From assembly GCA_019638085.1 (NCBI GenBank), contig JAHBUL010000003.1, positions 62,001 to 126,000 on the forward strand: a stretch of DNA of 64,000 nucleotides, given 5' to 3'. The notes beneath the pieces are model-generated. The model had not been told where the DNA came from and did not search any database. It worked only from the letters and a program-made list of their open reading frames with translations. This document shows positions 1-64,000 of the stretch, one piece after another; positions within the stretch are counted from its first letter, which is position 1; the number at the start of each line of letters is the position of its first letter. The DNA is from Flavobacteriales bacterium. Its GTDB lineage: Bacteria; Bacteroidota; Bacteroidia; Flavobacteriales_F; PHOS-HE28. The position numbers and the translations under genes are program-made.

Positions 1-459
1 TATATACGTGATGTTCGGCAACGACACTTCACGAATGAGCGAATAGTATTGATTCCCTATCGAGTTTATGTAAATCCTTGGACCGCTGATTTGGATTTGC
101 TCTTGCGCAGGAAAAGAGATAATCTCGGGGAGTCTGCGAATCTTTTCCACACGTTCTTGCCACAAACGAGGGAGATTTTCAGCTCGACGGTATGGCTGTT
201 CTGGTTTTCGATACTCTGGTTCTGTTGCCTCGAGGTATTTAAGTAGGTCATCGCGCAACATGAAACAGTTAATCGAAAAGCCGTGAGGTCCGAAAAAGTC
301 ACGAACCTCAGTCCCTTCATTACCGACGTAAAACTTGGCTTCACCGTTACCACTGCCAAGTTTGTTGCTGGGCATAACGAAAGAATCCGCAATGGTCATC
401 TTCTCCTTCGCGTCTATAACCGCGAAGCGCTTCCCCTCAATCAGTATTTCATCGGCCAT
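1..459 (-). CDS. Partial gene after the C5 methyltransferase, possible restriction endonuclease
   Basis: An open frame of 153 codons starts with ATG at 459 (MADEILIEGKRFAVIDAKEK) and runs off the left edge, so the C-terminus is missing. It begins 10 nt after the stop of the cytosine methyltransferase on the same strand, which looks like one operon. I recognise no nuclease motif in the visible part. The restriction-partner idea rests only on position, because type II endonuclease genes usually sit beside their methyltransferase. The region is AT-richer than the rest of the window. No Shine-Dalgarno is visible, which is normal for Bacteroidota. It could equally be an accessory protein of the system. 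Confidence 0.6.
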   Translation of the reverse strand, partial: MADEILIEGKRFAVIDAKEKMTIADSFVMPSNKLGSGNGEAKFYVGNEGTEVRDFFGPHGFSINCFMLRDDLLKYLEATEPEYRKPEQPYRRAENLPRLWQERVEKIRRLPEIISFPAQEQIQISGPRIYINSIGNQYYSLIREVSLPNITYI

Positions 460-469
460 GAATAGCTGC

Positions 470-1705
470 TTATCGCCCGAACTTCGTGATGTCCATCTGC
501 TTCAAAATCGCAATCAATACATCAACAACAATACTGTTGCCCGCTTGACGATACATCTGTGTGTCACTAACATCGATTTTGAAGGTGTCCCTGAATCCCA
601 TAAGTCGTAGGCACTCGCGTGGGGTGAGTTTCCGAATGCGACCATATCGATGAGTTACGTAATTATCTACTCCTGCGCGGTGCATCTTATGCATCGATTG
701 CAACAATGGTCGAGCTACAGCAAGATCTGTTTCTGTGCTTGTCTTGAAGTTCTTAGTGCCACCGGCGAGCACATATTTGCTGACCTTAGGCGAGAGGTAG
801 TACTTCTCCTCCACTTCAGATACGTCAAAAACGAATTCGTCGAAGTCCGTTTTGAGCTCTCGATCATCGAACACAAAGTCACCATGCCAGTTGAATTGCT
901 GATTCGCTTTTTGACAAAGGGCAACAGCGCCATTGATTTGGGTATAGCGCTTAAGTCTATTCTTCGTGCTAGTGACGAACTTGATTCCCTTCTCCCGCAG
1001 GTAGTACTTCGATTCAGTATAGTCCTCGAGGAAGTCCTGCATCGTCCTTTCCAACTCCACTGGTTGTGGAAAGTTGAATGAAACGTCATGGTCAAGAAAG
1101 CCGACCACGAAAATTCGCTCGCGATGTTGCGGAATACCGTAATCCTTACTGTTGAGCAAGTCGAAATGAATTTTATAGCCAAGGTCGTGGAATACATCCT
1201 TTACAACCTGCCATGTCCGACCTCCATCATGGTTAGTCAGGCCTCGAACGTTCTCATAAATAAAAACCTTGGGTTTTGATTCGTTGACGAGCCGTGCAAA
1301 CTCATAAAACAATGTGCCCCGAGTGTCCTCTAAGCCAAGCCGCTTGCCAACCATGGAAAATGCTTGGCAAGGACTTCCGCCGACCAGGAGGTCAATTTTT
1401 TGGTTGAATTTCTTAGCGGATAGGTCGTGAATATCTGAGTGCCAATGCCTATGCCCTATCTCATAGTTGGCAAAATAGCTCTGCTTGACAAATTTGTCGA
1501 TGTCGCCTGCAAATAGAATCTCGTGATTCAAATTGAGCCTTTGAAAGGCATGCTCAATAGCTCCTATTCCGCTGAAAGAAGTGCCAACATTAATTGTGGC
1601 TTTCGGGTTTTCGAACGTACTCGTTCTCCAATCATCTATTCCGTGAAACAAGGAACTACCGTCTTCTACAGTAGTTACGCCGATTGTTGAATCGCGATAG
1701 GTCAT
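470..1705 (-). CDS. DNA (cytosine-5) methyltransferase
   Basis: It transfers a methyl group from S-adenosylmethionine to C5 of cytosine in a specific DNA site. C5-methyltransferase motifs appear in order: motif I GTSFSGIGAIEHAF, motif IV GGSPCQAFS with the catalytic Cys, motif VI ENVRG, motif VIII QHRERIF, and near the C-terminus motif X RQAGNSIVVDV. The variable part between motifs VIII and X is the target-recognition region. An in-frame ATG at 1771 would add 22 residues that do not resemble the family, so I chose the ATG at 1705 (MTYRDS); even this leaves a leader before motif I. The next gene, cut by the edge, starts 10 nt downstream. Probably the modification half of a type II R-M system; the recognition site cannot be read from sequence. 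Confidence 0.93.
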   Translation of the reverse strand: MTYRDSTIGVTTVEDGSSLFHGIDDWRTSTFENPKATINVGTSFSGIGAIEHAFQRLNLNHEILFAGDIDKFVKQSYFANYEIGHRHWHSDIHDLSAKKFNQKIDLLVGGSPCQAFSMVGKRLGLEDTRGTLFYEFARLVNESKPKVFIYENVRGLTNHDGGRTWQVVKDVFHDLGYKIHFDLLNSKDYGIPQHRERIFVVGFLDHDVSFNFPQPVELERTMQDFLEDYTESKYYLREKGIKFVTSTKNRLKRYTQINGAVALCQKANQQFNWHGDFVFDDRELKTDFDEFVFDVSEVEEKYYLSPKVSKYVLAGGTKNFKTSTETDLAVARPLLQSMHKMHRAGVDNYVTHRYGRIRKLTPRECLRLMGFRDTFKIDVSDTQMYRQAGNSIVVDVLIAILKQMDITKFGR

Positions 1706-1818
1706 GTGCGGCTGAGTTCTTGGAATGGATGACCTGAGTGGTCGTTGCGAACATAGAACCATAGGGGGCATCTGCCGATACTCTGTCGCTTCATTTTGTA
1801 CACATCATTGTGGTCGTA

Positions 1819-2214
1819 TCACCTAGGAATAAGGATGCGCTTCAGAAGTCCGTGTTGGAGTGCCTCATAGCAGTAAAGCTCATCATCCTCCAGTAGGCCA
1901 TCTTCATAGCGTGCCCATGCTTCGTCCGCAAGCGGAGCAAGCACCACCGGCCAACCACTCTGTACATAGAACGGTGCGATCAAACGAGGCTCGATCAAGC
2001 GGAAGCGATCCGGGCCTTCAGCCTTCATGCTGATCTCGGTGCCATGGTCAGTGGCTTCGTCGGGATGGAGCCCTCCATAGAGGTAGCCGATTGAAAACCA
2101 TGCCTTGAGGAAATCTTCGTGGGACATGTCACTTAGTGGGCTGTCCAGCGCAGGAATGAGCCATTGAAGTGCTTGCCGTTCATTGCTGGGGATGCAGGAG
2201 TCGGAGGTTCTCAT
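1819..2214 (-). CDS. Hypothetical protein, 131 aa
   Basis: A 131-residue acidic soluble protein (MRTSDSCIPSNERQALQWLI) without signal peptide or membrane segment. It has many aromatic residues and ends with ALQHGLLKRILIPR. I do not recognise the family. It lies upstream of the methyltransferase on the same strand, separated by about 110 nt, and its base composition is closer to the host average than that of the methyltransferase. It may be unrelated to the R-M genes. Confidence 0.6.
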   Translation of the reverse strand: MRTSDSCIPSNERQALQWLIPALDSPLSDMSHEDFLKAWFSIGYLYGGLHPDEATDHGTEISMKAEGPDRFRLIEPRLIAPFYVQSGWPVVLAPLADEAWARYEDGLLEDDELYCYEALQHGLLKRILIPR

Positions 2215-2289
2215 GGTTGACGGAATTTATGTCAGTTGGCGGATGACATATTAGTCGATCGCATTGTGACTTCCAAGTGTTGTTGATAA

Positions 2290-2553
2290 ATCAACATCGC
2301 CCTCAACGCCCTCCACGACAAAGCCTTCGATCGCGGCCTGGTCACCTTCGATCCCGATCTCCGCATGGTTTGCGGCAAGCATCTTCGGAAACGGTTCCGT
2401 GAAGAAGAGATAGCTCGGAATTTCAAGGCCTTTGAAGGCAAAGCCTTGCGGGTACCTGCGGAGTCGGACGGCCCCGGCGAAGAGTACTTGGCATGGCATC
2501 GTGTCATGATCTTCGAGGAAGGTACACGGGATGAGATGGGCACGTGTGATTGA
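2290..2553 (+). pseudogene. C-terminal remnant of an HNH restriction-type endonuclease
   Basis: The frame from 2290 to the TGA at 2551-2553 reads NIALNALHDKAFDRGLVTFD, then a basic stretch and FKAFEGKALRVPAE, ending near LAWHRVMIFEEG. This is the usual C-terminal part of HNH nucleases of the type NGIALNALHDKAFDRGL. In-frame stops at 2284-2289 remove everything upstream, including the first His of the HNH motif, so it cannot be a full gene. It faces the intact HNH gene at 2562-3506 tail to tail and differs from it in sequence, so it is a relic of a different nuclease, not a duplication of that gene. Confidence 0.75.
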
Positions 2554-2561
2554 CCGCTACA

Positions 2562-3506
2562 TCAATTGAACCCGGACCGTTCCCGATGCATCGCCAAGTT
2601 CTTCAACGCCGGATGGTGTAGTGTGTGATCCGGCAGGATCAACCGCTTCCCGGCAAAGGGCCGGATGGCATAAGGCGTATCCGCTTCCCGAAGTTCGTTG
2701 GACACGATCACGGTATAGTCCGCTGCGATGCTGATGAGGCCTCGATCGAATGCGCGGTGCATATTGGGGCAAAGTGCGATGCCGTTGGTGATCGTGTCGT
2801 CATAGGAATCGGCCCATGGAACGATGTGGCAAGCATCGATCAAGCTTGCCCGTTTGTTGTGCTGGATATGCAGGCCCGTGATGGCGCAGCGGTAGCCGTA
2901 TAGTTCAGGGATCTTGCGCTTGAAGGCGGCACCGCGCAGCACTTGTTCTTCCTCCTCCTCTTCCTGCAGGTGTTGGAGTTGGCGTGCCACATAGGCTTCC
3001 GGTGTATCGTGCTCGATCTGGCGTTCGATCTCGCGGAGGTGGTCCGGCAACGCGTTGGGAACGGCTTGGCCGGTGAAGTATTTCGCTACAAGGATGAGCT
3101 GATCGGCAGCGCGATGCGCCCGATCTTGCCAGCGGTCGAAAACATCCGCGCGCAATTCCGCATAGGCATCGAAGGCGATGAGCGCGCTGAGGCTCTTGAT
3201 GGAATTGGAGCGGGTAAGTCCGTGCTCGAAGCCCGGCAACGTATGCAGTTTCCACAGGCCCGAGTGCTCGTTCTTCAAGTGGTAGAAGGGAAGGAAGAAG
3301 CGTCGTTGATAGGGGCTGTCCTTCACCAACGCCGCCCAGTAGCCATTGAAGAGGTTGATCAGTTCAGCGGAAGGGGTGATCCGGTTCTCGGTGATCAGCC
3401 CTTCATCGATGGCCTTGAGCACGGCCAGCAAGAGCACGGGCTTATGGGGCGCACGACCATTGGCCCGCTTCAACCGCAGGTAGTCGGGCAGTAGCGGACC
3501 TGGCAT
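2562..3506 (-). CDS. HNH endonuclease with possible N-terminal sulfur-binding domain (type IV restriction-like)
   Basis: A 314-residue protein starting MPGPLLPDYLRLKRANG. The upstream part of the open frame (to 3602) is low-complexity and probably untranslated. The N-terminal 130 residues contain APHKPVLLLAVLKAI, which resembles the phosphorothioate (sulfur)-binding domain of ScoMcrA-type restriction enzymes. A Glu-rich linker (LQEEEEEEQ) follows. The C-terminal HNH nuclease contains CAITGL, DACHIVPWADS and NGIALCPNMHRAFDRGL. By family knowledge such fusions cut DNA carrying phosphorothioate or other modifications, which would make this a modification-dependent defence gene. The HNH call is firm; the sulfur-binding call is by pattern only. 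Confidence 0.85.
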   Translation of the reverse strand: MPGPLLPDYLRLKRANGRAPHKPVLLLAVLKAIDEGLITENRITPSAELINLFNGYWAALVKDSPYQRRFFLPFYHLKNEHSGLWKLHTLPGFEHGLTRSNSIKSLSALIAFDAYAELRADVFDRWQDRAHRAADQLILVAKYFTGQAVPNALPDHLREIERQIEHDTPEAYVARQLQHLQEEEEEEQVLRGAAFKRKIPELYGYRCAITGLHIQHNKRASLIDACHIVPWADSYDDTITNGIALCPNMHRAFDRGLISIAADYTVIVSNELREADTPYAIRPFAGKRLILPDHTLHHPALKNLAMHRERSGFN

Positions 3507-3901
3507 GCGGAGCAAGATAGGTGCGCGCACCGATGAGGAAATGATCGGTGCCTTAAATGCCTTTCCCGCCGAGGCGGCGGGCCCAGCGCTGGAGCACCTC
3601 ACCGTTCACCGAAAGCACCTCTTCAACCGAAAGAGCCTGAAGCCGCCAACCGCCAAGGGGCCTGAAGCCGCCGAAAGCCGAATGCCTTGGCCGAAGGGCC
3701 GAAAGCCGAGGAAGCCAAACCCCTGGGAGCCGTGCTCAGCAGCCCACCTGTATATATAAGGTATAGGACCAGCTCGCCTAAGAGGGCCGATCCCGCTTCG
3801 CGGCCTGTATGCCCATGCCCCTGCAAAATCCCCCTTTATGGGTATTGCAGGTACTGGAGGCCCCTACCATCTTCGCGTGCAGATCCACCCATCCTCCATC
3901 C
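3507..3901. other. Intergenic region, GC-rich with GAAGCCG/GGCCGAAAG words
   Basis: About 395 nt without a convincing gene. Positions 3640-3720 are built of repeated GAAGCCG, CCGAAAGCC and GGCCGAAGGG words; a related stretch in the opposite orientation lies at about 6171-6265. Open frames across it have no recognisable content. A short AT-rich patch near 3755-3768 (TGTATATATAAGG) could hold a promoter for the LuxR-type gene, but no clear -7/-33 pair is visible. Confidence 0.5.
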
Positions 3902-4162
3902 ATGAACGTGCCCCATTTGACGCCGAGGGAGTTGCAGGTGCTGCACCTGCTTTGCGACATCGCCTGCTGGTTGGAGAAGGAGATGCCGGACCTGCTGGGC
4001 ATGACGTTGAGCACCTTCAAGTCGCACAAGGAGAATTTGTTCCGGAAGTTCAAGGTGCATAACCGCCAGGAATTGCTGGTTCAGGCGGTGCGGCTGGGGC
4101 TGGTGCCTTGCTATTGCCAAGCAGGGCAGGAGCGGATCGCTGCCGATGCGGCCGCACGTTGA
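3902..4162 (+). CDS. Small orphan LuxR/GerE-type HTH protein
   Basis: An 86-residue protein starting MNVPHLTPRELQVLHLLCD, with a single LuxR-type helix-turn-helix (LTPRELQVL, then STFKSHKENLFRKFKVHNRQELL). It would bind DNA. It has no receiver or ligand-binding domain, so control must come from expression level or a partner. An upstream in-frame ATG at 3809 would add 31 residues unlike the family, so I chose 3902. The recognition region departs from the usual TVxxHxxNI(Y/L)xKL pattern (STFKSHKENLFRKF) but keeps the helix lengths. Confidence 0.8.
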   Translation: MNVPHLTPRELQVLHLLCDIACWLEKEMPDLLGMTLSTFKSHKENLFRKFKVHNRQELLVQAVRLGLVPCYCQAGQERIAADAAAR

Positions 4163-4276
4163 GCTTACCTTACGGAGTGCCTATCGGTCCAGCGAGGCGG
4201 AACCCGCCGATGTTCGGGCCGGGCAACCGAGTTCACAGTGATGATGCGCGGCATGATGTTCAGGGTCTTCGGAGAA

Positions 4277-4549
4277 CTGTTCAAGTTTCCTTGAAACCTG
4301 TGCAAGATTCCTGGAAACCTGTCCAGGATATCCGAAAACCTGTTCAAGATTCCTGAAGACCTGTTCAAGATTTCCGGGAACCTGTTCAAGATTCCTGAAA
4401 ACCTGTTCGAGATTTTTCCAAACCTGTTCAAGATTCCTTGAAACCAGTTCAAGATTTCCGGGAACCTGTTCAGGATTCCTGAAAACCTGTTCAAGATTCC
4501 TTGAAACCTGTTCAAGATTCCCCCAAACCTGTTCAAGATTTCCGGAAAC
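4277..4549. repeat. Tandem array of 13 copies of a 21-bp repeat
   Basis: Thirteen adjacent 21-bp units with consensus CTGTTCAAGATTCCTGAAAA plus C, without spacers. Variation clusters in the middle third (CCTGAA, TCCGGG, CCTTGA, CCCCCA), while CTGTTCAAGAT and AAAC are nearly fixed. Because 21 is a multiple of 3, the minus strand stays open through the array and would encode heptads such as ILNRFPE and ILNRFSG within an open frame at 4165-4593. The plus strand is interrupted by TGA in several units. I see no sign that the minus frame is a real gene. Unit length and the lack of spacers exclude a CRISPR. Confidence 0.95.
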
Positions 4550-4745
4550 CTGCTCGCGTTGAGCTGCGGGGCAGCCTTGTCTTCAGCGTCCAAGGCCCTT
4601 GTTGGCGTGGTTTTTCGGCTTTCGGCTCAATTTAAGTCCTTGATTATCTGCGAGATAGTTGTTATCTCGGCTAAATGGCCGATATCCATCGCCGGGGAAG
4701 GGTCGTTTCAATCCCCAAAACCAGGCGTGCCACGCCACAAACTAC

Positions 4746-5366
4746 ATGAAAATGGCAACAGGAAAAATGGGCCTTATCGGCCTCGCCGCCACGGCGATCG
4801 TGGCCAAAGTACAGGGTATACTTGACAAGCTCAAGACCAGTGTACTGTATACGGATCCAGTGCCCCCACTGGTTACCATACAAGCGGACCTCGATGCACT
4901 GGCGGCGGCCAATGCAGCGGCGAACGTGAACGGGGGCAAGGCCGAGCACCAGGCCAAGCGCGAGGCGCTGAAAGTGGTGAAGGCTGACGTGAAGAGCTTG
5001 CTGGCATACGTACAAGCCACCTCCGGGGGTGATGCCGACAAGATCCTCAGCAGTGGTTTTGAACTGGTGAAGCGCAGCACGCCGCTCGGTGAGCTGAACC
5101 CGCCGGTGAACCTTCAGGCCCGTTTCACTACCATGGAGGGCCGCGTGAGCATCGTTTGGCAAGGTGAAAAAGGTGCGGACACCTACCTCGTGTTCCGGAG
5201 CGCCACCAACGATCCCTTCCAGTGGGAGTTGATCGGCACCACCACCAAACGGAAGTTCAACGCCGAGAAGTTGAAGTCAGGCACGCAGTACTGGTTCGCC
5301 GTGAGCGCCGTGGGCGCCGCCGGTGAGACCAGCAAGAGCGAGCCGCTGTTGGCCCGTGCGGCCTGA
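4746..5366 (+). CDS. Fibronectin type III-like domain protein
   Basis: A 206-residue protein starting MKMATGKMGLIGLAATAIVA. After a short hydrophobic segment comes an Ala/Lys-rich helical region (about residues 25-100). A C-terminal fibronectin type III-like domain starts near PPVNLQARFTTMEGRVSIVW and includes ADTYLVFRS and the typical end LKSGTQYWFAVSAVGAAGETSKSEP. It probably acts as a binding or spacer protein; no catalytic motif is seen. The in-frame ATG at 4659 would add a leader unlike a protein N-terminus, so 4746 is preferred. A strong hairpin follows 27 nt after the stop. Confidence 0.75.
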   Translation: MKMATGKMGLIGLAATAIVAKVQGILDKLKTSVLYTDPVPPLVTIQADLDALAAANAAANVNGGKAEHQAKREALKVVKADVKSLLAYVQATSGGDADKILSSGFELVKRSTPLGELNPPVNLQARFTTMEGRVSIVWQGEKGADTYLVFRSATNDPFQWELIGTTTKRKFNAEKLKSGTQYWFAVSAVGAAGETSKSEPLLARAA

Positions 5367-5392
5367 GGCCACCACATCCTTCTACGCTGGAT

Positions 5393-5420
5393 ACGCCCCC
5401 GTGCCGCCGCACGGGGGCGT
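5393..5420 (+). terminator. Hairpin terminator after the fibronectin-like gene
   Basis: A perfect 12-bp stem (ACGCCCCCGTGC, loop CGCC, then GCACGGGGGCGT). There is no clear T-tract, so it may act as an mRNA-end hairpin instead of a strict intrinsic terminator. Confidence 0.6.
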
Positions 5421-5476
5421 TCGCGTTCTGGGTAATGGCGTTCCTTCCCCAACTTCGCAGCAGCAACACCTGGAAC

Positions 5477-5917
5477 ATGAACTGGAAGAAAGGACGCGGC
5501 AAGCTCGGGCCATTGGCCCCGCTGCTCGGCAGTTGGGTAGCCACGGCGGATAGCCCCATGGGCAAGCTGCGCTGCACGCGTGAATTCACATCGGTGCTGG
5601 ATGGGAAGTACATGCAACTGAACACCGATTGGCGGTTCGCAAAAAACAGCTACACCGAGATCGCGATCTTCGGCGTGGACGATGGCATGCTCACCTGCTG
5701 GTCCTACACCTCGGATGGCAAGCATTCCATCGGCGTGCTCACCAGCGCGGCGGACATCCATGCCAATGCGATCTGCTTCGAGGCGCACATGCCGGCGGGC
5801 GTGGCCCGGCAGGTCTACTGGCCGGACGGGGAGGGCGGCTTCCACTGGGCGGTGGAGTCGAAGAACAAGAAAGGCTGGAACCGCTTCACGGAGCATCACT
5901 ACACGGCAGCGAAGTAG
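5477..5917 (+). CDS. Hypothetical DUF1579-like protein
   Basis: A 146-residue soluble protein starting MNWKKGRGKLGPLAPLLGSW. The pattern LGSWVATADSPMGKLRCTREF, then a central W and repeated beta-strand-like segments, resembles small lipocalin/DUF1579-like proteins that score a compound or sugar response. I cannot assign a substrate. The frame is open from an ATG at 5435, but that start would fall just after the upstream hairpin and adds residues without family resemblance. Confidence 0.6.
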   Translation: MNWKKGRGKLGPLAPLLGSWVATADSPMGKLRCTREFTSVLDGKYMQLNTDWRFAKNSYTEIAIFGVDDGMLTCWSYTSDGKHSIGVLTSAADIHANAICFEAHMPAGVARQVYWPDGEGGFHWAVESKNKKGWNRFTEHHYTAAK

Positions 5918-5954
5918 GGGTTGGACGCGACCTTTTATTCTCCCGCCGGCCCCC

Positions 5955-6053
5955 CCCGGCGCTCGGCTTGACCAGTGATCCCACTGCGCTGTCGGGTGCC
6001 TGCATACCGTATACGTGCGCCTGTAATTCGATATGCCTCCGGCGGGCACCGCC
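5955..6053. repeat. Dispersed hairpin repeat, family A (copy 1)
   Basis: Core GCGCTCGGCTTG, then GTGATCCCAC, then GTCGGGTGCCTG, ending in CCTCCGGCGGGCACCG. It shares arms and order with copies at 8211-8286, 9271-9338 and 9336-9413. This copy has an extra segment before its right end and a degraded right arm. Confidence 0.7.
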
Positions 6054-6304
6054 AGTTGGATGGAGGATATCAAGGGGCAGTGGAGGGATAGCCCCGGATT
6101 CAATGCACCCGAAGCGGTCTAAGATCCAGAGGCCTTGAACGAACTCGCCATTCGTTTTATCCATTCCTCCTGTTCCGGCCCGAGGCCTTCGGCTCTTCCG
6201 GCTTTTTTTGGCATCGGCGTTGTTCGGCCCGGCGGCTTCAGGCCTGTGGGCTTCTTCAGGCGCTTTCGGCATTGGGCGCATGCGGTAGGTGCGTTGCGTG
6301 TGAC

Positions 6305-6703
6305 CCAATACGGAACTATGTGGAAGGCATCGGCCTTGAGCAATATATGTGGTTGTGTCTCGGCATCATCGGTGAGCGTTATCAGTTGGTCGGCACTGTG
6401 ATCAATGGCGATACCACCGGCACGATCTCACCGGATTCAAGCATCGTTCCCGTTCGGGAAAAGACATTGGTGAAGGTCAAGGTGTTCCCAAATCCGGCCA
6501 ATGATCATCTTGTGATTGAAGGGCTCGATCCCAGCGGGGCCATGCTGGCCCTGTTCGATCTGCAAGGGAGACGTGTGATCCAACGAACAGTGCATGCATC
6601 ATCGGCGACCTTGGACGTATCATCGCTGAGTGATGGCATCTATATCCTTTCCGTTCCGGGAGCACGGCACTTCATACCCGTAAGGGTGGTGGTAGCACAT
6701 TGA
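6305..6703 (+). pseudogene. C-terminal remnant of a T9SS-secreted protein
   Basis: The reading frame shows YVEGIGL and ERYQLVGTVINGD, then a complete T9SS type A sorting domain beginning near VKVFPNPANDHLVIEGL and ending IYILSVPGARHFIPVRVVVAH. YVEGIG followed by a sorting domain is the usual last part of much larger secreted proteins. There is no signal peptide; the frame opens with TTG at 6272 after GC-rich repeat sequence. I read it as the tail of a gene whose front was lost, perhaps by recombination at the upstream repeat. Confidence 0.6.
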
Positions 6704-6839
6704 CCGCGCCCGGCAGGAAGGTGGTTTCCCTGATCCGGTGCCCGGCGTTCCTTGGTCTTCCATCCGTGCGCTCCCGATCGGCATCGGAGCGTGGTTCCTC
6801 TTTCTGCCCCTTGCTGCCTCCTGCTTCTACCTTCGCGCC

Positions 6840-8123
6840 ATGAGCAACTACGTCTCCGCCGAGCAGGCCGTTTCCTTGGTGAAGAGCGGGCAGCGCGTGT
6901 TCGTGCATGGCAGCGCCGCCACGCCGCTGGTATTGATGAACGCCCTTTTTGCGCGGGCCATAGAGCTGGAGCGGGTGGAGTTGGTGAGCATCAGCACTAT
7001 CGGGGACCTCGATCTGCAGCAGCCGGAAGTGCAGCGCGCCTTCTTCATGAACAGCCTGTTCGTGAGCGACAATGTGCGCACGGCGGTGAACGGGCCGCAT
7101 GGCGATTACGTGCCGGTGTTCCTCAGCGAGATCCCCCGCTTGTTCGATCAGCACGTGCTGCCGCTGGATGTGGCGCTGCTGCATGTGTCGCCGCCGGATG
7201 CGCACGGCTTCTGCTCGCTGGGCGTGAGCGTGGATGTGGCCCGCGCGGCGGCGCGCACCGCCAAGGTGCTCATCGCCCAAGTGAACCCGCGGATGCCGCG
7301 CACCCACGGCGAGGGCATGGTACACAGCAGCCGCTTCGCCGCGATGGTGGAGGTGGACGAGGCCCTGCCGGAAGTGGATTACGCCAGCGCCATCGGCCCG
7401 GCGGAAACCCGCATCGGGGCGCTGTGTTCCGAGCTGATCGAGGACGGCAGCACGCTGCAGATGGGCATCGGCGCCATCCCCGATGCGATCCTGCGCGGAC
7501 TGAAGGACCACAAGGACCTGGGCGTACACACGGAGATGCTCAGCGATGGGCTGCTGCCACTGCTACTGGCGGGCGTGATCACCGGCCGCTTCAAGCGGAA
7601 GTACCCCGGGCGGGTGGTCACCAGCTTTGCATTGGGAACGAAGGCCCTTTACGACCACCTCGATGACAATCCGATCTTCACCTTCCTGGACACGGCCTAC
7701 GTGAACAGCGGCCATGTGATCAAGCAGAATCCCAAGGTTGTGGCCATCAACAGCGCCATCGCGGTGGACCTCACGGGGCAGGTCTGCGCGGACAGCATCG
7801 GAACCAAGCAATACTCGGGCGTGGGCGGGCAGATGGATTTCATGCGCGGGGCGGCGCTCAGCGAAGGGGGCAAGCCCATCATCGCCATGGCCTCCACCAC
7901 GCGCAAGGGCATCAGCAAGATCGTGCCCTTCCTCGCGGAAGGTTCCGGCGTGGTGACCACCCGCGCCCATGTACACCACGTGGCCACCGAGCACGGCATC
8001 GTGAACCTCTACGGCAAGAGCCTGCGCCAGCGCGCGGAGCTGCTCACCAGCATCGCCCACCCGGACCACCGCGAGGCGCTGGACCGCGCCACCTCGGATC
8101 GCTTCGGGCCGAAGTACCGGTGA
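6840..8123 (+). CDS. Acetyl-CoA hydrolase/transferase family protein (4-hydroxybutyrate CoA-transferase-like)
   Basis: A 427-residue enzyme starting MSNYVSAEQAVSLVKSGQRV. It moves CoA between a CoA thioester and a short carboxylic acid such as acetate, butyrate or 4-hydroxybutyrate. Family features: VFVHGSAATP near the N-terminus, LQMGIGAIPDAIL, the catalytic Glu in LGVHTEMLSDG, and the C-terminal QYSGVGGQMDF and STTRKGISKIVPF. An open frame from 6738 would add a hydrophobic leader, but the enzyme is cytoplasmic and 6840 matches the family length. It is monocistronic here. Substrate is inferred from the family only. Confidence 0.92.
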   Translation: MSNYVSAEQAVSLVKSGQRVFVHGSAATPLVLMNALFARAIELERVELVSISTIGDLDLQQPEVQRAFFMNSLFVSDNVRTAVNGPHGDYVPVFLSEIPRLFDQHVLPLDVALLHVSPPDAHGFCSLGVSVDVARAAARTAKVLIAQVNPRMPRTHGEGMVHSSRFAAMVEVDEALPEVDYASAIGPAETRIGALCSELIEDGSTLQMGIGAIPDAILRGLKDHKDLGVHTEMLSDGLLPLLLAGVITGRFKRKYPGRVVTSFALGTKALYDHLDDNPIFTFLDTAYVNSGHVIKQNPKVVAINSAIAVDLTGQVCADSIGTKQYSGVGGQMDFMRGAALSEGGKPIIAMASTTRKGISKIVPFLAEGSGVVTTRAHVHHVATEHGIVNLYGKSLRQRAELLTSIAHPDHREALDRATSDRFGPKYR

Positions 8124-8210
8124 AGGTTATGGGGCCTTGCGGCCCATTGGTTTGAACCACGCGCCGATACATATCGGAGCCACACGGATAGACACGGATA
8201 AATACATCCT

Positions 8211-8286
8211 TACCCCGGCGCTCGGCTTGTCGCGTGATCCCATCGCTATGCCGAGTGCCTGATGCATGATCCGCCTCCGGCAGGTC
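8211..8286. repeat. Dispersed hairpin repeat, family A (copy 2)
   Basis: CCCCGGCGCTCGGCTTG, GTGATCCCAT and GCCGAGTGCCTGATG, then ATCCGCCTCCGGCAGG. CTCGGC and GCCGAG can pair across a loop of about 20 nt. It lies between the CoA-transferase and the converging UspA gene. Confidence 0.75.
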
Positions 8287-8314
8287 ATGCGTTGTGTATC
8301 GCGGTAGGTGAGTG

Positions 8315-8347
8315 GAGCACGAGCGGGACGCTCGCGCTAGATCAGGG
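8315..8347. repeat. Dispersed hairpin repeat, family C (inverted copy)
   Basis: GCACGAGCGGGACGCTCGCG is the reverse complement of the sequences at 10326-10367 and 10464-10501. The core CGAGCG-GGA-CGCTCG folds as a tight hairpin. It sits between the 3' ends of converging genes. Confidence 0.65.
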
Positions 8348-8382
8348 GAGCGCCGTTCGGCGCGATCACGGTCCTCCGCGGT

Positions 8383-9186
8383 TCACGCGTGGCGCAGCAC
8401 CAACAGCGGGAGCTTGGTGTGCAGGGCCATCTGCCGGGTGCTGCTCTTGTGGAAGAGGCCGCCAAGGAAGCTGCGCTTGCGCTGTACCATGGCCACCAGT
8501 TGGATGCGGCCACCGGCCGCCAATTCGTTCATGGTATCCACCACATTGGCGCCATGCGCGGTGATGAAGCTGTGCTTGATGCCCTTCAGCGCCTTGCTCA
8601 CCGCGGCGCGGTCCACGCCCTTCCTGGCGCCCACTGCATTGGTGCGCACATGCGCCACCACCACCTCGGCACCGCAGCGGCGCACCAGGTCGAGCAAGGG
8701 CAGGAAGGTGTCGGCATCGATGGCCTCGTTGTCCATGGTCAGCAGGATGCGCCGGATGGCTTCCGGCTCCCAATGCGCCGGCACGGTGATCACCGGCAGC
8801 TGCGTCTTTTTCACGATGGTGGACGTGTTGCTGCCGAACCGCCGCTTGCTGCTCTTGCCCTGCGTACCCATCACGATCAGGTCGGCACCCTTGCGCTCCG
8901 CGATGTGGTTGAGCGCTTGGGGCAACGGAGCATAGGTGGACACCTTCGCCACGTACACATGGTCCGGGCGTTTCCGCAAACGGCGCTCCTCTTGGCGCAG
9001 GCCGTTCAGCGATTGCTGCTCCATCATGCGGGTGAGGTCAGGCAGCAGGGGATCGGCGGAAGCGCGTATGGGCGTGCTGTTCACCAGGAAGTAGCGCACA
9101 TCGCGGGTGCCGTAAAGGTCCAAGGCGAATTGGGCGGCCTTGCGCGCGGTATCACTGAAGTCGGTGGGGAGGAGGATATGGGTCAT
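8383..9186 (-). CDS. Universal stress protein, two UspA domains
   Basis: A 267-residue protein starting MTHILLPTDFSDTARKAAQF. The first UspA domain (residues 1-140) keeps the ATP-binding signature GTQGKSSKRRFGSNTSTIV (GxxG-x9-G-S/T type) followed by LPVITVPAH. The second domain (about 145-267) begins RRILLTMDNEAI, ends LPLLVLRHA and lacks a clear ATP loop. Such tandem proteins are common in Bacteroidota and act in stress or redox adaptation. A second gene of this type lies at 20430-21236. Transcribed alone, away from repeat-rich flanks. Confidence 0.9.
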   Translation of the reverse strand: MTHILLPTDFSDTARKAAQFALDLYGTRDVRYFLVNSTPIRASADPLLPDLTRMMEQQSLNGLRQEERRLRKRPDHVYVAKVSTYAPLPQALNHIAERKGADLIVMGTQGKSSKRRFGSNTSTIVKKTQLPVITVPAHWEPEAIRRILLTMDNEAIDADTFLPLLDLVRRCGAEVVVAHVRTNAVGARKGVDRAAVSKALKGIKHSFITAHGANVVDTMNELAAGGRIQLVAMVQRKRSFLGGLFHKSSTRQMALHTKLPLLVLRHA

Positions 9187-9270
9187 GAGCGATCGCTAAG
9201 GTTCCATAAAGGTGCGGAACACGGGGGATGCGGAGGTGACGATCCTCACTTCGCGCAGGGATCTCCGCCC

Positions 9271-9413
9271 CTGACGCCGACGCTCGGCTTGACGAATGAT
9301 CCCAAGGCAATGGCGAGTGCCTGATGCTCGACCCACCCCCGGCGCTCGGCTTTGTGAGTGATCCCACTGCTCTGCCGAGTGCCTGATGCTCGATCCGCCT
9401 TCGGCGGGCACCG
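9271..9413. repeat. Dispersed hairpin repeat, family A (copies 3 and 4 in tandem)
   Basis: Two adjacent copies. Copy 3 (9271-9338) has GACGCTCGGCTTGACGAATG and GCGAGTGCCTGATGCTCGA; copy 4 (9336-9413) has GGCGCTCGGCTTTGTGAGTG, GCCGAGTGCCTGATGCTCGA and CCTTCGGCGGGCACCG. Arms GCTCGGC and GCCGAGT pair. They fill the gap between the UspA gene and the T9SS gene at 9459. Confidence 0.8.
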
Positions 9414-9458
9414 CGAGGAGAAGGTTGATGATCGACTCCTCGTAAACACCCCCACAAC

Positions 9459-10259
9459 TCACTGCCGCGAGAAATGCGTAACGGACGTTCCGCCATTGGC
9501 GAATATGGCCCGTACGAGGTAACTGCCCGCGTGCTGCGGAGCGGCTATCGTGCGTACGCTGCCGCCGTACCGGGCGATCACCCTTCCGGTGGGGTCCAGC
9601 ACTTCAAGTTGGCGCAGGGCCTGTGTGCTCTCCACGTGGATCGTGCCGCCGTTGCCGGGGTTGGGGAAAAGGGTCACCGGTGTCGGGCGCTCCTGCTCCG
9701 CCACGGCCGTGGTGCCTTGGCAAAGGGGCAGTATCCGGTGTATCTGCAAGTGCAGCTCATCCGTTCCCGTCAGGTCGAACGAAAGGAGGATCCAGCCCAT
9801 CTCGCCTCCACGCCGGTAGGCGAGGTACAGGCTGTCGATCGCCCATGGCCCAACATCCAGCATACCGCCGAAGCTACCGAGCACGAGCTGGTCGGCGACC
9901 TGCCAGTCGAAATCGCCACTGCAGTCCAAGGCCTCTCCGAACGCATGGTACTTGGGCCGCTGCTGGAAGCCGGGGGCCATGTTCATGCACACTTCCATAT
10001 CATCATCCGTGAAAAGAAGCGAGGCCACATGGGGCGCATCCACCTCCGGGGCGCCGCGCATCAACGCGACCTGCGCGTCCCTGAAATCGTCACAATCCAG
10101 TTCGACGTCGGCGGTATCGCTGGCGAACTGCTGGCTCACGGAGAGGTTGATGTTCACGTCGTAGGCGATGCTGCCATCGGGCACTTCACCCGCGGTGAGC
10201 TGGGCGTACATCGGAGCACTGAACAGGAAGAGCAGAATGAGGGTGAGGGTTGTTCGCAT
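9459..10259 (-). CDS. Secreted protein with T9SS type A sorting domain
   Basis: A 266-residue protein with a signal peptide (MRTTLTLILLFLFSAPMYAQ) and a C-terminal T9SS type A sorting domain beginning PVTLFPNPGNGGTIHVE and containing LEVLDPTGRVIARYGG. The middle (about 60-190) is acidic and contains four Cys (ELDCDD, MEVCMNM, LDCSG, PLCQGT), probably in disulfides. By family knowledge it is exported by Sec, crosses the outer membrane by the T9SS, and is released or anchored at the cell surface. Function of the middle domain is unknown. Confidence 0.88.
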   Translation of the reverse strand: MRTTLTLILLFLFSAPMYAQLTAGEVPDGSIAYDVNINLSVSQQFASDTADVELDCDDFRDAQVALMRGAPEVDAPHVASLLFTDDDMEVCMNMAPGFQQRPKYHAFGEALDCSGDFDWQVADQLVLGSFGGMLDVGPWAIDSLYLAYRRGGEMGWILLSFDLTGTDELHLQIHRILPLCQGTTAVAEQERPTPVTLFPNPGNGGTIHVESTQALRQLEVLDPTGRVIARYGGSVRTIAAPQHAGSYLVRAIFANGGTSVTHFSRQ

Positions 10260-10325
10260 GGCAGGTGGTTTCAGGGGTGAATGGTACTACCTGCCATAAG
10301 GACGCAGTTCGGCGGGTGAACGCTG

Positions 10326-10501
10326 CCTCGTACTGACGCGAGCGTCCCGCTCGTGTCCCCTCATCCCAGACTATCGGGCTGTAAAGAGGAACCACGGATT
10401 CACCCGGATGGACACGGACCATGCTTCGCGATGGCACGTGATCGTGGTATTTATCCATGTGGCCCTCGTACTGACGTGAGCGTCCCGCTCGTGTCCCCTC
10501 A
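10326..10501. repeat. Two direct copies of hairpin repeat family C
   Basis: CTCGTACTGACGCGAGCGTC and its continuation CCGCTCGTGTCCCCTCA occur at 10326-10367 and again at 10464-10501, 138 bp apart. The core CGAGCGTCCCGCTCG forms a hairpin. The sequence between them (about 10384-10460) reads CCACGGATTCACCCGGATGG, partly similar to 8188-8205. No gene is seen in 10260-10561. Confidence 0.7.
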
Positions 10502-10561
10502 GCTCGCCAGGGATCGAGCCACCTACCTTTGGGACAGACCCGAGAAAAAACGAAGCACCCC

Positions 10562-10942
10562 ATGGAGAATTCCCCGAAGGCCGTAGTGGAGAAGATGTTC
10601 GCCGCATTCGGCAGCGGAGACCTGGACAAGTTCGCGGACACGGTTTCCGAGGACACGGTCTGGATCTATCACGGCACCCAGATCATTCCCCGATCGATCT
10701 TTGAGAAGAAGGAAGGCGCCCGCAACTTCCTGAGCAACATCCTCAAGCTCACCGAGATCATCAGCTTCGAGCCACTTCAGTACATCGTTGAAGGGAAGAT
10801 GGTGGTGGTGCTGGGCCGGGAACATCAGCGGATCAAGCGCTCCGGCCGGGAGCTGAAGCAGCAGTGGGTGCAGATCTACACCGTGGAGAACGGCCTGATC
10901 ACACGCATGGAGGAGTTCGCGAGCTCGGAGGAAGTATCCTGA
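10562..10942 (+). CDS. NTF2-like / SnoaL-like protein
   Basis: A 126-residue protein starting MENSPKAVVEKMFAAFGSGD. The opening helix with FAAFGSGDLDKFADTVSEDTVW and the final strands VQIYTVENGLITRMEEF are typical of the NTF2-like/SnoaL fold, a cone-shaped pocket used by ketosteroid isomerase-like enzymes and by many non-catalytic binding proteins. No catalytic pair can be assigned with confidence. An in-frame upstream codon at 10529 adds 11 residues without family resemblance. Confidence 0.8.
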   Translation: MENSPKAVVEKMFAAFGSGDLDKFADTVSEDTVWIYHGTQIIPRSIFEKKEGARNFLSNILKLTEIISFEPLQYIVEGKMVVVLGREHQRIKRSGRELKQQWVQIYTVENGLITRMEEFASSEEVS

Positions 10943-10943
10943 A

Positions 10944-11160
10944 CCCCGCATCGGCGCGAGACTTCCGCCACCAGGACTATGCACTCCCGAGAGCGGAGGT
11001 CTCGTGCCCGAGAACTCAACGAAGACCATGAGGGAGACTTCGTCTCCGCTCCGCATCGGCGTGAGACTTCCGCCTCCCGTACCATGCACTCCAGAGAGCG
11101 GAGGTCTCGTGCCCGGGAACTCATTGGCCACCATGAGGGAGACTTCGTCTCCGCTCTGCG
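10944..11160. repeat. Dispersed hairpin repeat, family B (two tandem copies)
   Basis: Two copies of a roughly 105-bp unit (10944-11056 and 11051-11160). Each has GCGAGACTTCCGCC on the left and GAGCGGAGGTCTCGTGCCC in the middle, which can pair as an imperfect 17-bp stem. Each ends with a small hairpin around GGGAGACTTCGTCTCC. Further copies lie at 11758-11920 and 13588-13697. The gap 10943-11289 holds no gene. Confidence 0.85.
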
Positions 11161-11289
11161 TACACGCCCTCCCGAATGTTCCTTCCGCGTCGCTGGCAAG
11201 ACGGCAGTTCGATCTGTTCTGAGAAGCGGTGATCAGCTCTTGCCGAATGTTGAACGACGCTATACTTTTAGGTTCCAAAACGAACCACC

Positions 11290-11757
11290 ATGGTCCTCTC
11301 CATCGCGCGCTTTTTCCAACTGATGTTGGGTGCTCTCGTCATCGGCACCATGTTCGCCGTATGGGCCGGTTACGACCCGCGCGGCTTTTCCTACACCACC
11401 TATGTGGAGCAGCACCAGAATTCCGTGCGCGGGCTCAACGTACTGGTGCCGGCATTGGCAGCCATCACCATTGTCCTCACCTTCTTCATCGCCTATTTAC
11501 AACGGGCTTGGCAGGGTCAAATGACCGTGTTGTTCGTGGCAGCGGCGTGCATGATCATCGCCGGCCTGGCCACACGCCTCGGGTGCCAACCCATCAATGC
11601 CATCATTGACAATTGGACCCCCGCCTCCGCCCCGACCAATTGGGAGGTCCTCCGCGCCGAATGGTGGCACTATCACTTGGTGCGCATGGTCAGTGGCACG
11701 ATAGGCTACGCCCTAGTGGTGTTCGCCGTGGTGCGGCCACAACAAGGAGCAGGGTAG
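11290..11757 (+). CDS. Four-helix membrane protein, DUF1772-like (paralogue 1)
   Basis: A 155-residue protein starting MVLSIARFFQLMLGALVIGT, with four predicted membrane helices (about 5-25, 52-72, 80-98 and 132-150). GYDPRGFSYTTYVEQHQNSVRGLN between helices 1 and 2 is shared with the paralogue at 21853-22353 (GADPRGFSYTTFVEQHQAAVRGLN). Layout resembles DUF1772/anthrone-oxygenase-like proteins. Enzyme activity is not established; the conserved His/Glu in YVEQHQ could be functional. Confidence 0.75.
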   Translation: MVLSIARFFQLMLGALVIGTMFAVWAGYDPRGFSYTTYVEQHQNSVRGLNVLVPALAAITIVLTFFIAYLQRAWQGQMTVLFVAAACMIIAGLATRLGCQPINAIIDNWTPASAPTNWEVLRAEWWHYHLVRMVSGTIGYALVVFAVVRPQQGAG

Positions 11758-11920
11758 CCCCGCTTGGGCGTGTGACTTCCGCCTCCGCTTGGGCGCGAGA
11801 CTTCCGCCACCGGTATTATGCACTCCAGAGGGCGGAGGTCTCGTGCCTGAGAATTCATCGGACACCGTGAGGGGGACTTCGTCCCCGCTCCGCATCGGCG
11901 CGAGCCTTCCGCCTCCGGGG
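11758..11920. repeat. Dispersed hairpin repeat, family B (copy 3 with partial flanks)
   Basis: Begins with a partial left arm (TGTGACTTCCGCCTCCGCTT), then a full copy with GCGCGAGACTTCCGCCACCG, GGCGGAGGTCTCGTGCC and the hairpin GGGGGACTTCGTCCCC, and ends with another partial left arm. The rest of the gap to 12135 shows no gene. Confidence 0.8.
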
Positions 11921-12135
11921 CTATGCCCGGCCATTCATCCACGAGCCCTTGAGGCCCTCGAAGGACGGCGGTTTCCAACACTTCATTCCAAGGGGCCCTC
12001 AAGAATGTGATCGATCATGGCCGGAGACCGCAATTGATGGGGCACACGGGAAACACCCGAGCGCCGGGGTGAGGCCTTTCATTCTTCTTCCCGAAATCCT
12101 ATCCTTGTCCCACTGATCCGATCAACCTGCTCCAC

Positions 12136-13551
12136 ATGTCCTACTTCCGCCTTGGCACCATCTCGCTGCTTATCCTCTTCGCTCCACTGCTCCAAGCCCA
12201 GGACCTGACACCCATAGGCAACGAGTTCCGGGTGAACCAAGTAACGGCCAATGAGCAATCGCTGGCCCATGTGGCGAGCGACACTGCGGGTAGCTATGTG
12301 ATCGTTTGGCGCAGCTGGAACCAAGGGAGCACCGGCGGAAGCATCTGGGCACGCCGCTACGGTGCGGACCACGTGGCGCTCACCCCGGAGTTCGTGGTGG
12401 CCACTGGGCTTGGTTCTTCGGACCGGCCGTATGTGTACCGTTGGAGCGAAGGGCGCTTCGTTATCGTTTGGTTGCAGGGCAGCCTGACCAAGATGCGCGT
12501 GCTGGCCGCCGACGACGGTTTGGGTGATGTGTACGACCTGTCCATCGGCGCCGACTTCAATATCGACATCCGCCACGATGAACTGCTGGTGGCCTACACT
12601 TCCAACCAGCACATCCGATTGCGCAAATGGGACCTCATCACCAATGAATGGATGGCTGCGCCAGAGCAGGCCAGCGAGGCACCCGCGGCCAACTACCAAC
12701 TTCCCCAGGTGCGCTGGACCAGCACGGGCGGCATCGTGGCCGTATACCGCGGAGGCTCTCCTTCCCCTCACCACATCTATCGCAAGACCTTCAACTCCGA
12801 TCTGCTCGCGCAAACACCCGAGGCCAGCGTGTACAGCGTCAATGGATCCTTGGGGGTGATCAACGTGTCCATCAATGCGCAGGACCAATTGCTGATCTAT
12901 GCGCGCTCCGGCGTGAACGGCACCGATGTGTTCGCGGGCCGCATACTGGATGCGGACGGCAACCAACTGGTGGCAAGTGTAGGCAGCATGAGCGCACCTT
13001 ATGCATACTACTACTCCGACTGCGAACTGTATGATGGTGGGGCCGTGGTGCTCACCAACAACTACAAGACCGGACTGAGCGATCCGCAGGACTACTGCGT
13101 GCGAGCGAACTACGGCCTGTACCTCGGTTCATCCTTTACGGGCTTCCAGATCGCCAGCACGACCAGCAGTGGGGTGCAGAAATTCCCGGCGGTGGCCAAA
13201 CTCCCCGAGGGCGGTTTCATCATGGTGTGGAATGGAAATGGCTTCCAAGGCGATGCGGACGGCGTGTATGCACGGGCCTTCTCAGCTACCGACTTCCCAA
13301 CGGCCATGACCGAGCGGAACGCAATGGCCGTGGAAGCCTGGCCGAACCCGTTCAGTGATCAGCTCTTCGTATCGGTGGATGCCAGCACACCACTGGAGGT
13401 GATCGATGCCACCGGCCGCGTGGTACACAGCCGTCGGCTGCTGCCGGGCACCACGGCATTGGGCCTGCCCGAGCTACGGCCCGGCGCTTACATCCTGCGC
13501 TGGCATGCCGCCGACGGCACGCCCTTGGTGGAGCGCGTGGTGAAGCACTGA
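12136..13551 (+). CDS. Secreted T9SS cargo protein, 471 aa
   Basis: The signal peptide MSYFRLGTISLLILFAPLLQ is followed by a beta-rich region of about 370 residues and a C-terminal T9SS type A sorting domain (AVEAWPNPFSDQLFVSVD, then LEVIDATGRVVHSRRL and LRPGAYILRWHAADG). The middle has repeated strand motifs with W and Y (VIVWRSWNQG, FVIVWLQG, FIMVWNGNGFQGDADGVYAR), suggesting a beta-propeller of the kind seen in surface proteins. No catalytic motif is recognised. Confidence 0.88.
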   Translation: MSYFRLGTISLLILFAPLLQAQDLTPIGNEFRVNQVTANEQSLAHVASDTAGSYVIVWRSWNQGSTGGSIWARRYGADHVALTPEFVVATGLGSSDRPYVYRWSEGRFVIVWLQGSLTKMRVLAADDGLGDVYDLSIGADFNIDIRHDELLVAYTSNQHIRLRKWDLITNEWMAAPEQASEAPAANYQLPQVRWTSTGGIVAVYRGGSPSPHHIYRKTFNSDLLAQTPEASVYSVNGSLGVINVSINAQDQLLIYARSGVNGTDVFAGRILDADGNQLVASVGSMSAPYAYYYSDCELYDGGAVVLTNNYKTGLSDPQDYCVRANYGLYLGSSFTGFQIASTTSSGVQKFPAVAKLPEGGFIMVWNGNGFQGDADGVYARAFSATDFPTAMTERNAMAVEAWPNPFSDQLFVSVDASTPLEVIDATGRVVHSRRLLPGTTALGLPELRPGAYILRWHAADGTPLVERVVKH

Positions 13552-13587
13552 TGCTGATTCGCCAGCGGGGCGATCACTGGATCCGCT

Positions 13588-13697
13588 CCGCAATGGCGCG
13601 CGACTTCCGCCTCCGGTACCATGCGCTCCAGAGAGCGGAGGTCTCGTGCACGTGAACTCATCGGACACCGTGAGGGGGACTTCGTCCCCGCTCCGCC
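13588..13697. repeat. Dispersed hairpin repeat, family B (copy 4)
   Basis: GCGCGCGACTTCCGCCTCCG, GAGCGGAGGTCTCGTGC and the terminal hairpin GGGGGACTTCGTCCCC, in the same orientation as copies 1-3. It lies between a T9SS gene and the MgtC-like gene. Confidence 0.85.
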
Positions 13698-13781
13698 ACG
13701 CTCGCTCCACCCATCCCGTCCCGCTTGCTATCGGACCTCGAAGCGCAGCGTACAACGCTCCCGGAGCGCGATATTTGCGGC

Positions 13782-15056
13782 ATGAGTGAAGAGTTGCTCG
13801 GATTGTTCCAACGGCTATTGATCGCCTTGGCCCTCGGCTTTCTCATCGGCATGGAACGTGAGCACGCCAAGCGCGCTCCGGACCAGGATGAGCCCTTCGC
13901 CGGGGTACGGAGCTATACCCTGATCGCCTTGTTCGGCTTTCTCTGCACCTACCTCGCTCAAACCCATGGCCCCTGGTTCCCGGTCGCGGGCCTGGGCGGC
14001 TTGGTAGCGCTATTGGTAGCGGCCTACGTCATGTCCTCCAAACAAGGCGAACTGGGCATGACCACCGAGCTCACCGCCATACTGGCTTGGGTCATCGGCG
14101 CCGTGGTGTTCCAAGGCGAAGTGCTCCTTGCCGTGATCGCCACGGTGGTGGTAACGGCGCTGCTCTCGTTGAAGGTGAAGTTGCACACCTTCATCGCGAA
14201 GCTGACCCCCGAGGATATCCGGGCCTTCATCCAGTTCGTGATCATCTCGGCGGTGATCCTGCCCTTCCTGCCGCGGGAGCCCATGGGCCCGAACGGGGTG
14301 TGGGACCTGCACGAGGTCTGGATCATGGTGATCCTGGTCACCGGCATCAGCCTCGGCGGTTATTTACTGAGCAAGGTCCTGGGCTCCTCCAAGGGCACGC
14401 TGGTCTCCGGCATCATCGGTGGCCTGGTATCGAGCACGGCCGTCACCTTGAGCCTGTCGCAGCGTTCCCGGAAACAGCCCGATGGACCGCACGTCATTTC
14501 CGCCGCCAGCATCATCGGTGCTACGGCGGTGCTGTATCCGCGCGTCTGGTTGATCATCTGGGTGATCCATCGGGAATTGGCCATGCGCATGCTCGTGCCC
14601 ATCATCCTGATCACGCTGGTCGCCTTCGGGATCACGTACCTTGTTTCCCGCAAAGGACGCCAAGGCACGAGTGCGGACATACCGAGCCGGAACCCGCTCA
14701 ACTTCAAGGTGGCCATCCAGTTCGCCGTATTGTACATGACCGTGCTTTGGTTGATGGACCTTGCGGCAGCGGGTGAAAGCGACAAGGGGCTCTACGCCAC
14801 CAGCCTGATCTTCGGTGCTACCAACATGGATGTGATCACGCTATCGGTGGCCCGCAGTGCTGAAAGCGTTGGGCTCATGACCGCTGCGATAGCGGTGCTG
14901 CTCGCCACGCTCTCCAACGCGGTGATGAAATTCCTGATCGTGGTGTTCTTCGGCCACAAGGCCATGCTCCGCTGGGTGGGTCTGGGCTTCGGCGTGGTTG
15001 CGGTAGCCACGGTGCTCTGCATTTTCGCGTTGTGGTGGATCGCTCCCGTTCCGTGA
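13782..15056 (+). CDS. MgtC/SapB N-terminal plus DUF4010 membrane protein
   Basis: A 424-residue membrane protein starting MSEELLGLFQRLLIALALGF. The N-terminal part (to about 140) is MgtC-like: LIGMEREHAKRAPDQDEPFAGVRSYTLIAL. The rest is a DUF4010-type block with about seven further helices and the loop GGLVSSTAVTLSLSQRSRK. MgtC proteins are tied to Mg-limitation and acid stress in other bacteria; the role of the DUF4010 fusion is unknown. The start at 13725 is inside repeat-flanking sequence and less likely. Confidence 0.85.
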   Translation: MSEELLGLFQRLLIALALGFLIGMEREHAKRAPDQDEPFAGVRSYTLIALFGFLCTYLAQTHGPWFPVAGLGGLVALLVAAYVMSSKQGELGMTTELTAILAWVIGAVVFQGEVLLAVIATVVVTALLSLKVKLHTFIAKLTPEDIRAFIQFVIISAVILPFLPREPMGPNGVWDLHEVWIMVILVTGISLGGYLLSKVLGSSKGTLVSGIIGGLVSSTAVTLSLSQRSRKQPDGPHVISAASIIGATAVLYPRVWLIIWVIHRELAMRMLVPIILITLVAFGITYLVSRKGRQGTSADIPSRNPLNFKVAIQFAVLYMTVLWLMDLAAAGESDKGLYATSLIFGATNMDVITLSVARSAESVGLMTAAIAVLLATLSNAVMKFLIVVFFGHKAMLRWVGLGFGVVAVATVLCIFALWWIAPVP

Positions 15057-15239
15057 AAGCCTCGAGCTTTCGGTGGGCCGGGCACACGGTGGGAACGAAC
15101 CCTTCACGGTTTCCTGCGAAGAGGGAACGGGTGGGAACTGCCCGAACTGGGCAAGCGAATCCCGAACGCGGACAAGGCCGGCAAGGGATCGCGCACTCTG
15201 CGCTGGATCCGATCACCAGGTCGCCTTTCTTGAACTTCA

Positions 15240-15605
15240 GTGAAGCGGATCATGTCCGAGACCAAGCATGGGGTGGATGTGGCCATGGAGGCCGTGGGGA
15301 TCTCGTCCACTTGGGACATCTGCCAGAAGATCGTCCGCTCCGGCGGGAACATCGCCAACATCGGTGTGCATGGGCAAAAGGTGGACCTGCAACTTCAGGA
15401 CATGTGGATCCGTGACATCACGATCTCCATGGGGCTGGTGAACACCAACACCACGTCGATGCTGCTCAAGACGGTGGAGTCCGGAAAGCTCGAGCCGAAG
15501 AAGCTGATCTCGCATCGTTTCAAGTTGAACGAGATCGAGAAGGCCTACACCGTGTTCGAGAACGCGGCCAAGGAGAAGTCCTTCAAGATGATCCTGTCCA
15601 ACTGA
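15240..15605 (+). pseudogene. C-terminal fragment of a zinc-type alcohol dehydrogenase
   Basis: Only the last 120 residues of a roughly 345-residue medium-chain dehydrogenase remain: GVDVAMEAVGISSTWDICQK, then VRSGGNIANIGVHGQKVDLQ and KLISHRFKLNEIEKAYTVFENA, ending in the family's usual SFKMILSN. The catalytic zinc ligands and the GxGxxG loop are absent. The frame is closed by TGA at 15231-15233. Just upstream, on the opposite strand (15239-15170), a short frame reads LKFKKGDLVIGSS, similar to the GD-V segment of the same family, so an inversion may have destroyed the gene. Confidence 0.7.
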
Positions 15606-15906
15606 TCATCCTCAACACGGTCCATGTGAAAGAGCGGTTCACCCGAATGGAGGGTGAGCCGCTCTTCTGCTTTGGTGGAAAGCAAGGGTTTCGCGCTGCA
15701 AACCAATGTTCCGGCCCTCGGTTCGTATGAGGCTGGAGTTCCAGAAGAACGGCTTCATGAACGCGTGCTCTTGTTGTGGTGTGTCCGCTCCGTTGACCTG
15801 CTCGGATCGGGACGAGGTACACACCGGCAGGTAGATCCACATGAACCGGACCGGAGCTGCGGTGTACCGCTGTTCAATCCACTTCACACCGACCTTTATC
15901 CCTCTG
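15606..15906. other. Intergenic region, nothing recognised
   Basis: About 300 nt between the dehydrogenase fragment and the small secreted protein. A weak dyad (AGAGCGGTTCACC and GGTGAGCCGCTCTTCTGCTTT, about 15630-15672) could form the terminator of the fragment's former transcript. No coding sequence is supported. Confidence 0.45.
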
Positions 15907-16260
15907 ATGAAATTCCGATCAACTGCCATCGCTTTGGTGCTCTGCTGCATGGGCCCTTCCGGCGTGCATGCCCAAGCGCCTTCCGTGCTCACCGGCCTCA
16001 ACTACAAGGGCACGTCGGAAGCCACCTTTCAGGAAGGTTGTGAAGGCTGTGGTAACCCGGGTCATGTCGAATTCAACGGTACGAACAGCGCGGAGTTCAC
16101 CCTGCCGGGGTCCGATATCATCGGCTCGTTGCACTACAGCAGGAAAGGCAACTTGCTCCGGATATCCGAGAGCGATCGGACCATGGAGCTGAACGGGGAT
16201 ACGCTCTTCTTCACGGCATACAACTACCGGCATGTTTACCTGCGGGTGCGGAAGGATTAG
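15907..16260 (+). CDS. Small secreted protein, 117 aa
   Basis: The signal peptide MKFRSTAIALVLCCMGPSGV ends in HAQ. The mature part of about 95 residues has a Cys pair (EGCEGCGNPG) and beta-strand segments ending in NYRHVYLRVRKD. I do not recognise the family. The next gene follows after 30 nt and is also secreted, so the two may be co-transcribed. The open frame starts at 15841, but the signal peptide fixes the start at 15907. Confidence 0.65.
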   Translation: MKFRSTAIALVLCCMGPSGVHAQAPSVLTGLNYKGTSEATFQEGCEGCGNPGHVEFNGTNSAEFTLPGSDIIGSLHYSRKGNLLRISESDRTMELNGDTLFFTAYNYRHVYLRVRKD

Positions 16261-16290
16261 CATGTACCTAGCCATCCACTGAACTTGACC

Positions 16291-17340
16291 ATGCACCGCA
16301 TCCTTCCTCTGCTGCTTGTGATGTGCGTAACAGGGCCAGCCCACGCGCAACCGCAGTTCCCGGATCTCACCTTCACGGTGGTGCGCAACGCACAGGGTAG
16401 GCCGATGCGTGGACCGCTGATCGACCTGGAGGCCTTACGGGGGATCAAGCACAAGCCCAATGCCGTACCGTGGTCCGTGGAGATGTATTTCACCGTGTCG
16501 AAGGACTATCCCTATGGCGATGAGGAAATAGGTGGGCAGGAACATTGGTTCCTTCCCGCCACACCCGTACCCGGTGACCGGAAGGATCGCGTGCAGTTCG
16601 CGGTGCTCGATTGCTATTGCACGGACCAATACTTCGTGATCAGGCAAGGGGCATCCACGATGCGCATCGACCTGCCGGATCCTGGTGCTGAGCGTACCGC
16701 ACTATACGAACACGTGATGGCACGATCGGGTTCCGATCCATCGCCGGAGGTGATCCGCTTCCGATCCGGGCGCTTCACCTATGCGGAGTTGGCGCATGAA
16801 GCAGGGTACGGGAAATTGGAGGCACGCCTCGCGGCCGGGATCAAGGATGCCACAGCAGCGGCCGATATGAAGCGGCTTGCTGAACTGGCTGAATACTACC
16901 GCGACCAACCACCGCCAGCTCTGCCGACCGAGCCAACCATCCCGTCACCAACGACGGAGGAACAATGGGCAGCATTCTGGACAGAGCAGCCGCCGTTGAA
17001 GGAAGCCCGTATCGTGAACGTGAACGGGGACACGGTGCAGGTCAGCATCACGGGCCGCATCATGCTCACCGGCGATTGCTCCAGCAGCATGCCGCTCTTT
17101 GGCATGGAGATGCGCACCGATAGCGGATGGGTGGAACGTTTACCATTGGAGTTGGTCCAAATGGATTGTGGTCTACCGTGGGGGGATTGGGAGGAACGCA
17201 CCCTTGTTCTTTCGCTGGGCTACTGGCTCAGTGTACGTGCACCGGCAGGGAAGAAGGAACCGGCGCCGGGAACCTACCGTTTGCTCTTCATGGGTGGTAA
17301 CATGGAGCCCTTCGCGAGTGAGGCGTTCCTGGTGAAGTGA
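16291..17340 (+). CDS. Secreted hypothetical protein, 349 aa
   Basis: The signal peptide MHRILPLLLVMCVTGPAHAQ is followed by a beta-rich N-terminal domain (ARPMRG to about 130), a helical linker (about 150-215, LAAGIKDATAAADMKRLAELA) and a C-terminal domain with strands such as GDTVQVSITGRIM and YWLSVRAPAGKKEPAPGTYR. It is not recognised. No lipobox or T9SS sorting signal, so probably periplasmic. Confidence 0.65.
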   Translation: MHRILPLLLVMCVTGPAHAQPQFPDLTFTVVRNAQGRPMRGPLIDLEALRGIKHKPNAVPWSVEMYFTVSKDYPYGDEEIGGQEHWFLPATPVPGDRKDRVQFAVLDCYCTDQYFVIRQGASTMRIDLPDPGAERTALYEHVMARSGSDPSPEVIRFRSGRFTYAELAHEAGYGKLEARLAAGIKDATAAADMKRLAELAEYYRDQPPPALPTEPTIPSPTTEEQWAAFWTEQPPLKEARIVNVNGDTVQVSITGRIMLTGDCSSSMPLFGMEMRTDSGWVERLPLELVQMDCGLPWGDWEERTLVLSLGYWLSVRAPAGKKEPAPGTYRLLFMGGNMEPFASEAFLVK

Positions 17341-17418
17341 TCGCCGTGGTCGATCACTGACCATTGGACCAAGCGCAGCTCCTGCACCTCCACCGATCGC
17401 CGTACGTTGCGGTCCGAA

Positions 17419-18681
17419 ATGCAGGAAACGCCGCAACTGAGCGCACGGGCCCGCGCAAGCATGCTCTTCGCCTTGATCGTCTCCGGTGAAGCGATCTTCT
17501 TCCTGCCTTTCGTCATTCCCCGCGTGTTCCGCCCCACCTTTTTGGAAGTGTTCGACATCACCAATTTGGAGCTGGGCGCCTTCTTTTCCGTGTATGGCGT
17601 AGTGGCCATGGTCTCCTATTTCCTCGGCGGCCCCGTGGCGGACAGGTATCCGGCGCGGCTGCTGATGTCGATCGCACTGGCCTCCACGGCCATGGGCGGG
17701 CTGCTGCTCTACTTCGTGCCCGACCCCACGGGCATGTTCTGGCTCTACGGCTGCTGGGGCGCCACCACCATCCTGCTGTTCTGGGCGGCGATGATGCGGG
17801 CCACGCGCGTGCTGGGCGGTACGCAAGCGCAAGGCACCACCTTCGGCATGCTCGATGGCGGGCGCGGACTGGTTGCTGCGGTGGTGGGCTCGCTCGCCGT
17901 GGCCGTGTTCGCGTATGCACTTCCGGCGGATGTTAGCCCAGTGGATCCAGCGCAACGGACCGCCGCTTTCCGGGATGTCATCCTCTTCTTCAGCGCCTGC
18001 GTGTTCGGCTCCGCGCTCCTGGTCCTTGTTCTATTGTGGCCGCTGGAAAAGGTCGCGGAACGTGCCCCTGTGGAAGGTGCATGGCAACACCTGCGGCGGG
18101 TGTTGCGCCTGCCTGCCGTGTGGTTGCAGGCGGTCATCATCGTATGCGCATACAGCGGCTATCGCATCGCGGACGATTTTCCCCTGCTGGCGAAGGATCT
18201 GTTGGGCTACGACGAGGTGAGCGCGGCCGGCCTGGCCACCATGGCCTTGTGGATCCGCCCGGTGGCCGCCGTGGGTGCGGGCCTTTTGGCGGACCGCTTC
18301 AGTACTTCCGGCATGACGTTGCTCTGCTTCGCACTGCTGCTGGGCAGTGGCCTGCTCATTGGCCTCGGGCCGTTGGGGATGGACCCCGTGGTGCCGGTGT
18401 ACCTCGCGGTGATCACCACGGCACTCGGTGTGTTCGCGTTGCGCGGCCTCTACTTCGCCATCATGGAAGAGGGCAAGATCCCCATGGAGGTGACCGGCAC
18501 CGCCGTGGGTGTGGCCTCGGTGGTGGGTTTCCTCCCCGATGTGTACATGGGCCCGGTGATGGGCGTGTTGCTGGATGACCACCCCGGCGTACGGGGCCAC
18601 CAGTTGGTATTCCTGGTGCTGGCCGGTTTTGCGCTGCTCGGCCTATTGGCTACGTGGATCTTCCGCCGCGTGGTACGATGA
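17419..18681 (+). CDS. MFS transporter
   Basis: A 420-residue membrane protein starting MQETPQLSARARASMLFALI, with about 12 membrane helices in two halves. The loop between helices 2 and 3 carries the MFS motif GGPVADRYPARLLM; a related GAGLLADRFSTSGM lies in the second half (helix 8/9). A central loop (about 200-220) separates the halves. The family imports or exports small molecules by ion-coupled rocking; the closest feel is nitrate/sugar-type MFS, but the substrate cannot be inferred. Confidence 0.87.
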   Translation: MQETPQLSARARASMLFALIVSGEAIFFLPFVIPRVFRPTFLEVFDITNLELGAFFSVYGVVAMVSYFLGGPVADRYPARLLMSIALASTAMGGLLLYFVPDPTGMFWLYGCWGATTILLFWAAMMRATRVLGGTQAQGTTFGMLDGGRGLVAAVVGSLAVAVFAYALPADVSPVDPAQRTAAFRDVILFFSACVFGSALLVLVLLWPLEKVAERAPVEGAWQHLRRVLRLPAVWLQAVIIVCAYSGYRIADDFPLLAKDLLGYDEVSAAGLATMALWIRPVAAVGAGLLADRFSTSGMTLLCFALLLGSGLLIGLGPLGMDPVVPVYLAVITTALGVFALRGLYFAIMEEGKIPMEVTGTAVGVASVVGFLPDVYMGPVMGVLLDDHPGVRGHQLVFLVLAGFALLGLLATWIFRRVVR

Positions 18682-18740
18682 AGGAAGGCCAGGGGAGAAG
18701 GAGGAGGTCCGAAAGCCTGCGGAAGGGGTATGCTTCCTCT

Positions 18741-19421
18741 TTAGACTGCACGGCGAAGCCGCTCCAAGCGGACCGGGAAACCTTGACCCCAGGAGACGTA
18801 GCGGTTACATGTCGACTTCGCGGAAGTGGGGTTGGTGGCCGTGAAGTAGCGGCGCAACTCCAGGAATCCCCGCAAGCGGCGTAGGAAGGGGTTCTTCTTC
18901 GCCATCTTTTCGTCATAGAAGGTGGATATGTCCACCACTGTGTCCCGGAAGATCATGCAGCCCAACAGATAGCCATCCTCCACGGCGCTGGCCACGGCCG
19001 GCCTGCCCTTGTAGCGGCTGGGCTCGCACGCCTTGTCGTAGTTGCGCAGGTGCATTCGCTTCAAACCTCCGATCAGATCGGTATCCTCGAGGTATCGCTC
19101 CAGATAACGCGCCAACACATGTGGTCGCAAGTAGGTCATGGGGCCTTCGGCATCGATCTGCATGGCGTGTACGCCATCCTTGGTCAGGTACCAGGCCAAT
19201 GGGTAAAGCACCGTCTTGGTAGCACTGATGGTGAGCACGTACAGCCACTGGATCTCATCGGGAGAAGTGAATTCGCCGGACTCCACACGAATGCCCCGGC
19301 CACGCCTCCTGTGGTGGCGCTCCATGTCCGCGAACCGCTCCGCCACATGGCGTTGCAGCACCAGCACGTCCTTGCGCAGGGCGGCGGCGATGTCGGCCAA
19401 GGTCATTCCGGAGTTGATCAT
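18741..19421 (-). CDS. Hypothetical protein, 226 aa
   Basis: Starts MINSGMTLADIAAALRKDVL, a helix-turn-helix-like opening, followed by a mixed alpha/beta domain (WLYVLTISATKTVLYPLAWY, then HVLARYLERYLEDTDLIGGL) and a basic C-terminal tail (FLRRLRGFLELRRYF). No family recognised. The pattern HxxxRYxxR..D has a weak similarity to short SEC-C or HTH-replication proteins, not enough to name it. It points away from the HPF-like gene. Confidence 0.6.
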   Translation of the reverse strand: MINSGMTLADIAAALRKDVLVLQRHVAERFADMERHHRRRGRGIRVESGEFTSPDEIQWLYVLTISATKTVLYPLAWYLTKDGVHAMQIDAEGPMTYLRPHVLARYLERYLEDTDLIGGLKRMHLRNYDKACEPSRYKGRPAVASAVEDGYLLGCMIFRDTVVDISTFYDEKMAKKNPFLRRLRGFLELRRYFTATNPTSAKSTCNRYVSWGQGFPVRLERLRRAV

Positions 19422-19557
19422 TGCACATGGTGTGTCGCTGCTCTTCTACGGGAATTGACGGGAGGGGTTCAGGCCGAGCCGGCCGTTTCGCGGCACGTTC
19501 GTATGAAATGTGCTTACTGCAGCACAACTAGGGCGGTTTCCACCCTATCTTTAGTGC

Positions 19558-19896
19558 ATGCATATCCAGATCAACACCGATAGGAACATTGAGAACAACG
19601 AGGCCTTGGCCACCCACGTGCGCACTGTGGTGGAGAAGGCCTTGGAACATTTTGCCGAGCGCATCACCCGGGTGGAAGTACACCTGAGCGACGAGAACGC
19701 TGACAAGAGCGGAACGCATGATCATACCTGTACCATGGAGGCGCGGCCCAATGGCATGGACCCGTTTGCCGCCACGCACAAGGCAGCCAATGTCCATCAA
19801 GCAGTGGACGGTGCGGCGGAACGGCTGGCGAACAAGCTGCGCACCCGCTTCGGCAGGTTGGACGACCGCCAAGGAGCGGCCAGACTGCCTTCCTAG
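19558..19896 (+). CDS. HPF/RaiA-like ribosome-associated protein
   Basis: A 112-residue protein starting MHIQINTDRNIENNEALATH. The order VEKALEHFAERITRVEVHLSDEN, then HTCTMEARPNGMDPFAATHKAANVHQAVDGAAERLANKLRTRFGRL matches the RaiA/HPF fold, which binds the ribosomal decoding region and silences ribosomes in stress. It lacks the long C-terminal extension of long HPFs. A TATCTTTA box at about 19547-19554 fits the Bacteroidota -7 element but is very close to the start, giving a short or leaderless 5' UTR. Confidence 0.8.
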   Translation: MHIQINTDRNIENNEALATHVRTVVEKALEHFAERITRVEVHLSDENADKSGTHDHTCTMEARPNGMDPFAATHKAANVHQAVDGAAERLANKLRTRFGRLDDRQGAARLPS

Positions 19897-20068
19897 GAGG
19901 AACAAGGTTGATCCGTAGCGTCTCCGCTTTCACGGGGCGCAGTCCTGCATAGGCTGATTTCGGAGCTTGGCCTTATGGCCATTTACATTCACTCGGTGGC
20001 GAATAGCGGTGTTTATTCCCAACACCACGTCGGCTGCGGTGTGATGGTGACTACCTTGTAGCCAACAT

Positions 20069-20090
20069 GCTCCGGTGCTTTTGCCGGAGA
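20069..20090 (+). promoter_or_regulatory. Hairpin in the 5' UTR of the cold-shock gene
   Basis: GCTCCGGTGCTTTTGCCGGA forms a 6-bp stem (CTCCGG/CCGGAG) with an 8-nt loop 20 nt upstream of the cold-shock start. The roughly 210-nt gap before the gene has no other open frame. Cold-shock mRNAs in other bacteria often carry structured leaders; that this one is temperature-responsive is inference. Confidence 0.35.
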
Positions 20091-20106
20091 TCAACTCTCA
20101 GTAAGT

Positions 20107-20298
20107 ATGGCAAGTGGTAAAGTAAAGTTCTTCAACCCGGAAAAAGGGTTTGGTTTCATCGCTCCCGATGGAGGTGGTGAGGACGTCTTCGTGCATAAAT
20201 CCGGTACTCAGGCAGCGCTCTATGAGGACGATAAGGTGACCTACGAAGTGGAGCAGACGCCGAAAGGCCTCAGCGCAGTGAACGTGCAGAAGGCCTAG
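20107..20298 (+). CDS. Cold-shock domain protein (CspA family)
   Basis: A 63-residue single cold-shock domain starting MASGKVKFFNPEKGFGFIAP. RNP1 (KGFGFI) and RNP2 (VFVH) are both present. It is an RNA chaperone that melts structured mRNA and binds single-stranded RNA or DNA. Length and sequence are typical. It is followed by an intrinsic terminator. Confidence 0.95.
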   Translation: MASGKVKFFNPEKGFGFIAPDGGGEDVFVHKSGTQAALYEDDKVTYEVEQTPKGLSAVNVQKA

Positions 20299-20322
20299 TG
20301 CCCTCCTTGTTCCTGATACATG

Positions 20323-20356
20323 AAGCCCCGGCACGTTGCCGGGGCTTTCTTCTTTT
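20323..20356 (+). terminator. Intrinsic terminator after the cold-shock gene
   Basis: Stem AAGCCCCGGCA/TTGCCGGGGCTT with a short loop, followed by TCTTCTTTTC. A classic GC stem with a T-rich tail. Confidence 0.9.
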
Positions 20357-20429
20357 CATCTTCCATGTGCGGATGGAACCCATGAGCGTGTGCTCCACAG
20401 CCTTGCCCACTGGCTTTTCGGTAAGAAGG

Positions 20430-21236
20430 CTACTCGTACATCACCAGCAACGGCACCGTGGTATTCAGCGCCATGCGCTTCGCCACGCTGCGGTGGAACA
20501 GGCCATCCACCCAGCCCAGCTTACGGTGCAGCACTGCGAGCATACCATAGTCCCCGCTATCCAGCGAACGCATCAGGCCCACGGTCACATCACCGCTTGC
20601 TATGGACGAGCTCATGCAGTCCACTCCCTCGAACACCTTCGGAAAAGGCGGTAATACCGGCATGGGCCCGGAGTCACTTCCCTCCTTCATCACATGAACG
20701 AACTCCACGCTGGCGCTGTAGCGCTTGGCCAGTTGGGCCAGTGGAGCCAGCGCCTTCGGGTCACGTACCTCTTCCTGGTCATCCGCGTACAGGATGGTCC
20801 GGATGGGGCCGGCCTTCCAATCCGGCGGCACCACGATCACCGGACCGGTGGAATTGCGTGCCACCACTTCAGCATTGCTGCCCCACTGCAAGGCACCACC
20901 CTCGCCGCGTGTACCCATCACGATCATATCCACGGGATGGGTGCCTATGTATTCCTGGATCGCAGAGAACACGCTTCCGGTACCCACAGCCGTGCTGATG
21001 TGCATCGTTTCGCCGGGATGCAGTGCGCGGATCTCCGTTGTCAGTTCGTTCAGTTCTTCTTGCGCCAAGCGCTTCATATGGGTGTTGAACTCCGGGAACA
21101 GGCCCATCTTCGGTGCATCGCCGATGGTGAGCAGGAAGATGAATTCAGTTTCTGCAATGCCATAAGCATCCAGAGCGAAAAGCACCGCCTTGCGGGAGCC
21201 TTCGCTTATGTCCGTGGGAATAAGGATCCGTGTCAT
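20430..21236 (-). CDS. Universal stress protein, two UspA domains (second copy)
   Basis: A 268-residue protein starting MTRILIPTDISEGSRKAVLF. The first domain contains the ATP-loop GTRGEGGALQWGSNAEVVAR and GPVIVVPPDW; the second begins RTILYADDQEE and ends VPLLVMYE without a clear ATP loop. Its layout matches the protein at 8383-9186, but sequence identity is low enough to suggest old duplication. Both end with LPLLVLRHA/VPLLVMYE-type strands. Confidence 0.9.
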   Translation of the reverse strand: MTRILIPTDISEGSRKAVLFALDAYGIAETEFIFLLTIGDAPKMGLFPEFNTHMKRLAQEELNELTTEIRALHPGETMHISTAVGTGSVFSAIQEYIGTHPVDMIVMGTRGEGGALQWGSNAEVVARNSTGPVIVVPPDWKAGPIRTILYADDQEEVRDPKALAPLAQLAKRYSASVEFVHVMKEGSDSGPMPVLPPFPKVFEGVDCMSSSIASGDVTVGLMRSLDSGDYGMLAVLHRKLGWVDGLFHRSVAKRMALNTTVPLLVMYE

Positions 21237-21417
21237 GTGTCAGTTGGCCGCCATCAGGACCGCCAATGGACAAGGATACAAATTAGCGGACGAGCGGCAT
21301 TGACGAATCTCATCACCACAAAGGAGGAAGCTCATCCTGAATACCGCAACAAGCGACTAGCTTTGAATCATATCCCAAACACATCCTGCGCTCACGCGCG
21401 ATCATATCAACAGCATC

Positions 21418-21816
21418 ATGGGCATTGCCACGACCTTCCAGGACATCTACGCGAGCATCGGTTATCTCTTCTACAGCATTGCCGCCAGCGACGGCAAGAT
21501 CGCACCCGCCGAAAAGCAGAAGCTGAAGCAGCAGATGGATAAGCACTGGCTGCCGTTGGAGGCCAGCCTCGACGACTTCGGCACGGATTCCGCGCACTAC
21601 ATCACTATCAGTTTCGATTTCGCCATGGCCGAGGAGATGGATGCCGACAGGGCCTTCCAGAGCTTCCGTGATCAGTACAGGCTCGCCCCGGAACGTTTCA
21701 CCAAGGCCATGAAGGAGCTGGTCCTGAAAACGGCCTCCGGGATCGCTGACGCGTTCTATGGAACCAACAAAGCGGAGCAGCAGCGTTTGGGTGAGTTGAA
21801 GAAGATGCTGAACTGA
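21418..21816 (+). CDS. TerB-like helical protein, 132 aa
   Basis: Starts MGIATTFQDIYASIGYLFYS. IAASDGKIAPAEKQKLKQQM is the typical first helix pair of TerB/DjlA-like domains, which place acidic residues for metal binding. The rest is helical (FRDQYRLAPERFTKAMKELV) and ends EQQRLGELKKMLN. It may act in membrane stress or metal response; no partner gene of the Ter type is nearby. Confidence 0.65.
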   Translation: MGIATTFQDIYASIGYLFYSIAASDGKIAPAEKQKLKQQMDKHWLPLEASLDDFGTDSAHYITISFDFAMAEEMDADRAFQSFRDQYRLAPERFTKAMKELVLKTASGIADAFYGTNKAEQQRLGELKKMLN

Positions 21817-21894
21817 CGCATAAGGTCACGGGATCCAGACATCAAGATCAAAGTGTCGAACCACGATCACGCTTCCGGTCCATTCTTTCGTCCA

Positions 21895-22353
21895 ATGATC
21901 ATTCCCATTGTGCGCTTCCTGCTCTTGTTGACAGGTGCGATGGTGGTCGGCACCCTGTTCGCCATTTGGGTCGGTGCGGACCCGCGCGGTTTTTCATACA
22001 CCACCTTCGTGGAGCAGCACCAAGCTGCAGTGCGGGGCCTCAACATGGTGGTCCCCGTGCTTGGCTTGGACACCATACTGCTCACCTTGCTCTTGGCCTA
22101 CCTGCAGCGCGCATGGCACAGCCAAATGGTGATCTTGTTTGTGGCCACTGGCTTCCTCTTGATCGCCGGGCTGATCACGCACTATGGCAACCAGTCCATT
22201 GATGCGGAGGTGATGGGCTGGACGGTGGATAGCCCGCCGCCTACATGGGAAGCCCTGCGCGACCGCTGGTGGCAGCTGCACGTGCAACGCCTGATCGCCG
22301 GTGTGATCGGCTATACGCTGATAGTGATCGCGGTCCTGCGGAGGCGGGTCTAG
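21895..22353 (+). CDS. Four-helix membrane protein, DUF1772-like (paralogue 2)
   Basis: The frame is open from 21853 (MSNHDHASGPFF); the later ATG at 21895 (MIIPIVRFLLLLTGAMVVGT) matches the start of the paralogue at 11290. Four helices, with the shared segment ADPRGFSYTTFVEQHQAAVRG between helices 1 and 2 and EALRDRWWQLHVQRLIAGVIGYT before helix 4. It probably has the same role as paralogue 1. Start choice between 21853 and 21895 is uncertain. Confidence 0.75.
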   Translation: MIIPIVRFLLLLTGAMVVGTLFAIWVGADPRGFSYTTFVEQHQAAVRGLNMVVPVLGLDTILLTLLLAYLQRAWHSQMVILFVATGFLLIAGLITHYGNQSIDAEVMGWTVDSPPPTWEALRDRWWQLHVQRLIAGVIGYTLIVIAVLRRRV

Positions 22354-22402
22354 AAGGTCAGGAGATCGATCCACCGCGTTTCAACGCCGGCGGCTACGGT
22401 GC

Positions 22403-23323
22403 TCACACGTTCCGCAACCATTCCTTCGCATCCGCCGCATACATCCAGGCCACCCAGCCGTAATGGCAATAGACCAGCGCTTCCTCATAGCTGCCCGGCG
22501 AATAGTTCGATGCGATCTCCTTGGGTTCCTCCGGTGCCAATAGCATGGGGACAATGTGCCGGTTCTCGGCCATGGCCTGCTTGAGCAACTTGGTGGTCGC
22601 CGGGCCGGGGCCTACGGAAACGAAGCTGGCCAGCGTCCTGTTGAAGCGCATGAAAGCGCTTTCCTCCTCATCGAACTGCTTGTCGATCTCCCGGAACCTT
22701 TCCGGATGGGTAACAGCCATGAAAAGGCTCAACGGATAGCGCACGCCCTGGTTGTCCATGGGGTTCAGCATAAGCAGGTGGTCCCATATTGCAATGGAAC
22801 CATCCAAGCGTCCCGTGAAGTACAGGCGATCGGCAAGTTTCTGGAAACAGCGCATGTAGGGCCTTGTCTCGTGAAAGCCCCAGCACCGGCCCGTGTATTT
22901 TTCCACATCCTCCGGGTCCAGGAAAAAGCGCTCCTCACCGATGGTGACCACCCGGTCGTAGAATGCGATGGCGATGGATGGATGCTCTTCCATGTCGCCT
23001 AAGTATTCAAGTGCTACCATGCACTCCGGGTCCATGTCCAGGGCCTGCTCCACTACCTTCCTGCCTTTCGCGGGGGGAAGCGAATAGGCGCTCATCGCCA
23101 GTTCCTCGGCCTTCTCCGCATCGGTCTCCGGCTCGAACTCCGGGATGGGTTCGGCCATGAATTTTTCGAAGAAGGCATTGATATCGGCTTCACTCTTGAA
23201 GTCCTGCTTGGCCAACAGTTTTTGCAGGTCGTGCATGGCATCCATGCCGTTCCGATACAGATCGGAAGTCACGGTGTCCTTTTTCTTCGCCGCCTTTTTC
23301 GGCTGGCTTGCTTTCTTGGCCAT
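22403..23323 (-). CDS. TPR-like hypothetical protein downstream of rtcB
   Basis: A 306-residue soluble protein starting MAKKASQPKKAAKKKDTVTS, with a Lys-rich N-terminal tail. Helical repeat segments follow: AKGRKVVEQALDMDPECMVALEYLGDMEEHPSIAIAFYDR and LNPMDNQGVRYPLSLFMAV, the latter typical of TPR-like proteins of the ST7 type. Its C-terminus is acidic/aromatic (EEALVYCHYGWVAWMY). It starts 59 nt after the rtcB stop on the same strand, so it may be the last gene of that transcript. Role unknown. Confidence 0.65.
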   Translation of the reverse strand: MAKKASQPKKAAKKKDTVTSDLYRNGMDAMHDLQKLLAKQDFKSEADINAFFEKFMAEPIPEFEPETDAEKAEELAMSAYSLPPAKGRKVVEQALDMDPECMVALEYLGDMEEHPSIAIAFYDRVVTIGEERFFLDPEDVEKYTGRCWGFHETRPYMRCFQKLADRLYFTGRLDGSIAIWDHLLMLNPMDNQGVRYPLSLFMAVTHPERFREIDKQFDEEESAFMRFNRTLASFVSVGPGPATTKLLKQAMAENRHIVPMLLAPEEPKEIASNYSPGSYEEALVYCHYGWVAWMYAADAKEWLRNV

Positions 23324-23381
23324 GGGTCCGCTTTATTTTTCGTTGTTGTTGCAAAGTAATGGGTTGCTCATGGAGTAGGCC

Positions 23382-24797
23382 TCAATCTTCCGCCGGACTT
23401 CCGTCACCGCACATGCGCACCACTTTGGGCGTGAAGGTGCCCATCACCTCCACCAGGTCGCGTTGGCTGTTCATCACGGTGTGAATGTCCTTGTAGGCCA
23501 TGGGCGCTTCATCCAGCCCGGCACCGATCAGGTCCACATCATGTTTCTTCAACATCTGCTTCACTTCCTTGGAAGTGATGGTGGCCTTGGCCCGGGTGCG
23601 GCTCATGGTACGTCCTGCGCCGTGGCTGGCACTGGCGATGCTTTCGGCCTTGCCGGTACCACGTACGATGAAGCCGGGTGCCGTCATGCTGCCGGGGATC
23701 ACGCCAAGCACGCCTTTGCCCGCGGGCGTGGCGCCCTTGCGGTGTACGATCAGTTCGCGGCCACCATGCATTTCCTTCCAGGCGAAATTGTGATGATTCT
23801 CCACCGTGGCCACGGGCCGTTCGCCCAAGGCCTTGAAGATGCGTGCATGGATCTGCTGGTGGTTGGCCGAGGCGTAGTCGCCCGCCAGTTGCATCGCCGC
23901 CCAGTATTCCTGTCCCTCGGCGCTGTCCAGTGAGAGCCATGCGAGGTTCTGCGCTTCCGCCGGCAGCTTGCACAATTCCTTGGCCAGGCGCGTGTAGTGC
24001 TGAGCGATGTTCGCACCCAGCCCACGCGATCCGCTGTGCGAAAGCAGCCCCACATATTCACCCACGGGCAGGCCGAATTCGTTGTGTACATCCGTGATCG
24101 CGACCACACCGAATTCCACGAAGTGGTTACCGCTGCCGCTGGACCCGATCTGCTGCCATGCGCGATCCTTCAGTTGTTTCACGATCGGGATGGTGTCGAA
24201 CTCCGCGCGCTCCAGCACGGGGTGGTCCATCCGCACCTCATGCACAGCGCGCCCGAAGCGGGTGTGCTCGAGGAGCAGACGTTTATGGTCGGCACGGTAT
24301 TGCTCCAACTTTTCGGGTGCCATGTTGAAGATGCTGAGGCTCATGCGGCAACCGATGTCCATGCCGACGCCGTAGGGGATCACTGCATTTTCAGTGGCCA
24401 GCACGCCACCAATGGGCAGCCCGTAGCCTTGGTGTGCATCGGGCATCAGCGCACCGGCCACGGTAATGGGCAGCTTCATGGCGGTCTCCATCTGCTGGAT
24501 GGCACCCTGCTCGATATGTTCCGCTCCGTAAATGCGATGCTCTTTCCGGGGAAGCAGCTCGTGCTGGTCCGCGGTCTTGCGGTCCGCGCCGGTCAACGCA
24601 TGCGCGATGGGTGCGTAGTGTTCGTGCTCACTGAATGAGTCGGGTTCCGCCAAGATCTGCTTGAGCACATCGAGCGCGTCCTCCTTCTTCATCCCGCGGT
24701 GATGCTTCACCATCACATTGATCGCAATACCGATCGCGCGGCTTTCGTGGAAGCCGATGGCGATGAGGTCCTTGCCGTGGAGTTTGAGGCGTTTCAT
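23382..24797 (-). CDS. rtcB: RNA-splicing ligase RtcB
   Basis: A 471-residue enzyme starting MKRLKLHGKDLIAIGFHESR. RtcB joins RNA ends bearing 2',3'-cyclic phosphate or 3'-phosphate to a 5'-OH, using GTP and Mn. Metal- and GTP-site motifs are in place: GVGMDIGCRMS with the Cys ligand, GSSGSGNHFVEFG, LLSHSGSRGLGANIA, and ASASHGAGRTMSRTRA with the His that takes GMP. The frame is open from 24917, but that leader spans a tRNA-like gene, so the ATG at 24797 is the start. It lies downstream of four tRNA-like genes and a slipin gene on the same strand. No archease gene is seen in the window. Confidence 0.96.
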   Translation of the reverse strand: MKRLKLHGKDLIAIGFHESRAIGIAINVMVKHHRGMKKEDALDVLKQILAEPDSFSEHEHYAPIAHALTGADRKTADQHELLPRKEHRIYGAEHIEQGAIQQMETAMKLPITVAGALMPDAHQGYGLPIGGVLATENAVIPYGVGMDIGCRMSLSIFNMAPEKLEQYRADHKRLLLEHTRFGRAVHEVRMDHPVLERAEFDTIPIVKQLKDRAWQQIGSSGSGNHFVEFGVVAITDVHNEFGLPVGEYVGLLSHSGSRGLGANIAQHYTRLAKELCKLPAEAQNLAWLSLDSAEGQEYWAAMQLAGDYASANHQQIHARIFKALGERPVATVENHHNFAWKEMHGGRELIVHRKGATPAGKGVLGVIPGSMTAPGFIVRGTGKAESIASASHGAGRTMSRTRAKATITSKEVKQMLKKHDVDLIGAGLDEAPMAYKDIHTVMNSQRDLVEVMGTFTPKVVRMCGDGSPAED

Positions 24798-24837
24798 ATT
24801 CGTTGTTCTAAAGATGGCCTTTTCTTTCGATCGTAAG

Positions 24838-24921
24838 TGGAAGTCGCAGGATTCGGACCTGATCAGCCCGAAGGCACCGGTTTTACAGACCTGCCCAGCT
24901 CTCCAACACTGGCGCACTTCC
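24838..24921 (-). tRNA. tRNA-Tyr(GUA)-like, class II
   Basis: An 84-nt unit. Acceptor GGAAGTG/GACTTCC (6 pairs, one G-G), D arm CCAG/CTGG, anticodon stem CAGGT/ACCGG with one mismatch and loop CTGTAAA, so GUA, long variable arm with the hairpin GCC-TTCG-GGC, T arm CAGG/CCTG closed by a mismatch. Departures from normal tRNAs: position 8 is C instead of T, and the T loop is TCCGAAT, so T55 is lost. CCA is not encoded. It begins 3 nt after the Phe-like unit and ends 40 nt before rtcB. It may be a tRNA mimic and not a translation tRNA. Confidence 0.75.
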
Positions 24922-24924
24922 GTG

Positions 24925-24995
24925 TGGAAGAGGATGGGATCGAACCATCACCTGCGGTGTTTCAGACCGCCGCTCTACCCTTGAGCTGCTCTTCC
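24925..24995 (-). tRNA. tRNA-Phe(GAA)-like
   Basis: A 71-nt unit. Acceptor GGAAGAG/CTCTTCC fully paired, D arm GCTC/GAGC with loop AAGGGTA, anticodon stem GCGGT/ACCGC with loop CTGAAAC (GAA), 4-nt variable loop AGGT, T arm GATGG/CCATC with loop TTCGATC. Position 8 is C, not the near-universal T. CCA is not encoded. All stems are perfect, so the structure is conserved even though a tertiary-contact base is changed. Confidence 0.85.
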
Positions 24996-25040
24996 TTCGG
25001 TCGCCATAGTCCGCCGATAGGGGGACGACGGCGGCCTTCG

Positions 25041-25112
25041 TTGGCCCGGCGGGACTCGAACCCGCACCCCTCGGTTAAGAGCCGAGTAGTCTTCCATACG
25101 ACCTCCAAGCCA
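25041..25112 (-). tRNA. tRNA-Lys(CUU)-like
   Basis: A 72-nt unit. Acceptor TGGCTTG/CGGGCCA (two G-T pairs), D arm GGTC/GACT, anticodon stem CTCGG/CCGAG with loop CTCTTAA (CUU), 4-nt variable loop, T arm GCGGG/CCCGC with loop TTCGAGT. Position 8 is G and position 14 is G, whereas T8 and A14 are near universal. The unit starts with T1. The downstream spacer (about 25013-25036) carries a CCGCCG/CGGCGG hairpin. Confidence 0.8.
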
Positions 25113-25190
25113 GTGTTTATCATTCGCATTCATCAGCGCTTCATCATCATGATCCGCGTCATCAGCGTTCCATTTTCTTATCGCACTTTG

Positions 25191-25262
25191 ACCATCAGGA
25201 AGGATTCGAACCTTCATCCTCCACCTTCGCACGGCGGTGCTCATCCATTGAGCTACTGATGG
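25191..25262 (-). tRNA. tRNA-Arg(GCG)-like
   Basis: A 72-nt unit. Acceptor CCATCAG/CTGATGG fully paired, T8 and A14 normal, D arm GCTC/GAGC, anticodon stem CCGCC/GGTGG with one wobble and loop GTGCGAA, so anticodon GCG (codon CGC), 5-nt variable loop, T arm GAAGG/CCTTC with loop TTCGAAT. A GCG-reading tRNA-Arg is uncommon in bacteria, which usually read CGC with inosine-modified ACG. Position 32 is G. The unit begins with C1. Confidence 0.8.
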
Positions 25263-25328
25263 CTATTGGTGTTTGGTGAAGAGCACGGCGCGTCCGCCAC
25301 ACTCGTCACCTTTCACCTTGTCATTCCA

Positions 25329-26438
25329 TCAAGGAGCCTTGCCCGGAGAGAAGATCTCCTTCAATTGGTCAAGGACCTTGGCGTTACCACTGATGGAAAG
25401 CGTGTTCACCTTTTCGGCGATCTTCTCCACGTACTCCATTTCCTTCAACTTGAAGAGCATGGTGTTCTCCTCCATCAGCTTCGCGGTGTTCAGCAAGCTG
25501 CGCGTGCTCGCCGTTTCCTCGCGCCGCATGATGGTGTTGGCTTCCGCCTTCTTCTGCGCCACCAGCACCTGGTTCATGATCTCCTTCATGTCACCGGGCA
25601 GGATGATGTCCTTGATACCACCCGCATTGATGGCGATGCCCAGGGCTTCGGCCTGCGCGCTCACGCTCTCCTTCACGTAGGCCGTTACCGCGTCCTTGTC
25701 CGCGAGCACCTCATCCAGCAGGCGCGTGCCGATGAATTCACGCAGGGCCAATTGCACCAGAACATAGAGCTGCTTTTCGTTCTCCTTGTTCTCCAACAGC
25801 GCCTTGCGGATGTCGGTGATGCGGTACTGCAACGTGAAGTTCACACGCAGCGCGGCCTTGTCCTTGGTGAGGATCTCCTGACCGTTCACTTCCAGCTGGA
25901 GCTGGCGCGTGTCGGCCTTGAGCACCTGGATCACGATGCTGTTCTTCGCGAAGAAGTACGTACCGGGATCGAGCATGCGTTGCGCCTCACCGTTCACCAG
26001 GAGGATGCCCTTTTCGTAAGGCTCCACGTTGTATGCACGGATGTAGGGCAGCAGCGCCGGCTTCATCAGCAGGTCGGGGTCCACGTTGGCGGGGATCTCG
26101 GCTTGCGCCAGGTCCACCTCCATGAAGGCGTACTTCACCAAACCCTTGAAGAAGGCGTAGCGGCCGGGCTTCAGCACTTCCTGGAAGTTACCGTTGCGGT
26201 ACATCAGGACGATGCGGTTGTCCGGCACTTCCACCACGGTGAGCCGTGCGGCGAGTTCGGCGTCCTGCAACAGGATGTCGAGTTCCACCGGCGGGGTGAA
26301 GGGCAGCGCGAGGTTGTACACGCGCACGGTGTCGAAGGGGGCGAGCACATGCAGGCCCGGCTTCAGTACGCGGGTGTAGTTGCCGAAGCGGAAGACCAGG
26401 CCGACCTTGCCTTCGGTGATGCGTTGGATGTTGAACAT
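25329..26438 (-). CDS. Slipin / SPFH (band 7) family protein
   Basis: A 369-residue protein starting MFNIQRITEGKVGLVFRFGN. Two N-terminal beta-rich stretches (KVGLVFRFGNYTRVLKPGLH and NRIVLMYRNGNFQEVLKPGR) precede an SPFH domain: GQEILTKDKAALRVNFTLQY, KQLYVLVQLALREFIGTRLL and IKDIILPGDMKEIMNQVLVAQ. A C-terminal coiled coil follows (RREETASTRSLLNTAKLMEE). No transmembrane helix is obvious, as in this subgroup. The frame is open to 26585, but family alignment fixes the start. It lies between the permuted tRNA-like units and the linear tRNA-like units on the rtcB strand, which suggests a shared function. I infer an RNA-repair context; SPFH proteins form ring assemblies elsewhere. Confidence 0.9.
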   Translation of the reverse strand: MFNIQRITEGKVGLVFRFGNYTRVLKPGLHVLAPFDTVRVYNLALPFTPPVELDILLQDAELAARLTVVEVPDNRIVLMYRNGNFQEVLKPGRYAFFKGLVKYAFMEVDLAQAEIPANVDPDLLMKPALLPYIRAYNVEPYEKGILLVNGEAQRMLDPGTYFFAKNSIVIQVLKADTRQLQLEVNGQEILTKDKAALRVNFTLQYRITDIRKALLENKENEKQLYVLVQLALREFIGTRLLDEVLADKDAVTAYVKESVSAQAEALGIAINAGGIKDIILPGDMKEIMNQVLVAQKKAEANTIMRREETASTRSLLNTAKLMEENTMLFKLKEMEYVEKIAEKVNTLSISGNAKVLDQLKEIFSPGKAP

Positions 26439-26857
26439 GGTACGTTGTTGTGTTGGCCTTCGCAAAGCAGTACCGCGCCATGCGTTGGGAATGGGATGCC
26501 CGTTGACCGGTGGGCACCTTGCCGGGTTATCGTGAGAGCGAAAAGTGCTCGTGTGTTGAGTAAGAAAGCGATGAGGAAACGCCACCTGCGTTCAGCGGGG
26601 ACATCGATGCCATGCGCGGGCTTCCGCGGTTCCGCTCACCGTTGCACATCATCGTGACGACCTTTAAAAGTCGCCATCCAAATGCACTTGGGCGACGGGA
26701 ACCTTGGTGCCGTTGATGAGCAGCGCGAGGTTCACAGGATGAACACGGGTCGTCCGTTGCGTTCGCCGTAACGTGGCTTGCGCGCGGGACCGGTGGATCC
26801 ATCATCGCTTTCAGCGAATGGGCATTTTTAGGGAAGCGCCCGGCTTCCTTCCTCTGT
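26439..26857. other. Leader region of the slipin gene, no gene recognised
   Basis: About 420 nt between the slipin start and the tRNA-like units. The open frame on the minus strand at 26527-26805 has no recognisable content. Immediately 3' of the tRNA-like units on the minus strand, CTCTGTCACAGAG (26853-26865) and GGAAGC-CGGGC-GCTTCC (about 26833-26849) form hairpins; the second is followed by CTAAAAA and could act as a weak attenuator. Confidence 0.5.
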
Positions 26858-26935
26858 GACAGAGTCCATTGCTCTACCGATTGAGCTAACCTGACCTTGC
26901 GGTCAAGGACGGGATTCGAACCCGCGACACATGGA
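26858..26935 (-). ncRNA. Second permuted tRNA-like unit (3' half before 5' half)
   Basis: Read on the minus strand: TCCAT (anticodon stem, 3' strand), variable GTGTC, T arm GCGGG/CCCGT with loop TTCGAAT, acceptor 3' strand CCTTGAC, linker CGCAAG, acceptor 5' strand GTCAGGT, TA, D arm GCTC/GAGC with loop AATCGGTA, A26, then ATGGA (anticodon stem, 5' strand). ATGGA pairs perfectly with TCCAT. The acceptor has five Watson-Crick pairs, one wobble and one mismatch; an extra C-G pair brings the linker to a GCAA loop. The next 7 nt, CTCTGTC, could be the loop (C32, T33) but have T37, so the anticodon is uncertain. It shares one base with the unit at 26935-27009. Confidence 0.65.
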
Positions 26936-27009
26936 TCGGTGCTCTTGCCAACTGAGCTATCCGCCTTAAGGCGGAGCAGGGATCGAACCTGCGACTTCCG
27001 ATGTGGGAG
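26935..27009 (-). tRNA. Circularly permuted tRNA-Gly(CCC)
   Basis: Read on the minus strand: loop CTCCCAC, stem ATCGG, variable AAGTC, T arm GCAGG/CCTGC with loop TTCGATC, acceptor 3' strand TCCGCCT, linker TA, acceptor 5' strand AGGCGGA, T8 A9, D arm GCTC/GAGC with loop AGTTGGCAA, A26, stem CCGAT. Rejoining end to start gives a full tRNA: acceptor 7/7 pairs, anticodon stem CCGAT/ATCGG 5/5, T stem 5/5, D stem 4/4, C32 T33 CCC A37 C38, C48, G18G19. Every position is present once. Read linearly there is no anticodon loop and no acceptor pairing. Maturation would need joining at the 31/32 position (a job for RtcB) and removal of the acceptor linker. Confidence 0.8.
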
Positions 27010-27112
27010 GAACAGAACGACCGTTCGGCGGCATACAGCGTGCGAAACGCAGCGGTACCATGGGGCCTTGTGAAACCCGCATCAGGTCCGACGCGACCGG
27101 CCTTTCCTCGTG

Positions 27113-27238
27113 CTTGTCCGCCGTACGGAGGACAAGATGTTTTGTGCTGAAAGCACAGTATGTAAAAGAACGTTCATCGTTCAGGGGGTCTCCGCGGTCC
27201 TGCTCCCGCCGGACTTCCTTCCGAATGCGGAGACCCCC
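27113..27238 (-). ncRNA. Candidate structured RNA: four consecutive hairpins
   Basis: In minus-strand order: 27238-27184, a 12-bp perfect stem GGGGGTCTCCGC/GCGGAGACCCCC enclosing GTCC/GGAC; 27182-27168, GAACG-ATGAA-CGTTC; 27157-27143, TGTGC-TTTCA-GCACA; 27136-27113, CTTGTCC/GGACAAG with inner CCG/CGG. No open frame explains this density of dyads. It lies upstream of the permuted tRNA-like units and may be a leader or separate small RNA. Strand is assumed from the neighbours. Confidence 0.5.
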
Positions 27239-27261
27239 GTCCTGTTGCGTTGTGACACCGG

Positions 27262-27295
27262 ACAACAAAAAACCCGGCCTTGTGCGGACCGGGTT
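27262..27295 (-). terminator. Intrinsic terminator on the minus strand
   Basis: AACCCGG, 11-nt loop, CCGGGTT, followed by TTTTGTTGTC when read on the minus strand. It separates the hairpin-rich leader from upstream sequence and may end an unseen upstream transcript or act as an attenuator. Confidence 0.8.
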
Positions 27296-27454
27296 CGTTG
27301 CGATGGTGATGGTTCACATCATCGATAGGAACACCGGATCCTGTTGGTATCAAAGAGTTGCTGCTTGGGCATGGCATAGCCTGTCCGCTCGCTCGCTATG
27401 CGATACTGCTCTGATGTATGTCGTTTCGTTCCGCTCATTTTTCTTTCATGAAAT

Positions 27455-27480
27455 GAAAAGCCCGGGTTGTTGGCCCGGGC
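27455..27480 (-). terminator. Second intrinsic terminator on the minus strand
   Basis: GCCCGGG-CCAACAA-CCCGGGC followed by TTTTCATTTC on the minus strand. Two intrinsic terminators within 220 nt without a recognised gene between them (27296-27454) suggest a small RNA or leader. A frame for about 38 residues (MSGTKRHTSE) lies between them, with no recognisable content. Confidence 0.75.
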
Positions 27481-27892
27481 GATGTAAAGGTTCACTGTGT
27501 TCAGCTACACTTCAAGGTCGCCCTGGATCTGTTTTGGATCCTTGGTCCGTGGTGGGTCGGTATGTGTGCAGCTTCCGCATTTGGACACGTAGACGTGGGC
27601 ACCCGGGAGCGGGTTGCCTTTGTGATGAAAATAAATTTTGGATGGGGATGTTGATGAACAATTCCACGCAGTGAACGCACCACTGCGCGAACGAGCAGCA
27701 CGCCCGCATCAAAGATCACCACATTACCCCGCGCCGAACCAGGAACTACCGCCGATCTCGCAAGTGTTCCACCCGTTCCACCGCTAGGATCCCTGGATGT
27801 TGACCGGGTCACTTCGGAGAGCAACGGAGGTCCGTGGCCGTGATGGACGAATAGGCTTGGAGGGTCGCTGGCGGCTCTCGAATGGCCCTTGC
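27481..27892. other. Intergenic region, nothing recognised
   Basis: About 410 nt between the minus-strand terminators and the OsmC-like gene. Open frames crossing it in both directions are low-complexity and unlike proteins. An AT-rich patch on the minus strand (AAATTTATTTTCATCACAAA, about 27617-27636) could be a promoter for the RNA region, but I cannot identify a clear -33 partner. Confidence 0.4.
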
Positions 27893-28330
27893 TCAGCCCA
27901 CCAAGGTCGCGCTCAAGGTGATCGGTACCGCCTTCAGCGCTTGGCTCACGGGGCAATTCACTTTGGCATCCTCAGCACAGGCGTCGAAGTCCGCTTGGCT
28001 GATGCCGGGCACCTTCGCCTTCAATACCAAGTTGATACCGACGATGCCGGTGCCACCTTCCACTGGACCGAGCTTCACCTCGGAAGTGCAGTCCAGTTCA
28101 TCTGGCGTATGGCCTGCATTACCCAAAAGAAAGCTCAATTTCATGGTGAAGCAGCCTGCATGCGCGGCCGCGATCAACTCTTCCGGATTGGTGCCCGCCT
28201 TGCCGTCCTCGCTGACGAAGCGGGTGGTGAAGGAGTAGGGCGTGTCCTTCAATACGCCGCTGGTACTGGTCAATAGGCCTCCGCCTTCCTTGCCGCTTCC
28301 TTTCCAAATGGCCTTGCTCGATCGGATCAT
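27893..28330 (-). CDS. OsmC/Ohr-family peroxidase-like protein
   Basis: A 145-residue protein starting MIRSSKAIWKGSGKEGGGLL. Both redox Cys of the family are present: AAHAGCFTM and AKVNCPVSQAL, with Glu in NPEELIAAAHAG. OsmC-like enzymes reduce organic or fatty-acid hydroperoxides. Sequence follows the OsmC branch (VSEDGKAGTNPEEL). The frame is open to 28411, but family length and sequence favour 28330. Confidence 0.93.
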   Translation of the reverse strand: MIRSSKAIWKGSGKEGGGLLTSTSGVLKDTPYSFTTRFVSEDGKAGTNPEELIAAAHAGCFTMKLSFLLGNAGHTPDELDCTSEVKLGPVEGGTGIVGINLVLKAKVPGISQADFDACAEDAKVNCPVSQALKAVPITLSATLVG

Positions 28331-28581
28331 GATGGTTGCTTTTGCTGTTTTGTGGTATGGGATAAAGGTAGAACAGGGCAGATGCACGGATGTTCGCATC
28401 ATCACCAGCAAGATCGCTTGATCAAAGGCCGATCCGCTCGTGCCCGAGGCTTCGAGGGGTCAGCATTTTAAAGCAGCGGGGCGGGCATTGGCAAAGGGGT
28501 TGACCTGCAGGATGTCCTGGTCCTTCCATAGTACACCTCATTGCCTCTTGCGTACCGAACAGGAGCGGCATCCCGACCATA

Positions 28582-29391
28582 CTATCGCGGATCATACTCC
28601 TCCAATTTCCGCAAGGCAGCTTCGTACCCGATCCGGAAGATGGCATCCACATGTTTGGTGCTGAACGTGCCGAAGGCCGAGAGGCTTTCCGGGCTGATGA
28701 TCAGATCGCAATCATCGAACTTCTGGATGGAGCGGCTCGATCGGTCCATGGAAAAAGCACGTTCCAGAACGGCGAATGAGGAACGGAGCTCGTGGGCGGT
28801 CACCTGCTTCAGGGGGTTCACGAACACCCCGATGATCCGGTCGCAGGGTGCCAACAGTGGTTCCACGGGAAAGTTGTTGGTGATGCCGCCGTCCGAGTAA
28901 AGCGAGTCGTCGATCACCACGGGTGAGAACACGCCCGGCACGGCGGAGGAGGCAAGGAGGGTACGGATGAGCGGACCTTCATGGAACACCCGGGAGCGAC
29001 CCTTTACAATATCCGATGCGACGACGAACAATTTCTTCTGCAGCGCCTCGAACCGATCGTCTGGAAAGTACTTCTCGAAACCTTCGCGGAACTTGTCGGC
29101 ATCGAGCATTCCGGGTTTCCCGTGGGCGTAATTCCCCCAAGTGAAGAGAGAAACACTGCGAAAGAACCCCAACGTATCTTCCCAACCATGCCCAGCAGCA
29201 TAAAAGGCACCCACGATAGCACCGGAGCTGGCCCCGGATATGTATTCGGGATGTATCCCATGTTCTTCCAGTGCCTTGATCACACCGATATGGGCCACGC
29301 CCCGCACGCCACCACCGGAGAGGACCAGTCCGTGCGTAGGAGGAACCTTCAGATCGGCCGCCCCATCACCCCTGCTTGCTTGCTGCTCCAT
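28582..29391 (-). CDS. Patatin-like phospholipase
   Basis: A 269-residue protein starting MEQQASRGDGAADLKVPPTH. The patatin signature is complete: oxyanion loop LSGGGVRGVAHIGV, nucleophile elbow GASSGAIVGAF with the catalytic Ser, and the catalytic Asp in YSDGGITNNFPVEP. It hydrolyses acyl chains from phospholipids; no signal peptide, so probably cytoplasmic or membrane-associated, like the RssA group. The C-terminal part (RSIQKFDDCDLIISPE) is usual for the group. Confidence 0.93.
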   Translation of the reverse strand: MEQQASRGDGAADLKVPPTHGLVLSGGGVRGVAHIGVIKALEEHGIHPEYISGASSGAIVGAFYAAGHGWEDTLGFFRSVSLFTWGNYAHGKPGMLDADKFREGFEKYFPDDRFEALQKKLFVVASDIVKGRSRVFHEGPLIRTLLASSAVPGVFSPVVIDDSLYSDGGITNNFPVEPLLAPCDRIIGVFVNPLKQVTAHELRSSFAVLERAFSMDRSSRSIQKFDDCDLIISPESLSAFGTFSTKHVDAIFRIGYEAALRKLEEYDPR

Positions 29392-29462
29392 CTGCTTTAT
29401 TCCCTTTTCCCGTCGGAAACCTTTGGTGGACGATGATGATCATACACGGAAGGGCCGGTCCA

Positions 29463-30440
29463 CTAATCCACCATCAACTTGCGTGTGAAAGTCGAGCCGG
29501 TGCTGCGCAATTCATAGAAGTACACACCGCTTCCCACCCCGCTCAGATCCATGGTGTAGCTGTGCCTGCCTGCGGAGATCGAGCCATTCACCAACTCGTT
29601 TACCAGCTTCCCGTGCAGGTCATACACACGCAGCGAGACCGGCCCCGCCGAGGGGAGATTGAAGGAGATGGTGGTGGAACCGTTGGCCGGGTTGGGTTGG
29701 TTCTGGAAGAGTTCCAGGACCGAGGCAGTGGGCCGCTCGTGAACGTGTGCGTACATATCGCCGAACAGCGAATCCAATTCCGCATTGCTCAACGCGCGGT
29801 CATATATGCGTACATCGTCCAGTTCCCCGGCATAGTGCGAGGTATTGCTATAGCGGTACTTTCCCAAGGCCGCTGGGAACAAGGGTCCCACGTCCATCAG
29901 GGGTTCTGCAGGAGAGGTAATGGAGTCAACGATGATGCCGTCGTAGTACAGCTCCAGTAGTTGGCCCATCTCCCAGCGACCAGCGGCAAAGTGCCAGTGA
30001 TCATCCACGAATTTCTGTTGGGCAGAGAGCCATCCCGTAGCAAGGTCGTTTCCCAAATGAACGCTTACCCATAGTGTGTTGCTGTCCGTATACATTTGGA
30101 ATTCGCCATTATCCCCATAGTGGATCAACTTGCCCTCGGGGTAGGTTATGGGTACCTTGAACCAAGCGGACCAAGTGAGCGCATGTGGAGGAGTGGCCCA
30201 GAGTAGAGGAAGTGCGACGTAATCAGATGTGCCATTGAATTGATAGGCACTGGTACTCGTTCCAAATCGATCGTTCGTTGCCACGGGACCATAAGGTGTC
30301 CCGTTAAAGAGGTTTACGCTCAGGTCGAGCGCATTGTCATCCAACTCCCAGTGGGCAACAAGGCCCGAGTCCAGGTTGATCTGGGCGTGCAGGCCGCCTG
30401 CGATCATGCACATTACAAAAATGGTGGAATGTGTTTTCAT
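29463..30440 (-). CDS. Secreted LamG-domain protein with T9SS sorting domain
   Basis: The signal peptide MKTHSTIFVMCMIAGGLHAQ is followed by a LamG/concanavalin-like domain (about 30-225): LVAHWELDDNALDLSVNLFNGT, QFNGTSDYVALP, TWSAWFKVP, and GELDDVRIYDRALSNAELDSL. A T9SS type A sorting domain ends the protein (LFQNQPNPANGSTTISFNLP, LRVYDLHGKLVNELVNG, FTRKLMVD). Such proteins are displayed or released at the surface; the LamG domain probably binds carbohydrate. Confidence 0.93.
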   Translation of the reverse strand: MKTHSTIFVMCMIAGGLHAQINLDSGLVAHWELDDNALDLSVNLFNGTPYGPVATNDRFGTSTSAYQFNGTSDYVALPLLWATPPHALTWSAWFKVPITYPEGKLIHYGDNGEFQMYTDSNTLWVSVHLGNDLATGWLSAQQKFVDDHWHFAAGRWEMGQLLELYYDGIIVDSITSPAEPLMDVGPLFPAALGKYRYSNTSHYAGELDDVRIYDRALSNAELDSLFGDMYAHVHERPTASVLELFQNQPNPANGSTTISFNLPSAGPVSLRVYDLHGKLVNELVNGSISAGRHSYTMDLSGVGSGVYFYELRSTGSTFTRKLMVD

Positions 30441-30989
30441 GTGTGACGGGTTAAGAGGATGTGAGATGTTGACAGGCGTGTGGCGTTGCCTTAGTAAAGA
30501 TAGATCGATCGCAAGGGTAGGAGGGTATTCCGAGGATGTTCCACCTTATGCGCTCGATGCTGAGATGGAATGAAGGCTCGCATTACCTTACTAAACGGAC
30601 GGGGGCGAACAGGTTGCCTCGGAAGGAGCGGATGGATCCGATCCTTCCGACCTGCGCACCATGCGCTACGGAGTGAAGGCCCGCACGGTAACTTCCTTGC
30701 GTATGGCAAAGAGTCACTCCGAGGCGGACGAGGCGATGATCAAGTCATTGGCAAAACCGTACCCTCCTGACGCTCTTTACGGCGCACAGTGTGTGACCTT
30801 ATTTGGGCAAGAGCGGGTCCAACAATGTGCCGAATGCGAGCGATCCCTTCGCATGTCCGGAGTTGTAGTTGGCTGACCCAACGGGTTGATCAGTGATGCA
30901 CTCCTGAAGGTGGAGTGTGTTTTCCACTGATCACATGCGCGGTCTCCGGTGCTGCCCACAGCACCGGATATCTAGCTAAGAATGCGGGC
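30441..30989. other. Intergenic region with inverted repeats
   Basis: About 550 nt without a convincing gene. A long dyad lies at about 30885-30936: TGATCAGTG and CACTGATCA enclose CACTCC/GGAGTG. A GC-rich dyad at about 30943-30966, CCGGTGCTG-CCC-ACAGCACCGG, could terminate the minus-strand gene upstream or act in both directions. The frame at 30661-30876 (RYGVKARTVTSLRMAKSHSE) has no recognisable family. Confidence 0.5.
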
Positions 30990-31622
30990 CTACTGCTTGA
31001 ACCGGTACACGTAGTTTTTGTCCGGGCCGCACACGGATGGGCACGGATGGCCGCATAGCCGCACGAATTTCGGATCCGAACCCAATGGCTCTGCTTTGGC
31101 CCCGATGATCTTCATGGCGGTAATGAGCATAGTGGTTTCCTTCCCTTCAGTCACATCAGGAGTGGCGCGTATCGCCTCGCAGCCCTCCAATTCCAGCAAC
31201 GCTTCCATGTCAGTGCGCGTGAAGGAGCCGGAGTAGGATGCATGCCCCGACTGCTGCATGGCTTCACACGCTTTTCCTGCGGGCCTTGAGCGCAGCTTGT
31301 CCATCGTGATCTTCCCGTCCACGAAGCCGAGGCTAAGGCCATACGCCTTGCCACTGTTCAATTCGCTTCCGTCTGCCCGGATGCCGACAGCCATGGCGCT
31401 GCCGGTTGCATTGCCCGGTGGCACCAGCACGTTGTAAAAGCGGATACCTACGGCCTCTTCGTTCTTGAGGATCTCGATGAGGGTGGGGGCGTCGAAGAGT
31501 GCTTCCTCGAACCCGGCAGCGGATACCGCTGGGTTACCATCCATTCCGGAGGACTCCTGGGCCGTGAGTTGTTGAACCGGGATGAACAGGACAAGAAGAG
31601 CTGCGGAGATCAATGAACGCAT
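30990..31622 (-). CDS. Secreted hypothetical protein, 210 aa
   Basis: The signal peptide MRSLISAALLVLFIPVQQLT is followed by a mixed domain (about 40-200) with ILKNEEAVGIRFYNVLVPPG and a C-terminal Cys cluster (VRLCGHPCPSVCGPDKNYVY). Four Cys in the tail could bind metal or form disulfides. No family recognised. The long upstream frame to 31928 lacks protein-like content. Confidence 0.65.
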   Translation of the reverse strand: MRSLISAALLVLFIPVQQLTAQESSGMDGNPAVSAAGFEEALFDAPTLIEILKNEEAVGIRFYNVLVPPGNATGSAMAVGIRADGSELNSGKAYGLSLGFVDGKITMDKLRSRPAGKACEAMQQSGHASYSGSFTRTDMEALLELEGCEAIRATPDVTEGKETTMLITAMKIIGAKAEPLGSDPKFVRLCGHPCPSVCGPDKNYVYRFKQ

Positions 31623-31943
31623 GGTGTTCCGGTGTGTTTTGTGTGGTGAAGGTATGCGTTTTGGATAACGGGAACCTTGCTGTTCGCATCGGTATCGGGA
31701 GTTCAATTGTACCGGTTCTTTCAGTCCGTTCCCTGATCCATGTTGGACAGCCGATGAGTCGATCCATCGGGGATCGGTGGCTGCCGGAGCACGGTGATTT
31801 TCCGGCTCGATGAGACATGTCGACCGGGATGGTTCCACAGGTTGAAATGTCGGGAATCGGGGCAAGGATCCACCTCCAACCCTACCTTTTGGCCGATGTT
31901 GAAGCGGGAGCCATTGATCAAGTGGCATTGGCGGAGGTGGCTC

Positions 31944-33776
31944 ATGACCTTACGCATCGTGCTGTTCCCGGCGCTTTTGTTCACTGCGGGAACGATCCAA
32001 GCAGCCAGATCGGAAGGGTCTGCTGATCTGCTGCGCATCATGAGGGTTGTGGACAGCCTGAAACAGCTTGGGCATCTATCCGAGGTTTCCGTCCTTTTGG
32101 ATTCGGCCGAAGTGATGGCGCGTTACCATGGCGATGCGACGGTCCTGGGACGAGTGATGTTAGAGAAGGCCGCCTTGTTGGAAACGAGGGGTGAGAGCGG
32201 TCGGGCATTGTCCATGCTTTACGAAGCCATGCAGGAGGTGCAGCGGTCAGGTGATAGCCTGAGCATGGCCGAAGTGCTCAACAGCATTGGGACCATTCAA
32301 CACAACCAAAAGAACTTTGATAAGGCCGAGGCATACTACAACCGTAGCGGAGCGATCTACCAGCGATTGGGGTTGAAACAGAAGACAGGGAAATATTGGA
32401 ATAACATGGGTTCCCTGTACGAGGACATGGGCGACCCGGCGCACGCACTTTCCTTTCACCGGCGCTCTCTTGGGATATGGCAGGAACTGGGCAACACCGG
32501 TTGGGCGGCCGTCAGTTACATGCACATGGGGACCTGTTACGGTCTCTTGGGCAAGACGGATTCGGCAAAATACTTCCTGGAGCAGAGCATGCACGATCAG
32601 GATGCCGACAGCAAGGGGTATCTGATGGCCATAACGAAAGTGAACTACGGCGTGAACGAGAACCGGGCAGGACGGCAGCACGTCGCCTTACGGTATTGCA
32701 AAGAAGGTCTTGCCATCGCCATGAATTTGCAAGCACGGTTATTGGAAAGTGAGGCCTGTGATTGCCTGTACAAGACCTACGATGCCATGGGCGACAAAGG
32801 CCTTGCATTGGAGTACTATCGCCGTGCCGTGGAACTACGGGACGCTCTTTTCGGGGAAGCGAAGGTGAAGAACATGACCCGTATCGAAATGGATCATGAT
32901 TTCGAGCAGAAACAACTTGCTGACAGCCTCACACGTGCGAAGCGCCAGGTGGAAGAAGAAATGCTCCATCAGGCGGAAGTGGCCAAGGAACGGGAGGGGC
33001 GGAACATTGCGCTCTTCACCAGCTTTGCCGTGCTCTTGCTTGCAGGGGCACTGTGGAGCCGCCTGCGTTTCATGCGCTTGTCAAAAGGAAGGATACAGCG
33101 TGAGCGAGAGCGCTCGGAACGATTGCTTCTGAATATCCTGCCAACATCGGTTGCTCAGGAATTGAAGGACAACGGCAAGGCATTGGCCCGTGAGTATGCC
33201 GGAGCAACCATACTCTTCTCCGATTTCAAGGATTTCACACGGATCAGCCTATCGATGAATGCCCAGGCCTTAGTGGAAGAGCTGGACCATTGCTTCAAGG
33301 CCTTTGATCGGATCATGGTCGCACACGACATCGAAAAGATCAAGACCATAGGTGACGCATATATGTGCGTTGGCGGCCTACCGGACCTGGCACCGGCCAC
33401 TCCTGCGAATGTGGTGCATGCAGCGCTGGAAATGCAGGAGTTCGTGGCGCAGCGCAAGGCCCAGCGCGAGGCCAAGGGGCTGGTCGCCTTTACGATGCGC
33501 GTGGGCATTCACACCGGCCCCGTGGTGGCCGGTGTAGTGGGATTGAAAAAATTCGCATTCGACATCTGGGGCGATGCCGTGAACACCGCCAATGCCATGG
33601 AAAGAGCTGGAGAAGCAGGGAAGGTGAACATCAGCGAGGCGACTTATCTTTTGGTAAGGAACGAGCCGGGCCTCGCGTTTACGGGCCGTGGCAAAGTGGA
33701 AGCGAAAAGCAAAGGGGTGATGGAGATGTACTTCGTGAGCCACGCCAGCGTGTCACCGAGCGCCTCGACCGCATAG
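31944..33776 (+). CDS. TPR-domain adenylate cyclase, class III (cyclase 1)
   Basis: A 610-residue protein starting MTLRIVLFPALLFTAGTIQA (signal or anchor). About 5 TPR-like repeats (35-330) such as AEVLNSIGTIQHNQKNFDKA precede a coiled coil, a membrane helix (NIALFTSFAVLLLAGALW) and a class III cyclase domain (about 440-600). Metal Asp residues lie in LFSDFKDFT and GDAYM; the KTIGD Lys and the DIWGD Asp predict ATP as substrate. The segment after Asn is NTANAMERAG where the family has NTASRMES, so the transition-state Arg is Ala. A TACCTTTTG patch at 31883-31891 supports a start after the earlier GTG at 31794. Confidence 0.9.
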   Translation: MTLRIVLFPALLFTAGTIQAARSEGSADLLRIMRVVDSLKQLGHLSEVSVLLDSAEVMARYHGDATVLGRVMLEKAALLETRGESGRALSMLYEAMQEVQRSGDSLSMAEVLNSIGTIQHNQKNFDKAEAYYNRSGAIYQRLGLKQKTGKYWNNMGSLYEDMGDPAHALSFHRRSLGIWQELGNTGWAAVSYMHMGTCYGLLGKTDSAKYFLEQSMHDQDADSKGYLMAITKVNYGVNENRAGRQHVALRYCKEGLAIAMNLQARLLESEACDCLYKTYDAMGDKGLALEYYRRAVELRDALFGEAKVKNMTRIEMDHDFEQKQLADSLTRAKRQVEEEMLHQAEVAKEREGRNIALFTSFAVLLLAGALWSRLRFMRLSKGRIQRERERSERLLLNILPTSVAQELKDNGKALAREYAGATILFSDFKDFTRISLSMNAQALVEELDHCFKAFDRIMVAHDIEKIKTIGDAYMCVGGLPDLAPATPANVVHAALEMQEFVAQRKAQREAKGLVAFTMRVGIHTGPVVAGVVGLKKFAFDIWGDAVNTANAMERAGEAGKVNISEATYLLVRNEPGLAFTGRGKVEAKSKGVMEMYFVSHASVSPSASTA

Positions 33777-33995
33777 GGTGGTACTTTCCACTTCCGGTAC
33801 AGGCGTTTTTTACGGGTGAGCAACCTGCCATTCGGCCGTTCGCACAAGAGGCCCCCATGTGGTAGGAGCGAACAGGCCTGGATCTGCGACCCATTTCAAC
33901 GCTTCTGGTTCTTCGCTGTATTTTTGAGTTCACAAGGGTCCGGCAAGGTGCTGCCGCGACGATGAACTTTCAGAACTCAGGGCAATGGGTGGAGC

Positions 33996-36092
33996 ATGAT
34001 CAAAAGGGGTGCCAACGGACTGTGGCTTTTCTTGGCGCTTGCGGCAGGAAGGCTTCCGCCCACGATGGCATCGCCGGATACGCTTGCTCCAGCAACAGCC
34101 GTGATCATGCCGGAGCACGGATTCCGGTCCGGAGGGCGAGCCCCACCACTGATCATTACCGCAGAAAGACTTCGGAACGGCCGGTTCGTTGCGCGCAACC
34201 TCGTGTTTCCCGTTCCGGGACTCGATCTCGTAAGGGCCGCACACCCGCGATACATCCGTGAGGACCGGGCGGAATTCGCCGCACGCGATTTCGACGATAC
34301 TGCTTGGCCCGTAATGGATAGTACCGCAGATATCGGCTTTGAACGCGGTAAGGTCCATTGGGTCAGGTTCGATCTGATCCTTCCAAAGGAAGATCCAGGT
34401 GACACCTTGGACGATGGCCTGGAACTCAGCCTCTTCTCACAAGGTGCGATGGAGATCTACCTGAACGGGAAGGCCGTGGACCATTTCGGCACGTTACCCC
34501 CTGTAGGGCAGGAGCGGACTTATCACCCTGCGCCGTTTGTTCCGCGCCGCACAGTGCGCCTGCATTTCGCACGGGACGGACTCCCGGAGACCATTGCGCT
34601 GCGCTACCTCTACGAGCCGGTCAAGGATCGGGACACCGGCATTGTGGAACCCTTGAAGGTGGCCGTGCAGCTCCCCGCTGAAACCCGACGGATGGAACGG
34701 GTCGAGAGTGCCACCTTGCTTCAGTATGGTGTATTCCTGGGCATCAATTTGATCATCATGTTGTTGGCCCTGGTGATCCTTGCCCTCAGGCCGCGGGATG
34801 CAAGCTGGCGTCGGATGTCCTTCTTTTCGTTCTTCATGGTGCTGGTGGCCTTCACGAACACCGCGCCCAAGGTCTCGGCGAATTTCTCGCTGGCCCTGAT
34901 GGAATGGATGAAGTACCTGAACTTCATTGCGTACCCGTTCGCCCTTCTTTTCCTCGTGCTGGTGATCCGCTCCTTGTTCACCAAGGTTACTTGGCGCGGC
35001 ATGTTGTTCTTTGCCGTGATCACCTTGGTCCTGGTGGGCTCCGGCTTCCTCACGTACCACTTTCCCGGCATGGACGGACGTTACGATGGCTGGCTGATGC
35101 TCGTTTTCTTCTTCGAGGTAGCGGTTCAATCCATTCGTGCCGTGCGTGCCAAGGTCCGAGGGGCCTGGATAGTCGGCATCGGCGCGGTCCTGTTCATTTT
35201 CAATGGGGTCCTCTTGGAGCAACTCTATCAGTTCCTCGGCTTGGTGATGCCGCAGGAACTCCGCACATATATGCGCTTCTCGTTATACCTCACCATGCCG
35301 ATCACCATCACGGTGTACCTCTCCGTTCGTTCGGTGCTCAACGCACGCATGCTCGGCCGACAACGTGATGACCTGGATGTGGAGGTGATGGATCGAACAG
35401 CAGACCTGCACTTCGAAAAGGAACGCTCCGAAGCCTTGTTGCACAACATCCTACCGGAAGCAGTGGCGCAGGAACTGAAATCAACCGGCACTGCCCATGC
35501 GGAACTCCTTGAGCAGGTCACTGTCCTGTTCACCGATTTCAAGGATTTTACCGAGATCAGTAAACAGCTCGGACCGAAGGAACTGGTCCATGCCATTCAT
35601 GAATATTTCAGCGCCTTCGACGGGATCACGGGGAAGTACGGTATCGAGAAGATCAAGACCATCGGCGATGCTTACATGGCGGCGGGTGGACTGCCGCTAC
35701 CGAATACCACGCACGCGCAGGATGTGGTCCGTGCGGCGTTCGAGATGCGTGACTATGTGGCCGCAGGCAAGGCGCGGAAGATGGCTGCCGGGCTACCCTA
35801 CTTCGAGGTCCGCATCGGTATCCACAGCGGTCCGGTGGTGGCAGGCATCGTGGGCGTGAAGAAATTCCAGTACGATATCTGGGGTGACACCGTGAACACG
35901 GCCAGCCGCATGGAAAGCAGCGGTGAAGTAGGGCTGGTGAACATCAGCAGTACCACCTATGCCATTCTGAAAGATGTAAAGGAGGTAAAGGATGGCAACG
36001 AGGTGCCCGCATTCACCTTCACTCCGCGCGGCATGGTGGAGGCGAAGGGAAAGGAGGAACTGGAGATGTACTTCGTGAACAACGGTGGTTAA
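33996..36092 (+). CDS. 7TMR-DISM adenylate cyclase, class III (cyclase 2)
   Basis: A 698-residue protein starting MIKRGANGLWLFLALAAGRL. An N-terminal periplasmic beta-rich domain (about 40-235; MEIYLNGKAVDHFGTLPPV is typical of the DISM extracellular type) is followed by seven membrane helices (240-460), a coiled coil, and a cyclase domain (505-690). Metal Asp residues: LFTDFKDFT and GDAYMAAGG. KTIGD Lys and DIWGD Asp predict adenylate specificity. The transition-state pair is intact (NTASRMESSG). It would sense a periplasmic signal and make cAMP inside. It stands alone between cyclases 1 and 3. Confidence 0.93.
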   Translation: MIKRGANGLWLFLALAAGRLPPTMASPDTLAPATAVIMPEHGFRSGGRAPPLIITAERLRNGRFVARNLVFPVPGLDLVRAAHPRYIREDRAEFAARDFDDTAWPVMDSTADIGFERGKVHWVRFDLILPKEDPGDTLDDGLELSLFSQGAMEIYLNGKAVDHFGTLPPVGQERTYHPAPFVPRRTVRLHFARDGLPETIALRYLYEPVKDRDTGIVEPLKVAVQLPAETRRMERVESATLLQYGVFLGINLIIMLLALVILALRPRDASWRRMSFFSFFMVLVAFTNTAPKVSANFSLALMEWMKYLNFIAYPFALLFLVLVIRSLFTKVTWRGMLFFAVITLVLVGSGFLTYHFPGMDGRYDGWLMLVFFFEVAVQSIRAVRAKVRGAWIVGIGAVLFIFNGVLLEQLYQFLGLVMPQELRTYMRFSLYLTMPITITVYLSVRSVLNARMLGRQRDDLDVEVMDRTADLHFEKERSEALLHNILPEAVAQELKSTGTAHAELLEQVTVLFTDFKDFTEISKQLGPKELVHAIHEYFSAFDGITGKYGIEKIKTIGDAYMAAGGLPLPNTTHAQDVVRAAFEMRDYVAAGKARKMAAGLPYFEVRIGIHSGPVVAGIVGVKKFQYDIWGDTVNTASRMESSGEVGLVNISSTTYAILKDVKEVKDGNEVPAFTFTPRGMVEAKGKEELEMYFVNNGG

Positions 36093-36136
36093 GTACTGGC
36101 CGCTATGCCATTGGTGAGCACCCGTACACCGAACTA

Positions 36137-36180
36137 GTGGAAATACGGGGTGTTGGCCTGGTGGAACCGACCAACTTGCA
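36137..36180 (+). promoter_or_regulatory. Regulatory box with 24-nt spacing, site b (upstream of cyclase 3)
   Basis: GTGGAAATAC at 36137-36146, then exactly 24 nt, then CCAACTTGCA at 36171. The box is the reverse complement of GTATTTCCAC seen at other sites. The -7-like part is the weakest of the six. Confidence 0.5.
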
Positions 36181-36303
36181 CCACATTGGCCGGATCTGTC
36201 CCGTGCCAAGATGGATATGCAGGGGAGAACTTGGAAGCAGTACGGGTTGCGCACGATGAGGGGCGCATTGCCGCGTAGGACCTCCTTGCTCCTTCGCTCT
36301 TCC

Positions 36304-38256
36304 ATGGCACATGCGGCGCATGTGATCCTCCTTCTGCTTTTTTTCATTCCCAGTGTAAGCGCTCAATGGAACTTCGTAAGATGGGACAGTGCATTCCGTG
36401 CAGATCCCCGGAACCCAGCCTTGGTGAACCGCGCCGTGGAGGCCATCGAAGACCAGTATTTGTACAACAAACCGGATTCCGCGCTCCTCATCGCGGACCG
36501 CATTTTAGCGGGTGGTATTTCCAGTAAGGACCCGTTGATCCAACTTGAAGGATGGTATCAAAAAGGTGCTGCATTGCACCAGAAGGGAGCGTTCGATCAT
36601 GCGGAGGCGTCACTGAACACCGCACTGGGGTTGGCCCAGCGGCTGCACGACACCACCAAGGTCACCTCTACGCAAATGATCTTGGGCTTCATATGCGAAG
36701 GAAGAGGCGACAGAAATGGCGCATTGGGTCAGTATATCGAGGTGCAAAAGCTGCTGGATCAGCGGTCCACGGTGGATAGCCTGGGTTACCGATCGGTGTA
36801 TTTGAACATCGCCTTTCTCTATCTCGATATCGGCTTGAGCTCCATGGCTGAAGAGTACATGAACAAGTACTTGACCATGACGGGGGATACGATGAAGGCC
36901 AAGCGCAACGCACTTGCGTTCAAAGCCGATATCGCGGTGGCCAACGGTGATCATGCGCATGCGATCACGTACTACGAAAGTGCATTGGTGTTCGCTAAAG
37001 AACAGAACAACAAGCTGGACGAAGTGACCCTATTGTGTTACATCGGGGAGCAGAAGATGCAACTGGGCCGATCGGCCGAGGCCAGGTCGGACTTCACCGC
37101 GGGCGTGCGCATTGCGCAGCAGATCGGGAACGATGAGTGGTGGGCACGGATGAAAGTGTCCTTGGGTACCCTGGCGGTGGAAGACGGCAGGTACAATGAA
37201 GCAGTGTCGATCTGTACGGAAGCACTCGGGATAGCGGACGGGATCGGTGATCGGCGCACCCAGCATGATGCCTGCTCCAGCTTGCTGCGGGCATATCGGG
37301 CACTGGGCCAGCCGGCAAAGGCCCTGCACTACAACGATCGAGTAGTGGAATTGGAAAAGGAGATGCGCGTGGACGAACTCTCCAATTCATCACTTCGCCG
37401 GGAATACCAAGTGAAGCTCGCCACGGATTCCGTGGAAAAGGAAAAGGAGATCCTGAGGTCGCGGATGGAACATCAGGCCGAAGTCGCCATGCTTGATAGG
37501 ACGCGGGACTATCTCATCGGTGGTGCGTTGCTGCTGCTGGTGGCGGCCAGCGGCTTCTTCAGTCGGATGCGCTACATGCAAAGGGCGAAGGTGCGCATGG
37601 AGCGGGAAAAGGAACGCTCGGACGACCTGCTGCTGAACATCCTACCGGCCGAGGTCGCGGAAGAACTGAAGCGGAACGGGGCGTCGGTAGCTCGCGATTT
37701 CGACCTGGTCTCCATCCTGTTCACCGACTTCAAGGACTTTACCCGCACCTCCGAAAAGTTGGATGCGGCGCACTTGGTGGAGGAAGTGAACGCCTGCTTT
37801 ACGGCCTTTGATGCCATCATGGAGAAGTACGGCATCGAGAAGATCAAGACCATCGGCGATGCCTACATGTGCGCCGGTGGATTGCCCTTGCCCAGCGCCG
37901 ATTCCGCGCTCAATACGGTGATGGCCGGACTGGAGATGCAAGCCTTCGTCTCCGCTCGCAAGCTGGAACGCGAGGCCGTGGGGCTACTTGCCTTCGAGAT
38001 GCGTTGCGGCATCCACACCGGCCCTGTCGTGGCCGGCATAGTGGGGGTGAAAAAATTCCAGTACGACCTCTGGGGTGATACCGTCAACACGGCCAGCCGC
38101 ATGGAAACTTCCGGGGAAGTAGGCAAGGTGAATATCAGCGGAGCGACATACGCACAAGTGAAGAACGCTCCAAGACTCGCGTTCACCCCACGCGGAAAGA
38201 TCCAAGCAAAAGGGAAAGGGGAAATGGAGATGTACTTCGTGGAGCGAGGAGGATAG
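36304..38256 (+). CDS. TPR-domain adenylate cyclase, class III (cyclase 3)
   Basis: A 650-residue protein starting MAHAAHVILLLLFFIPSVSA (signal peptide or anchor). TPR-like repeats span about 40-350 (ASLNTALGLAQRLHDTTK, ITYYESALVFAKEQNN). A membrane helix (YLIGGALLLLVAASGFF), linker (REKERSDDLLLNILPAEVAE) and cyclase domain (465-645) follow. Metal Asp residues: LFTDFKDFT and GDAYMCAGG. KTIGD Lys and DLWGD Asp predict ATP. The transition-state Arg is present (NTASRMETSG). The frame is open from 36211, but the signal peptide supports 36304. Layout matches cyclase 1; the two probably arose by duplication. Confidence 0.93.
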   Translation: MAHAAHVILLLLFFIPSVSAQWNFVRWDSAFRADPRNPALVNRAVEAIEDQYLYNKPDSALLIADRILAGGISSKDPLIQLEGWYQKGAALHQKGAFDHAEASLNTALGLAQRLHDTTKVTSTQMILGFICEGRGDRNGALGQYIEVQKLLDQRSTVDSLGYRSVYLNIAFLYLDIGLSSMAEEYMNKYLTMTGDTMKAKRNALAFKADIAVANGDHAHAITYYESALVFAKEQNNKLDEVTLLCYIGEQKMQLGRSAEARSDFTAGVRIAQQIGNDEWWARMKVSLGTLAVEDGRYNEAVSICTEALGIADGIGDRRTQHDACSSLLRAYRALGQPAKALHYNDRVVELEKEMRVDELSNSSLRREYQVKLATDSVEKEKEILRSRMEHQAEVAMLDRTRDYLIGGALLLLVAASGFFSRMRYMQRAKVRMEREKERSDDLLLNILPAEVAEELKRNGASVARDFDLVSILFTDFKDFTRTSEKLDAAHLVEEVNACFTAFDAIMEKYGIEKIKTIGDAYMCAGGLPLPSADSALNTVMAGLEMQAFVSARKLEREAVGLLAFEMRCGIHTGPVVAGIVGVKKFQYDLWGDTVNTASRMETSGEVGKVNISGATYAQVKNAPRLAFTPRGKIQAKGKGEMEMYFVERGG

Positions 38257-38337
38257 CTGACCGAGCAAGGCGAACTTTCTTCTTCTCTGTACCCTCTGTG
38301 CCTCCGTGGTGGACCAACCCCACACCATCTTTGACCC

Positions 38338-39546
38338 ATGCGCGTGATCATCATCGGCGGAGGTGCAGCAGGTTTTTTCGCGGCCTTGAGCACCAAACAA
38401 CACCACCCCGATGCCGAGGTGCTCCTGTTGGAGAAGAGCGACAAGCTTCTCTCCAAAGTGCGCATAAGTGGCGGTGGCCGGTGCAACGTCACACACCATC
38501 AGCTCAACACCCGCAAGCTCTCGGCCAACTATCCGCGCGGGGAGCGTTTTTTGCGGAAGGCCTTCGAGCATTTCAGCGTGAAGGACACCATTGCGTGGTA
38601 CGCGCAACGCGGCGTGCAATTGAAGACCGAGGCCGATGGCCGCATGTTCCCCGATAGCGATGATTCGGGAACGATCATCCGTTGCCTGATGGATGAAGTG
38701 GACCGTAGCGGCGTGCGCATCATGCGGCAGTCCGGCGTAAAGGCCATCGCGGTAAAGCCCGCAGGCGGCTTCACGCTCAACATGGAAAGCGGTGGAACGT
38801 TCGAGGCCGATCGCGTCATCATCACCACCGGCGGGCACCCCAAGCCGGAGAGCTACGGATGGCTGAAATCGCTCGGTCATACCATCATTCCACCAGCGCC
38901 CTCGCTCTTCACCTTCAACATGCCCGGCGAGGAGGTCCGTTCCTTGATGGGCGTGGTGGCGGATCCGGTGCGTGCGCGCATCATCGGAACCAAGCTGGAG
39001 AGCAATGGGCCGTTGCTGATCACGCACTGGGGCATGAGCGGTCCCGCGGTGTTGAAGCTTAGCGCATGGGGCGCACGCGAGGTGCAAGGCATGGGCTATC
39101 GCTTCACGCTGCAACTGCATTGGCTCGATGGAATAGGGGAGGAAGGGGTACGCACGGCGATGGCCCATGACGACCTGCAACGCAAGCAGGCGCAGAACGC
39201 GAATCCCTTCGCCATCCCGCGCCGTCTCTGGGAATTCCTGTTGTCAAAAGCACCTATTCCATTGGAGAAGGCGTGGGGCGACGTCGGTAAGAAGGACCGC
39301 AACCGCTTGGTGGACCTGCTGACGAACGACCGCTACTCGGTGGCCGGAAAGACCACGTTCAAGGAAGAGTTCGTCACTGCGGGAGGGGTTTCCTTGGATG
39401 AAGTGGATCCGCATACGCTGCAAAGCCGAAAAGTGCCGGGGCTCTACTTCGCCGGCGAGGTGCTGGACATCGACGGCATCACCGGCGGCTTCAACTTCCA
39501 AGCGGCATGGACCACTGGCTTTTTGGCGGGGAAACTGGGTTCGTGA
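38338..39546 (+). CDS. HI0933/BaiN-like flavoprotein (NAD(P)/FAD-dependent oxidoreductase)
   Basis: A 402-residue protein starting MRVIIIGGGAAGFFAALSTK, with the FAD-binding GxGxxG. The family signature LSKVRISGGGRCNVTH, the central loop GHPKPESYGWLKSLGHTI and the C-terminal GEVLDIDGITGGFNFQAAWTTG are all present. Members reduce unknown substrates; some reduce bile acids. It is cytoplasmic and stands between the cyclase and phosphorelay genes. Confidence 0.93.
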   Translation: MRVIIIGGGAAGFFAALSTKQHHPDAEVLLLEKSDKLLSKVRISGGGRCNVTHHQLNTRKLSANYPRGERFLRKAFEHFSVKDTIAWYAQRGVQLKTEADGRMFPDSDDSGTIIRCLMDEVDRSGVRIMRQSGVKAIAVKPAGGFTLNMESGGTFEADRVIITTGGHPKPESYGWLKSLGHTIIPPAPSLFTFNMPGEEVRSLMGVVADPVRARIIGTKLESNGPLLITHWGMSGPAVLKLSAWGAREVQGMGYRFTLQLHWLDGIGEEGVRTAMAHDDLQRKQAQNANPFAIPRRLWEFLLSKAPIPLEKAWGDVGKKDRNRLVDLLTNDRYSVAGKTTFKEEFVTAGGVSLDEVDPHTLQSRKVPGLYFAGEVLDIDGITGGFNFQAAWTTGFLAGKLGS

Positions 39547-39631
39547 TGGGAGTCCGCGCAGGGTCACGCCAACCCGTATCTCCGATGCCAAGCGGACCCT
39601 GCATGCGGAGTTTCCCTACTTTTCAAGCCCA

Positions 39632-39979
39632 ATGCCACAAATTCATATTGACCTTTCCACCTTGGATCGCCTGTTCAAGGGCGATCGCGTGCAGGTGGTG
39701 CAATGGGTCCAGCTCTACATCGAGGAGGCTCCCGGGTATTTTGAACGCGTGGAATCGTGCATGACCAATGGCGATGCGAGCGGGCTGAGCGCTGCGGCGC
39801 ATGAACTACGCCCCCAGGCGCACTATCTCGGTGCGCCACGCATGCTGGAACTCTTGATCCAGATCGGCGAAAAGGCCGGTACGGAAGGTGTCGCGGCATG
39901 CGCCCAAGCTGTGGAGGAACTACTGGACCTGGGTAGACAGGTGACGGCAGAGCTGCAGTCTGAGGTACTTGGCCCGTGA
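39632..39979 (+). CDS. Hpt-domain phosphotransfer protein
   Basis: A 115-residue helical protein starting MPQIHIDLSTLDRLFKGDRV. The phosphotransfer His lies in AAHELRPQAHYLGAPRM (family pattern H-x-L-K/R-x-x-A/S-x-x-x-G). It would take phosphate from the receiver of the hybrid kinase and pass it to a response regulator. It precedes the LuxR-type regulator by 57 nt and the hybrid kinase by about 900 nt, so all parts of a four-step relay are adjacent. Confidence 0.85.
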   Translation: MPQIHIDLSTLDRLFKGDRVQVVQWVQLYIEEAPGYFERVESCMTNGDASGLSAAAHELRPQAHYLGAPRMLELLIQIGEKAGTEGVAACAQAVEELLDLGRQVTAELQSEVLGP

Positions 39980-39988
39980 AAAGAACCG

Positions 39989-40032
39989 GTGGAAATACGA
40001 GGCGGCAACTGCCTTGGTGTTATCGACCTTTA
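39989..40032 (+). promoter_or_regulatory. Regulatory box with 24-nt spacing, site c (response-regulator gene)
   Basis: GTGGAAATAC at 39989-39998, 24 nt, then TCGACCTTTA at 40023-40032, five bases before the ATG at 40037. If the second box is a -7 element the transcript starts at or just before the start codon. The regulator could control its own gene. Confidence 0.6.
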
Positions 40033-40036
40033 CACA

Positions 40037-40687
40037 ATGATCAAGCTGGCCCTTGCTGACGATCAACGATTGTTCCGAAAGGGACTGCTCATGTTGCTCC
40101 GCGACATGTCCGGTGCACACGTGGTATTGGAGTGCGCCAACGGGGAGGAGCTGCTGCACGGTCTGACGAAAACCGCTGTGGACATTGTGCTGCTGGACCT
40201 GGAAATGCCTGTGATGGACGGCGTGGAGACCATGCATCGTTTGCGCGAGGAACACCAAGGGGTGAAGGTGATCGTGTTGAGCTCGCACGAAGGCGAGAAC
40301 GTCATCAAGCACTTGATGGAACTGGGCGCGAACGGATACATGCCGAAGAACGCGGAGCCGGATGAGATCGACACGGCCATCCGCTCCGTGGCGCAAACGG
40401 GCTACTATTTCAGCGACACGGTGAGCAACGCCATGTTGCACGGCCTGGTGAAGGGAAAGAAGGTGAAGCCCACCTTCGCCGACATCGACCCGCTGAGCGA
40501 GCGCGAACTGGAAGTCCTGCGCGGCATCTGCCAGGAACGCACCACTGCGGAGATCGCCCTGAAGCTCTTCGTAAGCCCGCGCACCGTGGAGTTCCACCGC
40601 AACAACCTGCTGCTGAAGACCGGAGCGCGGAACAGCGCCGGGCTGGTGATCTATGCCATGGCCAACGGCCATTACATTCCGCTATGA
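40037..40687 (+). CDS. LuxR/NarL-family response regulator
   Basis: A 216-residue protein starting MIKLALADDQRLFRKGLLML. The receiver domain (1-120) has the acidic pocket ADDQ, the phosphorylation Asp in DIVLLDLEMPVMDGVE, Ser in VLSSHEGENV, and Lys in YMPKNAEPDEI. A C-terminal LuxR-type HTH follows (LSERELEVLRGICQERTTAE, then VSPRTVEFHRNNLLLKTGARNS). Likely the output of the adjacent Hpt/hybrid-kinase relay. The window holds a candidate binding box just upstream and five more to 50.2 kb. Confidence 0.93.
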   Translation: MIKLALADDQRLFRKGLLMLLRDMSGAHVVLECANGEELLHGLTKTAVDIVLLDLEMPVMDGVETMHRLREEHQGVKVIVLSSHEGENVIKHLMELGANGYMPKNAEPDEIDTAIRSVAQTGYYFSDTVSNAMLHGLVKGKKVKPTFADIDPLSERELEVLRGICQERTTAEIALKLFVSPRTVEFHRNNLLLKTGARNSAGLVIYAMANGHYIPL

Positions 40688-40869
40688 TCCCGGATCATGC
40701 AATAGGGTTCGTCGCGAGGATCGAAAGAGCAATGGCAGGGACGGTTTCACTGAGAAGGAATAGCCCAAGCTATTCTGCCGAAGGGAATGTGGGCGAAGCG
40801 CATGCTGCCTTAGCGCCCCGCTATGCAGCGGGGCCGCGCCGTAGTAGAAGTCCAGTTGCATGTTCCGGG

Positions 40870-43800
40870 ATGGAACGGCTCGTCCCTTTGTTCGCATTAT
40901 TGCTCGTCTTGTTCGCGGGCAATGCGAACGCGCAATGGGACACGCTTGCATTGCGGTTCCGCACGCTCACCATCGAGGACGGCCTTTCACAAGGCATGGT
41001 CACCAGTATTGTGCAGGACAAATTCGGCTTCATGTGGTTCGGCACCAAGGACGGCCTGAACCGCTACGATGGATACAAGTTCACCGTTTTTCGGCATGAT
41101 CCGGAAGTGCCCACTTCGATAGGCGATAACTTCATCCATTCCTTGTTCGAGGACCGCGAAGGGCGTTTGTGGATCGGCACCAACACCGGCGTGGATCTCT
41201 TCAACCGAAAGGCGGAAACGTTCCATCATTTGCCCCCCTTGGACAATGGCAACACACTGTGCATGGTACAGGATCTCCACGGCGACCTTTGGATGGGTGG
41301 CTCAGCAGGGCTCGTTAAACTAACCCTGGACCGATCGGATAGCGCTTCTGTGAATGATATGCCGCCGTCATACACGTTGAGGCGGTTCACCAGCAATTTA
41401 ACGCGGGTATGTAAGGATACGGATGGCGCACTGTGGGGTTTTGCAATGCCCCATCTCAACTTCCGGATCCAGCCGGAACATGGAGGAAACGAGCATGTGG
41501 ATACCTTGGACTTGAGCAGCATCCCTACGGGGCATACAGGGTTGTTCAAGTCGATCGACAAGGCGGTGATGTTGGTGTTGGATGACACGCTGCGGAATAA
41601 GCGCTACATGATCGAGGCCTCCCGCCTGGTGGACATCAGTGATGGACTTGGCCACGCGAGACTGCTCTTCCAAATGCCCCCGGGCGATGGTGGCATCAAT
41701 ACATCGAACGCCATTCTTGACCGCGAAGGAATGATCTGGTTCGGATTCTACCGTGGCCTATTCCGCTTCGATCCGCGTACCGGGGCAATGAAGAAGATCA
41801 CATCCATCGCACAGGATCAACGAGCGGTGGTGGACCGGGGCGGTAATATGTACCAGGATCGCAATGGCTTGATCTGGGTATGTACGAAAGGGTATGGGTT
41901 ATTCACCTACGATCCGCGTATCGATCGTTTCCACACAGTACCGGGACCAAGCGTCGGTTCCCTATCGCCAGGCAATAACGGCACATTGGTCATTGCGCGG
42001 ACAGGGTCATTCCTGGAAGTGTACGACCCAGATCAACGCAACTACACGTTGGCCATCGATGGGAAGCGCTTTTTCAACCATCCGAGCATGTATGTTCCGA
42101 GCAATTGGGGCATGAGCACCGAGCAGGACATATCCGGCACAATCTGGTTCAACTGGGCCGGTCTGGTCAGTTACACCCAAGGTGATGATGGTCCGGTTGC
42201 GCACCGCCCTACGGCAGCCCAAGAGGTTCCTGGGGAAGTGAGTACGTTGCCACTTCTCATGGAAGGGGATTCCCTGATCTGGTTCGGCGGCGATCGGATG
42301 TTCGGGTGCTACGATCGGCGCAATTCCTCCTATACCTACTACCCGTGTCCGTTGATCACCACGGATGGATCCGATCATTTTACGAATGTGATCCATCGTG
42401 ACGATAACGGGATTTTCTGGTTGGGAACACCCAACGGGCTATTGCGGTTCGATCACCGAACGGAACTGTGGAAGCTGTATGCGCATGATCCGAAGAATGC
42501 GAATTCGCTATCCGGAAATTCCGTGCTCTCCATTGAGGAAGACCCGCGATCCGTTGACGTGCTCTGGCTGGGGCTCGATGGTGGTGGCTTGAACAAGTTG
42601 GATCTGCGGACCGGCCAAGTGGTGCGCTATTCCACCAGGAATGGCCTGCCGAACAATGTGGTATACAGCGTGTTGGCGGATGGCGCCGGGTCGCTGTGGT
42701 TAAGCACGAACAAGGGTATTTCCAAGTTCGACCCGGAAGTGGGCAGCTTCCGGAACTACGATGCGAGCAATGGGCTGCAAGGCGATGAATTCAACCGGGA
42801 TGCGTATTGCAAACTTTCCGACGGTACGCTCGTTTTCGGCGGGGTGAAAGGGTTCAATTATTTCAACCCGAAGGACATCGTGGACGACAGTACGGCCAGT
42901 CCCATCCGCATCACCAACATCAAGCTGGTCAACAAGGTGCTGGACCATCGCGAAGCGGATTCACCGCTGAAGGCACCGGCTTATCTCTGCCAAGGAATGA
43001 CCATTCCGATGAGCGACAACATGGTCACCTTCGAGTTCGCCAGCATGGAATTTTCCGCACCTGCGGAGCACCGTTATCAATACAAGCTGGACGGTTTCGA
43101 CAAGGACTGGATCATGTCCGGCCATGAACGCACGGCCATCTACACCAACCTCGATCCCGGCAAATACACTTTTCACGTGCGGGGTGACAACCGTGATGGG
43201 ATCTGGGACACCATGGGCACATCGTTCAAGTTGGAAGTACTGCCACCCTGGTGGCGCACGCCGTGGTTCTTCACACTTTGCACACTGGCGTTGGGCGGTG
43301 CGGTCATACTGTACATACGGAGGCAGCGGCACCAAAAGCAATACCTGGAGGACACCGTGCAGGAACGTACCGCGGAGCTCAGCACCGCCAAGGAACGCGC
43401 GGAGCGGAGCGAGCGCATCAAGCAGCAATTCCTGGCGAACATGAGCCACGAGATCCGCACGCCGATGAACGCCATCGTGGGCATGAGCAACGCCTTGCGT
43501 CGCAATACGCCTACGGATCCCGGTACGCGTGATCGCTATGTGGACGCGATCGCCAGCAGCAGTGAGAACCTGCTCGGTATCGTGAACGAGATCCTTGATC
43601 TCAGCAAGATCGAGGCGGGACGATTGGAAATGGAGAAGGTCCGTTTCTCACCACGGGCGAACTTGAAGGATGTGATCGATGTGATGCTCTACCGTGCAAA
43701 GGAGAAAGGTCTGATGTTCACCTCCCACGTGGACGATGCCGTACCGGAAGCGGTGATCGGTGACCCAACGCGATTGCGCCAAGTGCTGATGAACCTGGTA

Positions 43801-44571
43801 GGGAACGCCATCAAGTTCACCGATATTGGAGCCGTGGAAGTGCAAATGGAAGTGGCAGCCAAAGTGCATATAGAGGACAAGGCTGCACTTGGCGAAATGG
43901 TCGGCCTTCGGTGCATTGTCAAGGACACCGGCATCGGCATCGCGCCCGATCGCTTGGCGCGGGTGTTCGATGAGTTCATGCAGGCCGAGAGCGATCACAC
44001 CCGGCGCTATGGCGGCTCGGGCTTGGGCCTCACGATCTGTCAACGCTTGGTGGACATGCAAGGCGGAACCATTGCTGTGGAAAGCGAGGTGGGCAAGGGG
44101 AGCGTATTCACGGTGAACATTCCGTATGCGCTCGCTCCACCGGAGGAACCAGTATTACCATCGGAAGGAAAGTCGGCGGATAAGGAATTGAACGGGCTGC
44201 ACATTCTTTTGGTCGAGGACAACAAGTTGAATGTGATGGTGGCGCAGGTCGAGTTGGAAGATGCGATCCCGGATGTGATGATCGACGTGGCCGAGAACGG
44301 GAAGGTCGCACTGGAAATGCTGCAAGCGAAGACCTACGATCTCATCCTCATGGATGTGCAGATGCCGGTGATGGACGGCTACGAGGCCACACGCGCCATT
44401 CGTGGATTGAAAAGCGTGAAAGCCCTAACGCCCATCCTCGCCATGACGGCCAACGTGATGCGGGCCGAAGTGCAGCAGTGTTCCGATGCGGGCATGGACG
44501 GCTTCATCCCCAAGCCCTTCAAGCGACAGGAGCTGGAGGAAGCGATCCGCAGGGTGCTGGGATTGCATTGA
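40870..44571 (+). CDS. Hybrid sensor histidine kinase with propeller-type sensor (Reg_prop, Y_Y_Y)
   Basis: A 1233-residue protein starting MERLVPLFALLLVLFAGNAN (signal peptide). A periplasmic region (about 25-790) holds repeated SIVQDKFGFMWFGTKDGLNRYDG-type blades of the two-component propeller family and a Y_Y_Y domain (FEFASMEFSAPAEHRYQYKL). Then come a membrane helix, HisKA with the phospho-His in MSHEIRTPMNAIVGM, HATPase (N box NLVGNAIKFTD, G box GGSGLGLTI) and a receiver with Asp in LILMDVQMPVMDGYE. It lacks the AraC HTH of Bacteroides relatives, so it needs the Hpt and LuxR partners. An ATG at 40684 overlaps the preceding stop, but the signal peptide supports 40870. Confidence 0.93.
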   Translation: MERLVPLFALLLVLFAGNANAQWDTLALRFRTLTIEDGLSQGMVTSIVQDKFGFMWFGTKDGLNRYDGYKFTVFRHDPEVPTSIGDNFIHSLFEDREGRLWIGTNTGVDLFNRKAETFHHLPPLDNGNTLCMVQDLHGDLWMGGSAGLVKLTLDRSDSASVNDMPPSYTLRRFTSNLTRVCKDTDGALWGFAMPHLNFRIQPEHGGNEHVDTLDLSSIPTGHTGLFKSIDKAVMLVLDDTLRNKRYMIEASRLVDISDGLGHARLLFQMPPGDGGINTSNAILDREGMIWFGFYRGLFRFDPRTGAMKKITSIAQDQRAVVDRGGNMYQDRNGLIWVCTKGYGLFTYDPRIDRFHTVPGPSVGSLSPGNNGTLVIARTGSFLEVYDPDQRNYTLAIDGKRFFNHPSMYVPSNWGMSTEQDISGTIWFNWAGLVSYTQGDDGPVAHRPTAAQEVPGEVSTLPLLMEGDSLIWFGGDRMFGCYDRRNSSYTYYPCPLITTDGSDHFTNVIHRDDNGIFWLGTPNGLLRFDHRTELWKLYAHDPKNANSLSGNSVLSIEEDPRSVDVLWLGLDGGGLNKLDLRTGQVVRYSTRNGLPNNVVYSVLADGAGSLWLSTNKGISKFDPEVGSFRNYDASNGLQGDEFNRDAYCKLSDGTLVFGGVKGFNYFNPKDIVDDSTASPIRITNIKLVNKVLDHREADSPLKAPAYLCQGMTIPMSDNMVTFEFASMEFSAPAEHRYQYKLDGFDKDWIMSGHERTAIYTNLDPGKYTFHVRGDNRDGIWDTMGTSFKLEVLPPWWRTPWFFTLCTLALGGAVILYIRRQRHQKQYLEDTVQERTAELSTAKERAERSERIKQQFLANMSHEIRTPMNAIVGMSNALRRNTPTDPGTRDRYVDAIASSSENLLGIVNEILDLSKIEAGRLEMEKVRFSPRANLKDVIDVMLYRAKEKGLMFTSHVDDAVPEAVIGDPTRLRQVLMNLVGNAIKFTDIGAVEVQMEVAAKVHIEDKAALGEMVGLRCIVKDTGIGIAPDRLARVFDEFMQAESDHTRRYGGSGLGLTICQRLVDMQGGTIAVESEVGKGSVFTVNIPYALAPPEEPVLPSEGKSADKELNGLHILLVEDNKLNVMVAQVELEDAIPDVMIDVAENGKVALEMLQAKTYDLILMDVQMPVMDGYEATRAIRGLKSVKALTPILAMTANVMRAEVQQCSDAGMDGFIPKPFKRQELEEAIRRVLGLH

Positions 44572-44618
44572 AGCGCTGGGGCGCTGTTCGTTTTCCGATC
44601 ATCCGATTGCCCGATAAA

Positions 44619-44666
44619 ACTGGTATTCCTACCAGTAGATCGATCAATGCGGGATGGCACCTTTGT
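44619..44666 (+). promoter_or_regulatory. Regulatory box with 24-nt spacing, site d (O-methyltransferase gene)
   Basis: A perfect dyad ACTGGTA-TTCC-TACCAGT at 44619-44636 contains GTATTCCTAC at 44623-44632. Exactly 24 nt later is GCACCTTTGT at 44657-44666, then the ATG at 44694. Confidence 0.55.
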
Positions 44667-44693
44667 CCTGAACTTCGAACAAGCACATCCACC

Positions 44694-45770
44694 ATGGAAA
44701 CTACCGCGCCCCCCAAGACCAACACCAACATCAAGGGTCAGACCGCACCGCACTCGCCCGAAATGATCATGAAGATCGGTATGGGCTTTATGGCATCGAA
44801 GGTGCTACTTACCGCTGTTCAGCTTGAAGTTTTCACGATCCTTGCGGCCAATGGCGGAATGTCCGCTGCTGCGCTGAAGCAACGGCTCGGCCTGAAGTGT
44901 ACGGACCGCCATCTGTATGACCTGTTGGATACGCTTACCCACTTCGGTTTCCTGCAACGCGAGGGTCTGCTGAAAACTGCGGTCTATACGAACGGCGCGG
45001 ATGCGGACTTCTTCCTGGATAGGAAAAAGCCCACCTATATGGCCGGCATCCTTGCCATGGCCAATAACCGGCTCTATTCGTTCTGGGGAAATCTCGAGGA
45101 AGCCATTCGTACAGGAGAACAGCAGAACGAAGCAAAGACCGGTGAGGATTTCTTCGGGGTGCTCTACAGCGATCCCGTGAGGCTCCGTGAATTCGTGAAC
45201 GCCATGGCCGACGTGCAGATGGGGGCCTTCATGGCATTGGGGCAGAGGTTCGACTTCTCCGCGTACAAATCCCTGGTCGACATTGGCGGATCCGGTGGGC
45301 ATCTGTCCATTATGTTGGCAATAGTCCAGCCACATTTGAAGTGTACGAGCTTCGACCTGCCACCCGTGGAACCCATCGCCAAGGAGAACATCGCATACTT
45401 CAACCTGAGCGATCGGATCGCCACAGCATCCGGAGATTTCTTCGCCGATGCTTTGCCAAAAGCGGATGTGATCACCATGGGCAATATCCTCCATGATTGG
45501 GACGAGGAGAAGAAGTTGATATTGATGCGGAAGGCATACGAGGCACTGCCCGCTGGTGGAGCCTTCGTGGCCGTGGAGAATGTGATCGACAACGAACGAC
45601 GCCAGAATGGCTTCGGCATGCTATTGAGCCTGAACATGCTGATCGAGACCGGTACCGGTTTCGACTACACCTTCGATGACTTCACCGGTTGGGCGAAGTC
45701 CGTGGGTTTCTCGCGCACGGAACTCATGCCACTTGCCGGGCCCACAAGCGCGGCGATCGCATACAAGTAG
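44694..45770 (+). CDS. SAM-dependent O-methyltransferase (acetylserotonin-OMT-like)
   Basis: A 358-residue protein starting METTAPPKTNTNIKGQTAPH. An N-terminal winged-helix dimerisation domain (MASKVLLTAVQLEVFTILAA, then LKCTDRHLYDLLDTLTHFGF) is followed by a Rossmann methyltransferase: SLVDIGGSGGHLSIMLA (SAM site), SFDLPPV, SGDFFADALPKADVITMGNILHDW with the His/Asp base region, and FDYTFDDFTGWAKSVGF. By family it methylates a hydroxyl of a small molecule. Substrate unknown. It is followed by a small barrel-like gene. Confidence 0.92.
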   Translation: METTAPPKTNTNIKGQTAPHSPEMIMKIGMGFMASKVLLTAVQLEVFTILAANGGMSAAALKQRLGLKCTDRHLYDLLDTLTHFGFLQREGLLKTAVYTNGADADFFLDRKKPTYMAGILAMANNRLYSFWGNLEEAIRTGEQQNEAKTGEDFFGVLYSDPVRLREFVNAMADVQMGAFMALGQRFDFSAYKSLVDIGGSGGHLSIMLAIVQPHLKCTSFDLPPVEPIAKENIAYFNLSDRIATASGDFFADALPKADVITMGNILHDWDEEKKLILMRKAYEALPAGGAFVAVENVIDNERRQNGFGMLLSLNMLIETGTGFDYTFDDFTGWAKSVGFSRTELMPLAGPTSAAIAYK

Positions 45771-45832
45771 GAACCACGCCGGATATCAAGTCCGGATCCC
45801 CGAATAATCACACACACCAAAACCCCACACAC

Positions 45833-46102
45833 ATGTCAAAGACCGTCATTGGCCGACACCGCGTAGGCGATTTCAACACCTGGCTCAAGGGCCATGAAGA
45901 TCGCAAGCGGATTTTCGCACCGGCTGTTTCCAGCTTCCAGACGTTCCAGGATGCGGGTGACCCGAACTCCATTGCCATCGTTTTTCAAGTGAATGACTTG
46001 GAAAAGCTCGCGGCGATCATCAACGACCCTGCGACCGCTGAACTAAAGAAGAAGCACACGGTCCTGGACCCCGTCATCCTTTCGATGCAGGTGGACGTCT
46101 AA
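45833..46102 (+). CDS. Small dimeric alpha/beta-barrel-like protein, 89 aa
   Basis: Starts MSKTVIGRHRVGDFNTWLKG. The order beta (IGRHRV), helix (FNTWLKGHEDRKRIF), beta (FQTFQDAGDPNSIAIVFQVN), helix (LEKLAAIINDPATAELKKKH) and final beta resembles DUF3764 or ABM-type barrels. It may be co-transcribed with the methyltransferase 62 nt upstream. No catalytic residues can be named. Confidence 0.75.
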   Translation: MSKTVIGRHRVGDFNTWLKGHEDRKRIFAPAVSSFQTFQDAGDPNSIAIVFQVNDLEKLAAIINDPATAELKKKHTVLDPVILSMQVDV

Positions 46103-46152
46103 CAAGGTTTCCCTGGCGTGGGGCGGATGCCAACGAGCTCTGATGAAAACCG

Positions 46153-46196
46153 GTATTTCCACGAGGTGCCGAAAAGTAGCTGTCATGGAGCTTTGG
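46153..46196 (+). promoter_or_regulatory. Regulatory box with 24-nt spacing, site e (TPR gene)
   Basis: GTATTTCCAC at 46153-46162, 24 nt, GGAGCTTTGG at 46187-46196, 28 nt before the ATG at 46224. The 10-bp box and -7-like box are shared with site f; the flank CGGTATTTCCACGRGGTGCC is nearly identical. Confidence 0.65.
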
Positions 46197-46223
46197 CCTT
46201 AGAATGGATCAAAGCCCTTCCCA

Positions 46224-47648
46224 ATGAAACACCGATCGAACACCCTTACCGCACTTGCGTGTGTACTTGTTCTACTGCAGGCAAGCAGCGCCTTCGCCCA
46301 GAGCATGGAGGAGCTGTTGCCGAAGATCCAAGCGGAGAAGAACGACAGCGCCCGGTTCTACCTCGGTTTCAGTGGCCTCACGGTTTCGGAAACCAACCCC
46401 GTGCTGGACATGCACAATGCCGATGTGTTGCTGGTACACGGGCAAATGACCGGGGACAAGGTCTCCCAGGTCCTGGGCCTGCTCTGCTTGGGCTACGACT
46501 ACCGGGAGTGCGGTAGCACTGCGAAGGCGCTGGAGTACAACATCAAGGGCCTGGCGTTGGCCGAGGAGACCGGCGATCCGCGGCTGCTTTCGGCGGCCTA
46601 TGCCGGCATCACCACCAACTACCTCGATCTGCAGGAATACCCCACGGCCATTGCCTACGGGCGAAAATCCATGGCGAACGCCGCCAAGGTCGAGGTGAAC
46701 TTCTTCACGGTCGTGGGACCCTTGTTCCTGGGCGAGACCTACCTGGCCGCGGGCAAGCTGGATTCCGCGCTCATCTTCACGCAGCAGGCCTATGAGCTCA
46801 CCATGAGCAGCGGCATCAAGGACTACCTCGGCGCCATCTATGGGCAGCTCGGCATGATCCAGGCGCGCATGGGCGACCCCAAACTGGCGGAGAGCTACAT
46901 GCAGCTCGCCGTGGAGGAAGGTTATCGCATCGGTTCGGCCAAGTACATCAACCTACCCTATACGGCACTCGCCGAGTACCACGCGGCGGCGGGCCGGAAT
47001 GATTCTGCCATCGTCTACGCGAAGAAGGCCATCGATGTGGTGCAAGGCACGCCTTTCTCCACCATGGTGATGAAGCCCGCGCAACTGCTCACGGAACTCT
47101 ACCGCAACACGGCCGTGGACAGCGCCTTCAAGTATTCCGAGATGTACAAAACGGCCAACGACAGTCTGTACAACTTCAAGGCGATCCAGCAAACGCAGCT
47201 CATGACCTTCGAGGAGGATGCGCGTCAACAGGAGCTCGCGGTAGTGAAGGCGCAAGAGGACGAACAGCGCCATGCGAACATCCAATATGCATTGATCGCG
47301 TTGGGCATCGTGGTGTTCATCCTGCTCTTCCTGGTACTGAGCCGCAGCTACATCGCCAGCGCCAAGGTCATCAGCTTCCTAAGCGTGGTGGCGCTCTTGA
47401 TCGTCTTTGAATTCCTCAACCTGGTATTGCATCCGGTCATCGGCTCCATTACGCATCACACGCCCTGGCTCATGTTGTTGGCCTTGGTCTGCATCGCGGC
47501 ACTGCTGGTCCCCTTGCATCATCGCTTGGAGAAGTGGGCCACCACACGCTTGGTGGAGAAGAATGTGGAATTGCGTCTGGCGAAAGCGAAGAAGACCGTG
47601 GAGGCGTTGGAGAAACCAGCCATGGCGACAGTGACCGACGATCACTGA
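46224..47648 (+). CDS. Periplasmic TPR protein with C-terminal membrane helices
   Basis: A 474-residue protein: signal peptide (MKHRSNTLTALACVLVLLQA), TPR-like repeats (about 60-330; LLCLGYDYRECGSTAKALEY, AIAYGRKSMANAAK), then three membrane helices (about 355-440), and a short coiled coil. It has the sensor part of TPR kinases but no HisKA, HATPase or cyclase domain, so its output is unknown. It could act as an accessory sensor. Preceded by site e and followed by site f. Confidence 0.85.
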   Translation: MKHRSNTLTALACVLVLLQASSAFAQSMEELLPKIQAEKNDSARFYLGFSGLTVSETNPVLDMHNADVLLVHGQMTGDKVSQVLGLLCLGYDYRECGSTAKALEYNIKGLALAEETGDPRLLSAAYAGITTNYLDLQEYPTAIAYGRKSMANAAKVEVNFFTVVGPLFLGETYLAAGKLDSALIFTQQAYELTMSSGIKDYLGAIYGQLGMIQARMGDPKLAESYMQLAVEEGYRIGSAKYINLPYTALAEYHAAAGRNDSAIVYAKKAIDVVQGTPFSTMVMKPAQLLTELYRNTAVDSAFKYSEMYKTANDSLYNFKAIQQTQLMTFEEDARQQELAVVKAQEDEQRHANIQYALIALGIVVFILLFLVLSRSYIASAKVISFLSVVALLIVFEFLNLVLHPVIGSITHHTPWLMLLALVCIAALLVPLHHRLEKWATTRLVEKNVELRLAKAKKTVEALEKPAMATVTDDH

Positions 47649-47655
47649 AGAACCG

Positions 47656-47699
47656 GTATTTCCACGGGGTGCCTCGCGATAAAGGACCCGGAGCTTTGT
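47656..47699 (+). promoter_or_regulatory. Regulatory box with 24-nt spacing, site f
   Basis: GTATTTCCAC at 47656-47665, 24 nt, GGAGCTTTGT at 47690-47699. The downstream frame is a stub of an epimerase gene at 47826, so the original target gene may have been lost; the next intact gene starts at 48048. Confidence 0.6.
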
Positions 47700-47825
47700 C
47701 CACCTGACAGCGGCTGAAGAGCGTGGCTTGATGCACGAGGGTGAAAGCGCATGGTTGTACACGCTGCTTCGCCGCTGTTGGGAGCCAAGGAAGCACCGAT
47801 CAAATTCCGCTCAATACTGAACAAC

Positions 47826-47936
47826 ATGAAGACAGTAGGCAACATCGGCGACGCCGGATTCATTGGCAGCCACGTCACCAAGAAGTTCAACGACGGACTC
47901 GATTCACTGATGATGTCGATCTCGGAACTGCGATGA
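47826..47936 (+). pseudogene. N-terminal stub of an NAD-dependent epimerase-like gene
   Basis: A 36-codon frame reading MKTVGNIGDAGFIGSHVTKK, then FNDGLDSLMMSISELR. GxAGFIGSHVTKKF is the Rossmann start of NAD-dependent epimerase/NmrA-like proteins, which run to 250-350 residues. The frame ends at 47936. The rest of the gene is absent. Confidence 0.55.
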
Positions 47937-47979
47937 TCATTACCATCCGCGTCACGGGCCGCTGCAGGTAGCATAAGCG

Positions 47980-48038
47980 TTCCATTCACCATTCACAATT
48001 CACCATTCACTATTCACCATTCACCATTCACTACAACC
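47980..48038. repeat. Short tandem repeat of ATTCACC words
   Basis: ATTCACCATTCAC-type units (CCATTCACCATTCACAATTC, then further ATTCACTATTCACC units) repeated at 7 and 14 nt period. Simple-sequence origin. It ends just before the lipoprotein start at 48048. Confidence 0.75.
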
Positions 48039-48047
48039 AAGAACTAC

Positions 48048-48602
48048 ATGCGCCTACAACAATACATCCTCCTTGCCGCACTCGGCTCCACCTTGCTCTT
48101 CGGCTGCTCGGAACCTTGCCCACCGGCACCGGAGCACTTCACCCACAGCTTGCTTTCCGTTCCTCCTGAAACGGACGCGAACATCGCGGTGGTGGAAGGT
48201 TTCTTGAACGCTTGCGTGAAAGCCGATGTGGAGGGCATGCGTGCTGCCATGGCACCAGGATACCATGAGTTGCTGCAAACAACACCGATCGATTCCAGCG
48301 ATGCGGAGAAGGTGATCTTCGACTGGGTCGCGATGGATTCCACACGCACCGATCAACAGCTTACCATGGACGCGGTGGAAGGGATCCGCCATGCGAGTGG
48401 CGAGTGGCAGGGTGATTGGGTACACTACTGGGGCGAGTACAAAGCCACGCACAAGGCCACGGGAAAGCGTTTTGTAGTTCCCTTCTTCTTCGATACCCAA
48501 TTGAAGGACGGCAAGCTACTAAGGGCCTACATCTACTACGATATGCTGTCTGTGTACGATCAGTTGGGCATAGCACCTCCAGCGGCCCCAGCGAACAAGT
48601 AG
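48048..48602 (+). CDS. NTF2-like/SnoaL-like lipoprotein
   Basis: A 184-residue protein with a lipobox: MRLQQYILLAALGSTLLFGC, so it would be lipid-anchored after Cys20. The body (FLNACVKADVEGMRAAMAPGYHEL, then VHYWGEYKATHKATGKRFVVPFFF and LRAYIYYDMLSVYDQLG) fits the NTF2-like/SnoaL fold. Enzymatic role is not evident. Its start follows the ATTCACC repeat closely. Confidence 0.8.
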   Translation: MRLQQYILLAALGSTLLFGCSEPCPPAPEHFTHSLLSVPPETDANIAVVEGFLNACVKADVEGMRAAMAPGYHELLQTTPIDSSDAEKVIFDWVAMDSTRTDQQLTMDAVEGIRHASGEWQGDWVHYWGEYKATHKATGKRFVVPFFFDTQLKDGKLLRAYIYYDMLSVYDQLGIAPPAAPANK

Positions 48603-48635
48603 CGGCGCATAATACTTTCGGCCAAGTTGGCCACC

Positions 48636-50024
48636 ATGCAGATCCACCGCACTCCGGCATTGAGCGATAGCGCCCCACTGCGCTACTTCACGTTCGGTAC
48701 GCTCTACTTCGCCCAAGGCATTCCGCAAGGCTTGCAGCTCTATGCGATCCCGGCGTGGATGGCGCTCAACGGCGCGGAGGCCCCGGTGGTAGGCAGCTAC
48801 GTGGCCATCTGCACGTTACCGTGGGCGTTCAAGCTCGTCGCCGGCCCGCTGATGGATCGCTACAGCTACCTGCCCATGGGGCGGCGCAGGCCATGGCTAC
48901 TGAGCGCCGGCCTTGGGTTGTTGATCACGATGCTCGTATTGGCCATGGTGCCGGACCCGTTGCATGACATGGGCCTCTTCATGGTGGTTTCCTTCATTGG
49001 CAACTGTTTCGGCGCCATGCAGGATGTGGCCACCGATGGCATGGCCGTGGACATCACACCGAATGACCAACAGGCCAGAGCGAACGGCGTAATGTGGGGT
49101 TCGAAAGTGGTGGGTATCGGGGTCACGTTGACCGTGGGTACATGGGCCATCAATACGTATGGCTTTCAGGCAGCGGTGATCGGTATGGCCTTCGCGATGT
49201 TGCTGGTTCTGGCGCTGCCTTCGATCCTGCGCGAAAGGCAAGGTGAACGGCTCTTTCCGTGGACTTCCGGATCCATCTCTCCGGAGGCGAAAGGTCTCAA
49301 GGTTGAGAGCTGGAGCGACATCCTGTTCACCTTGAAAAGCGTATTCCTGTTGCGCTACAGTTTGATCGGTGGGTTGTGCATACTCATCGGAGGCTTGGTC
49401 AATGGATTGGCGGGTGCTCAACTACCGATCTTTACCATACAGCAACTGGGTTGGGACAACAGTGCCTATGCGAACCTGGTGGCGGGAGCCAACGTGATAG
49501 GTGCGATAGCCGCCATGTTTTTCGCCGGATGGCTGGCCGATCGCGTAGGCAAGGTCAGGATCATCAGCATCTATCTTGTGTTGATGGCTTTAGCGTGGGT
49601 GACTTTGGCTCTCACACCTCCCTACTGGAACACATCCGGTTACATCACCGGGTTCATATATGGTCTTCAATTCCTGGAGACCTTCTGCATAGTGGCTGTT
49701 CTCGCTACCGCCATGAACCTGTGCTGGTCGCGCATAGCCGCTACGCAATTCACGCTTTACATGGTGTGCAATAACATAGGCGTTGCCCTTGGCGCTGTAT
49801 TGCTGGGTCCATTGCGCGCACACCTGAGCTGGTCGGGCATGTTCCTCTTTCTGGCTGCAATGCTGGTGGGTGCGCTGCTACTGTGGCAATTCATGCGCTT
49901 GGCAAAACACAGGGACTCCGTGGACAAGTTGGAGGAAACATTCACGGAACGCGCTGCGCGAAAGGCCTTGGGAAAAAGCGGTGGAATTCAAGTGGACCTG
50001 GGCGTACCCGCACCGGTGGTGTGA
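48636..50024 (+). CDS. MFS transporter, AmpG/PAT-like
   Basis: A 462-residue membrane protein starting MQIHRTPALSDSAPLRYFTF, with about 12 helices. The N-terminal pattern YFAQGIPQGLQLYAIPAWMA and the loop GPLMDRYSYLPMGRRRPWLL fit the AmpG/PAT branch (muropeptide or acetyl-CoA-type permeases). FAGWLADRVGKVRIISIY forms the second-half MFS motif. Substrate not assigned. It starts at ATG; the open frame to TTG at 48627 adds three residues. Confidence 0.88.
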   Translation: MQIHRTPALSDSAPLRYFTFGTLYFAQGIPQGLQLYAIPAWMALNGAEAPVVGSYVAICTLPWAFKLVAGPLMDRYSYLPMGRRRPWLLSAGLGLLITMLVLAMVPDPLHDMGLFMVVSFIGNCFGAMQDVATDGMAVDITPNDQQARANGVMWGSKVVGIGVTLTVGTWAINTYGFQAAVIGMAFAMLLVLALPSILRERQGERLFPWTSGSISPEAKGLKVESWSDILFTLKSVFLLRYSLIGGLCILIGGLVNGLAGAQLPIFTIQQLGWDNSAYANLVAGANVIGAIAAMFFAGWLADRVGKVRIISIYLVLMALAWVTLALTPPYWNTSGYITGFIYGLQFLETFCIVAVLATAMNLCWSRIAATQFTLYMVCNNIGVALGAVLLGPLRAHLSWSGMFLFLAAMLVGALLLWQFMRLAKHRDSVDKLEETFTERAARKALGKSGGIQVDLGVPAPVV

Positions 50025-50137
50025 GCACCGCCAGCTTTCCTTTTCCCGAGCGTTTCGATCTCTCCTCTTTCCGAGAACTGGCGAGAAGAGCGGCATTTCA
50101 TCATCTGAGCGTCTGATTTTCTGATCATCCAAAATCC

Positions 50138-50181
50138 AGTATTTCCACTAGGTCCTACCTCATGCAGCAAATGGACCTTTA
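50138..50181 (+). promoter_or_regulatory. Regulatory box with 24-nt spacing, site g
   Basis: GTATTTCCAC at 50138-50147, 24 nt, GGACCTTTAC at 50172-50181, 112 nt before the ATG at 50293. Confidence 0.6.
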
Positions 50182-50230
50182 CCGCAGGAAAAAATCCACC
50201 ACTCGACGACAGATCCGCGGTAATCATAAC

Positions 50231-50254
50231 GATCCGCGTCATCAGCGTTCCATT
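50231..50254. repeat. 24-bp word shared with the Arg/Lys tRNA spacer
   Basis: GATCCGCGTCATCAGCGTTC plus CATT occurs identically at 25151-25174, between the Arg-like and Lys-like tRNA units, and here in the leader of the gene at 50293. A partial relative is at about 50837. Same orientation relative to the window. Confidence 0.7.
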
Positions 50255-50292
50255 CACCAATAACCGTTCACCAACCACCAAAACCCAACACC

Positions 50293-50739
50293 ATGAAGAA
50301 GCTGAAGATCCTCGCCCTTTCAACCGTGCTCGCTGCTGCTTGCGTGGCCAGCAGCAGCGCTGTTGCGCAAGAAGCACCTGCGATCAGTTACGTCGCGCAG
50401 ACCACGGTCAAATTCGTTATGCCGGAAGGCACCACCAGGGCGGATGTACAAGGGGCCTTCCAAGAGTACTACGACAAGGTGATCGCCAAGAGCAAATTGG
50501 TAAAGCACTTCTCCATGTACATCCATGCTTGGGGCAGTCTCGGCGGTTCGTATGTCCGCACCATGGAGTTCGAGAAGTGGGAGGACCTTGACAAGTTCGG
50601 CGATGAATTTGAAGCGCTGGAAAAAGCGGCATGGCCTGATGAGACCGCGCGCAAGGCCTTCCTTAAGAAGTTGGGCAGCTATTCGGACATGCACCACAGC
50701 GATGAGATCTACACGGTGCTCAACAGCATGCGGAAATAG
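50293..50739 (+). CDS. Secreted protein, 148 aa, barrel-like
   Basis: A signal peptide (MKKLKILALSTVLAAACVAS, cleavage near AVAQ), then a domain with beta (ISYVAQTTVKFVMPEG), helix (RADVQGAFQEYYDKVIAKSK), beta (VKHFSMYIHAWGSLGGSYVRTMEFEKW) and helix (LDKFGDEFEALEKAAWPDETARKAF). This matches a dimeric alpha/beta-barrel layout. It is probably periplasmic. No ligand can be assigned. Preceded by site g. Confidence 0.75.
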   Translation: MKKLKILALSTVLAAACVASSSAVAQEAPAISYVAQTTVKFVMPEGTTRADVQGAFQEYYDKVIAKSKLVKHFSMYIHAWGSLGGSYVRTMEFEKWEDLDKFGDEFEALEKAAWPDETARKAFLKKLGSYSDMHHSDEIYTVLNSMRK

Positions 50740-50859
50740 TGTATCCACCCACCACCATGGGTGCGATGCGTACCGGCAGAGGGCCTTCGGGCCCTTTGTT
50801 CGTTTCTCGGGCGCTCAGCGATCAGCCCTCATGCGTGCGATCCGCGTTCCGCCATTTTC

Positions 50860-51645
50860 TCACTTCTGCTCGTTCAAGCTCCAATCATAATCCATGTAGC
50901 TCAGCTTCGCATCAGCCGCCAATTTCACCGTGCTGTACGTGTTGATGAAGTCAATGATGCTGCAGTTCTTCTCGAAATCACCGCTGAACCACGAGAAGAT
51001 CTTGGAAAGGTTTGCATGCGTCTTCTCGATCTTGTTGTAGCGTGGATCATTGATGAAGTGGCGTGCTTGGTCGTCCAGTTGGGCTTGAACGCGGCCACCG
51101 ACAAAGGCCTCGTTCCGTAACGGAGGACAGCTCATCGAAGCGCAGTTGATGGCGAAGTGGATGCGGGGTTCCTTGAACGCGCCGCGGAGCACCTTGTTCT
51201 CCACATCGTCCAAGCTGTACTTCTTGTCGCCGATCTCGAACTGGGTGATCGTCCATATGGTGTGCAACAAAGGCATGCTCAATGACGGATTCAGGTCCTT
51301 GATGCTTTTCACGGGATAGTTGTCCACGATGAGCTGCACGGTGAAGGCGTTGTAGGTATTGATCCAGAACGCGAGTCGAGCGTTCTTGCTCCAATCGTCG
51401 GAAGGCGGAGTGCTGCTCAATAATTTGCAGTAGGCGTGCAGTTTGTCCTTCTCTGCTACCAGCCCCTTGTAATCCACCCGGTCGTCCTTTACATGGGCTT
51501 GCAGCAGTTCGTTCCAAGCCTCGTGCATGTCTACTGGTACAACCGCTTCCGTCGTTGCGGGCAGAGTGGTTCCCATTTTGCCCTTTGGGGCGGAAGTACA
51601 AGCCAGCGCTCCGAGGATGGCCAGCGAGGCGAGACGGGTTTTCAT
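50860..51645 (-). CDS. DUF547 lipoprotein
   Basis: A 261-residue protein: MKTRLASLAILGALACTSAP has a lipobox ending in Cys16. The DUF547 signature is present: KNARLAFWINTYNAFTVQLI, VENKVLRGAFKEPRIHFAIN, CASMSCPPLRNEAF and IFSWFSGDFEK. By family it may be a peptidase-like or redox-related envelope protein (related to glutathione/peptidase-fold proteins); its activity is not established. Confidence 0.9.
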   Translation of the reverse strand: MKTRLASLAILGALACTSAPKGKMGTTLPATTEAVVPVDMHEAWNELLQAHVKDDRVDYKGLVAEKDKLHAYCKLLSSTPPSDDWSKNARLAFWINTYNAFTVQLIVDNYPVKSIKDLNPSLSMPLLHTIWTITQFEIGDKKYSLDDVENKVLRGAFKEPRIHFAINCASMSCPPLRNEAFVGGRVQAQLDDQARHFINDPRYNKIEKTHANLSKIFSWFSGDFEKNCSIIDFINTYSTVKLAADAKLSYMDYDWSLNEQK

Positions 51646-51859
51646 GGTTTGATTTTTCGTGGCGGTCTTAGTCTACACCGATCGGGTCCACCTACGGGGA
51701 ATGCCCGTACCGTGGATGCAGGACCCGATAGCAAGGTCGTTATGCAAACGAAACCTGACGGTCTTCAAGTTGAGGCCCACGTGCCAGCCTCCCGAGACGG
51801 AGGGTCGGAAATGCCATGATCGGACTCACCTTGTGTGAGTACAACTACCTGGGATCCTG
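51646..51859. other. Intergenic region, nothing recognised
   Basis: A 214-nt gap between the DUF547 and DUF6089 genes. No gene, clear hairpin or promoter is seen. Confidence 0.5.
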
Positions 51860-52816
51860 TTAGAACACGATCTTCTGCCTCCGGATCCGCGTGCGGTACT
51901 TTTTGTTACTGGAGCGGAACTGGTAGATCTTGAAGTGGATCTGTGCCTTGAGGAAAAGGTAGGCATCGTTGTGATCGGAAAAGCCGCGTTGTTCACCCGC
52001 ATTGGTCTGCCCTGGAATGGTTCCCAGGCTCGGGTCGGAAAGGTAGGCGGCCTCCGGCCCCCGGGCCTCCTCCAAGGCAGCCTTGTCATAGTACGACCCG
52101 CTCACATCATCGATGTAATCAGTGAATGTTTTCGTGTATTGCAGCTCCAGCCCAAGGGTCATGGTCTTGTTCAGGGCTTTGCGGACACCAAGGCCCATGG
52201 GAATAGAGATCTGCGTAAGGGAATATTCCTCCGGCCCGCCAGGTAACCCTTGGCCTTCCGTTCCTAACGGTTGGAGCTCCAACCATTTCCCATCGAACCG
52301 GGTCTTCGGGTTGAAATAAAAGCCCCCGACCCCGGCAAAAACGTACAGGCCCATCCGAGTGGATTTGGTCCCCTTAACCCCTCGGAGATCATGGAAGTGT
52401 CCAAGTTGTTCCTGGAAGGGGTGGAATTCGACGCAGAGCTGGGCCTCGAGAATATCGGACTTGAAGCTCAGGTTCCGGTTCTGGCGATAGGGCTCCTGGG
52501 TCAAGTTGTCATTGCCGGCGAGAATACCATAGGTTCCGTTGACGCGTATGGAGACCAATTGGGCCACATAGTAGCGGTAACCAAGGCTCAGCGCAGGCTT
52601 GGTTTGGCTGAACTCCAGGTCCCAAATGAAAGCGGATCCGATCTGATCGCGACCACCGAGTTCACCCAGGAAGTTGGAGATGCCCATACCGACAGCGATC
52701 TCTTGCCGGTGGGTCTTCCAGTAATCGGAGTGCCGGAAATACTGCGCGTTCAAAAGGCTTGGCAAGCTGAAGCATACCAAAAGGGCCAACAGGGGTAGGG
52801 TGAATGTGGAGCGCAC
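51860..52816 (-). CDS. DUF6089 outer-membrane barrel-type protein (copy 1)
   Basis: A 318-residue protein read from GTG at 52816 (encoding RSTFTLPLLALLVCFSLPSL after the initiator), with a signal peptide ending NAQ. Strand-rich body: IAVGMGISNFLGELGGRDQI, LSLGYRYYVAQLVSIRVNGT, VYAGVGGFYFNPKTRF-like and MGLGVRKALNKTMTLGLELQ, ending RRQKIVF, a typical outer-membrane last strand. GTG is preferred over TTG at 52837 because a TATATTTG -7 box lies at 52835-52842. Tandem paralogue follows upstream. Confidence 0.88.
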   Translation of the reverse strand: MRSTFTLPLLALLVCFSLPSLLNAQYFRHSDYWKTHRQEIAVGMGISNFLGELGGRDQIGSAFIWDLEFSQTKPALSLGYRYYVAQLVSIRVNGTYGILAGNDNLTQEPYRQNRNLSFKSDILEAQLCVEFHPFQEQLGHFHDLRGVKGTKSTRMGLYVFAGVGGFYFNPKTRFDGKWLELQPLGTEGQGLPGGPEEYSLTQISIPMGLGVRKALNKTMTLGLELQYTKTFTDYIDDVSGSYYDKAALEEARGPEAAYLSDPSLGTIPGQTNAGEQRGFSDHNDAYLFLKAQIHFKIYQFRSSNKKYRTRIRRQKIVF

Positions 52817-52834
52817 TTTGGTTTCGATCGGTCC

Positions 52835-52842
52835 CAAATATA
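52835..52842 (-). promoter_or_regulatory. -7 box of the DUF6089 gene (copy 1)
   Basis: TATATTTG on the minus strand, ending 19 nt before the GTG start. It matches the Bacteroidota TAnnTTTG element and the same box lies at 53972-53979 before copy 2. No clear -33 box. Confidence 0.65.
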
Positions 52843-52993
52843 GAAGTAGGAATCAACCATGGGCTGCGGATGACACATTTCCTTGACGAAGGAACCTTGA
52901 ATGGGTTGCTTGGAACGGTTTGTTTTCCGCTCACAGGAAGCCACAGATGCCAGACTAGCGCTCACTTTCCGACCTTTCGGACGGGGGTCGGTA

Positions 52994-53953
52994 TTAGAAC
53001 ACGATTTTTTGCCTGCGGGAGCGCGAACGGTACTTTTTGTTGTTCGCGCGGTATTTGTACAGCTTATAGTGGAGCTGCGCCTTCAGGAAAACGTAGCCGT
53101 CGTAATGGTTGGAATAGCCCCGCTGCTGCCCCACATTGGTCTGGCCCGGGATCATGCCCAAACTGGGGTCGGAAAGGTAGGCGGCCAAAGGACCCCGGGC
53201 TTCTTTCAGCGCGGCCCGGTCATAGTACACGCCGCTCACATCGTCAATATAATCGGTGAAGGTCTTGGTGTACTGGATCTCCAGTCCGATGGTCATGGTC
53301 TTGTTCAGTGCCTTACGAATACCCACGCCCATGGGAATGCAGATCTGCGTCAGGGAGTATTCCTCCGGCCCCTCAGGCAGACCTTGGCCTTCCGTGCCAA
53401 GTGGCTTCAACGCTACCCATGTGCCATCAAATTGGGCTTTCGGGTTGAAATGGAAGCCCCCGATGCCAGCGAAGAAGTATAGACCCACACGACTAGGGGC
53501 CATCCCTTTCACGCCGCGTAGATCATACATATGTCCAGGCTGCTCGAGGTAGGGATGCCATTCAAGGCATACTTGGGCCTCAATGATGCTCGTCTTGAAG
53601 CTCAGGTTGCGGTTCTGCCGGAAGGGTTCAGCGGTCAGGTTGTCGTTTCCGGCCAAAATGCCATAGGTGCCGGTGCCTCGGAGGGCAACTCGCTTGGCCA
53701 AATAGTAGCGATAACCCATACTGATGGCAGGCTTGGTCTGGCTGAACTCCAGGTCCCACACGAAAGGTGATCCGATCTGGTCCCGGCCACCTAGCTCTCC
53801 GAGGAAGTTGGAGATGCCCAAGCCCAGCGAAAGCTCCTTTCGGTGCGTTTTCCAATAACTGGAGCTCCTGAAGTACTGAGCGTTCAACGTGGAGGAGAAC
53901 CCCAGCAACCCGAAGAGGACCAAAAATATGAGGAGGGTGTGTGTGGAGCGCAC
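52994..53953 (-). CDS. DUF6089 outer-membrane barrel-type protein (copy 2)
   Basis: A 319-residue protein from GTG at 53953, with a signal peptide (RSTHTLLIFLVLFGLLGFSS after the initiator, ending LNAQ). It follows copy 1 motif by motif: LSLGLGISNFLGELGGRDQI, SMGYRYYLAKRVALRGTGTY, GIGGFHFNPKAQFDGTW, and the same C-terminal RRQKIVF. The two genes lie in tandem with a 177-nt gap, an old duplication retained in order. The TATATTTG box at 53972-53979 supports the GTG start. Confidence 0.88.
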   Translation of the reverse strand: MRSTHTLLIFLVLFGLLGFSSTLNAQYFRSSSYWKTHRKELSLGLGISNFLGELGGRDQIGSPFVWDLEFSQTKPAISMGYRYYLAKRVALRGTGTYGILAGNDNLTAEPFRQNRNLSFKTSIIEAQVCLEWHPYLEQPGHMYDLRGVKGMAPSRVGLYFFAGIGGFHFNPKAQFDGTWVALKPLGTEGQGLPEGPEEYSLTQICIPMGVGIRKALNKTMTIGLEIQYTKTFTDYIDDVSGVYYDRAALKEARGPLAAYLSDPSLGMIPGQTNVGQQRGYSNHYDGYVFLKAQLHYKLYKYRANNKKYRSRSRRQKIVF

Positions 53954-53971
53954 TTCCGGATCGATATGTGC

Positions 53972-53979
53972 CAAATATA
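53972..53979 (-). promoter_or_regulatory. -7 box of the DUF6089 gene (copy 2)
   Basis: TATATTTG on the minus strand, 18 nt before the GTG at 53953, same layout as copy 1. Confidence 0.65.
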
Positions 53980-54062
53980 GACGAACGAGCCAAGCGCTTG
54001 ATGTGGCGCGGGATGACACTATAACGAACCCATTGTGGATGGGTTACCTCTGGTAGTCGTGG

Positions 54063-54599
54063 TCAGGAGTTGAAGACGGCCCATGCGGCCACTATGCCAG
54101 CACACACTGACACGTTCAGGCTATGCTTGGTCCCCCCTTGCGGCACCACGATCGCGCCGTCACACTCTGCCACTACTTCATCGCTTACACCGTGCAGTTC
54201 ATTACCCAATACCAAGGCCAGTCCCTTCTTTCGCTCGGGCTTCCAATCGGTGAGGGGGATCGCATGCATGGTTTGTTCCACAGCCCATACCTCCCATCCC
54301 TCGGCCTTAAGCTTGCGCACGGCATCCAGCGCTCTTTCATGGTGCACCCATGGTACCGATAGGGTGGCACCCAAGGCGGTCTTCTCGATCTCCCGATGCG
54401 GAGGAAGCGGGGTGAAGCCGCAGAGGTCCAGCCCTTCCATGGCGAAGGCATCCGCAGTGCGGAAAATGGAACCGGTGTTATGGCGGCTGCGCACATCATC
54501 CAGCACGAAACGCAGCCGGGGCTTGGACATGGCCTTGTATTCAGCGGGGCCCACACGGCCCAATTCGTCCATGGTGAGCTTGCGGTCCTGTGGTGGCAT
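54063..54599 (-). CDS. SpoU/TrmH-family RNA 2'-O-methyltransferase
   Basis: A 178-residue SPOUT methyltransferase starting MPPQDRKLTMDELGRVGPAE. The knot motifs are present: LDDVRSRHNTGSIFRTADAF (motif 1), LALVLGNELHGVSDEVVAE (motif 2) and VVPQGGTKHSLNVSVCAGIV (motif 3). It methylates ribose 2'-OH in tRNA or rRNA; the exact target cannot be told. The frame is open to 54755 over the mutS promoter, and the start at 54599 matches the family. Confidence 0.93.
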   Translation of the reverse strand: MPPQDRKLTMDELGRVGPAEYKAMSKPRLRFVLDDVRSRHNTGSIFRTADAFAMEGLDLCGFTPLPPHREIEKTALGATLSVPWVHHERALDAVRKLKAEGWEVWAVEQTMHAIPLTDWKPERKKGLALVLGNELHGVSDEVVAECDGAIVVPQGGTKHSLNVSVCAGIVAAWAVFNS

Positions 54600-54699
54600 G
54601 GAGAGGTTGTTGATAAAGGACAGGAGGTGAATGCTGCAAAGGACGTGAAATGGTAGGTACATTTCGGGCTGCCCGAATGGTATTGCGATCTTCGCACCG

Positions 54700-57366
54700 A
54701 TGACCAAAGCCTCTCCAGCCGAAACACCCTTGATGAAGCAATACATGCGCATCAAGGGGCAATACCCGGATGCCTTGCTGCTGTTCCGTGTTGGCGACTT
54801 TTACGAGACCTTCTTGGAGGATGCCATTACCGCAGCTGCCGTGCTGGGGATCACGCTCACCAAGCGCAACAACGGTGCGGCCACCATCGAGTTGGCCGGC
54901 TTCCCTCATCATTCCTTGGACAATTACCTGCCGAAGTTGGTACGCGCCGGCCACCGCGTGGCCATCTGTGACCAATTGGAGGATCCCAAGCTGACCAAGT
55001 CCATCGTAAAGCGCGGTGTTGTTGAAGTGGCCACACCCGGCGTCTCATTCGCCGATGGCGTGGTGGATGGTCGCAGCAACAATTGGCTGGCCGCCATCTG
55101 CGGTGAAGGCGATCGCTTCGGCACCGCTTTCCTGGATGTTACCACAGGTGAATTTCTGGCTGGTGAAGGTGACCGGGCCACCGTGGCCAAGGCGCTGGAG
55201 AGCCATGGCCCCAGCGAACTGCTGTACCCGCGTGGCACCAAGCATGCCTTCATTACGGAAGAGGCGGAACGATGGCGCGGATTTGCGCTGGAACCGTGGG
55301 CCTTCACGGATGATTTTGCCCGCGAGCGACTGTTACGGCAGTTCGACACCGCCGGGCTGAAAGGCTTCGGCATTGAGGAACTGCCCTTGGCACAACGCGC
55401 TGCGGGTGCCGTGCTGCACTACCTGGGCGAAACCCATCATGATCGTCTGGGTCACGTGGGCCGCATCTCCAAGCTCGCCAACGACGGCCAGGTCTGGTTG
55501 GACCGCTTCACCGTGCGGAACCTTGAACTGGTGGCCCCGGTGAACGAGGGAGGTCGCACGCTGCTGGCCGCCATGGACCGCTGCGCCACACCCATGGGCG
55601 CCCGACTGTTGCGCCGTTGGCTGCTTTCCCCCTTGGTGGATCAGAAGGCCATCGAGAACAGGCTGGATCATGTGCAGGCATTGGTGGAAGCATCCGCCCT
55701 ACGCGAAGGCCTGGGTGAGGATCTTTCCGCCGTGGGCGATCTCGAACGCTTGACGGCCAAGGCTGCCGTGGGCCGTATCAATCCGCGCGAACTGCTACAG
55801 ATGGGCCGAGCATTGCGCGCTGCGGAACAGGTGCGTACCACCATGGTTGCGGCTGATGGCATATTGGCCCGGTCCGCTGGAGCATGGAAAGTGCCGGTGG
55901 ACATCGCCGCGCATATCGAAGCCAGCATCGAGCCGGAAACGCCGGTGAACATCCAGAAGGGTGGGGTGGTCCGGAGCGGAGTGGATGCCGATCTGGACGA
56001 ATTGCGCCATGTGACCACGCACGCCAAGGAACTGTTGATGGAAGTGCAGCGCCGCGAGGTGGAACGCACCGGCATCACCTCGCTGAAGGTGGGCTACAAC
56101 AACGTGTTCGGCTACTACTTGGAAGTACGGCACACCCATCGCGACAAGGTGCCGCCTGAATGGGTGCGCAAGCAGACGCTCACCGGAGCGGAACGCTACA
56201 TCACCGATGAGCTGAAGGCACTGGAGGAGCGCATCCTCAGCGCCGAGGAACGGATCCTGGCGTTGGAGGCACAACTCTACGGACAAGTGGTGCAGGAAGT
56301 CTGTAAAGGCATTGCTGTCCTTCAGGCGGTGGCTGCGGCCGTGGCTCAATTGGACGTGCTGCGCGGCTTCGCGATCAATGCCGCCGCATGGAACTACGCG
56401 CGCCCCACCATCAATGATGGCTCAGTGCTGCGGATCCGCGACGGTCGGCACCCGGTGATCGAGCAACAGTTGCCACCGGGCGAGAGCTATGTGGCCAACG
56501 ACCTGACCTTGGATCCGGGGCAGGCCCAACTGTTGGTGATCACCGGTCCGAACATGAGCGGTAAATCGGCCCTTCTGCGCCAGACCGCGTTGATCGTGCT
56601 GATGGCCCAAGCGGGCAGCTTCGTTCCGGCACGCGCGGCCGACATCGGTATCGTGGACCGCGTCTTTACCCGCGTGGGTGCAAGCGACAACCTCACTACG
56701 GGGGAAAGCACCTTCATGGTGGAGATGAACGAAACGGCCAGCATCCTCAACAACCTCAGCACGCGCAGCCTGCTGTTGATGGACGAGATCGGCCGCGGTA
56801 CCAGCACCTATGATGGCATCTCCATCGCATGGTCCATCGCCGAGTACCTGCACGAGCACCCGATGCGTCCCAAGACGCTCTTCGCCACGCACTACCACGA
56901 GTTGAACGACATGGCGGAGACCTTTCCGCGCATCCGCAACGCCAATGTGGCCGTACGTGAGGCCGATGGCAAAGTGCTCTTCCTGCGCAAATTGGTGCCC
57001 GGCGGCAGCGACCGCAGCTTCGGCATCCATGTGGCACGCATGGCAGGCATGCCTCACCACGTGGTGGAACGCGCCGAGCGCGTGCTGCGGCATTTGGAAC
57101 GCACCCATGCCGGTGACCTGGGTGAAGAACTCCCTGAGGAAACCCCGGACACCAAGGCCCCGAAAGTGGGCCGCGCGGATACCGCCACCCTCGGCCGGGA
57201 GCCTCAACTCAGCTTCTTCCAACTTGATGATCCCGCGTTGGAAGGCATCCGCGAGCAATTGGAGGCCGTGGACATCAACAACCTCACGCCCGTGGAAGCG
57301 CTGATGAAGCTCAGCGAGATCAAACGCATGGCCGGGGTGGGCCGGTCAAGGCTGAAGAAGGCATGA
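54700..57366 (+). CDS. mutS: DNA mismatch repair protein MutS
   Basis: An 888-residue protein starting MTKASPAETPLMKQYMRIKG. The mismatch-reading Phe-x-Glu lies in FRVGDFYETFLEDA. The core and clamp (about 260-560) lead to the ATPase: Walker A GPNMSGKSALLRQTAL, then STFMVEMNETASIL, Walker B LLLMDEIGRGTSTYDG, and ATHYHELNDMA. It binds mismatches and recruits the repair machinery. Full length. Its stop overlaps the ATG of the next gene (ATGA). Confidence 0.97.
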   Translation: MTKASPAETPLMKQYMRIKGQYPDALLLFRVGDFYETFLEDAITAAAVLGITLTKRNNGAATIELAGFPHHSLDNYLPKLVRAGHRVAICDQLEDPKLTKSIVKRGVVEVATPGVSFADGVVDGRSNNWLAAICGEGDRFGTAFLDVTTGEFLAGEGDRATVAKALESHGPSELLYPRGTKHAFITEEAERWRGFALEPWAFTDDFARERLLRQFDTAGLKGFGIEELPLAQRAAGAVLHYLGETHHDRLGHVGRISKLANDGQVWLDRFTVRNLELVAPVNEGGRTLLAAMDRCATPMGARLLRRWLLSPLVDQKAIENRLDHVQALVEASALREGLGEDLSAVGDLERLTAKAAVGRINPRELLQMGRALRAAEQVRTTMVAADGILARSAGAWKVPVDIAAHIEASIEPETPVNIQKGGVVRSGVDADLDELRHVTTHAKELLMEVQRREVERTGITSLKVGYNNVFGYYLEVRHTHRDKVPPEWVRKQTLTGAERYITDELKALEERILSAEERILALEAQLYGQVVQEVCKGIAVLQAVAAAVAQLDVLRGFAINAAAWNYARPTINDGSVLRIRDGRHPVIEQQLPPGESYVANDLTLDPGQAQLLVITGPNMSGKSALLRQTALIVLMAQAGSFVPARAADIGIVDRVFTRVGASDNLTTGESTFMVEMNETASILNNLSTRSLLLMDEIGRGTSTYDGISIAWSIAEYLHEHPMRPKTLFATHYHELNDMAETFPRIRNANVAVREADGKVLFLRKLVPGGSDRSFGIHVARMAGMPHHVVERAERVLRHLERTHAGDLGEELPEETPDTKAPKVGRADTATLGREPQLSFFQLDDPALEGIREQLEAVDINNLTPVEALMKLSEIKRMAGVGRSRLKKA

Positions 57367-60353
57367 TCCACGGCCTATTGGGAGGGCCGGCGTCAGCCGA
57401 TCGCTGGGCGGAACGTTGGGGCTGGGCGATCATCGCGGCAGCGGTCCTGTTCGTCTATTGGCCCTTGAGCACGTTCACTTTCGGGCTGACGCAAGGCGAT
57501 ACGCTTGACTGCTGGTTGCCGTGGCGCTGGTTCATCGCATCGGCCATGCAGGACGGCCATTTCCCGCTTTGGGATCCCTACGCACAATCGGGCTACCCCA
57601 TTTTCGCCGACCTGCAAGGGCCGGCCTGGTATCCATTTTCCATCGCGCTGGCGGGCACCATCGGCCATACCGTGTACACCTTGCAGGCGCTCTTTCTCGG
57701 CTACATCATCGTGGGTGGGGTTGGAATGATGCGGCTGGTGCGCCAGCTCCGCATGGATGCGCGTATCGCGCTAGTGATCGGCCTGGCCTATGCCTTGAGC
57801 GGTTTCTTCACCGCGCACCAGATGCACTTCTATGCGGTGATCAGTGCTGCACTCTTGCCATGGCTCATCACCGCGCAGTTGCGGCTTATCGAGCGCCCCT
57901 CATGGCGACCGGCGGTGGAGGCGGCCATCTTTCAGTCGCTGCTGCTTACCGGTGGCAATCACACGTTCACCCTCATCGGCACTTGGCTTTTCCTGGCGCT
58001 GATCGCCGTGCATGCCGTTCGGGCTTGGCGTGAGAGTGGGCGCTCCAGCGTGATCCGGCTGTTGGGCTATGAGGCACTGTTCGCGGCGCTTACCTTGGTG
58101 ATGGCCTGCGGAACCATGTACGCGTGGATCGAGGTGTCCCCGTTCCTCACACGCTCGGACGGTATGTCCTACGCCGATGCTGCGGTGAATCCCTTCACGT
58201 GGCATGCGGCCTGGTCCTACCTCTTTCCCTATGCCGTGGGCACCGATGTGGCTTGGCTTGGCACGGACCCCACCATGGCCAACGGCTACGTGGGTGTGCT
58301 GATGCTACCCTTGGCCGTGCTCGCACTTTTTCGCAAGCGATCCGTTGTGGAGAACGTGATCGCCGGCTTCGGGATCGTGTGCGCCTTGGCTTCCTTTGGT
58401 TCGGCCCTGCCCGTCCACGGTTGGCTGTGGTCGGTAGTGCCCGGTTTGGATCTTTTCCGTTTTCCTAGTTACTACCAGTGGTTCACCACCCTTGCGATCC
58501 TCATACTTGCGGCAGGCACCTTGGCACAATGGCCGGTGCTGATGGCAAAACGACCACGCATGGTGATGGCCTTGATCGGCGTCACAGCGCTGATAGTGTG
58601 TGGGCTGCTTATCCGCGCTTGGCTGATGCACAGCCTTGAGCCACCATTCGGACAAGGCGACACGCTGTATGAAAAGCTGACCGGCATGTGGCGTTGGCAC
58701 CGGGTATTGCTCGCGGCGCCGGTCACGCTGCTGGCGCTGATCGGGCTCTGGTTCTGGGGCCGGGCCGAAAAGAGAACGTGGTGGCCGCTCTTGGCCTTGG
58801 TGTTTCTGGAAATGGGCTGGGCCACCACGCTCGCGCAATGGAACACCGCCCTCAGTGACTACTCCCCCGACGCGCTCCAGGGCCGCATTGATGAACAACC
58901 CAAAGGACCGGTGTGGCCGGTGTTGCGGCCCATGGGGCTGAACACCGATGGCTCCGCCACGCTCAAGTACATCTGGCGCAACGTCCAGAATTTCGAGGGC
59001 AAGCCCTCGCACGACGGCTTCAATTCATTCTGGCTGAAGGATGCGAACCGGATCGCAGCAGAGCATCCGGGACTGTTCGCGGCCATGAAGCGGCAGCCCA
59101 TGGTTTACCTCACCGATCGTGTGGTGCCGGCGGAACAGTACGATCCCGCAGCTGTGGATCCCGACAAGGACAGCACGCTTGTGCTCCTCGCGGAAGGAGA
59201 GGTGATGAACACGCCACTCAAGCACAGCTCCAGCGACCAGGTCCAGGTGATGGGCTTTGACCAACAGGGCATCACCTTGAACGTAAAGACCGAAAATTCC
59301 ACCTTCGCCATGCTCCAACAAGCTTGGTATCCCGGCTGGACCGCCACGGTGGATGGTGTTCCTGCCCCGATCCTACAGGCGAACATCGCCTTCTTCGGCA
59401 TCGTACTTCCGGCCGGTGAGCATCAGTTGCGCTTCCGCTTCCAAAAGCCCGTGGTACCGTGGCTGCTGGCAATTTCACTGTTCGTTTTCCTCGGGTCATG
59501 CTTTCTCTTCGCATTCACGGGCTCCGCCTCGGTTTCCAACCTCGTGCTTAAGCTCGGACTGGTACTGCTCACCTTGGCGATCGGCTGGTCCATTTTCGCG
59601 CACCGCCCCAAGGCGGAACGACTTCCCAAAGCGGTGGAAAGCCTACTGGACCAGATCGCGGCCACCGGCGAAAGGACATCACCGATCGTGGTGAATACTG
59701 GAAGATACCCCGCGCTGCAACACCTTTTCCATGGTGGGGAGGTACATCCGATCCGCGCAGAGCAAGCGCAACGCACAGCGGAAGTGATCCGTTTGGTGCA
59801 AGGCTATGGGAATAATCAGTTCTGGTGGGTGGATGCCGGCTTACCCGCAGCACCGGCAGTAAGGGCCGCGCTGCTGCAGCATCATCAGGTGGATAGGGTG
59901 CTACGTGCCGATGGCTTCGATGCCGTGCTCCTAGTGCCGGCAGAAGGAGCATTGCATGCGACGCAACTTCACGATGGCTCAAAGGAAGGCGGTGAATGGC
60001 TCGATCAAGCCGCTCCATGGACGGCCGCCTATCGTGTGCCGGCCTCCGAGCTCTTGGACCACGCGCCGGGTTCGCTGGTGGTGCAGGTGGCCTATCGGCA
60101 CACAGGGGCGGCGGAACCAACAGTTGTTATCGAGCGCCGCAGGCACGACCGAATAATGGACTACGAGAGCTTTCCGCTTCCGCGCGGCGGTGGCCCGGAT
60201 AGCGTCCAAACGGCCTTCGTGGTCCGCAACCTGCGCGAGCTGCGCTATGCCGATGAAGAAGTGGGCGTGTACGTCTGGAACAACGGTCCGGACAGCGTGC
60301 AGGTACAGGAGTTCAATGTGCAATTCACCGGGCGTGACCTTTCCAAATGGTAG
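57363..60353 (+). CDS. YfhO-family large membrane protein
   Basis: A 996-residue protein starting MIHGLLGGPASADRWAERWG, beginning inside the last codon of mutS (ATGA overlap). About 12 membrane helices in the first 500 residues with the loop GDTLDCWLPWRWFIASAMQDGHFPLWDPYAQSGYPIFADLQ, then a soluble part (about 505-700, GWTATVDGVPAPILQANIAF), further helices and a C-terminal soluble region (WNNGPDSVQVQEFNVQFTGR). YfhO/GT-C-like proteins may transfer sugars to lipid-linked or wall polymers; the target here is unknown. Co-transcribed with mutS. Confidence 0.9.
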   Translation: MIHGLLGGPASADRWAERWGWAIIAAAVLFVYWPLSTFTFGLTQGDTLDCWLPWRWFIASAMQDGHFPLWDPYAQSGYPIFADLQGPAWYPFSIALAGTIGHTVYTLQALFLGYIIVGGVGMMRLVRQLRMDARIALVIGLAYALSGFFTAHQMHFYAVISAALLPWLITAQLRLIERPSWRPAVEAAIFQSLLLTGGNHTFTLIGTWLFLALIAVHAVRAWRESGRSSVIRLLGYEALFAALTLVMACGTMYAWIEVSPFLTRSDGMSYADAAVNPFTWHAAWSYLFPYAVGTDVAWLGTDPTMANGYVGVLMLPLAVLALFRKRSVVENVIAGFGIVCALASFGSALPVHGWLWSVVPGLDLFRFPSYYQWFTTLAILILAAGTLAQWPVLMAKRPRMVMALIGVTALIVCGLLIRAWLMHSLEPPFGQGDTLYEKLTGMWRWHRVLLAAPVTLLALIGLWFWGRAEKRTWWPLLALVFLEMGWATTLAQWNTALSDYSPDALQGRIDEQPKGPVWPVLRPMGLNTDGSATLKYIWRNVQNFEGKPSHDGFNSFWLKDANRIAAEHPGLFAAMKRQPMVYLTDRVVPAEQYDPAAVDPDKDSTLVLLAEGEVMNTPLKHSSSDQVQVMGFDQQGITLNVKTENSTFAMLQQAWYPGWTATVDGVPAPILQANIAFFGIVLPAGEHQLRFRFQKPVVPWLLAISLFVFLGSCFLFAFTGSASVSNLVLKLGLVLLTLAIGWSIFAHRPKAERLPKAVESLLDQIAATGERTSPIVVNTGRYPALQHLFHGGEVHPIRAEQAQRTAEVIRLVQGYGNNQFWWVDAGLPAAPAVRAALLQHHQVDRVLRADGFDAVLLVPAEGALHATQLHDGSKEGGEWLDQAAPWTAAYRVPASELLDHAPGSLVVQVAYRHTGAAEPTVVIERRRHDRIMDYESFPLPRGGGPDSVQTAFVVRNLRELRYADEEVGVYVWNNGPDSVQVQEFNVQFTGRDLSKW

Positions 60354-60392
60354 GAGGAGCACCGCTTCCCGGCCTTCCCATTTCTCGCCCTG

Positions 60393-60422
60393 TTGCACCG
60401 ATCATTAAGACCGCTATATTTG
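60393..60422 (+). promoter_or_regulatory. Promoter of tRNA-Gly
   Basis: TTG at 60393-60395, 19 nt, then TATATTTG at 60415-60422, 10 nt before the tRNA. It fits the Bacteroidota -33/-7 pair. Confidence 0.75.
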
Positions 60423-60432
60423 CAGCCCTCAA

Positions 60433-60505
<73 letters not shown>

Positions 60506-60507
60506 CA

Positions 60508-60537
60508 AAATGCCTCCCTCACAGGAGGCATTTTTTG
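60508..60537 (+). terminator. Terminator after tRNA-Gly
   Basis: ATGCCTCC-CTCACA-GGAGGCAT followed by TTTTTGG. Confidence 0.9.
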
Positions 60538-60580
60538 GTTGAAGGCAGAGTGTTGAACGCGGGCCTGCCTGCCGTAGGCA

Positions 60581-60640
60581 GGTTCGAGTCCCGTTTCTCG
60601 CCCAAAATGCCTTCCTCCGGGGAGGCATTTTTTCGTCTGG
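60581..60640 (+). repeat. Partial duplication of tRNA-Gly 3' end and its terminator
   Basis: GGTTCGAGTCCCGTTTCTCG plus C(C)CAAAATGCCT repeats 60484-60515, followed by a second terminator CCTCCGGGGAGG and TTTTTTCG. The original lies 97 bp upstream. A 6-bp hairpin CCTGCC/GGCAGG precedes it. It has no 5' half, so it is not a tRNA gene. Confidence 0.85.
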
Positions 60641-60807
60641 GGAATCGCCTCAACGCACCGTCAACGCGAACCTGCGTGTCGCGCCCCGTTGCACAGCGGG
60701 GTCAGGCAAGTTGGCACGATCACGCCAAGTGCTCCCCCCGAAGAGCCTCATATTCTGATCGTCTGATCCTCTGATCAACCGGGATTGCGTTCTTTTGCAC
60801 CCCGCCC

Positions 60808-60892
60808 GCCCGGGTGGTGAAATGGTATACACGAGGGACTTAAAATCCCTTGGTCCGTAAGGGCCGTGCGGGTTCAAGTCCCGCCCCGGGCA
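60808..60892 (+). tRNA. tRNA-Leu(UAA)
   Basis: An 85-nt class II tRNA. Acceptor GCCCGGG/CCCGGGC, anticodon stem AGGGA/TCCCT with loop CTTAAAA (UAA), long variable arm, T arm GCGGG/CCCGC with loop TTCAAGT. CCA is not encoded. It lies 11 nt before the GluQ-RS gene. Confidence 0.97.
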
Positions 60893-60903
60893 CAATTGCT
60901 TTC

Positions 60904-61728
60904 ATGAAAACCCGCATCGCCCCAACACCCAGCGGTTACTTGCACGCGGGCAACGGCGCAGCCTTTGTGTTGGCGTGGAAGCTGGCGAGGGAAGCAGACG
61001 GAAAACTGCTGCTGCGCATCGACGACCTGGATGCCGAGCGCGTGCGGCCGGAATACGTGGAGGACATCTTCGAAAACCTACACTGGTTGGGCGTGGACTG
61101 GGATGAAGGTCCTCGGAACGCGGAGGAACTACAGAACACTTGGTCGCAGCACCTGCGGATGGCGCGGTACAGCGAACTCGTGGAACAGCTGCGCGAAGGC
61201 GGCCACCTGTATGCCTGCACCTGTTCCCGGAAGGAGGTGCAGGACCGCACCGGCTCCGGCGAGTATGATGGGCATTGCCGCTCGCTGGCCCTGCCTTTCG
61301 ACCATCCGGATTGCTCGTGGCGCTTGCATTTACCCCAAACGGGAAAGGTGGCGTGGAACACTTGGCCGGATGGAAAGCAGCACGAAGCGACATTGGACAT
61401 GCCCGCTCCGGTGATCCGGCAGCGCAACGGGCGCCCGGCGTACCAGATCGCTTCTTTGGCTGATGATGTGGACTTCGGCATCGACCTCGTTGTGCGGGGT
61501 GCGGACCTGCTGGATTCCACGGCGATACAACTGTACTTGGCCGAGCTACTGGGCTTGGGTTCGTTCAGTGAGTCCCTTTTTCTACACCATCCGCTGTTGT
61601 TGGACAAAAACGGCGCGAAACGTTCAAAATCCCACGGCGCGGATTCCTTGAAGGAGGCACGGTTGGCAGGGGAAGATCCGCACGCAATCCACCAACTGGC
61701 AGACCGACTGAAGGGGGAATCGCTTTAA
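60904..61728 (+). CDS. gluQ: Glutamyl-Q tRNA(Asp) synthetase
   Basis: A 274-residue protein starting MKTRIAPTPSGYLHAGNGAA. HIGH-type motif GYLHAGN and KMSKS-type KRSKSHG are present, and Cys in YACTCSRKEV with CRS (zinc). It has the catalytic core of GluRS without the anticodon-binding half, as in GluQ-RS, which attaches Glu to queuosine of tRNA-Asp. Start at ATG 60904; the earlier ATG at 60850 is inside the tRNA gene. Confidence 0.9.
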   Translation: MKTRIAPTPSGYLHAGNGAAFVLAWKLAREADGKLLLRIDDLDAERVRPEYVEDIFENLHWLGVDWDEGPRNAEELQNTWSQHLRMARYSELVEQLREGGHLYACTCSRKEVQDRTGSGEYDGHCRSLALPFDHPDCSWRLHLPQTGKVAWNTWPDGKQHEATLDMPAPVIRQRNGRPAYQIASLADDVDFGIDLVVRGADLLDSTAIQLYLAELLGLGSFSESLFLHHPLLLDKNGAKRSKSHGADSLKEARLAGEDPHAIHQLADRLKGESL

Positions 61729-61735
61729 GGGGTGT

Positions 61736-62878
61736 TCAAACGTTCGTGGCGAAAGGCCTGACCGCCAGTGGCTTGGCACGGACCTGGCCACGGCTTCGTT
61801 CCACCAGTCCCAGTTCCTCCAATTGTGCCAGATCCCGTTGTAAGGTCTTGGCGTTCAGCCGAGCATAAGCATGTGCCAGTTCCGGTGTAAGCTGCGGCAC
61901 TTGGGCGGTGGCGATATTCGCGCGATGGGCGTGCAGGCCCAGGGCCAAGCGCTGTAGCCGCTCTCCATTCGAGGATGCCGTAGGATCCACGAGGTTCCGC
62001 AGTTCCTCTTCTGCCAGGAGCTGGTATTGGGCTTCGGACACCTCGGCGAGCAATGCCTTCACACCATCCGTGAAGCCTTTGACCATGTAGGTGATAAAGG
62101 GGATCACATCGCCATTTGGCGCTGCGGCCTGGGCCACCTGTCGGAGATATTCGTTCCGCGTGGTGGCAACATGCATGGCCATGCGGTGGGCTGCAGCTGC
62201 GGGGATACCCGCATTCAACAACAACTGGAATTCGACCATCCGTGCGGTACGCCCGTTCCCCTCGGCAAAAGGTTCGATCCACAGCAGATAGAGATGAGTA
62301 AGTACAGCACGGATGATAGAGAAAGCCATCCGTTCCTCTTCGTTCTCCGGCCGGAAGAGCTCGCTTTCCGTCCACGCATGCAGGCGCTCCATCAGCGGTG
62401 CGATATCCTCCGGGCGAACTTTCCCATAGGAAGTCTTCACCCGGTATTCCCCGGCGGTGGATCCATTGGTGGAAGGGAGCTCCTTCAGCACCTGCGCATT
62501 GAGCATTTGAATAACCCATGGACCAGTATCCGGATCCCCCGATCGGCTTCGGGCCTGCGTCCAGTTCACGGCCTTCAACAGATTCCGGATCTCGCGTTCC
62601 AAGAACATCTGGGAGGGAGGTAGCTGTAGGCTCCCTTCCAAAAGGCGATCCACCTGATCCTCACTGAGGCCGTTGCCGTCCAAAGAGGCATTCGCGACGA
62701 TGCCCTGGAGGGTGGAGATGTAACCGATGAGATCCCCCTCCCGGACAGCCAAGGCCGCTTCACGCATGTAGTGACACGCCAAGGTGGCCTCCCCGAGATG
62801 GATCCATACAGGAAACGGCACTTGATCCGGCCTGAATTGGAAACTTATCCAAGATGGTGTCTCTTTAGATGTCGGCAT
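61736..62878 (-). CDS. Fic-domain protein with Glu in place of the catalytic His
   Basis: A 380-residue protein starting MPTSKETPSWISFQFRPDQV. A helical N-terminal part (to about 130) includes SLDGNGLSEDQVDRLLEGSL at the place where Fic proteins carry their [S/T]xxxE[G/N] inhibitory motif, here not intact. The Fic core has IEPFAEGNGRTARMVEFQ, where the family has HPFxxGNGRxxR; the His that starts AMP transfer is Glu. The C-terminal region (about 300-380) is a winged helix (LNAKTLQRDLAQLEELGLVE). The Fic Arg and Gly residues are intact. It may be an inactive or altered Fic protein that also regulates DNA; 12-bp iterons flank its start. Confidence 0.9.
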   Translation of the reverse strand: MPTSKETPSWISFQFRPDQVPFPVWIHLGEATLACHYMREAALAVREGDLIGYISTLQGIVANASLDGNGLSEDQVDRLLEGSLQLPPSQMFLEREIRNLLKAVNWTQARSRSGDPDTGPWVIQMLNAQVLKELPSTNGSTAGEYRVKTSYGKVRPEDIAPLMERLHAWTESELFRPENEEERMAFSIIRAVLTHLYLLWIEPFAEGNGRTARMVEFQLLLNAGIPAAAAHRMAMHVATTRNEYLRQVAQAAAPNGDVIPFITYMVKGFTDGVKALLAEVSEAQYQLLAEEELRNLVDPTASSNGERLQRLALGLHAHRANIATAQVPQLTPELAHAYARLNAKTLQRDLAQLEELGLVERSRGQVRAKPLAVRPFATNV

Positions 62879-62989
62879 TAATGTCCAAATCTATGGACGA
62901 TGAGGCTGTATGAGTATGAAGCAGTTAATCAAAACATGAACATAAAGATGTCCATTAGAACGTCCACTATAATGTCCTTGAGCCCGTCC
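62858..62989. promoter_or_regulatory. 12-bp iterons at the Fic promoter
   Basis: YGTCN words recur at exact 12-bp steps. Group 1: TGTCT at 62858, TGTCG at 62870 and TGTCC at 62882, spanning the start codon region. Group 2: TGTCC at 62949, CGTCC at 62961, TGTCC at 62973 and CGTCC at 62985. The two groups are 67 bp apart. TGTCC-AAATCTA-TGGAC (62882-62897) adds an inverted pair. Likely an operator bound cooperatively, possibly by the winged helix of the Fic protein. Confidence 0.65.
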
Positions 62990-63052
62990 ATGGCATAAAT
63001 CCGTGTATACGACCCGCTTTCTCGTTCCATATAAGCGTTGGCTCACTGGCTA

Positions 63053-63637
63053 TTATGCTGCCCAGATCAGTACCATCAAGCTAAAGAACAAGGCTGCCGC
63101 ACCCAAGGCCATGCCCGCTATCGCGAAGCCCTTTCCGCGGTCTTCGCGGTCGCGACATTGGCGGCTACCGATCAATCCCAATGCGAAGGCGATGGCTCCT
63201 CCGATGAGGAGCAAGTAGATGCTTTGGGTAGCGATCCCCACGATCACGGTGGTGAGTGCAATGGGAAAGGAGGAGATGGCTTTCACATTCCATCTGCGTT
63301 TTTCCGGGGCATAGTAGGAGGTGTCCTGTGCGGTAGCCTTCATGTGATCCTCGGTGCCCGCGAGTGAACCAGGTGCGTTCGAGCTGATCCCGGTAGCGAG
63401 CGAGGAAGCATCGGTGGAACAGGAGGCGCTGAGAGGCACCGGATCCGGTTCGCTCACGGGTGGCATCGAACGGACATTAGCCTCCACAACCGTAGGAAGG
63501 GGAACGGTAGAGCGCTTATCGGTCTGCACCGGCCCTTGCCTCCGTAGCCAACCATACTTCGGCGCATTGCGTGTCGAGTTGCAACCCACGGATAAGACCA
63601 GGAAGGCGGGAAGCAGATATCGGATAGGGCGTTGCAC
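63053..63637 (-). CDS. DUF4190-like lipoprotein
   Basis: A 194-residue protein: MQRPIRYLLPAFLVLSVGCN has a lipobox ending in Cys19. A low-complexity Ser/Pro-rich segment (about 45-125) precedes two C-terminal membrane helices (LTTVIVGIATQSIYLLLIGGAIAFALGLIG and GFAIAGMALGAAALFFSLMV) of the DUF4190 type. Role unknown. Confidence 0.75.
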   Translation of the reverse strand: MQRPIRYLLPAFLVLSVGCNSTRNAPKYGWLRRQGPVQTDKRSTVPLPTVVEANVRSMPPVSEPDPVPLSASCSTDASSLATGISSNAPGSLAGTEDHMKATAQDTSYYAPEKRRWNVKAISSFPIALTTVIVGIATQSIYLLLIGGAIAFALGLIGSRQCRDREDRGKGFAIAGMALGAAALFFSLMVLIWAA

Positions 63638-63786
63638 AGCCGAAAACTACCCGCTGTGATTACGCACCCGAACAGGGTTGCAAAAGGTCATCAACCACCG
63701 ACCATGGACAACCTGAAGGAGGACAGGAGGGCAACTGTACACGACCGGTATCCGGGGACCGGAGCCGATGGACGAACTTTGGCCCC

Positions 63787-64000
63787 ATGCGCTTGCGGGC
63801 ATTTCTTCTCATTTCTGCTGTCCTTGTGGGTCTGAGCTTGGTGCATGCCCAAGTCGGGGTCACCACGTTCGGCTTGCAGCTGAAGCCGGTGATCCCATTC
63901 GGGTTTTTCGACCCTGTGACCACCTTGCAACAGGAGCACCTCACAGGCACCTTGGAGCTGCAAGGCGGACTGGCCTTCGGGATGACCGTACGCACGGGGA
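63787..64000 (+). CDS. Partial gene, secreted or outer-membrane barrel-like protein (runs off the right edge)
   Basis: A frame from ATG at 63787 with the signal peptide MRLRAFLLISAVLVGLSLVH ending HAQ, then QVGVTTFGLQLKPVIPFGFF and LELQGGLAFGMTVRTG. Alternating beta-strand pattern with G-L-x-F as in outer-membrane barrels of this phylum. 71 codons are visible; the rest lies outside the window. Confidence 0.75.
   Translation, partial: MRLRAFLLISAVLVGLSLVHAQVGVTTFGLQLKPVIPFGFFDPVTTLQQEHLTGTLELQGGLAFGMTVRTG

What the first reader, a model, noticed from the sequence alone, without database searches (positions are those of the whole stretch)
26935..27009. A complete circularly permuted tRNA-Gly(CCC) in a bacterial locus beside rtcB
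Seen directly: on the minus strand the 3' half (anticodon loop CTCCCAC to acceptor TCCGCCT) comes before the 5' half (AGGCGGA to CCGAT), joined by TA. Circular closure gives a full tRNA with every position present and paired (acceptor 7/7, anticodon stem 5/5, T 5/5, D 4/4) and normal T8, A14, G18G19, T33, A37, C48. Known: permuted tRNA genes occur in some algae and archaea and need endonuclease cleavage, ligation at the loop, and RNase P/tRNase Z cuts at the linker. RtcB is the ligase for such joins in archaea. Inference: this locus makes a tRNA through a circular intermediate, or mimics an anticodon-cleaved tRNA. I do not know of a described bacterial case.
Basis: partly seen in the sequence, partly recalled or inferred. 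Interest (0 to 1): 0.92.

Follow-up and report, generated by a model that had tools for sequence, protein, structure and literature searches.

The report
Double tRNA-mimic RNA upstream of slipin-RtcB
What looked like one rearranged tRNA gene is half of a conserved, apparently undescribed bacterial RNA that carries two tRNA-shaped modules back to back, sits just upstream of membrane-scaffold (slipin) and tRNA-repair (RtcB) genes across Bacteroidota, and probably imitates tRNA rather than becoming one.

Summary
In detail: on the minus strand, 27009-26935 has all parts of a tRNA-Gly(CCC) in permuted order, and ARAGORN calls it when the unit is doubled. It is not a tRNA gene. It is the first of two tandem acceptor-closed tRNA-like modules (27002-26935 and 26935-26865). 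These form the 3' half of a structured RNA of about 300 nt with its own covarying 5' domain (about 27157-27004).

Homologues lie 270-650 nt upstream of slipin genes across Bacteroidota, often followed by RtcB and mixed with tRNA arrays. Both halves show strong covariation. A model of the tRNA modules alone recovered 15 new loci, and all 15 had slipin next. A model of the 5' domain alone hit the same places.

The nearest known kind is the tRNA-like domain of bacterial Y RNA YrlA (Rfam RF02553). It matches both modules below threshold and without the Ro-binding stem. This genome, and 37 of 42 tested genomes with this locus, lack Ro60 (TROVE).

The circular-intermediate reading fails: the module-1 anticodon loop is not conserved, and a normal tRNA-Gly(CCC) exists. 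Most likely it is a co-transcribed tRNA mimic that binds tRNA-recognising enzymes in a tRNA-damage or translation-stress locus. The function is inferred, not shown.

The parts
27163..27171 (-). boxA-like motif GTTCTTTTA (rRNA-type antitermination-like signal)
   Evidence: Motif GTTCnTT[GA][AC] lies within 75 nt upstream of the 5' domain in 32 of 85 loci, against 0 at 300 nt further up or on the reverse strand; GTTCTTTGA occurs four times in this genome's own rRNA operon region. In this window the match is one T longer than the pattern. Calling it boxA is inference.
27143..27157 (-). 5' domain hairpin H1 (TGTGCT TTC AGCACA)
   Evidence: Invariant in the three genus members; replaced by other complementary stems in distant loci (read by eye)
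27113..27136 (-). 5' domain hairpin H2 (CUUGUCC...GGACAAG)
   Evidence: Covarying helix 1
27104..27109 (-). long-range helix, 5' strand GAGGAA
   Evidence: Pairs with 27012-27007; own-locus pairing exceeds cross-locus pairing (6.03 vs 5.36 +/- 0.12, 0 of 300)
27060..27083 (-). 5' domain hairpin H3 (GAUGcGGGUUU...GCCCCAUGG), most conserved core
   Evidence: 8 pairs, 97% paired, 7 with changes on both sides
27032..27058 (-). 5' domain hairpin H4 ending in UAUGC(C/U)GC
   Evidence: 8 pairs, 94% paired, 7 with changes on both sides
27007..27012 (-). long-range helix, 3' strand UUCCUC, at the foot of module 1
26935..27002 (-). tRNA-like module 1 (anticodon-stem helix AUCGG/CCGAU, T arm, acceptor hairpin closed by UUAA, D arm); the reported permuted tRNA
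   Evidence: YrlA RF02553 42.9 bits, model 23-86; fold; covariation
26865..26935 (-). tRNA-like module 2 (UCCAU/AUGGA, T arm, acceptor hairpin closed by GNRA loop GCAA, D arm)
   Evidence: YrlA 33.0 bits; fold; covariation
26852..26864 (-). terminal hairpin CUCUG UCA CAGAG, at the place of the anticodon arm of the last module in relatives
   Evidence: Sequence; in 37-38 related modules this place holds a true 7-nt anticodon loop, nearly always with U33 and purine 37
25329..26438 (-). slipin (SPFH/Band 7)
   Evidence: PF01145 E 1e-31
24924..25262 (-). three tRNA genes between slipin and rtcB: Arg(gcg), Lys(ctt), Phe(gaa), the last a second divergent Phe copy
23382..24797 (-). RtcB RNA ligase
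   Evidence: PF01139 E 1.3e-86

Best explanation
The feature is the 3' half of a structured noncoding RNA of about 300 nt that imitates tRNA twice. Shown: a covarying 5' domain is joined by a long-range helix to two tandem modules. Each module has a tRNA T arm, D arm and acceptor stem, but the acceptor is closed by a short loop, so it has no free CCA end and cannot be a normal charged tRNA as transcribed. Module 1 hangs on an anticodon-stem helix without a conserved anticodon loop; the last module often carries a real anticodon arm. Shown: it precedes slipin on the same strand, often followed by RtcB and mixed with extra tRNA genes. Inferred: it is co-transcribed with them, and a boxA-like signal keeps polymerase going through the structured stretch. 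Most likely working (inferred): like YrlA, it acts in trans as a tRNA-shaped platform or decoy that holds tRNA-recognising enzymes (RtcB, anticodon nucleases, RNase P, modification enzymes or PNPase) near the slipin assembly while damaged tRNAs are ligated or replaced during translation stress.
For: Compensatory change in both halves: modules 90% paired vs 38-49% slid, covariation 0.593 vs 0.09-0.17; 5' domain 95% vs 38-51%, 0.507 vs 0.11-0.14; acceptor hairpins 80/100 vs 0-5. The long-range helix ties the halves together. YrlA is the only informative Rfam match, restricted to its tRNA-like domain in this window. All 15 loci found by the tRNA-module model without using slipin have slipin starting 270-535 nt downstream. 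The 5'-domain model alone hits next to the tRNA-module model in 9 of 11 other genomes. RtcB is on the same strand within 3.5 kb in 51 of 80 slipin loci. In L044 and L062 a WYL regulator and Ro60/TROVE share the locus with the RNA, slipin and RtcB. In Anabaena, rtcB, a slipin gene and a 26-tRNA array are co-repressed by TrcR; the tRNA array is induced by translation-targeting antibiotics (PMC10272220). Salmonella YrlA is in an RtcB operon induced by tRNA fragments (PMC7790460).
Against: No expression data. No protein partner has been shown. Its fixed place just upstream of slipin fits a cis-acting leader as well. RtcB is not found near many of the arrays, including the 15 loci, so RtcB need not be the partner.
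Confidence: 0.58

Rival explanations
1. A cis-acting leader: the tRNA-like modules in the 5' untranslated region of the slipin-(rtcB) mRNA sense tRNA-processing or tRNA-cleaving enzymes, and binding or cleavage switches expression of the downstream genes.
For: Always upstream of slipin on the same strand, also in loci found without slipin; no slipin-independent copy among strong hits.
Against: Distance to slipin varies from about 270 to 650 nt; the sequence between them is conserved only in near relatives (9 loci); a boxA-like signal and the operon position of YrlA in Salmonella fit a noncoding RNA.
Confidence: 0.25
2. A true circularly permuted tRNA-Gly(CCC) gene whose product is made by cleavage, ligation by RtcB and trimming.
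For: All tRNA positions are present; ARAGORN calls tRNA-Gly when the unit is doubled; RtcB is nearby.
Against: Anticodon loop not conserved in open modules; in a genus member the 7 nt are CCTCCAC and lack U33 (L002); acceptor loops as short as 2 nt; a linear tRNA-Gly(CCC) exists; many homologous loci lack RtcB nearby.
Confidence: 0.03
3. A canonical Y RNA that works with a Ro60 protein, either lost or too divergent to see here.
For: YrlA-type modules; TROVE sits in the same locus in L044 and L062.
Against: TROVE absent from this genome and from 37 of 42 genomes with this locus; Rfam match covers only the tRNA-like domain, not the Ro-binding stem; the 5' domain has no match in Rfam.
Confidence: 0.1
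4. Debris of tandem tRNA genes that happens to look permuted.
For: tRNA arrays lie beside it; individual modules resemble different tRNAs.
Against: Acceptor strands of adjacent halves covary and the layout is kept across many Bacteroidota families.
Confidence: 0.01

Closest known systems
YrlA bacterial Y RNA (Rfam RF02553)
   Same: tRNA-like domain with T arm, D arm and an acceptor stem closed by a short loop, hanging on a stem at the anticodon position; RtcB operon context in Salmonella (PMC7790460, PMC8394870)
   Different: Two modules in tandem; matches below the gathering score (42.9 and 33 vs 69 bits) and only model 23-88; no Ro-binding stem aligned; no TROVE gene in this genome; a 5' domain without Rfam match; tied to slipin
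Circularly permuted tRNA genes of algae and archaea (reviewed in PMC3978253; archaeal cases PMC3218864)
   Same: 3' half precedes the 5' half
   Different: Closed acceptor with mostly 2-6 nt loop, no conserved anticodon loop in module 1, a normal tRNA present, tandem modules, own 5' domain
Anabaena TrcR regulon: rtcB, slipin, 26-tRNA trn array (PMC10272220)
   Same: The same three kinds of gene under one translation-stress repressor
   Different: There they are scattered and co-regulated; here they are side by side with the tRNA-mimic RNA among them; no such RNA was found in the passages read of that paper
tmRNA
   Same: A tRNA mimic in a longer RNA
   Different: No tmRNA match near its gathering score; no mRNA-like tag frame identified

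Membership tests
YrlA / bacterial Y RNA | tRNA-like domain (T arm, closed acceptor, D arm) | tested here: met
YrlA / bacterial Y RNA | Rfam gathering score | tested here: not met
   42.9 and 33.0 vs 69 bits; also below in relatives
YrlA / bacterial Y RNA | Ro-binding basal stem | tested here: not met
   Model positions 1-22 and 89-114 not aligned
YrlA / bacterial Y RNA | Rsr/Ro60 (TROVE) encoded nearby | tested here: not met
   None in this genome; present in 5 of 42 array genomes, in the same locus in L044 and L062
Circularly permuted tRNA gene | 3' half before 5' half, closing to a full tRNA | tested here: met
Circularly permuted tRNA gene | Functional anticodon loop kept in homologues | tested here: not met
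   7 of 27 with U33 and purine 37
Circularly permuted tRNA gene | Joined, processed tRNA made | not testable with these tools
   Needs RNA data
Any described RNA family (Rfam 15) | Gathering-level match over the RNA | tested here: not met
   Only ordinary tRNA-model hits reach gathering, in some relatives on the last modules or nearby tRNAs

The most novel reading that the evidence does not exclude
A phylum-wide RNA machine unlike known ones: a double tRNA mimic with its own 5' domain that physically partners a slipin membrane assembly and brings RtcB or other tRNA enzymes to it, working as the RNA core of a tRNA-damage response without Ro60.
Probability: 0.25. Interest if true: 0.92.

Novelty: new variant of a known kind. 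Interest (0 to 1): 0.78.

Why it matters
It extends tRNA mimicry beyond Ro60-bound Y RNAs and tmRNA to a conserved RNA widespread in one phylum, and joins three things known to respond together to translation stress (RtcB, slipin, extra tRNA arrays) through one RNA. It gives a concrete handle on two open questions: what the tRNA-like part of Y RNAs is for, and why slipin genes travel with RNA repair.

Tried and rejected
BLAST of the RNA against 58 relatives mostly returned ordinary tRNAs; only two true homologues at 77-79%. The tRNA-module model used on whole genomes also rings on ordinary tandem tRNAs up to about 76 bits, and up to 93 bits in Gly-Gly arrays (G465, G453, G343), so hits below about 95 bits were not counted without checking flanks. 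The palindrome TGTGCTTTCAGCACA was considered as a regulator operator: its only exact copy in the genome is here, and relatives show it is a variable hairpin stem. Folding 211- and 471-nt stretches gave other minimum-energy structures; the comparative evidence decides. No copy found in viral contigs (two exact patterns), plasmids or, beyond one 60-nt tRNA-like match, phages. PADLOC finds no known defence system in slipin, RtcB or the neighbouring gene. Two key papers (Chen et al. 2014 on Y RNAs; Burroughs and Aravind 2016) were not held, so prior mention there cannot be excluded.

Full report
The observation. The minus strand at 27009-26935 reads CTCCCAC ATCGG AAGTC GCAGG TTCGATC CCTGC TCCGCCT TA AGGCGGA TA GCTC AGTTGGCAA GAGC A CCGAT, as reported. 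Doubled, it is called tRNA-Gly(ccc) by ARAGORN; as it stands neither ARAGORN nor Rfam at gathering threshold calls it.

It is not alone. Directly after it comes a second module of the same design: TCCAT GTGTC GCGGG TTCGAAT CCCGT CCTTGACC GCAA GGTCAGG TTA GCTC AATCGGTA GAGC A ATGGA (26935-26865). In both, the two acceptor strands are neighbours and form a closed hairpin (UUAA and GCAA loops). The minimum-energy fold of 27002-26864 is exactly the two modules side by side. Rfam's YrlA model (bacterial Y RNA) matches both, 42.9 and 33.0 bits against a gathering score of 69, and only over its tRNA-like domain, positions 23-86 and 23-88 of 114. The Ro-binding stem is not aligned. The genome has no TROVE/Ro60 gene.

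Homologues. Two members of the genus have the same RNA at 77-79% identity, with changed but mostly still paired stems. A search with the downstream slipin protein fetched 80 loci from many Bacteroidota families and one record titled Chlorobiota. A script found at least one acceptor-closed module within 1200 nt upstream of slipin in 66 of 80; three of the other 14 had under 350 nt of upstream DNA. The reverse strand gave one, overlapping the same site. Some of the hits far upstream are ordinary tandem tRNAs. A covariance model of the two modules (R1) scores 57 of the 80 loci at 84 bits or more, and the window at 124 (18 sequences are in the model by construction).

Covariation. Junctions were chosen by a T-arm anchor and a D-arm anchor without asking for acceptor pairing. 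Of 100 such junctions, 80 form at least 6 of 7 acceptor pairs in register, against 0-5 with partners slid by 1-3 nt, and every position uses many pair types. The anticodon-stem helix is complete in 28, against 0-5 when slid. On an 18-sequence alignment the structure is 90% paired (38-49% slid), with covariation 0.593 (0.09-0.17 slid; 0 of 500 shuffles). The usual caution on relatedness applies, but the slid control keeps relatedness.

A 5' domain. About 125 nt before module 1 are conserved in 87 of the regions searched (close to 100), by iterated profile search (weakest members marginal). Three hairpins covary strongly (95% paired vs 38-51% slid): a CUUCC/GGAAG stem, the core GAUGAGgGUUUC..GCcCCAUAG, and a stem ending in UAUGCUGC. 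A long-range helix joins the stretch after the first of these hairpins to the foot of module 1 (own-locus score 6.03 against 5.36 +/- 0.12 between loci, 0 of 300). The two halves are therefore one RNA. A model of the 5' domain alone (R2), which contains no tRNA part, was run over the same 395 phylum genomes: in 9 of 11 other genomes its hit abuts the tRNA-module hit. In the genus 9 of 45 genomes have it: the distribution is patchy. The phylum counts (12 of 395 by R2) are lower bounds because few first-look candidates were scored.

Context without selection bias. Loci found with R1 alone were inspected: all 15 that are not ordinary Gly tRNA arrays have slipin starting 270-535 nt downstream on the same strand. 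RtcB follows on the same strand within 3.5 kb in 51 of the 80 slipin loci but was not seen within the stretches fetched for the 15, so slipin is the fixed partner and RtcB a frequent one. Ordinary tRNA genes, often many (16 in L117), lie upstream, or between slipin and rtcB as in this window. In L044 and L062 the locus also has a WYL regulator and a Ro60/TROVE protein. TROVE is found in only 5 of 42 genomes with this locus. Upstream of the 5' domain a GTTCnTT[GA][AC] motif occurs in 32 of 85 loci and in none of the controls; the same motif occurs four times in this genome's rRNA operon region. I read it as a boxA-type antitermination signal, an inference that fits an untranslated structured transcript.

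Why not a tRNA gene. In 27 open modules the seven nucleotides that would be the anticodon loop have U33 and a purine 37 in only 7, whereas terminal arms have both in 33 of 37. The Gly(CCC) anticodon of this window is therefore probably fortuitous. The genome has a normal tRNA-Gly(CCC). Acceptor loops are mostly 2-6 nt, leaving no room for a usual 3' end.

What it probably does. Established: YrlA carries dihydrouridine and pseudouridine added by tRNA enzymes, tethers Ro60 to PNPase, and lies in RtcB operons (PMC8394870; PMC7790460); in Anabaena rtcB, a slipin gene and a tRNA array are co-repressed by TrcR, and the array is induced by translation-targeting antibiotics (PMC10272220). Inferred: this RNA is a Ro-independent relative in kind, a tRNA-shaped platform or decoy that binds tRNA-recognising enzymes in a locus that repairs (RtcB), replaces (extra tRNAs) and organises (slipin) during tRNA damage. 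A cis-acting leader that senses the same enzymes is the main rival. No expression or binding data were available.

Novelty. The module is a known kind; the tandem, the 5' domain, the slipin linkage and the independence of Ro60 are not in Rfam 15 nor in the papers I could search. Two relevant papers were not available. I rate it a new variant of a known kind.

Noticed in passing
window 27184-27238 (-): A strong hairpin GGGGGTCTCCGC...GCGGAGACCCCC stands where close relatives have a tRNA-Met or tRNA-Leu just upstream of the RNA; it may be a replaced or decayed tRNA.
   Followed up: no
window 24924-25262 (-): Three tRNAs between slipin and rtcB: a second divergent Phe(gaa), Lys(ctt), and Arg(gcg) with an unusual anticodon; they look like stress-array tRNAs.
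   Followed up: partly
L117, L118 upstream of the RNA: Arrays of 14-16 tRNA genes precede the RNA and slipin, like the Anabaena trn operon.
   Followed up: partly
L062 1604-2707 (+): An HD-domain/polynucleotide-kinase-like protein (by eye) lies upstream of WYL, TROVE, the RNA, slipin and RtcB: an extended RNA-repair island.
   Followed up: no
L044 about 7061-7241, L091 about 4574-4639, L062 about 6826-6891: An additional tRNA-like module upstream of the main array; in L044 and L062 it lies between TROVE and slipin and could be the Ro60-bound Y RNA of these loci.
   Followed up: partly
Vibrio phage BONAISHI MH595538.1 54366-54421: An unannotated 60-nt match to the tRNA-like part in a jumbo phage.
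   Followed up: no
window 31794-36092 (+): Two neighbouring genes that by eye look like membrane-linked nucleotide cyclases.
   Followed up: no

What the first reader, a model, noticed from the sequence alone, without database searches (positions are those of the whole stretch)
26858..26935. A second permuted tRNA-like unit directly abutting the first
Seen: the same order (3' half, acceptor hairpin, 5' half), with anticodon stem ATGGA/TCCAT 5/5, D and T arms normal, acceptor 5 pairs plus one wobble and one mismatch. A CCTTGACC-GCAA-GGTCAGG hairpin caps the acceptor with a GNRA loop. It shares one base with the first unit, so both cannot be cut out whole from one transcript unless cleavage is exact. 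The loop CTCTGTC would have T37, so the anticodon is unclear. Inference: a chain of acceptor-closed tRNA mimics with open anticodon ends.
Basis: partly seen in the sequence, partly recalled or inferred. Interest (0 to 1): 0.7.

Follow-up and report, generated by a model that had tools for sequence, protein, structure and literature searches.

The report
Tandem tRNA mimics in repair-operon RNA
The feature is the second of two sealed, rearranged tRNA look-alikes inside a roughly 735-base structured RNA that sits just upstream of a membrane-scaffold-type protein gene and an RNA-repair ligase gene in this bacterium, and the same RNA, not catalogued in Rfam, turns up before that protein gene across the Bacteroidota phylum.

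Summary
It is a YrlA-type (Y-RNA-like) tRNA-like module: T arm, capped acceptor hairpin, D arm (Rfam YrlA partial match, E=2.9e-5; the neighbouring unit, E=3.9e-8). Both units lie inside a non-coding RNA of about 735 nt (27173-26439, minus strand) directly upstream of a Band_7/SPFH gene, followed by three tRNA genes and the RNA ligase RtcB. RNA or DNA searches alone found the same RNA core in 18 genomes, each with Band_7 next. Of 77 Band_7 loci with enough upstream sequence, 74 carry the core (E<=0.01) and 73 carry one to three tRNA-like units. Core, units and a pseudoknot covary strongly. The family-wide data support a linear fold: first or single units close on their flanks, whereas the last unit of a chain is normally followed by a local anticodon hairpin with varying anticodons. 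The host genome has no Ro60, so this is not a standard Y RNA. Most likely it is a tRNA-mimicking scaffold or decoy of an RNA-repair operon. That function is inferred, not shown.

The parts
27161..27173 (-). boxA-like start ACGTTCTTTTACA, first conserved block of the RNA
   Evidence: conserved in 9 same-genus copies; reading as boxA is from general knowledge
27007..27115 (-). conserved core of the RNA (36 pairs in 6 helices)
   Evidence: covariance model R1; 68-sequence alignment: 91.5% of cells paired vs 65.9% shuffled, 33 of 36 pairs with changes on both sides
26935..27002 (-). tRNA-like unit 1: ATCGG closing strand, T arm, TCCGCC-TTAA-GGCGGA acceptor hairpin, D arm, CCGAT closing strand
   Evidence: cmscan YrlA 42.9 bits E=3.9e-8; closing stem of first units supported
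26858..26935 (-). tRNA-like unit 2, the finding: T arm 26925-26909, acceptor hairpin 26907-26890, D arm to 26871, degenerate anticodon region 26869-26858
   Evidence: cmscan YrlA 33.0 bits E=2.9e-5; unit alignment
26820..26848 (-). H-type pseudoknot: GGAAG-CCGGGCG-CTTCC, A-rich linker, TGCCC pairs with loop GGGCG
   Evidence: same layout in 57 RNAs; own 11.9 vs swapped 7.6, 0/2000 permutations
26439..26819 (-). 3' part of the RNA up to the Band_7 start codon; no terminator-like site found
   Evidence: alignable in same-genus copies; GATACCG motif in 26 of 73 loci of the family; scan
25329..26438 (-). Band_7/SPFH protein, 369 aa, three small beta repeats then SPFH domain
   Evidence: Pfam PF01145 E=1e-31; structure models
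25190..25262 (-). tRNA-Arg(gcg)
   Evidence: ARAGORN, Rfam
25040..25112 (-). tRNA-Lys(ctt)
   Evidence: ARAGORN, Rfam
24924..24995 (-). tRNA-Phe(gaa)
   Evidence: ARAGORN, Rfam
23382..24797 (-). RtcB RNA ligase (start MKRLKLHGKDL inferred; ORF is open from 24917)
   Evidence: Pfam PF01139 E=1.3e-86
22403..23323 (-). 306-aa protein without Pfam match, next gene in the same direction

Best explanation
The unit is one of two YrlA-type tRNA-like modules in a large structured RNA that belongs to an SPFH-RtcB RNA-repair operon. Shown by sequence: the RNA has a covarying core, one to three tRNA 'elbow' modules (T arm, capped acceptor hairpin, D arm), usually an anticodon-arm hairpin after the last module of a chain, and an H-type pseudoknot, and it lies directly before a Band_7/SPFH gene, often with RtcB, tRNA genes, WYL regulator, RlaP, PrfH-like or Ro60 nearby. 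Inferred: it is transcribed with the operon, cannot be charged or matured at the acceptor because that stem is capped, and offers tRNA elbows (and in many relatives an anticodon loop) to tRNA-binding factors. It thereby serves as a platform or decoy that brings damaged-tRNA handling factors (nucleases, PNPase as in the Ro60-YrlA complex, RtcB) to the SPFH oligomer during translation stress. In this window the second module keeps the elbow but has lost the anticodon hairpin.
For: YrlA matches; unit covariation 97.5% paired cells, score 0.74 vs 0.23 shuffled (units were preselected for acceptor pairing); core covariation; pseudoknot; Band_7 directly downstream in 18 of 18 genomes found by RNA or DNA search alone; core at E<=0.01 in 74/77 and units in 73/77 Band_7 loci; 80-locus context RtcB 51, divergent WYL 39, RlaP 10, Ro60 7, RF-1/PrfH-like 6. 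Precedent: YrlA tRNA-like domain is used to tether PNPase to Rsr and is modified by DusA/TruB (PMC8394870); in Anabaena a 26-tRNA operon, rtcB and a slipin gene share one stress-relieved repressor (PMC10272220).
Against: No expression data, no binding data. Strict linkage to Band_7 in cis fits a leader element about equally well. Ro60, the known partner of YrlA modules, is absent from this genome and from 16 of 17 carriers tested. RtcB is not within 5 kb in part of the loci.
Confidence: 0.55

Rival explanations
1. Cis-acting leader: the RNA is the 5' untranslated region of the Band_7-RtcB operon and switches expression when the tRNA-like parts bind or lose a tRNA-binding factor, or when a nuclease cuts the anticodon hairpin.
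For: Always same strand and directly upstream of Band_7 (18/18 genomes; 73/77 loci); no terminator-like site between RNA and gene in the window; H-type pseudoknot near the 3' side.
Against: 300-400 nt separate pseudoknot and start codon in this genus; no conserved terminator or ribosome-site-masking alternative was found or systematically tested; relatives carry tRNA genes just upstream, which suggests processing of the transcript.
Confidence: 0.25
2. Bait for anticodon nucleases: the hairpin after the last unit is a sacrificial or sensing substrate, re-sealed by RtcB, and its anticodon changes because different toxins are met.
For: Local 5/5 anticodon arms in 24/34 last units with U33 in 21 and purine 37 in 23, many anticodons; in near relatives with a well-conserved core the anticodon reads Thr, Asn, Arg, Leu, Cys, Ile.
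Against: Only 11/46 single-unit RNAs show such a hairpin; the window copy has none; in Salmonella the tRNA-like YrlA was not cut by the tRNA nuclease (PMC7790460).
Confidence: 0.15
3. A decayed array of ordinary tRNA genes that only looks permuted.
For: T arm plus next tRNA's D arm in tRNA arrays can mimic a YrlA match; units clearly descend from tRNA halves.
Against: Loops of mostly 3-10 nt, usually no anticodon arm between D arm and next T arm, compensatory changes in the acceptor hairpins across 71 units, ARAGORN finds no tRNA there.
Confidence: 0.02
4. Permuted tRNA genes of the Cyanidioschyzon kind that are cut out and circularised, here with RtcB as ligase, to give working tRNAs.
For: RtcB encoded nearby; permuted order.
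Against: First units close on flanks and last units carry a local hairpin; units share a base in this window; unit number varies; the whole block sits inside a conserved larger RNA.
Confidence: 0.03

Closest known systems
YrlA / bacterial Y RNA (Rfam RF02553)
   Same: T arm, capped acceptor hairpin, D arm in that order, closed by a stem at the anticodon-stem position; found in RtcB RNA-repair operons
   Different: 33-43 bits against a gathering score of 69, only model positions 23-88; one to three modules in an RNA of about 450-735 nt with its own core and pseudoknot; no Ro60-binding stem matched; Ro60 absent from most carriers
rsr-yrlBA-rtcBA RNA repair operon of Salmonella (PMC7790460)
   Same: RtcB ligase with a tRNA-mimicking RNA; RNA repair context
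   Different: SPFH protein in place of Ro60, WYL regulator in relatives in place of RtcR, tRNA genes in the locus
Anabaena TrcR regulon: trn tRNA operon, rtcB, slipin alr0740 (PMC10272220)
   Same: tRNA array, RtcB and a slipin-family gene expressed together
   Different: scattered genes under a ribbon-helix-helix repressor; no tRNA-like RNA reported in that paper's text
tmRNA
   Same: tRNA-like part plus pseudoknot
   Different: no tmRNA match at threshold, acceptor stem capped, no tag reading frame seen
Permuted tRNA genes (Cyanidioschyzon)
   Same: 3' half before 5' half
   Different: acceptor loop retained and tiny; no sign of excision

Membership tests
YrlA (RF02553) | score at or above the family gathering score | tested here: not met
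   42.9 and 33.0 bits against 69
YrlA (RF02553) | tRNA-like module T arm-acceptor hairpin-D arm | tested here: met
   model positions 23-88 matched twice; 71-unit covariation
YrlA (RF02553) | basal stem that binds Ro60, model positions 1-22 and 89-114 | tested here: not met
   not covered by either match
YrlA (RF02553) | Ro60 (TROVE) protein in the genome | tested here: not met
   none in own genome nor in 16 of 17 carriers; found in the classic-YrlA genomes used as controls
tRNA gene | complete tRNA found by ARAGORN or Rfam tRNA model above threshold | tested here: not met
Permuted tRNA gene | anticodon stem formed by the two outer ends, then excision and joining | tested here: inconclusive
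   outer-end stem holds for first and single units but not for last units of chains; excision not testable
RtcB RNA repair operon | RtcB ligase encoded next to the RNA | tested here: met
   RtcB at 24797-23382; in 51 of 80 family loci
RtcB RNA repair operon | RtcA cyclase and RtcR regulator | not tested
   not searched genome-wide; none seen among the ORFs scanned next to the locus
Major vault protein-like cage (considered for the Band_7 protein) | vault-type repeats before the SPFH domain | tested here: inconclusive
   whole model aligns to MVP residues 273-684, Z 12.5 over 218 residues, but the repeats alone resemble SPFH1 domains of erlin/prohibitin best (Z 6.0 over 43 residues) and MVP repeats less (Z 3.9)

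The most novel reading that the evidence does not exclude
A new class of large RNA, linked to an SPFH oligomer, displays interchangeable tRNA elbows and anticodon arms as replaceable baits or sensors for tRNA-cutting enzymes and couples their cleavage to RtcB repair: an RNP that works like the Ro60-YrlA machine but with an SPFH ring in place of Ro60.
Probability: 0.3. Interest if true: 0.88.

Novelty: new variant of a known kind. Interest (0 to 1): 0.72.

Why it matters
tRNA mimicry by Y RNAs has been tied to Ro60. Here the same module occurs, multiplied and often joined to an anticodon arm, in a large RNA class absent from Rfam 15, tied to an SPFH protein and the RtcB repair ligase across Bacteroidota. 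It would give a natural set of exchangeable tRNA decoys, with anticodons that change between close relatives, and so a direct way to ask what RtcB repair operons defend against and what slipin-type proteins do in RNA repair.

Tried and rejected
Decayed tRNA array: my comparison with real tRNA-array junctions was contaminated by tandem duplicates whose acceptors pair (mean 4.4/6), so I rely on loop length, missing anticodon arms and compensatory changes instead. Folding energy alone: not significant. Rfam at relaxed threshold on the window and on L108: nothing of meaning beyond YrlA/tRNA pieces. Vault analogy for the Band_7 protein: attractive for the whole model, weakened when the repeats were folded and searched alone, so not claimed. 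PreQ1-like riboswitch reading of the pseudoknot: dropped because loop and tail vary freely and share no fixed binding bases. Phage origin: no relative of the Band_7 protein in viral contigs. Copy of a resident tRNA anticodon arm: GGACTGTTAATCC occurs only once, in the RNA itself, in three carriers, so the arm is not a recent copy of the resident tRNA-Asn. Literature: no description found with 9 searches; the key paper Burroughs and Aravind 2016 and the Ro60 review are not held, so prior description of the RNA cannot be excluded.

Full report
WHAT IS THERE. It has a T arm (26925-26909, loop TTCGAAT), an acceptor hairpin CTTGACC-GCAA-GGTCAGG with 7 of 7 pairs when C26908 is left out, and a D arm ending at 26871. 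TCCAT (26931-26935) can pair with ATGGA (26865-26869). ARAGORN and Rfam at threshold see no tRNA here, but a relaxed cmscan matches both units to the tRNA-like module of YrlA, model positions 23-88, at 42.9 bits (E=3.9e-8) and 33.0 bits (E=2.9e-5), below the family's threshold of 69. Energy alone is not significant (z=-1.0).

SURROUNDINGS. Downstream in the same direction lie a Band_7/SPFH gene, tRNA-Arg, tRNA-Lys, tRNA-Phe, the RNA ligase RtcB and an unassigned 306-aa protein. There is no Ro60/TROVE gene in this 99%-complete genome. In 8 other species of the genus (9 of 45 genomes searched, own included) the units sit in a conserved stretch that begins with ACGTTCTTTNACATA and runs about 700-735 nt to the Band_7 start codon. 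Where the following sequence was retrieved, Band_7 comes next, and in most a row of tRNA genes and RtcB follow.

A CONSERVED RNA. Ten core sequences folded with 9 compensatory pairs gave covariance model R1. Searches with it found the RNA in other families of the class, and a wider model R2 added three more genomes. In all 18 genomes found by RNA or DNA alone, a Band_7 gene of the same family follows directly. Conversely, a scan for the Band_7 protein returned 80 best loci, nearly all Bacteroidota by record title; a few MAG titles name other groups (Rickettsiales, Thalassobius, Chlorobiota) and may be mislabelled. Of the 77 with at least 500 nt upstream, 74 have the core at E<=0.01 with R1 or R2 and 73 have at least one tRNA-like unit. 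Loci not used to build R2 were also hit (L179-L182, L184, L185). On 68 core sequences 91.5% of cells are paired against 65.9% in shuffles, 33 of 36 pairs change on both sides and the covariation score is 0.70 against 0.24. That alignment is fitted to the model, but sliding the partners by one to three columns drops the score to 0.08-0.12.

THE UNITS. Over 27 units the six bases on either side of the acceptor loop pair 5.48/6 with their own partner and 2.86/6 with others, 0 of 10,000 permutations. In a 71-unit alignment T stem, acceptor and D stem are 99.7, 94.8 and 98.6% paired; all six acceptor pairs show changes on both sides. Most units were chosen by having at least 4 acceptor pairs, so the percentage is biased; the compensatory changes are less so. 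Acceptor loops are short and variable; the GNRA loop of this window is not a family trait.

HOW THE UNITS ARE JOINED. The sequences flanking first units (34 RNAs) and single units (46 RNAs) pair better than swapped ones (both 0/2000). For last units of multi-unit RNAs they do not (536/2000). There a local 5-7-5 hairpin follows the D arm in 24/34, against 7.5% at shifted positions, with U33 in 21 and a purine at 37 in 23. The anticodons vary even within the genus: Thr UGU, Asn GUU, Arg UCG, Leu GAG, Cys GCA, Ile GAU. Then comes an H-type pseudoknot GGAAG-CCGGGCG-CTTCC-CTAAAAA-TGCCC; the same layout was extracted from 57 RNAs with own pairing 11.9 against 7.6 swapped, 0/2000. Thus the fold is linear: core, closed unit(s), anticodon arm, pseudoknot.

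CONTEXT AND LIKELY FUNCTION. Within about 5 kb of the 80 Band_7 genes are RtcB in 51, a divergent WYL regulator in 39, a TPR protein in 22, the RNA-repair nucleotidyltransferase RlaP in 10, Ro60 in 7 and an RF-1-domain protein like PrfH in 6. tRNA genes lie within the locus, mostly just upstream, in over half of those scanned. These are RNA-repair operon parts. In YrlA the tRNA-like domain is modified by tRNA enzymes and tethers PNPase to the Ro60 homologue (PMC8394870); Salmonella's operon responds to tRNA fragments (PMC7790460); in Anabaena rtcB, a slipin gene and a tRNA operon share a repressor lifted by translation stress (PMC10272220). By analogy I infer a platform or decoy with tRNA elbows that cannot be charged, acting with the SPFH oligomer and RtcB. 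The strict position before Band_7 leaves a cis-leader role open, and the changing anticodon arms leave a nuclease-bait role open.

THE PROTEIN. The Band_7 protein has three five-stranded repeats and an SPFH domain. The whole model aligns with major vault protein over residues 4-318 (Z 12.5, 218 aligned), but the repeats alone match the SPFH1 domains of erlin and prohibitin best (Z 6.0 over 43 residues) and vault repeats less (Z 3.9). A vault-like cage is not claimed.

LIMITS. All function is inferred. R1 and R2 E-values are rough. The prior literature on these operons is only partly held, so novelty of the RNA means not in Rfam 15 and not found in nine full-text searches.

Noticed in passing
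window 27239-27187, minus strand: Strong hairpin GGGGGTCTCCGC..GCGGAGACCCCC stands just before the boxA-like start, where same-genus relatives often carry a tRNA-Leu or tRNA-Met gene.
   Followed up: no
window 27480-27460 and 27296-27270, minus strand: Two terminator-like hairpins with T runs upstream of the RNA, probably ends of earlier transcripts.
   Followed up: no
L046:7001-8716, L073:9699-11420: WYL-WCX regulators fused to a PhyH-type dioxygenase domain, divergent to the RNA.
   Followed up: partly
L045:7677-9197 (G084): Band_7 protein with an extra N-terminal set of beta repeats (507 aa); this genome has both Ro60 with classic Y RNAs and the Band_7-linked RNA side by side.
   Followed up: partly
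L051 (G088), L052 (G090), L049 (G099), L048 (G100): Short classic YrlA RNAs, some in tandem, with the motif GGTGCCGTAG..TACTTCG..TTGCCC in genomes that have Ro60.
   Followed up: partly
L095-L169, 330 nt before Band_7: GATACCG motif in 26 of 73 loci between pseudoknot and Band_7, probably part of a 3' domain that I did not model.
   Followed up: partly
L038:11272-12497: tRNA row between Band_7 and RtcB: Arg, Gln, Glu, Asn, Asp, Lys, Phe, His, several of them species known as targets of anticodon nucleases.
   Followed up: no
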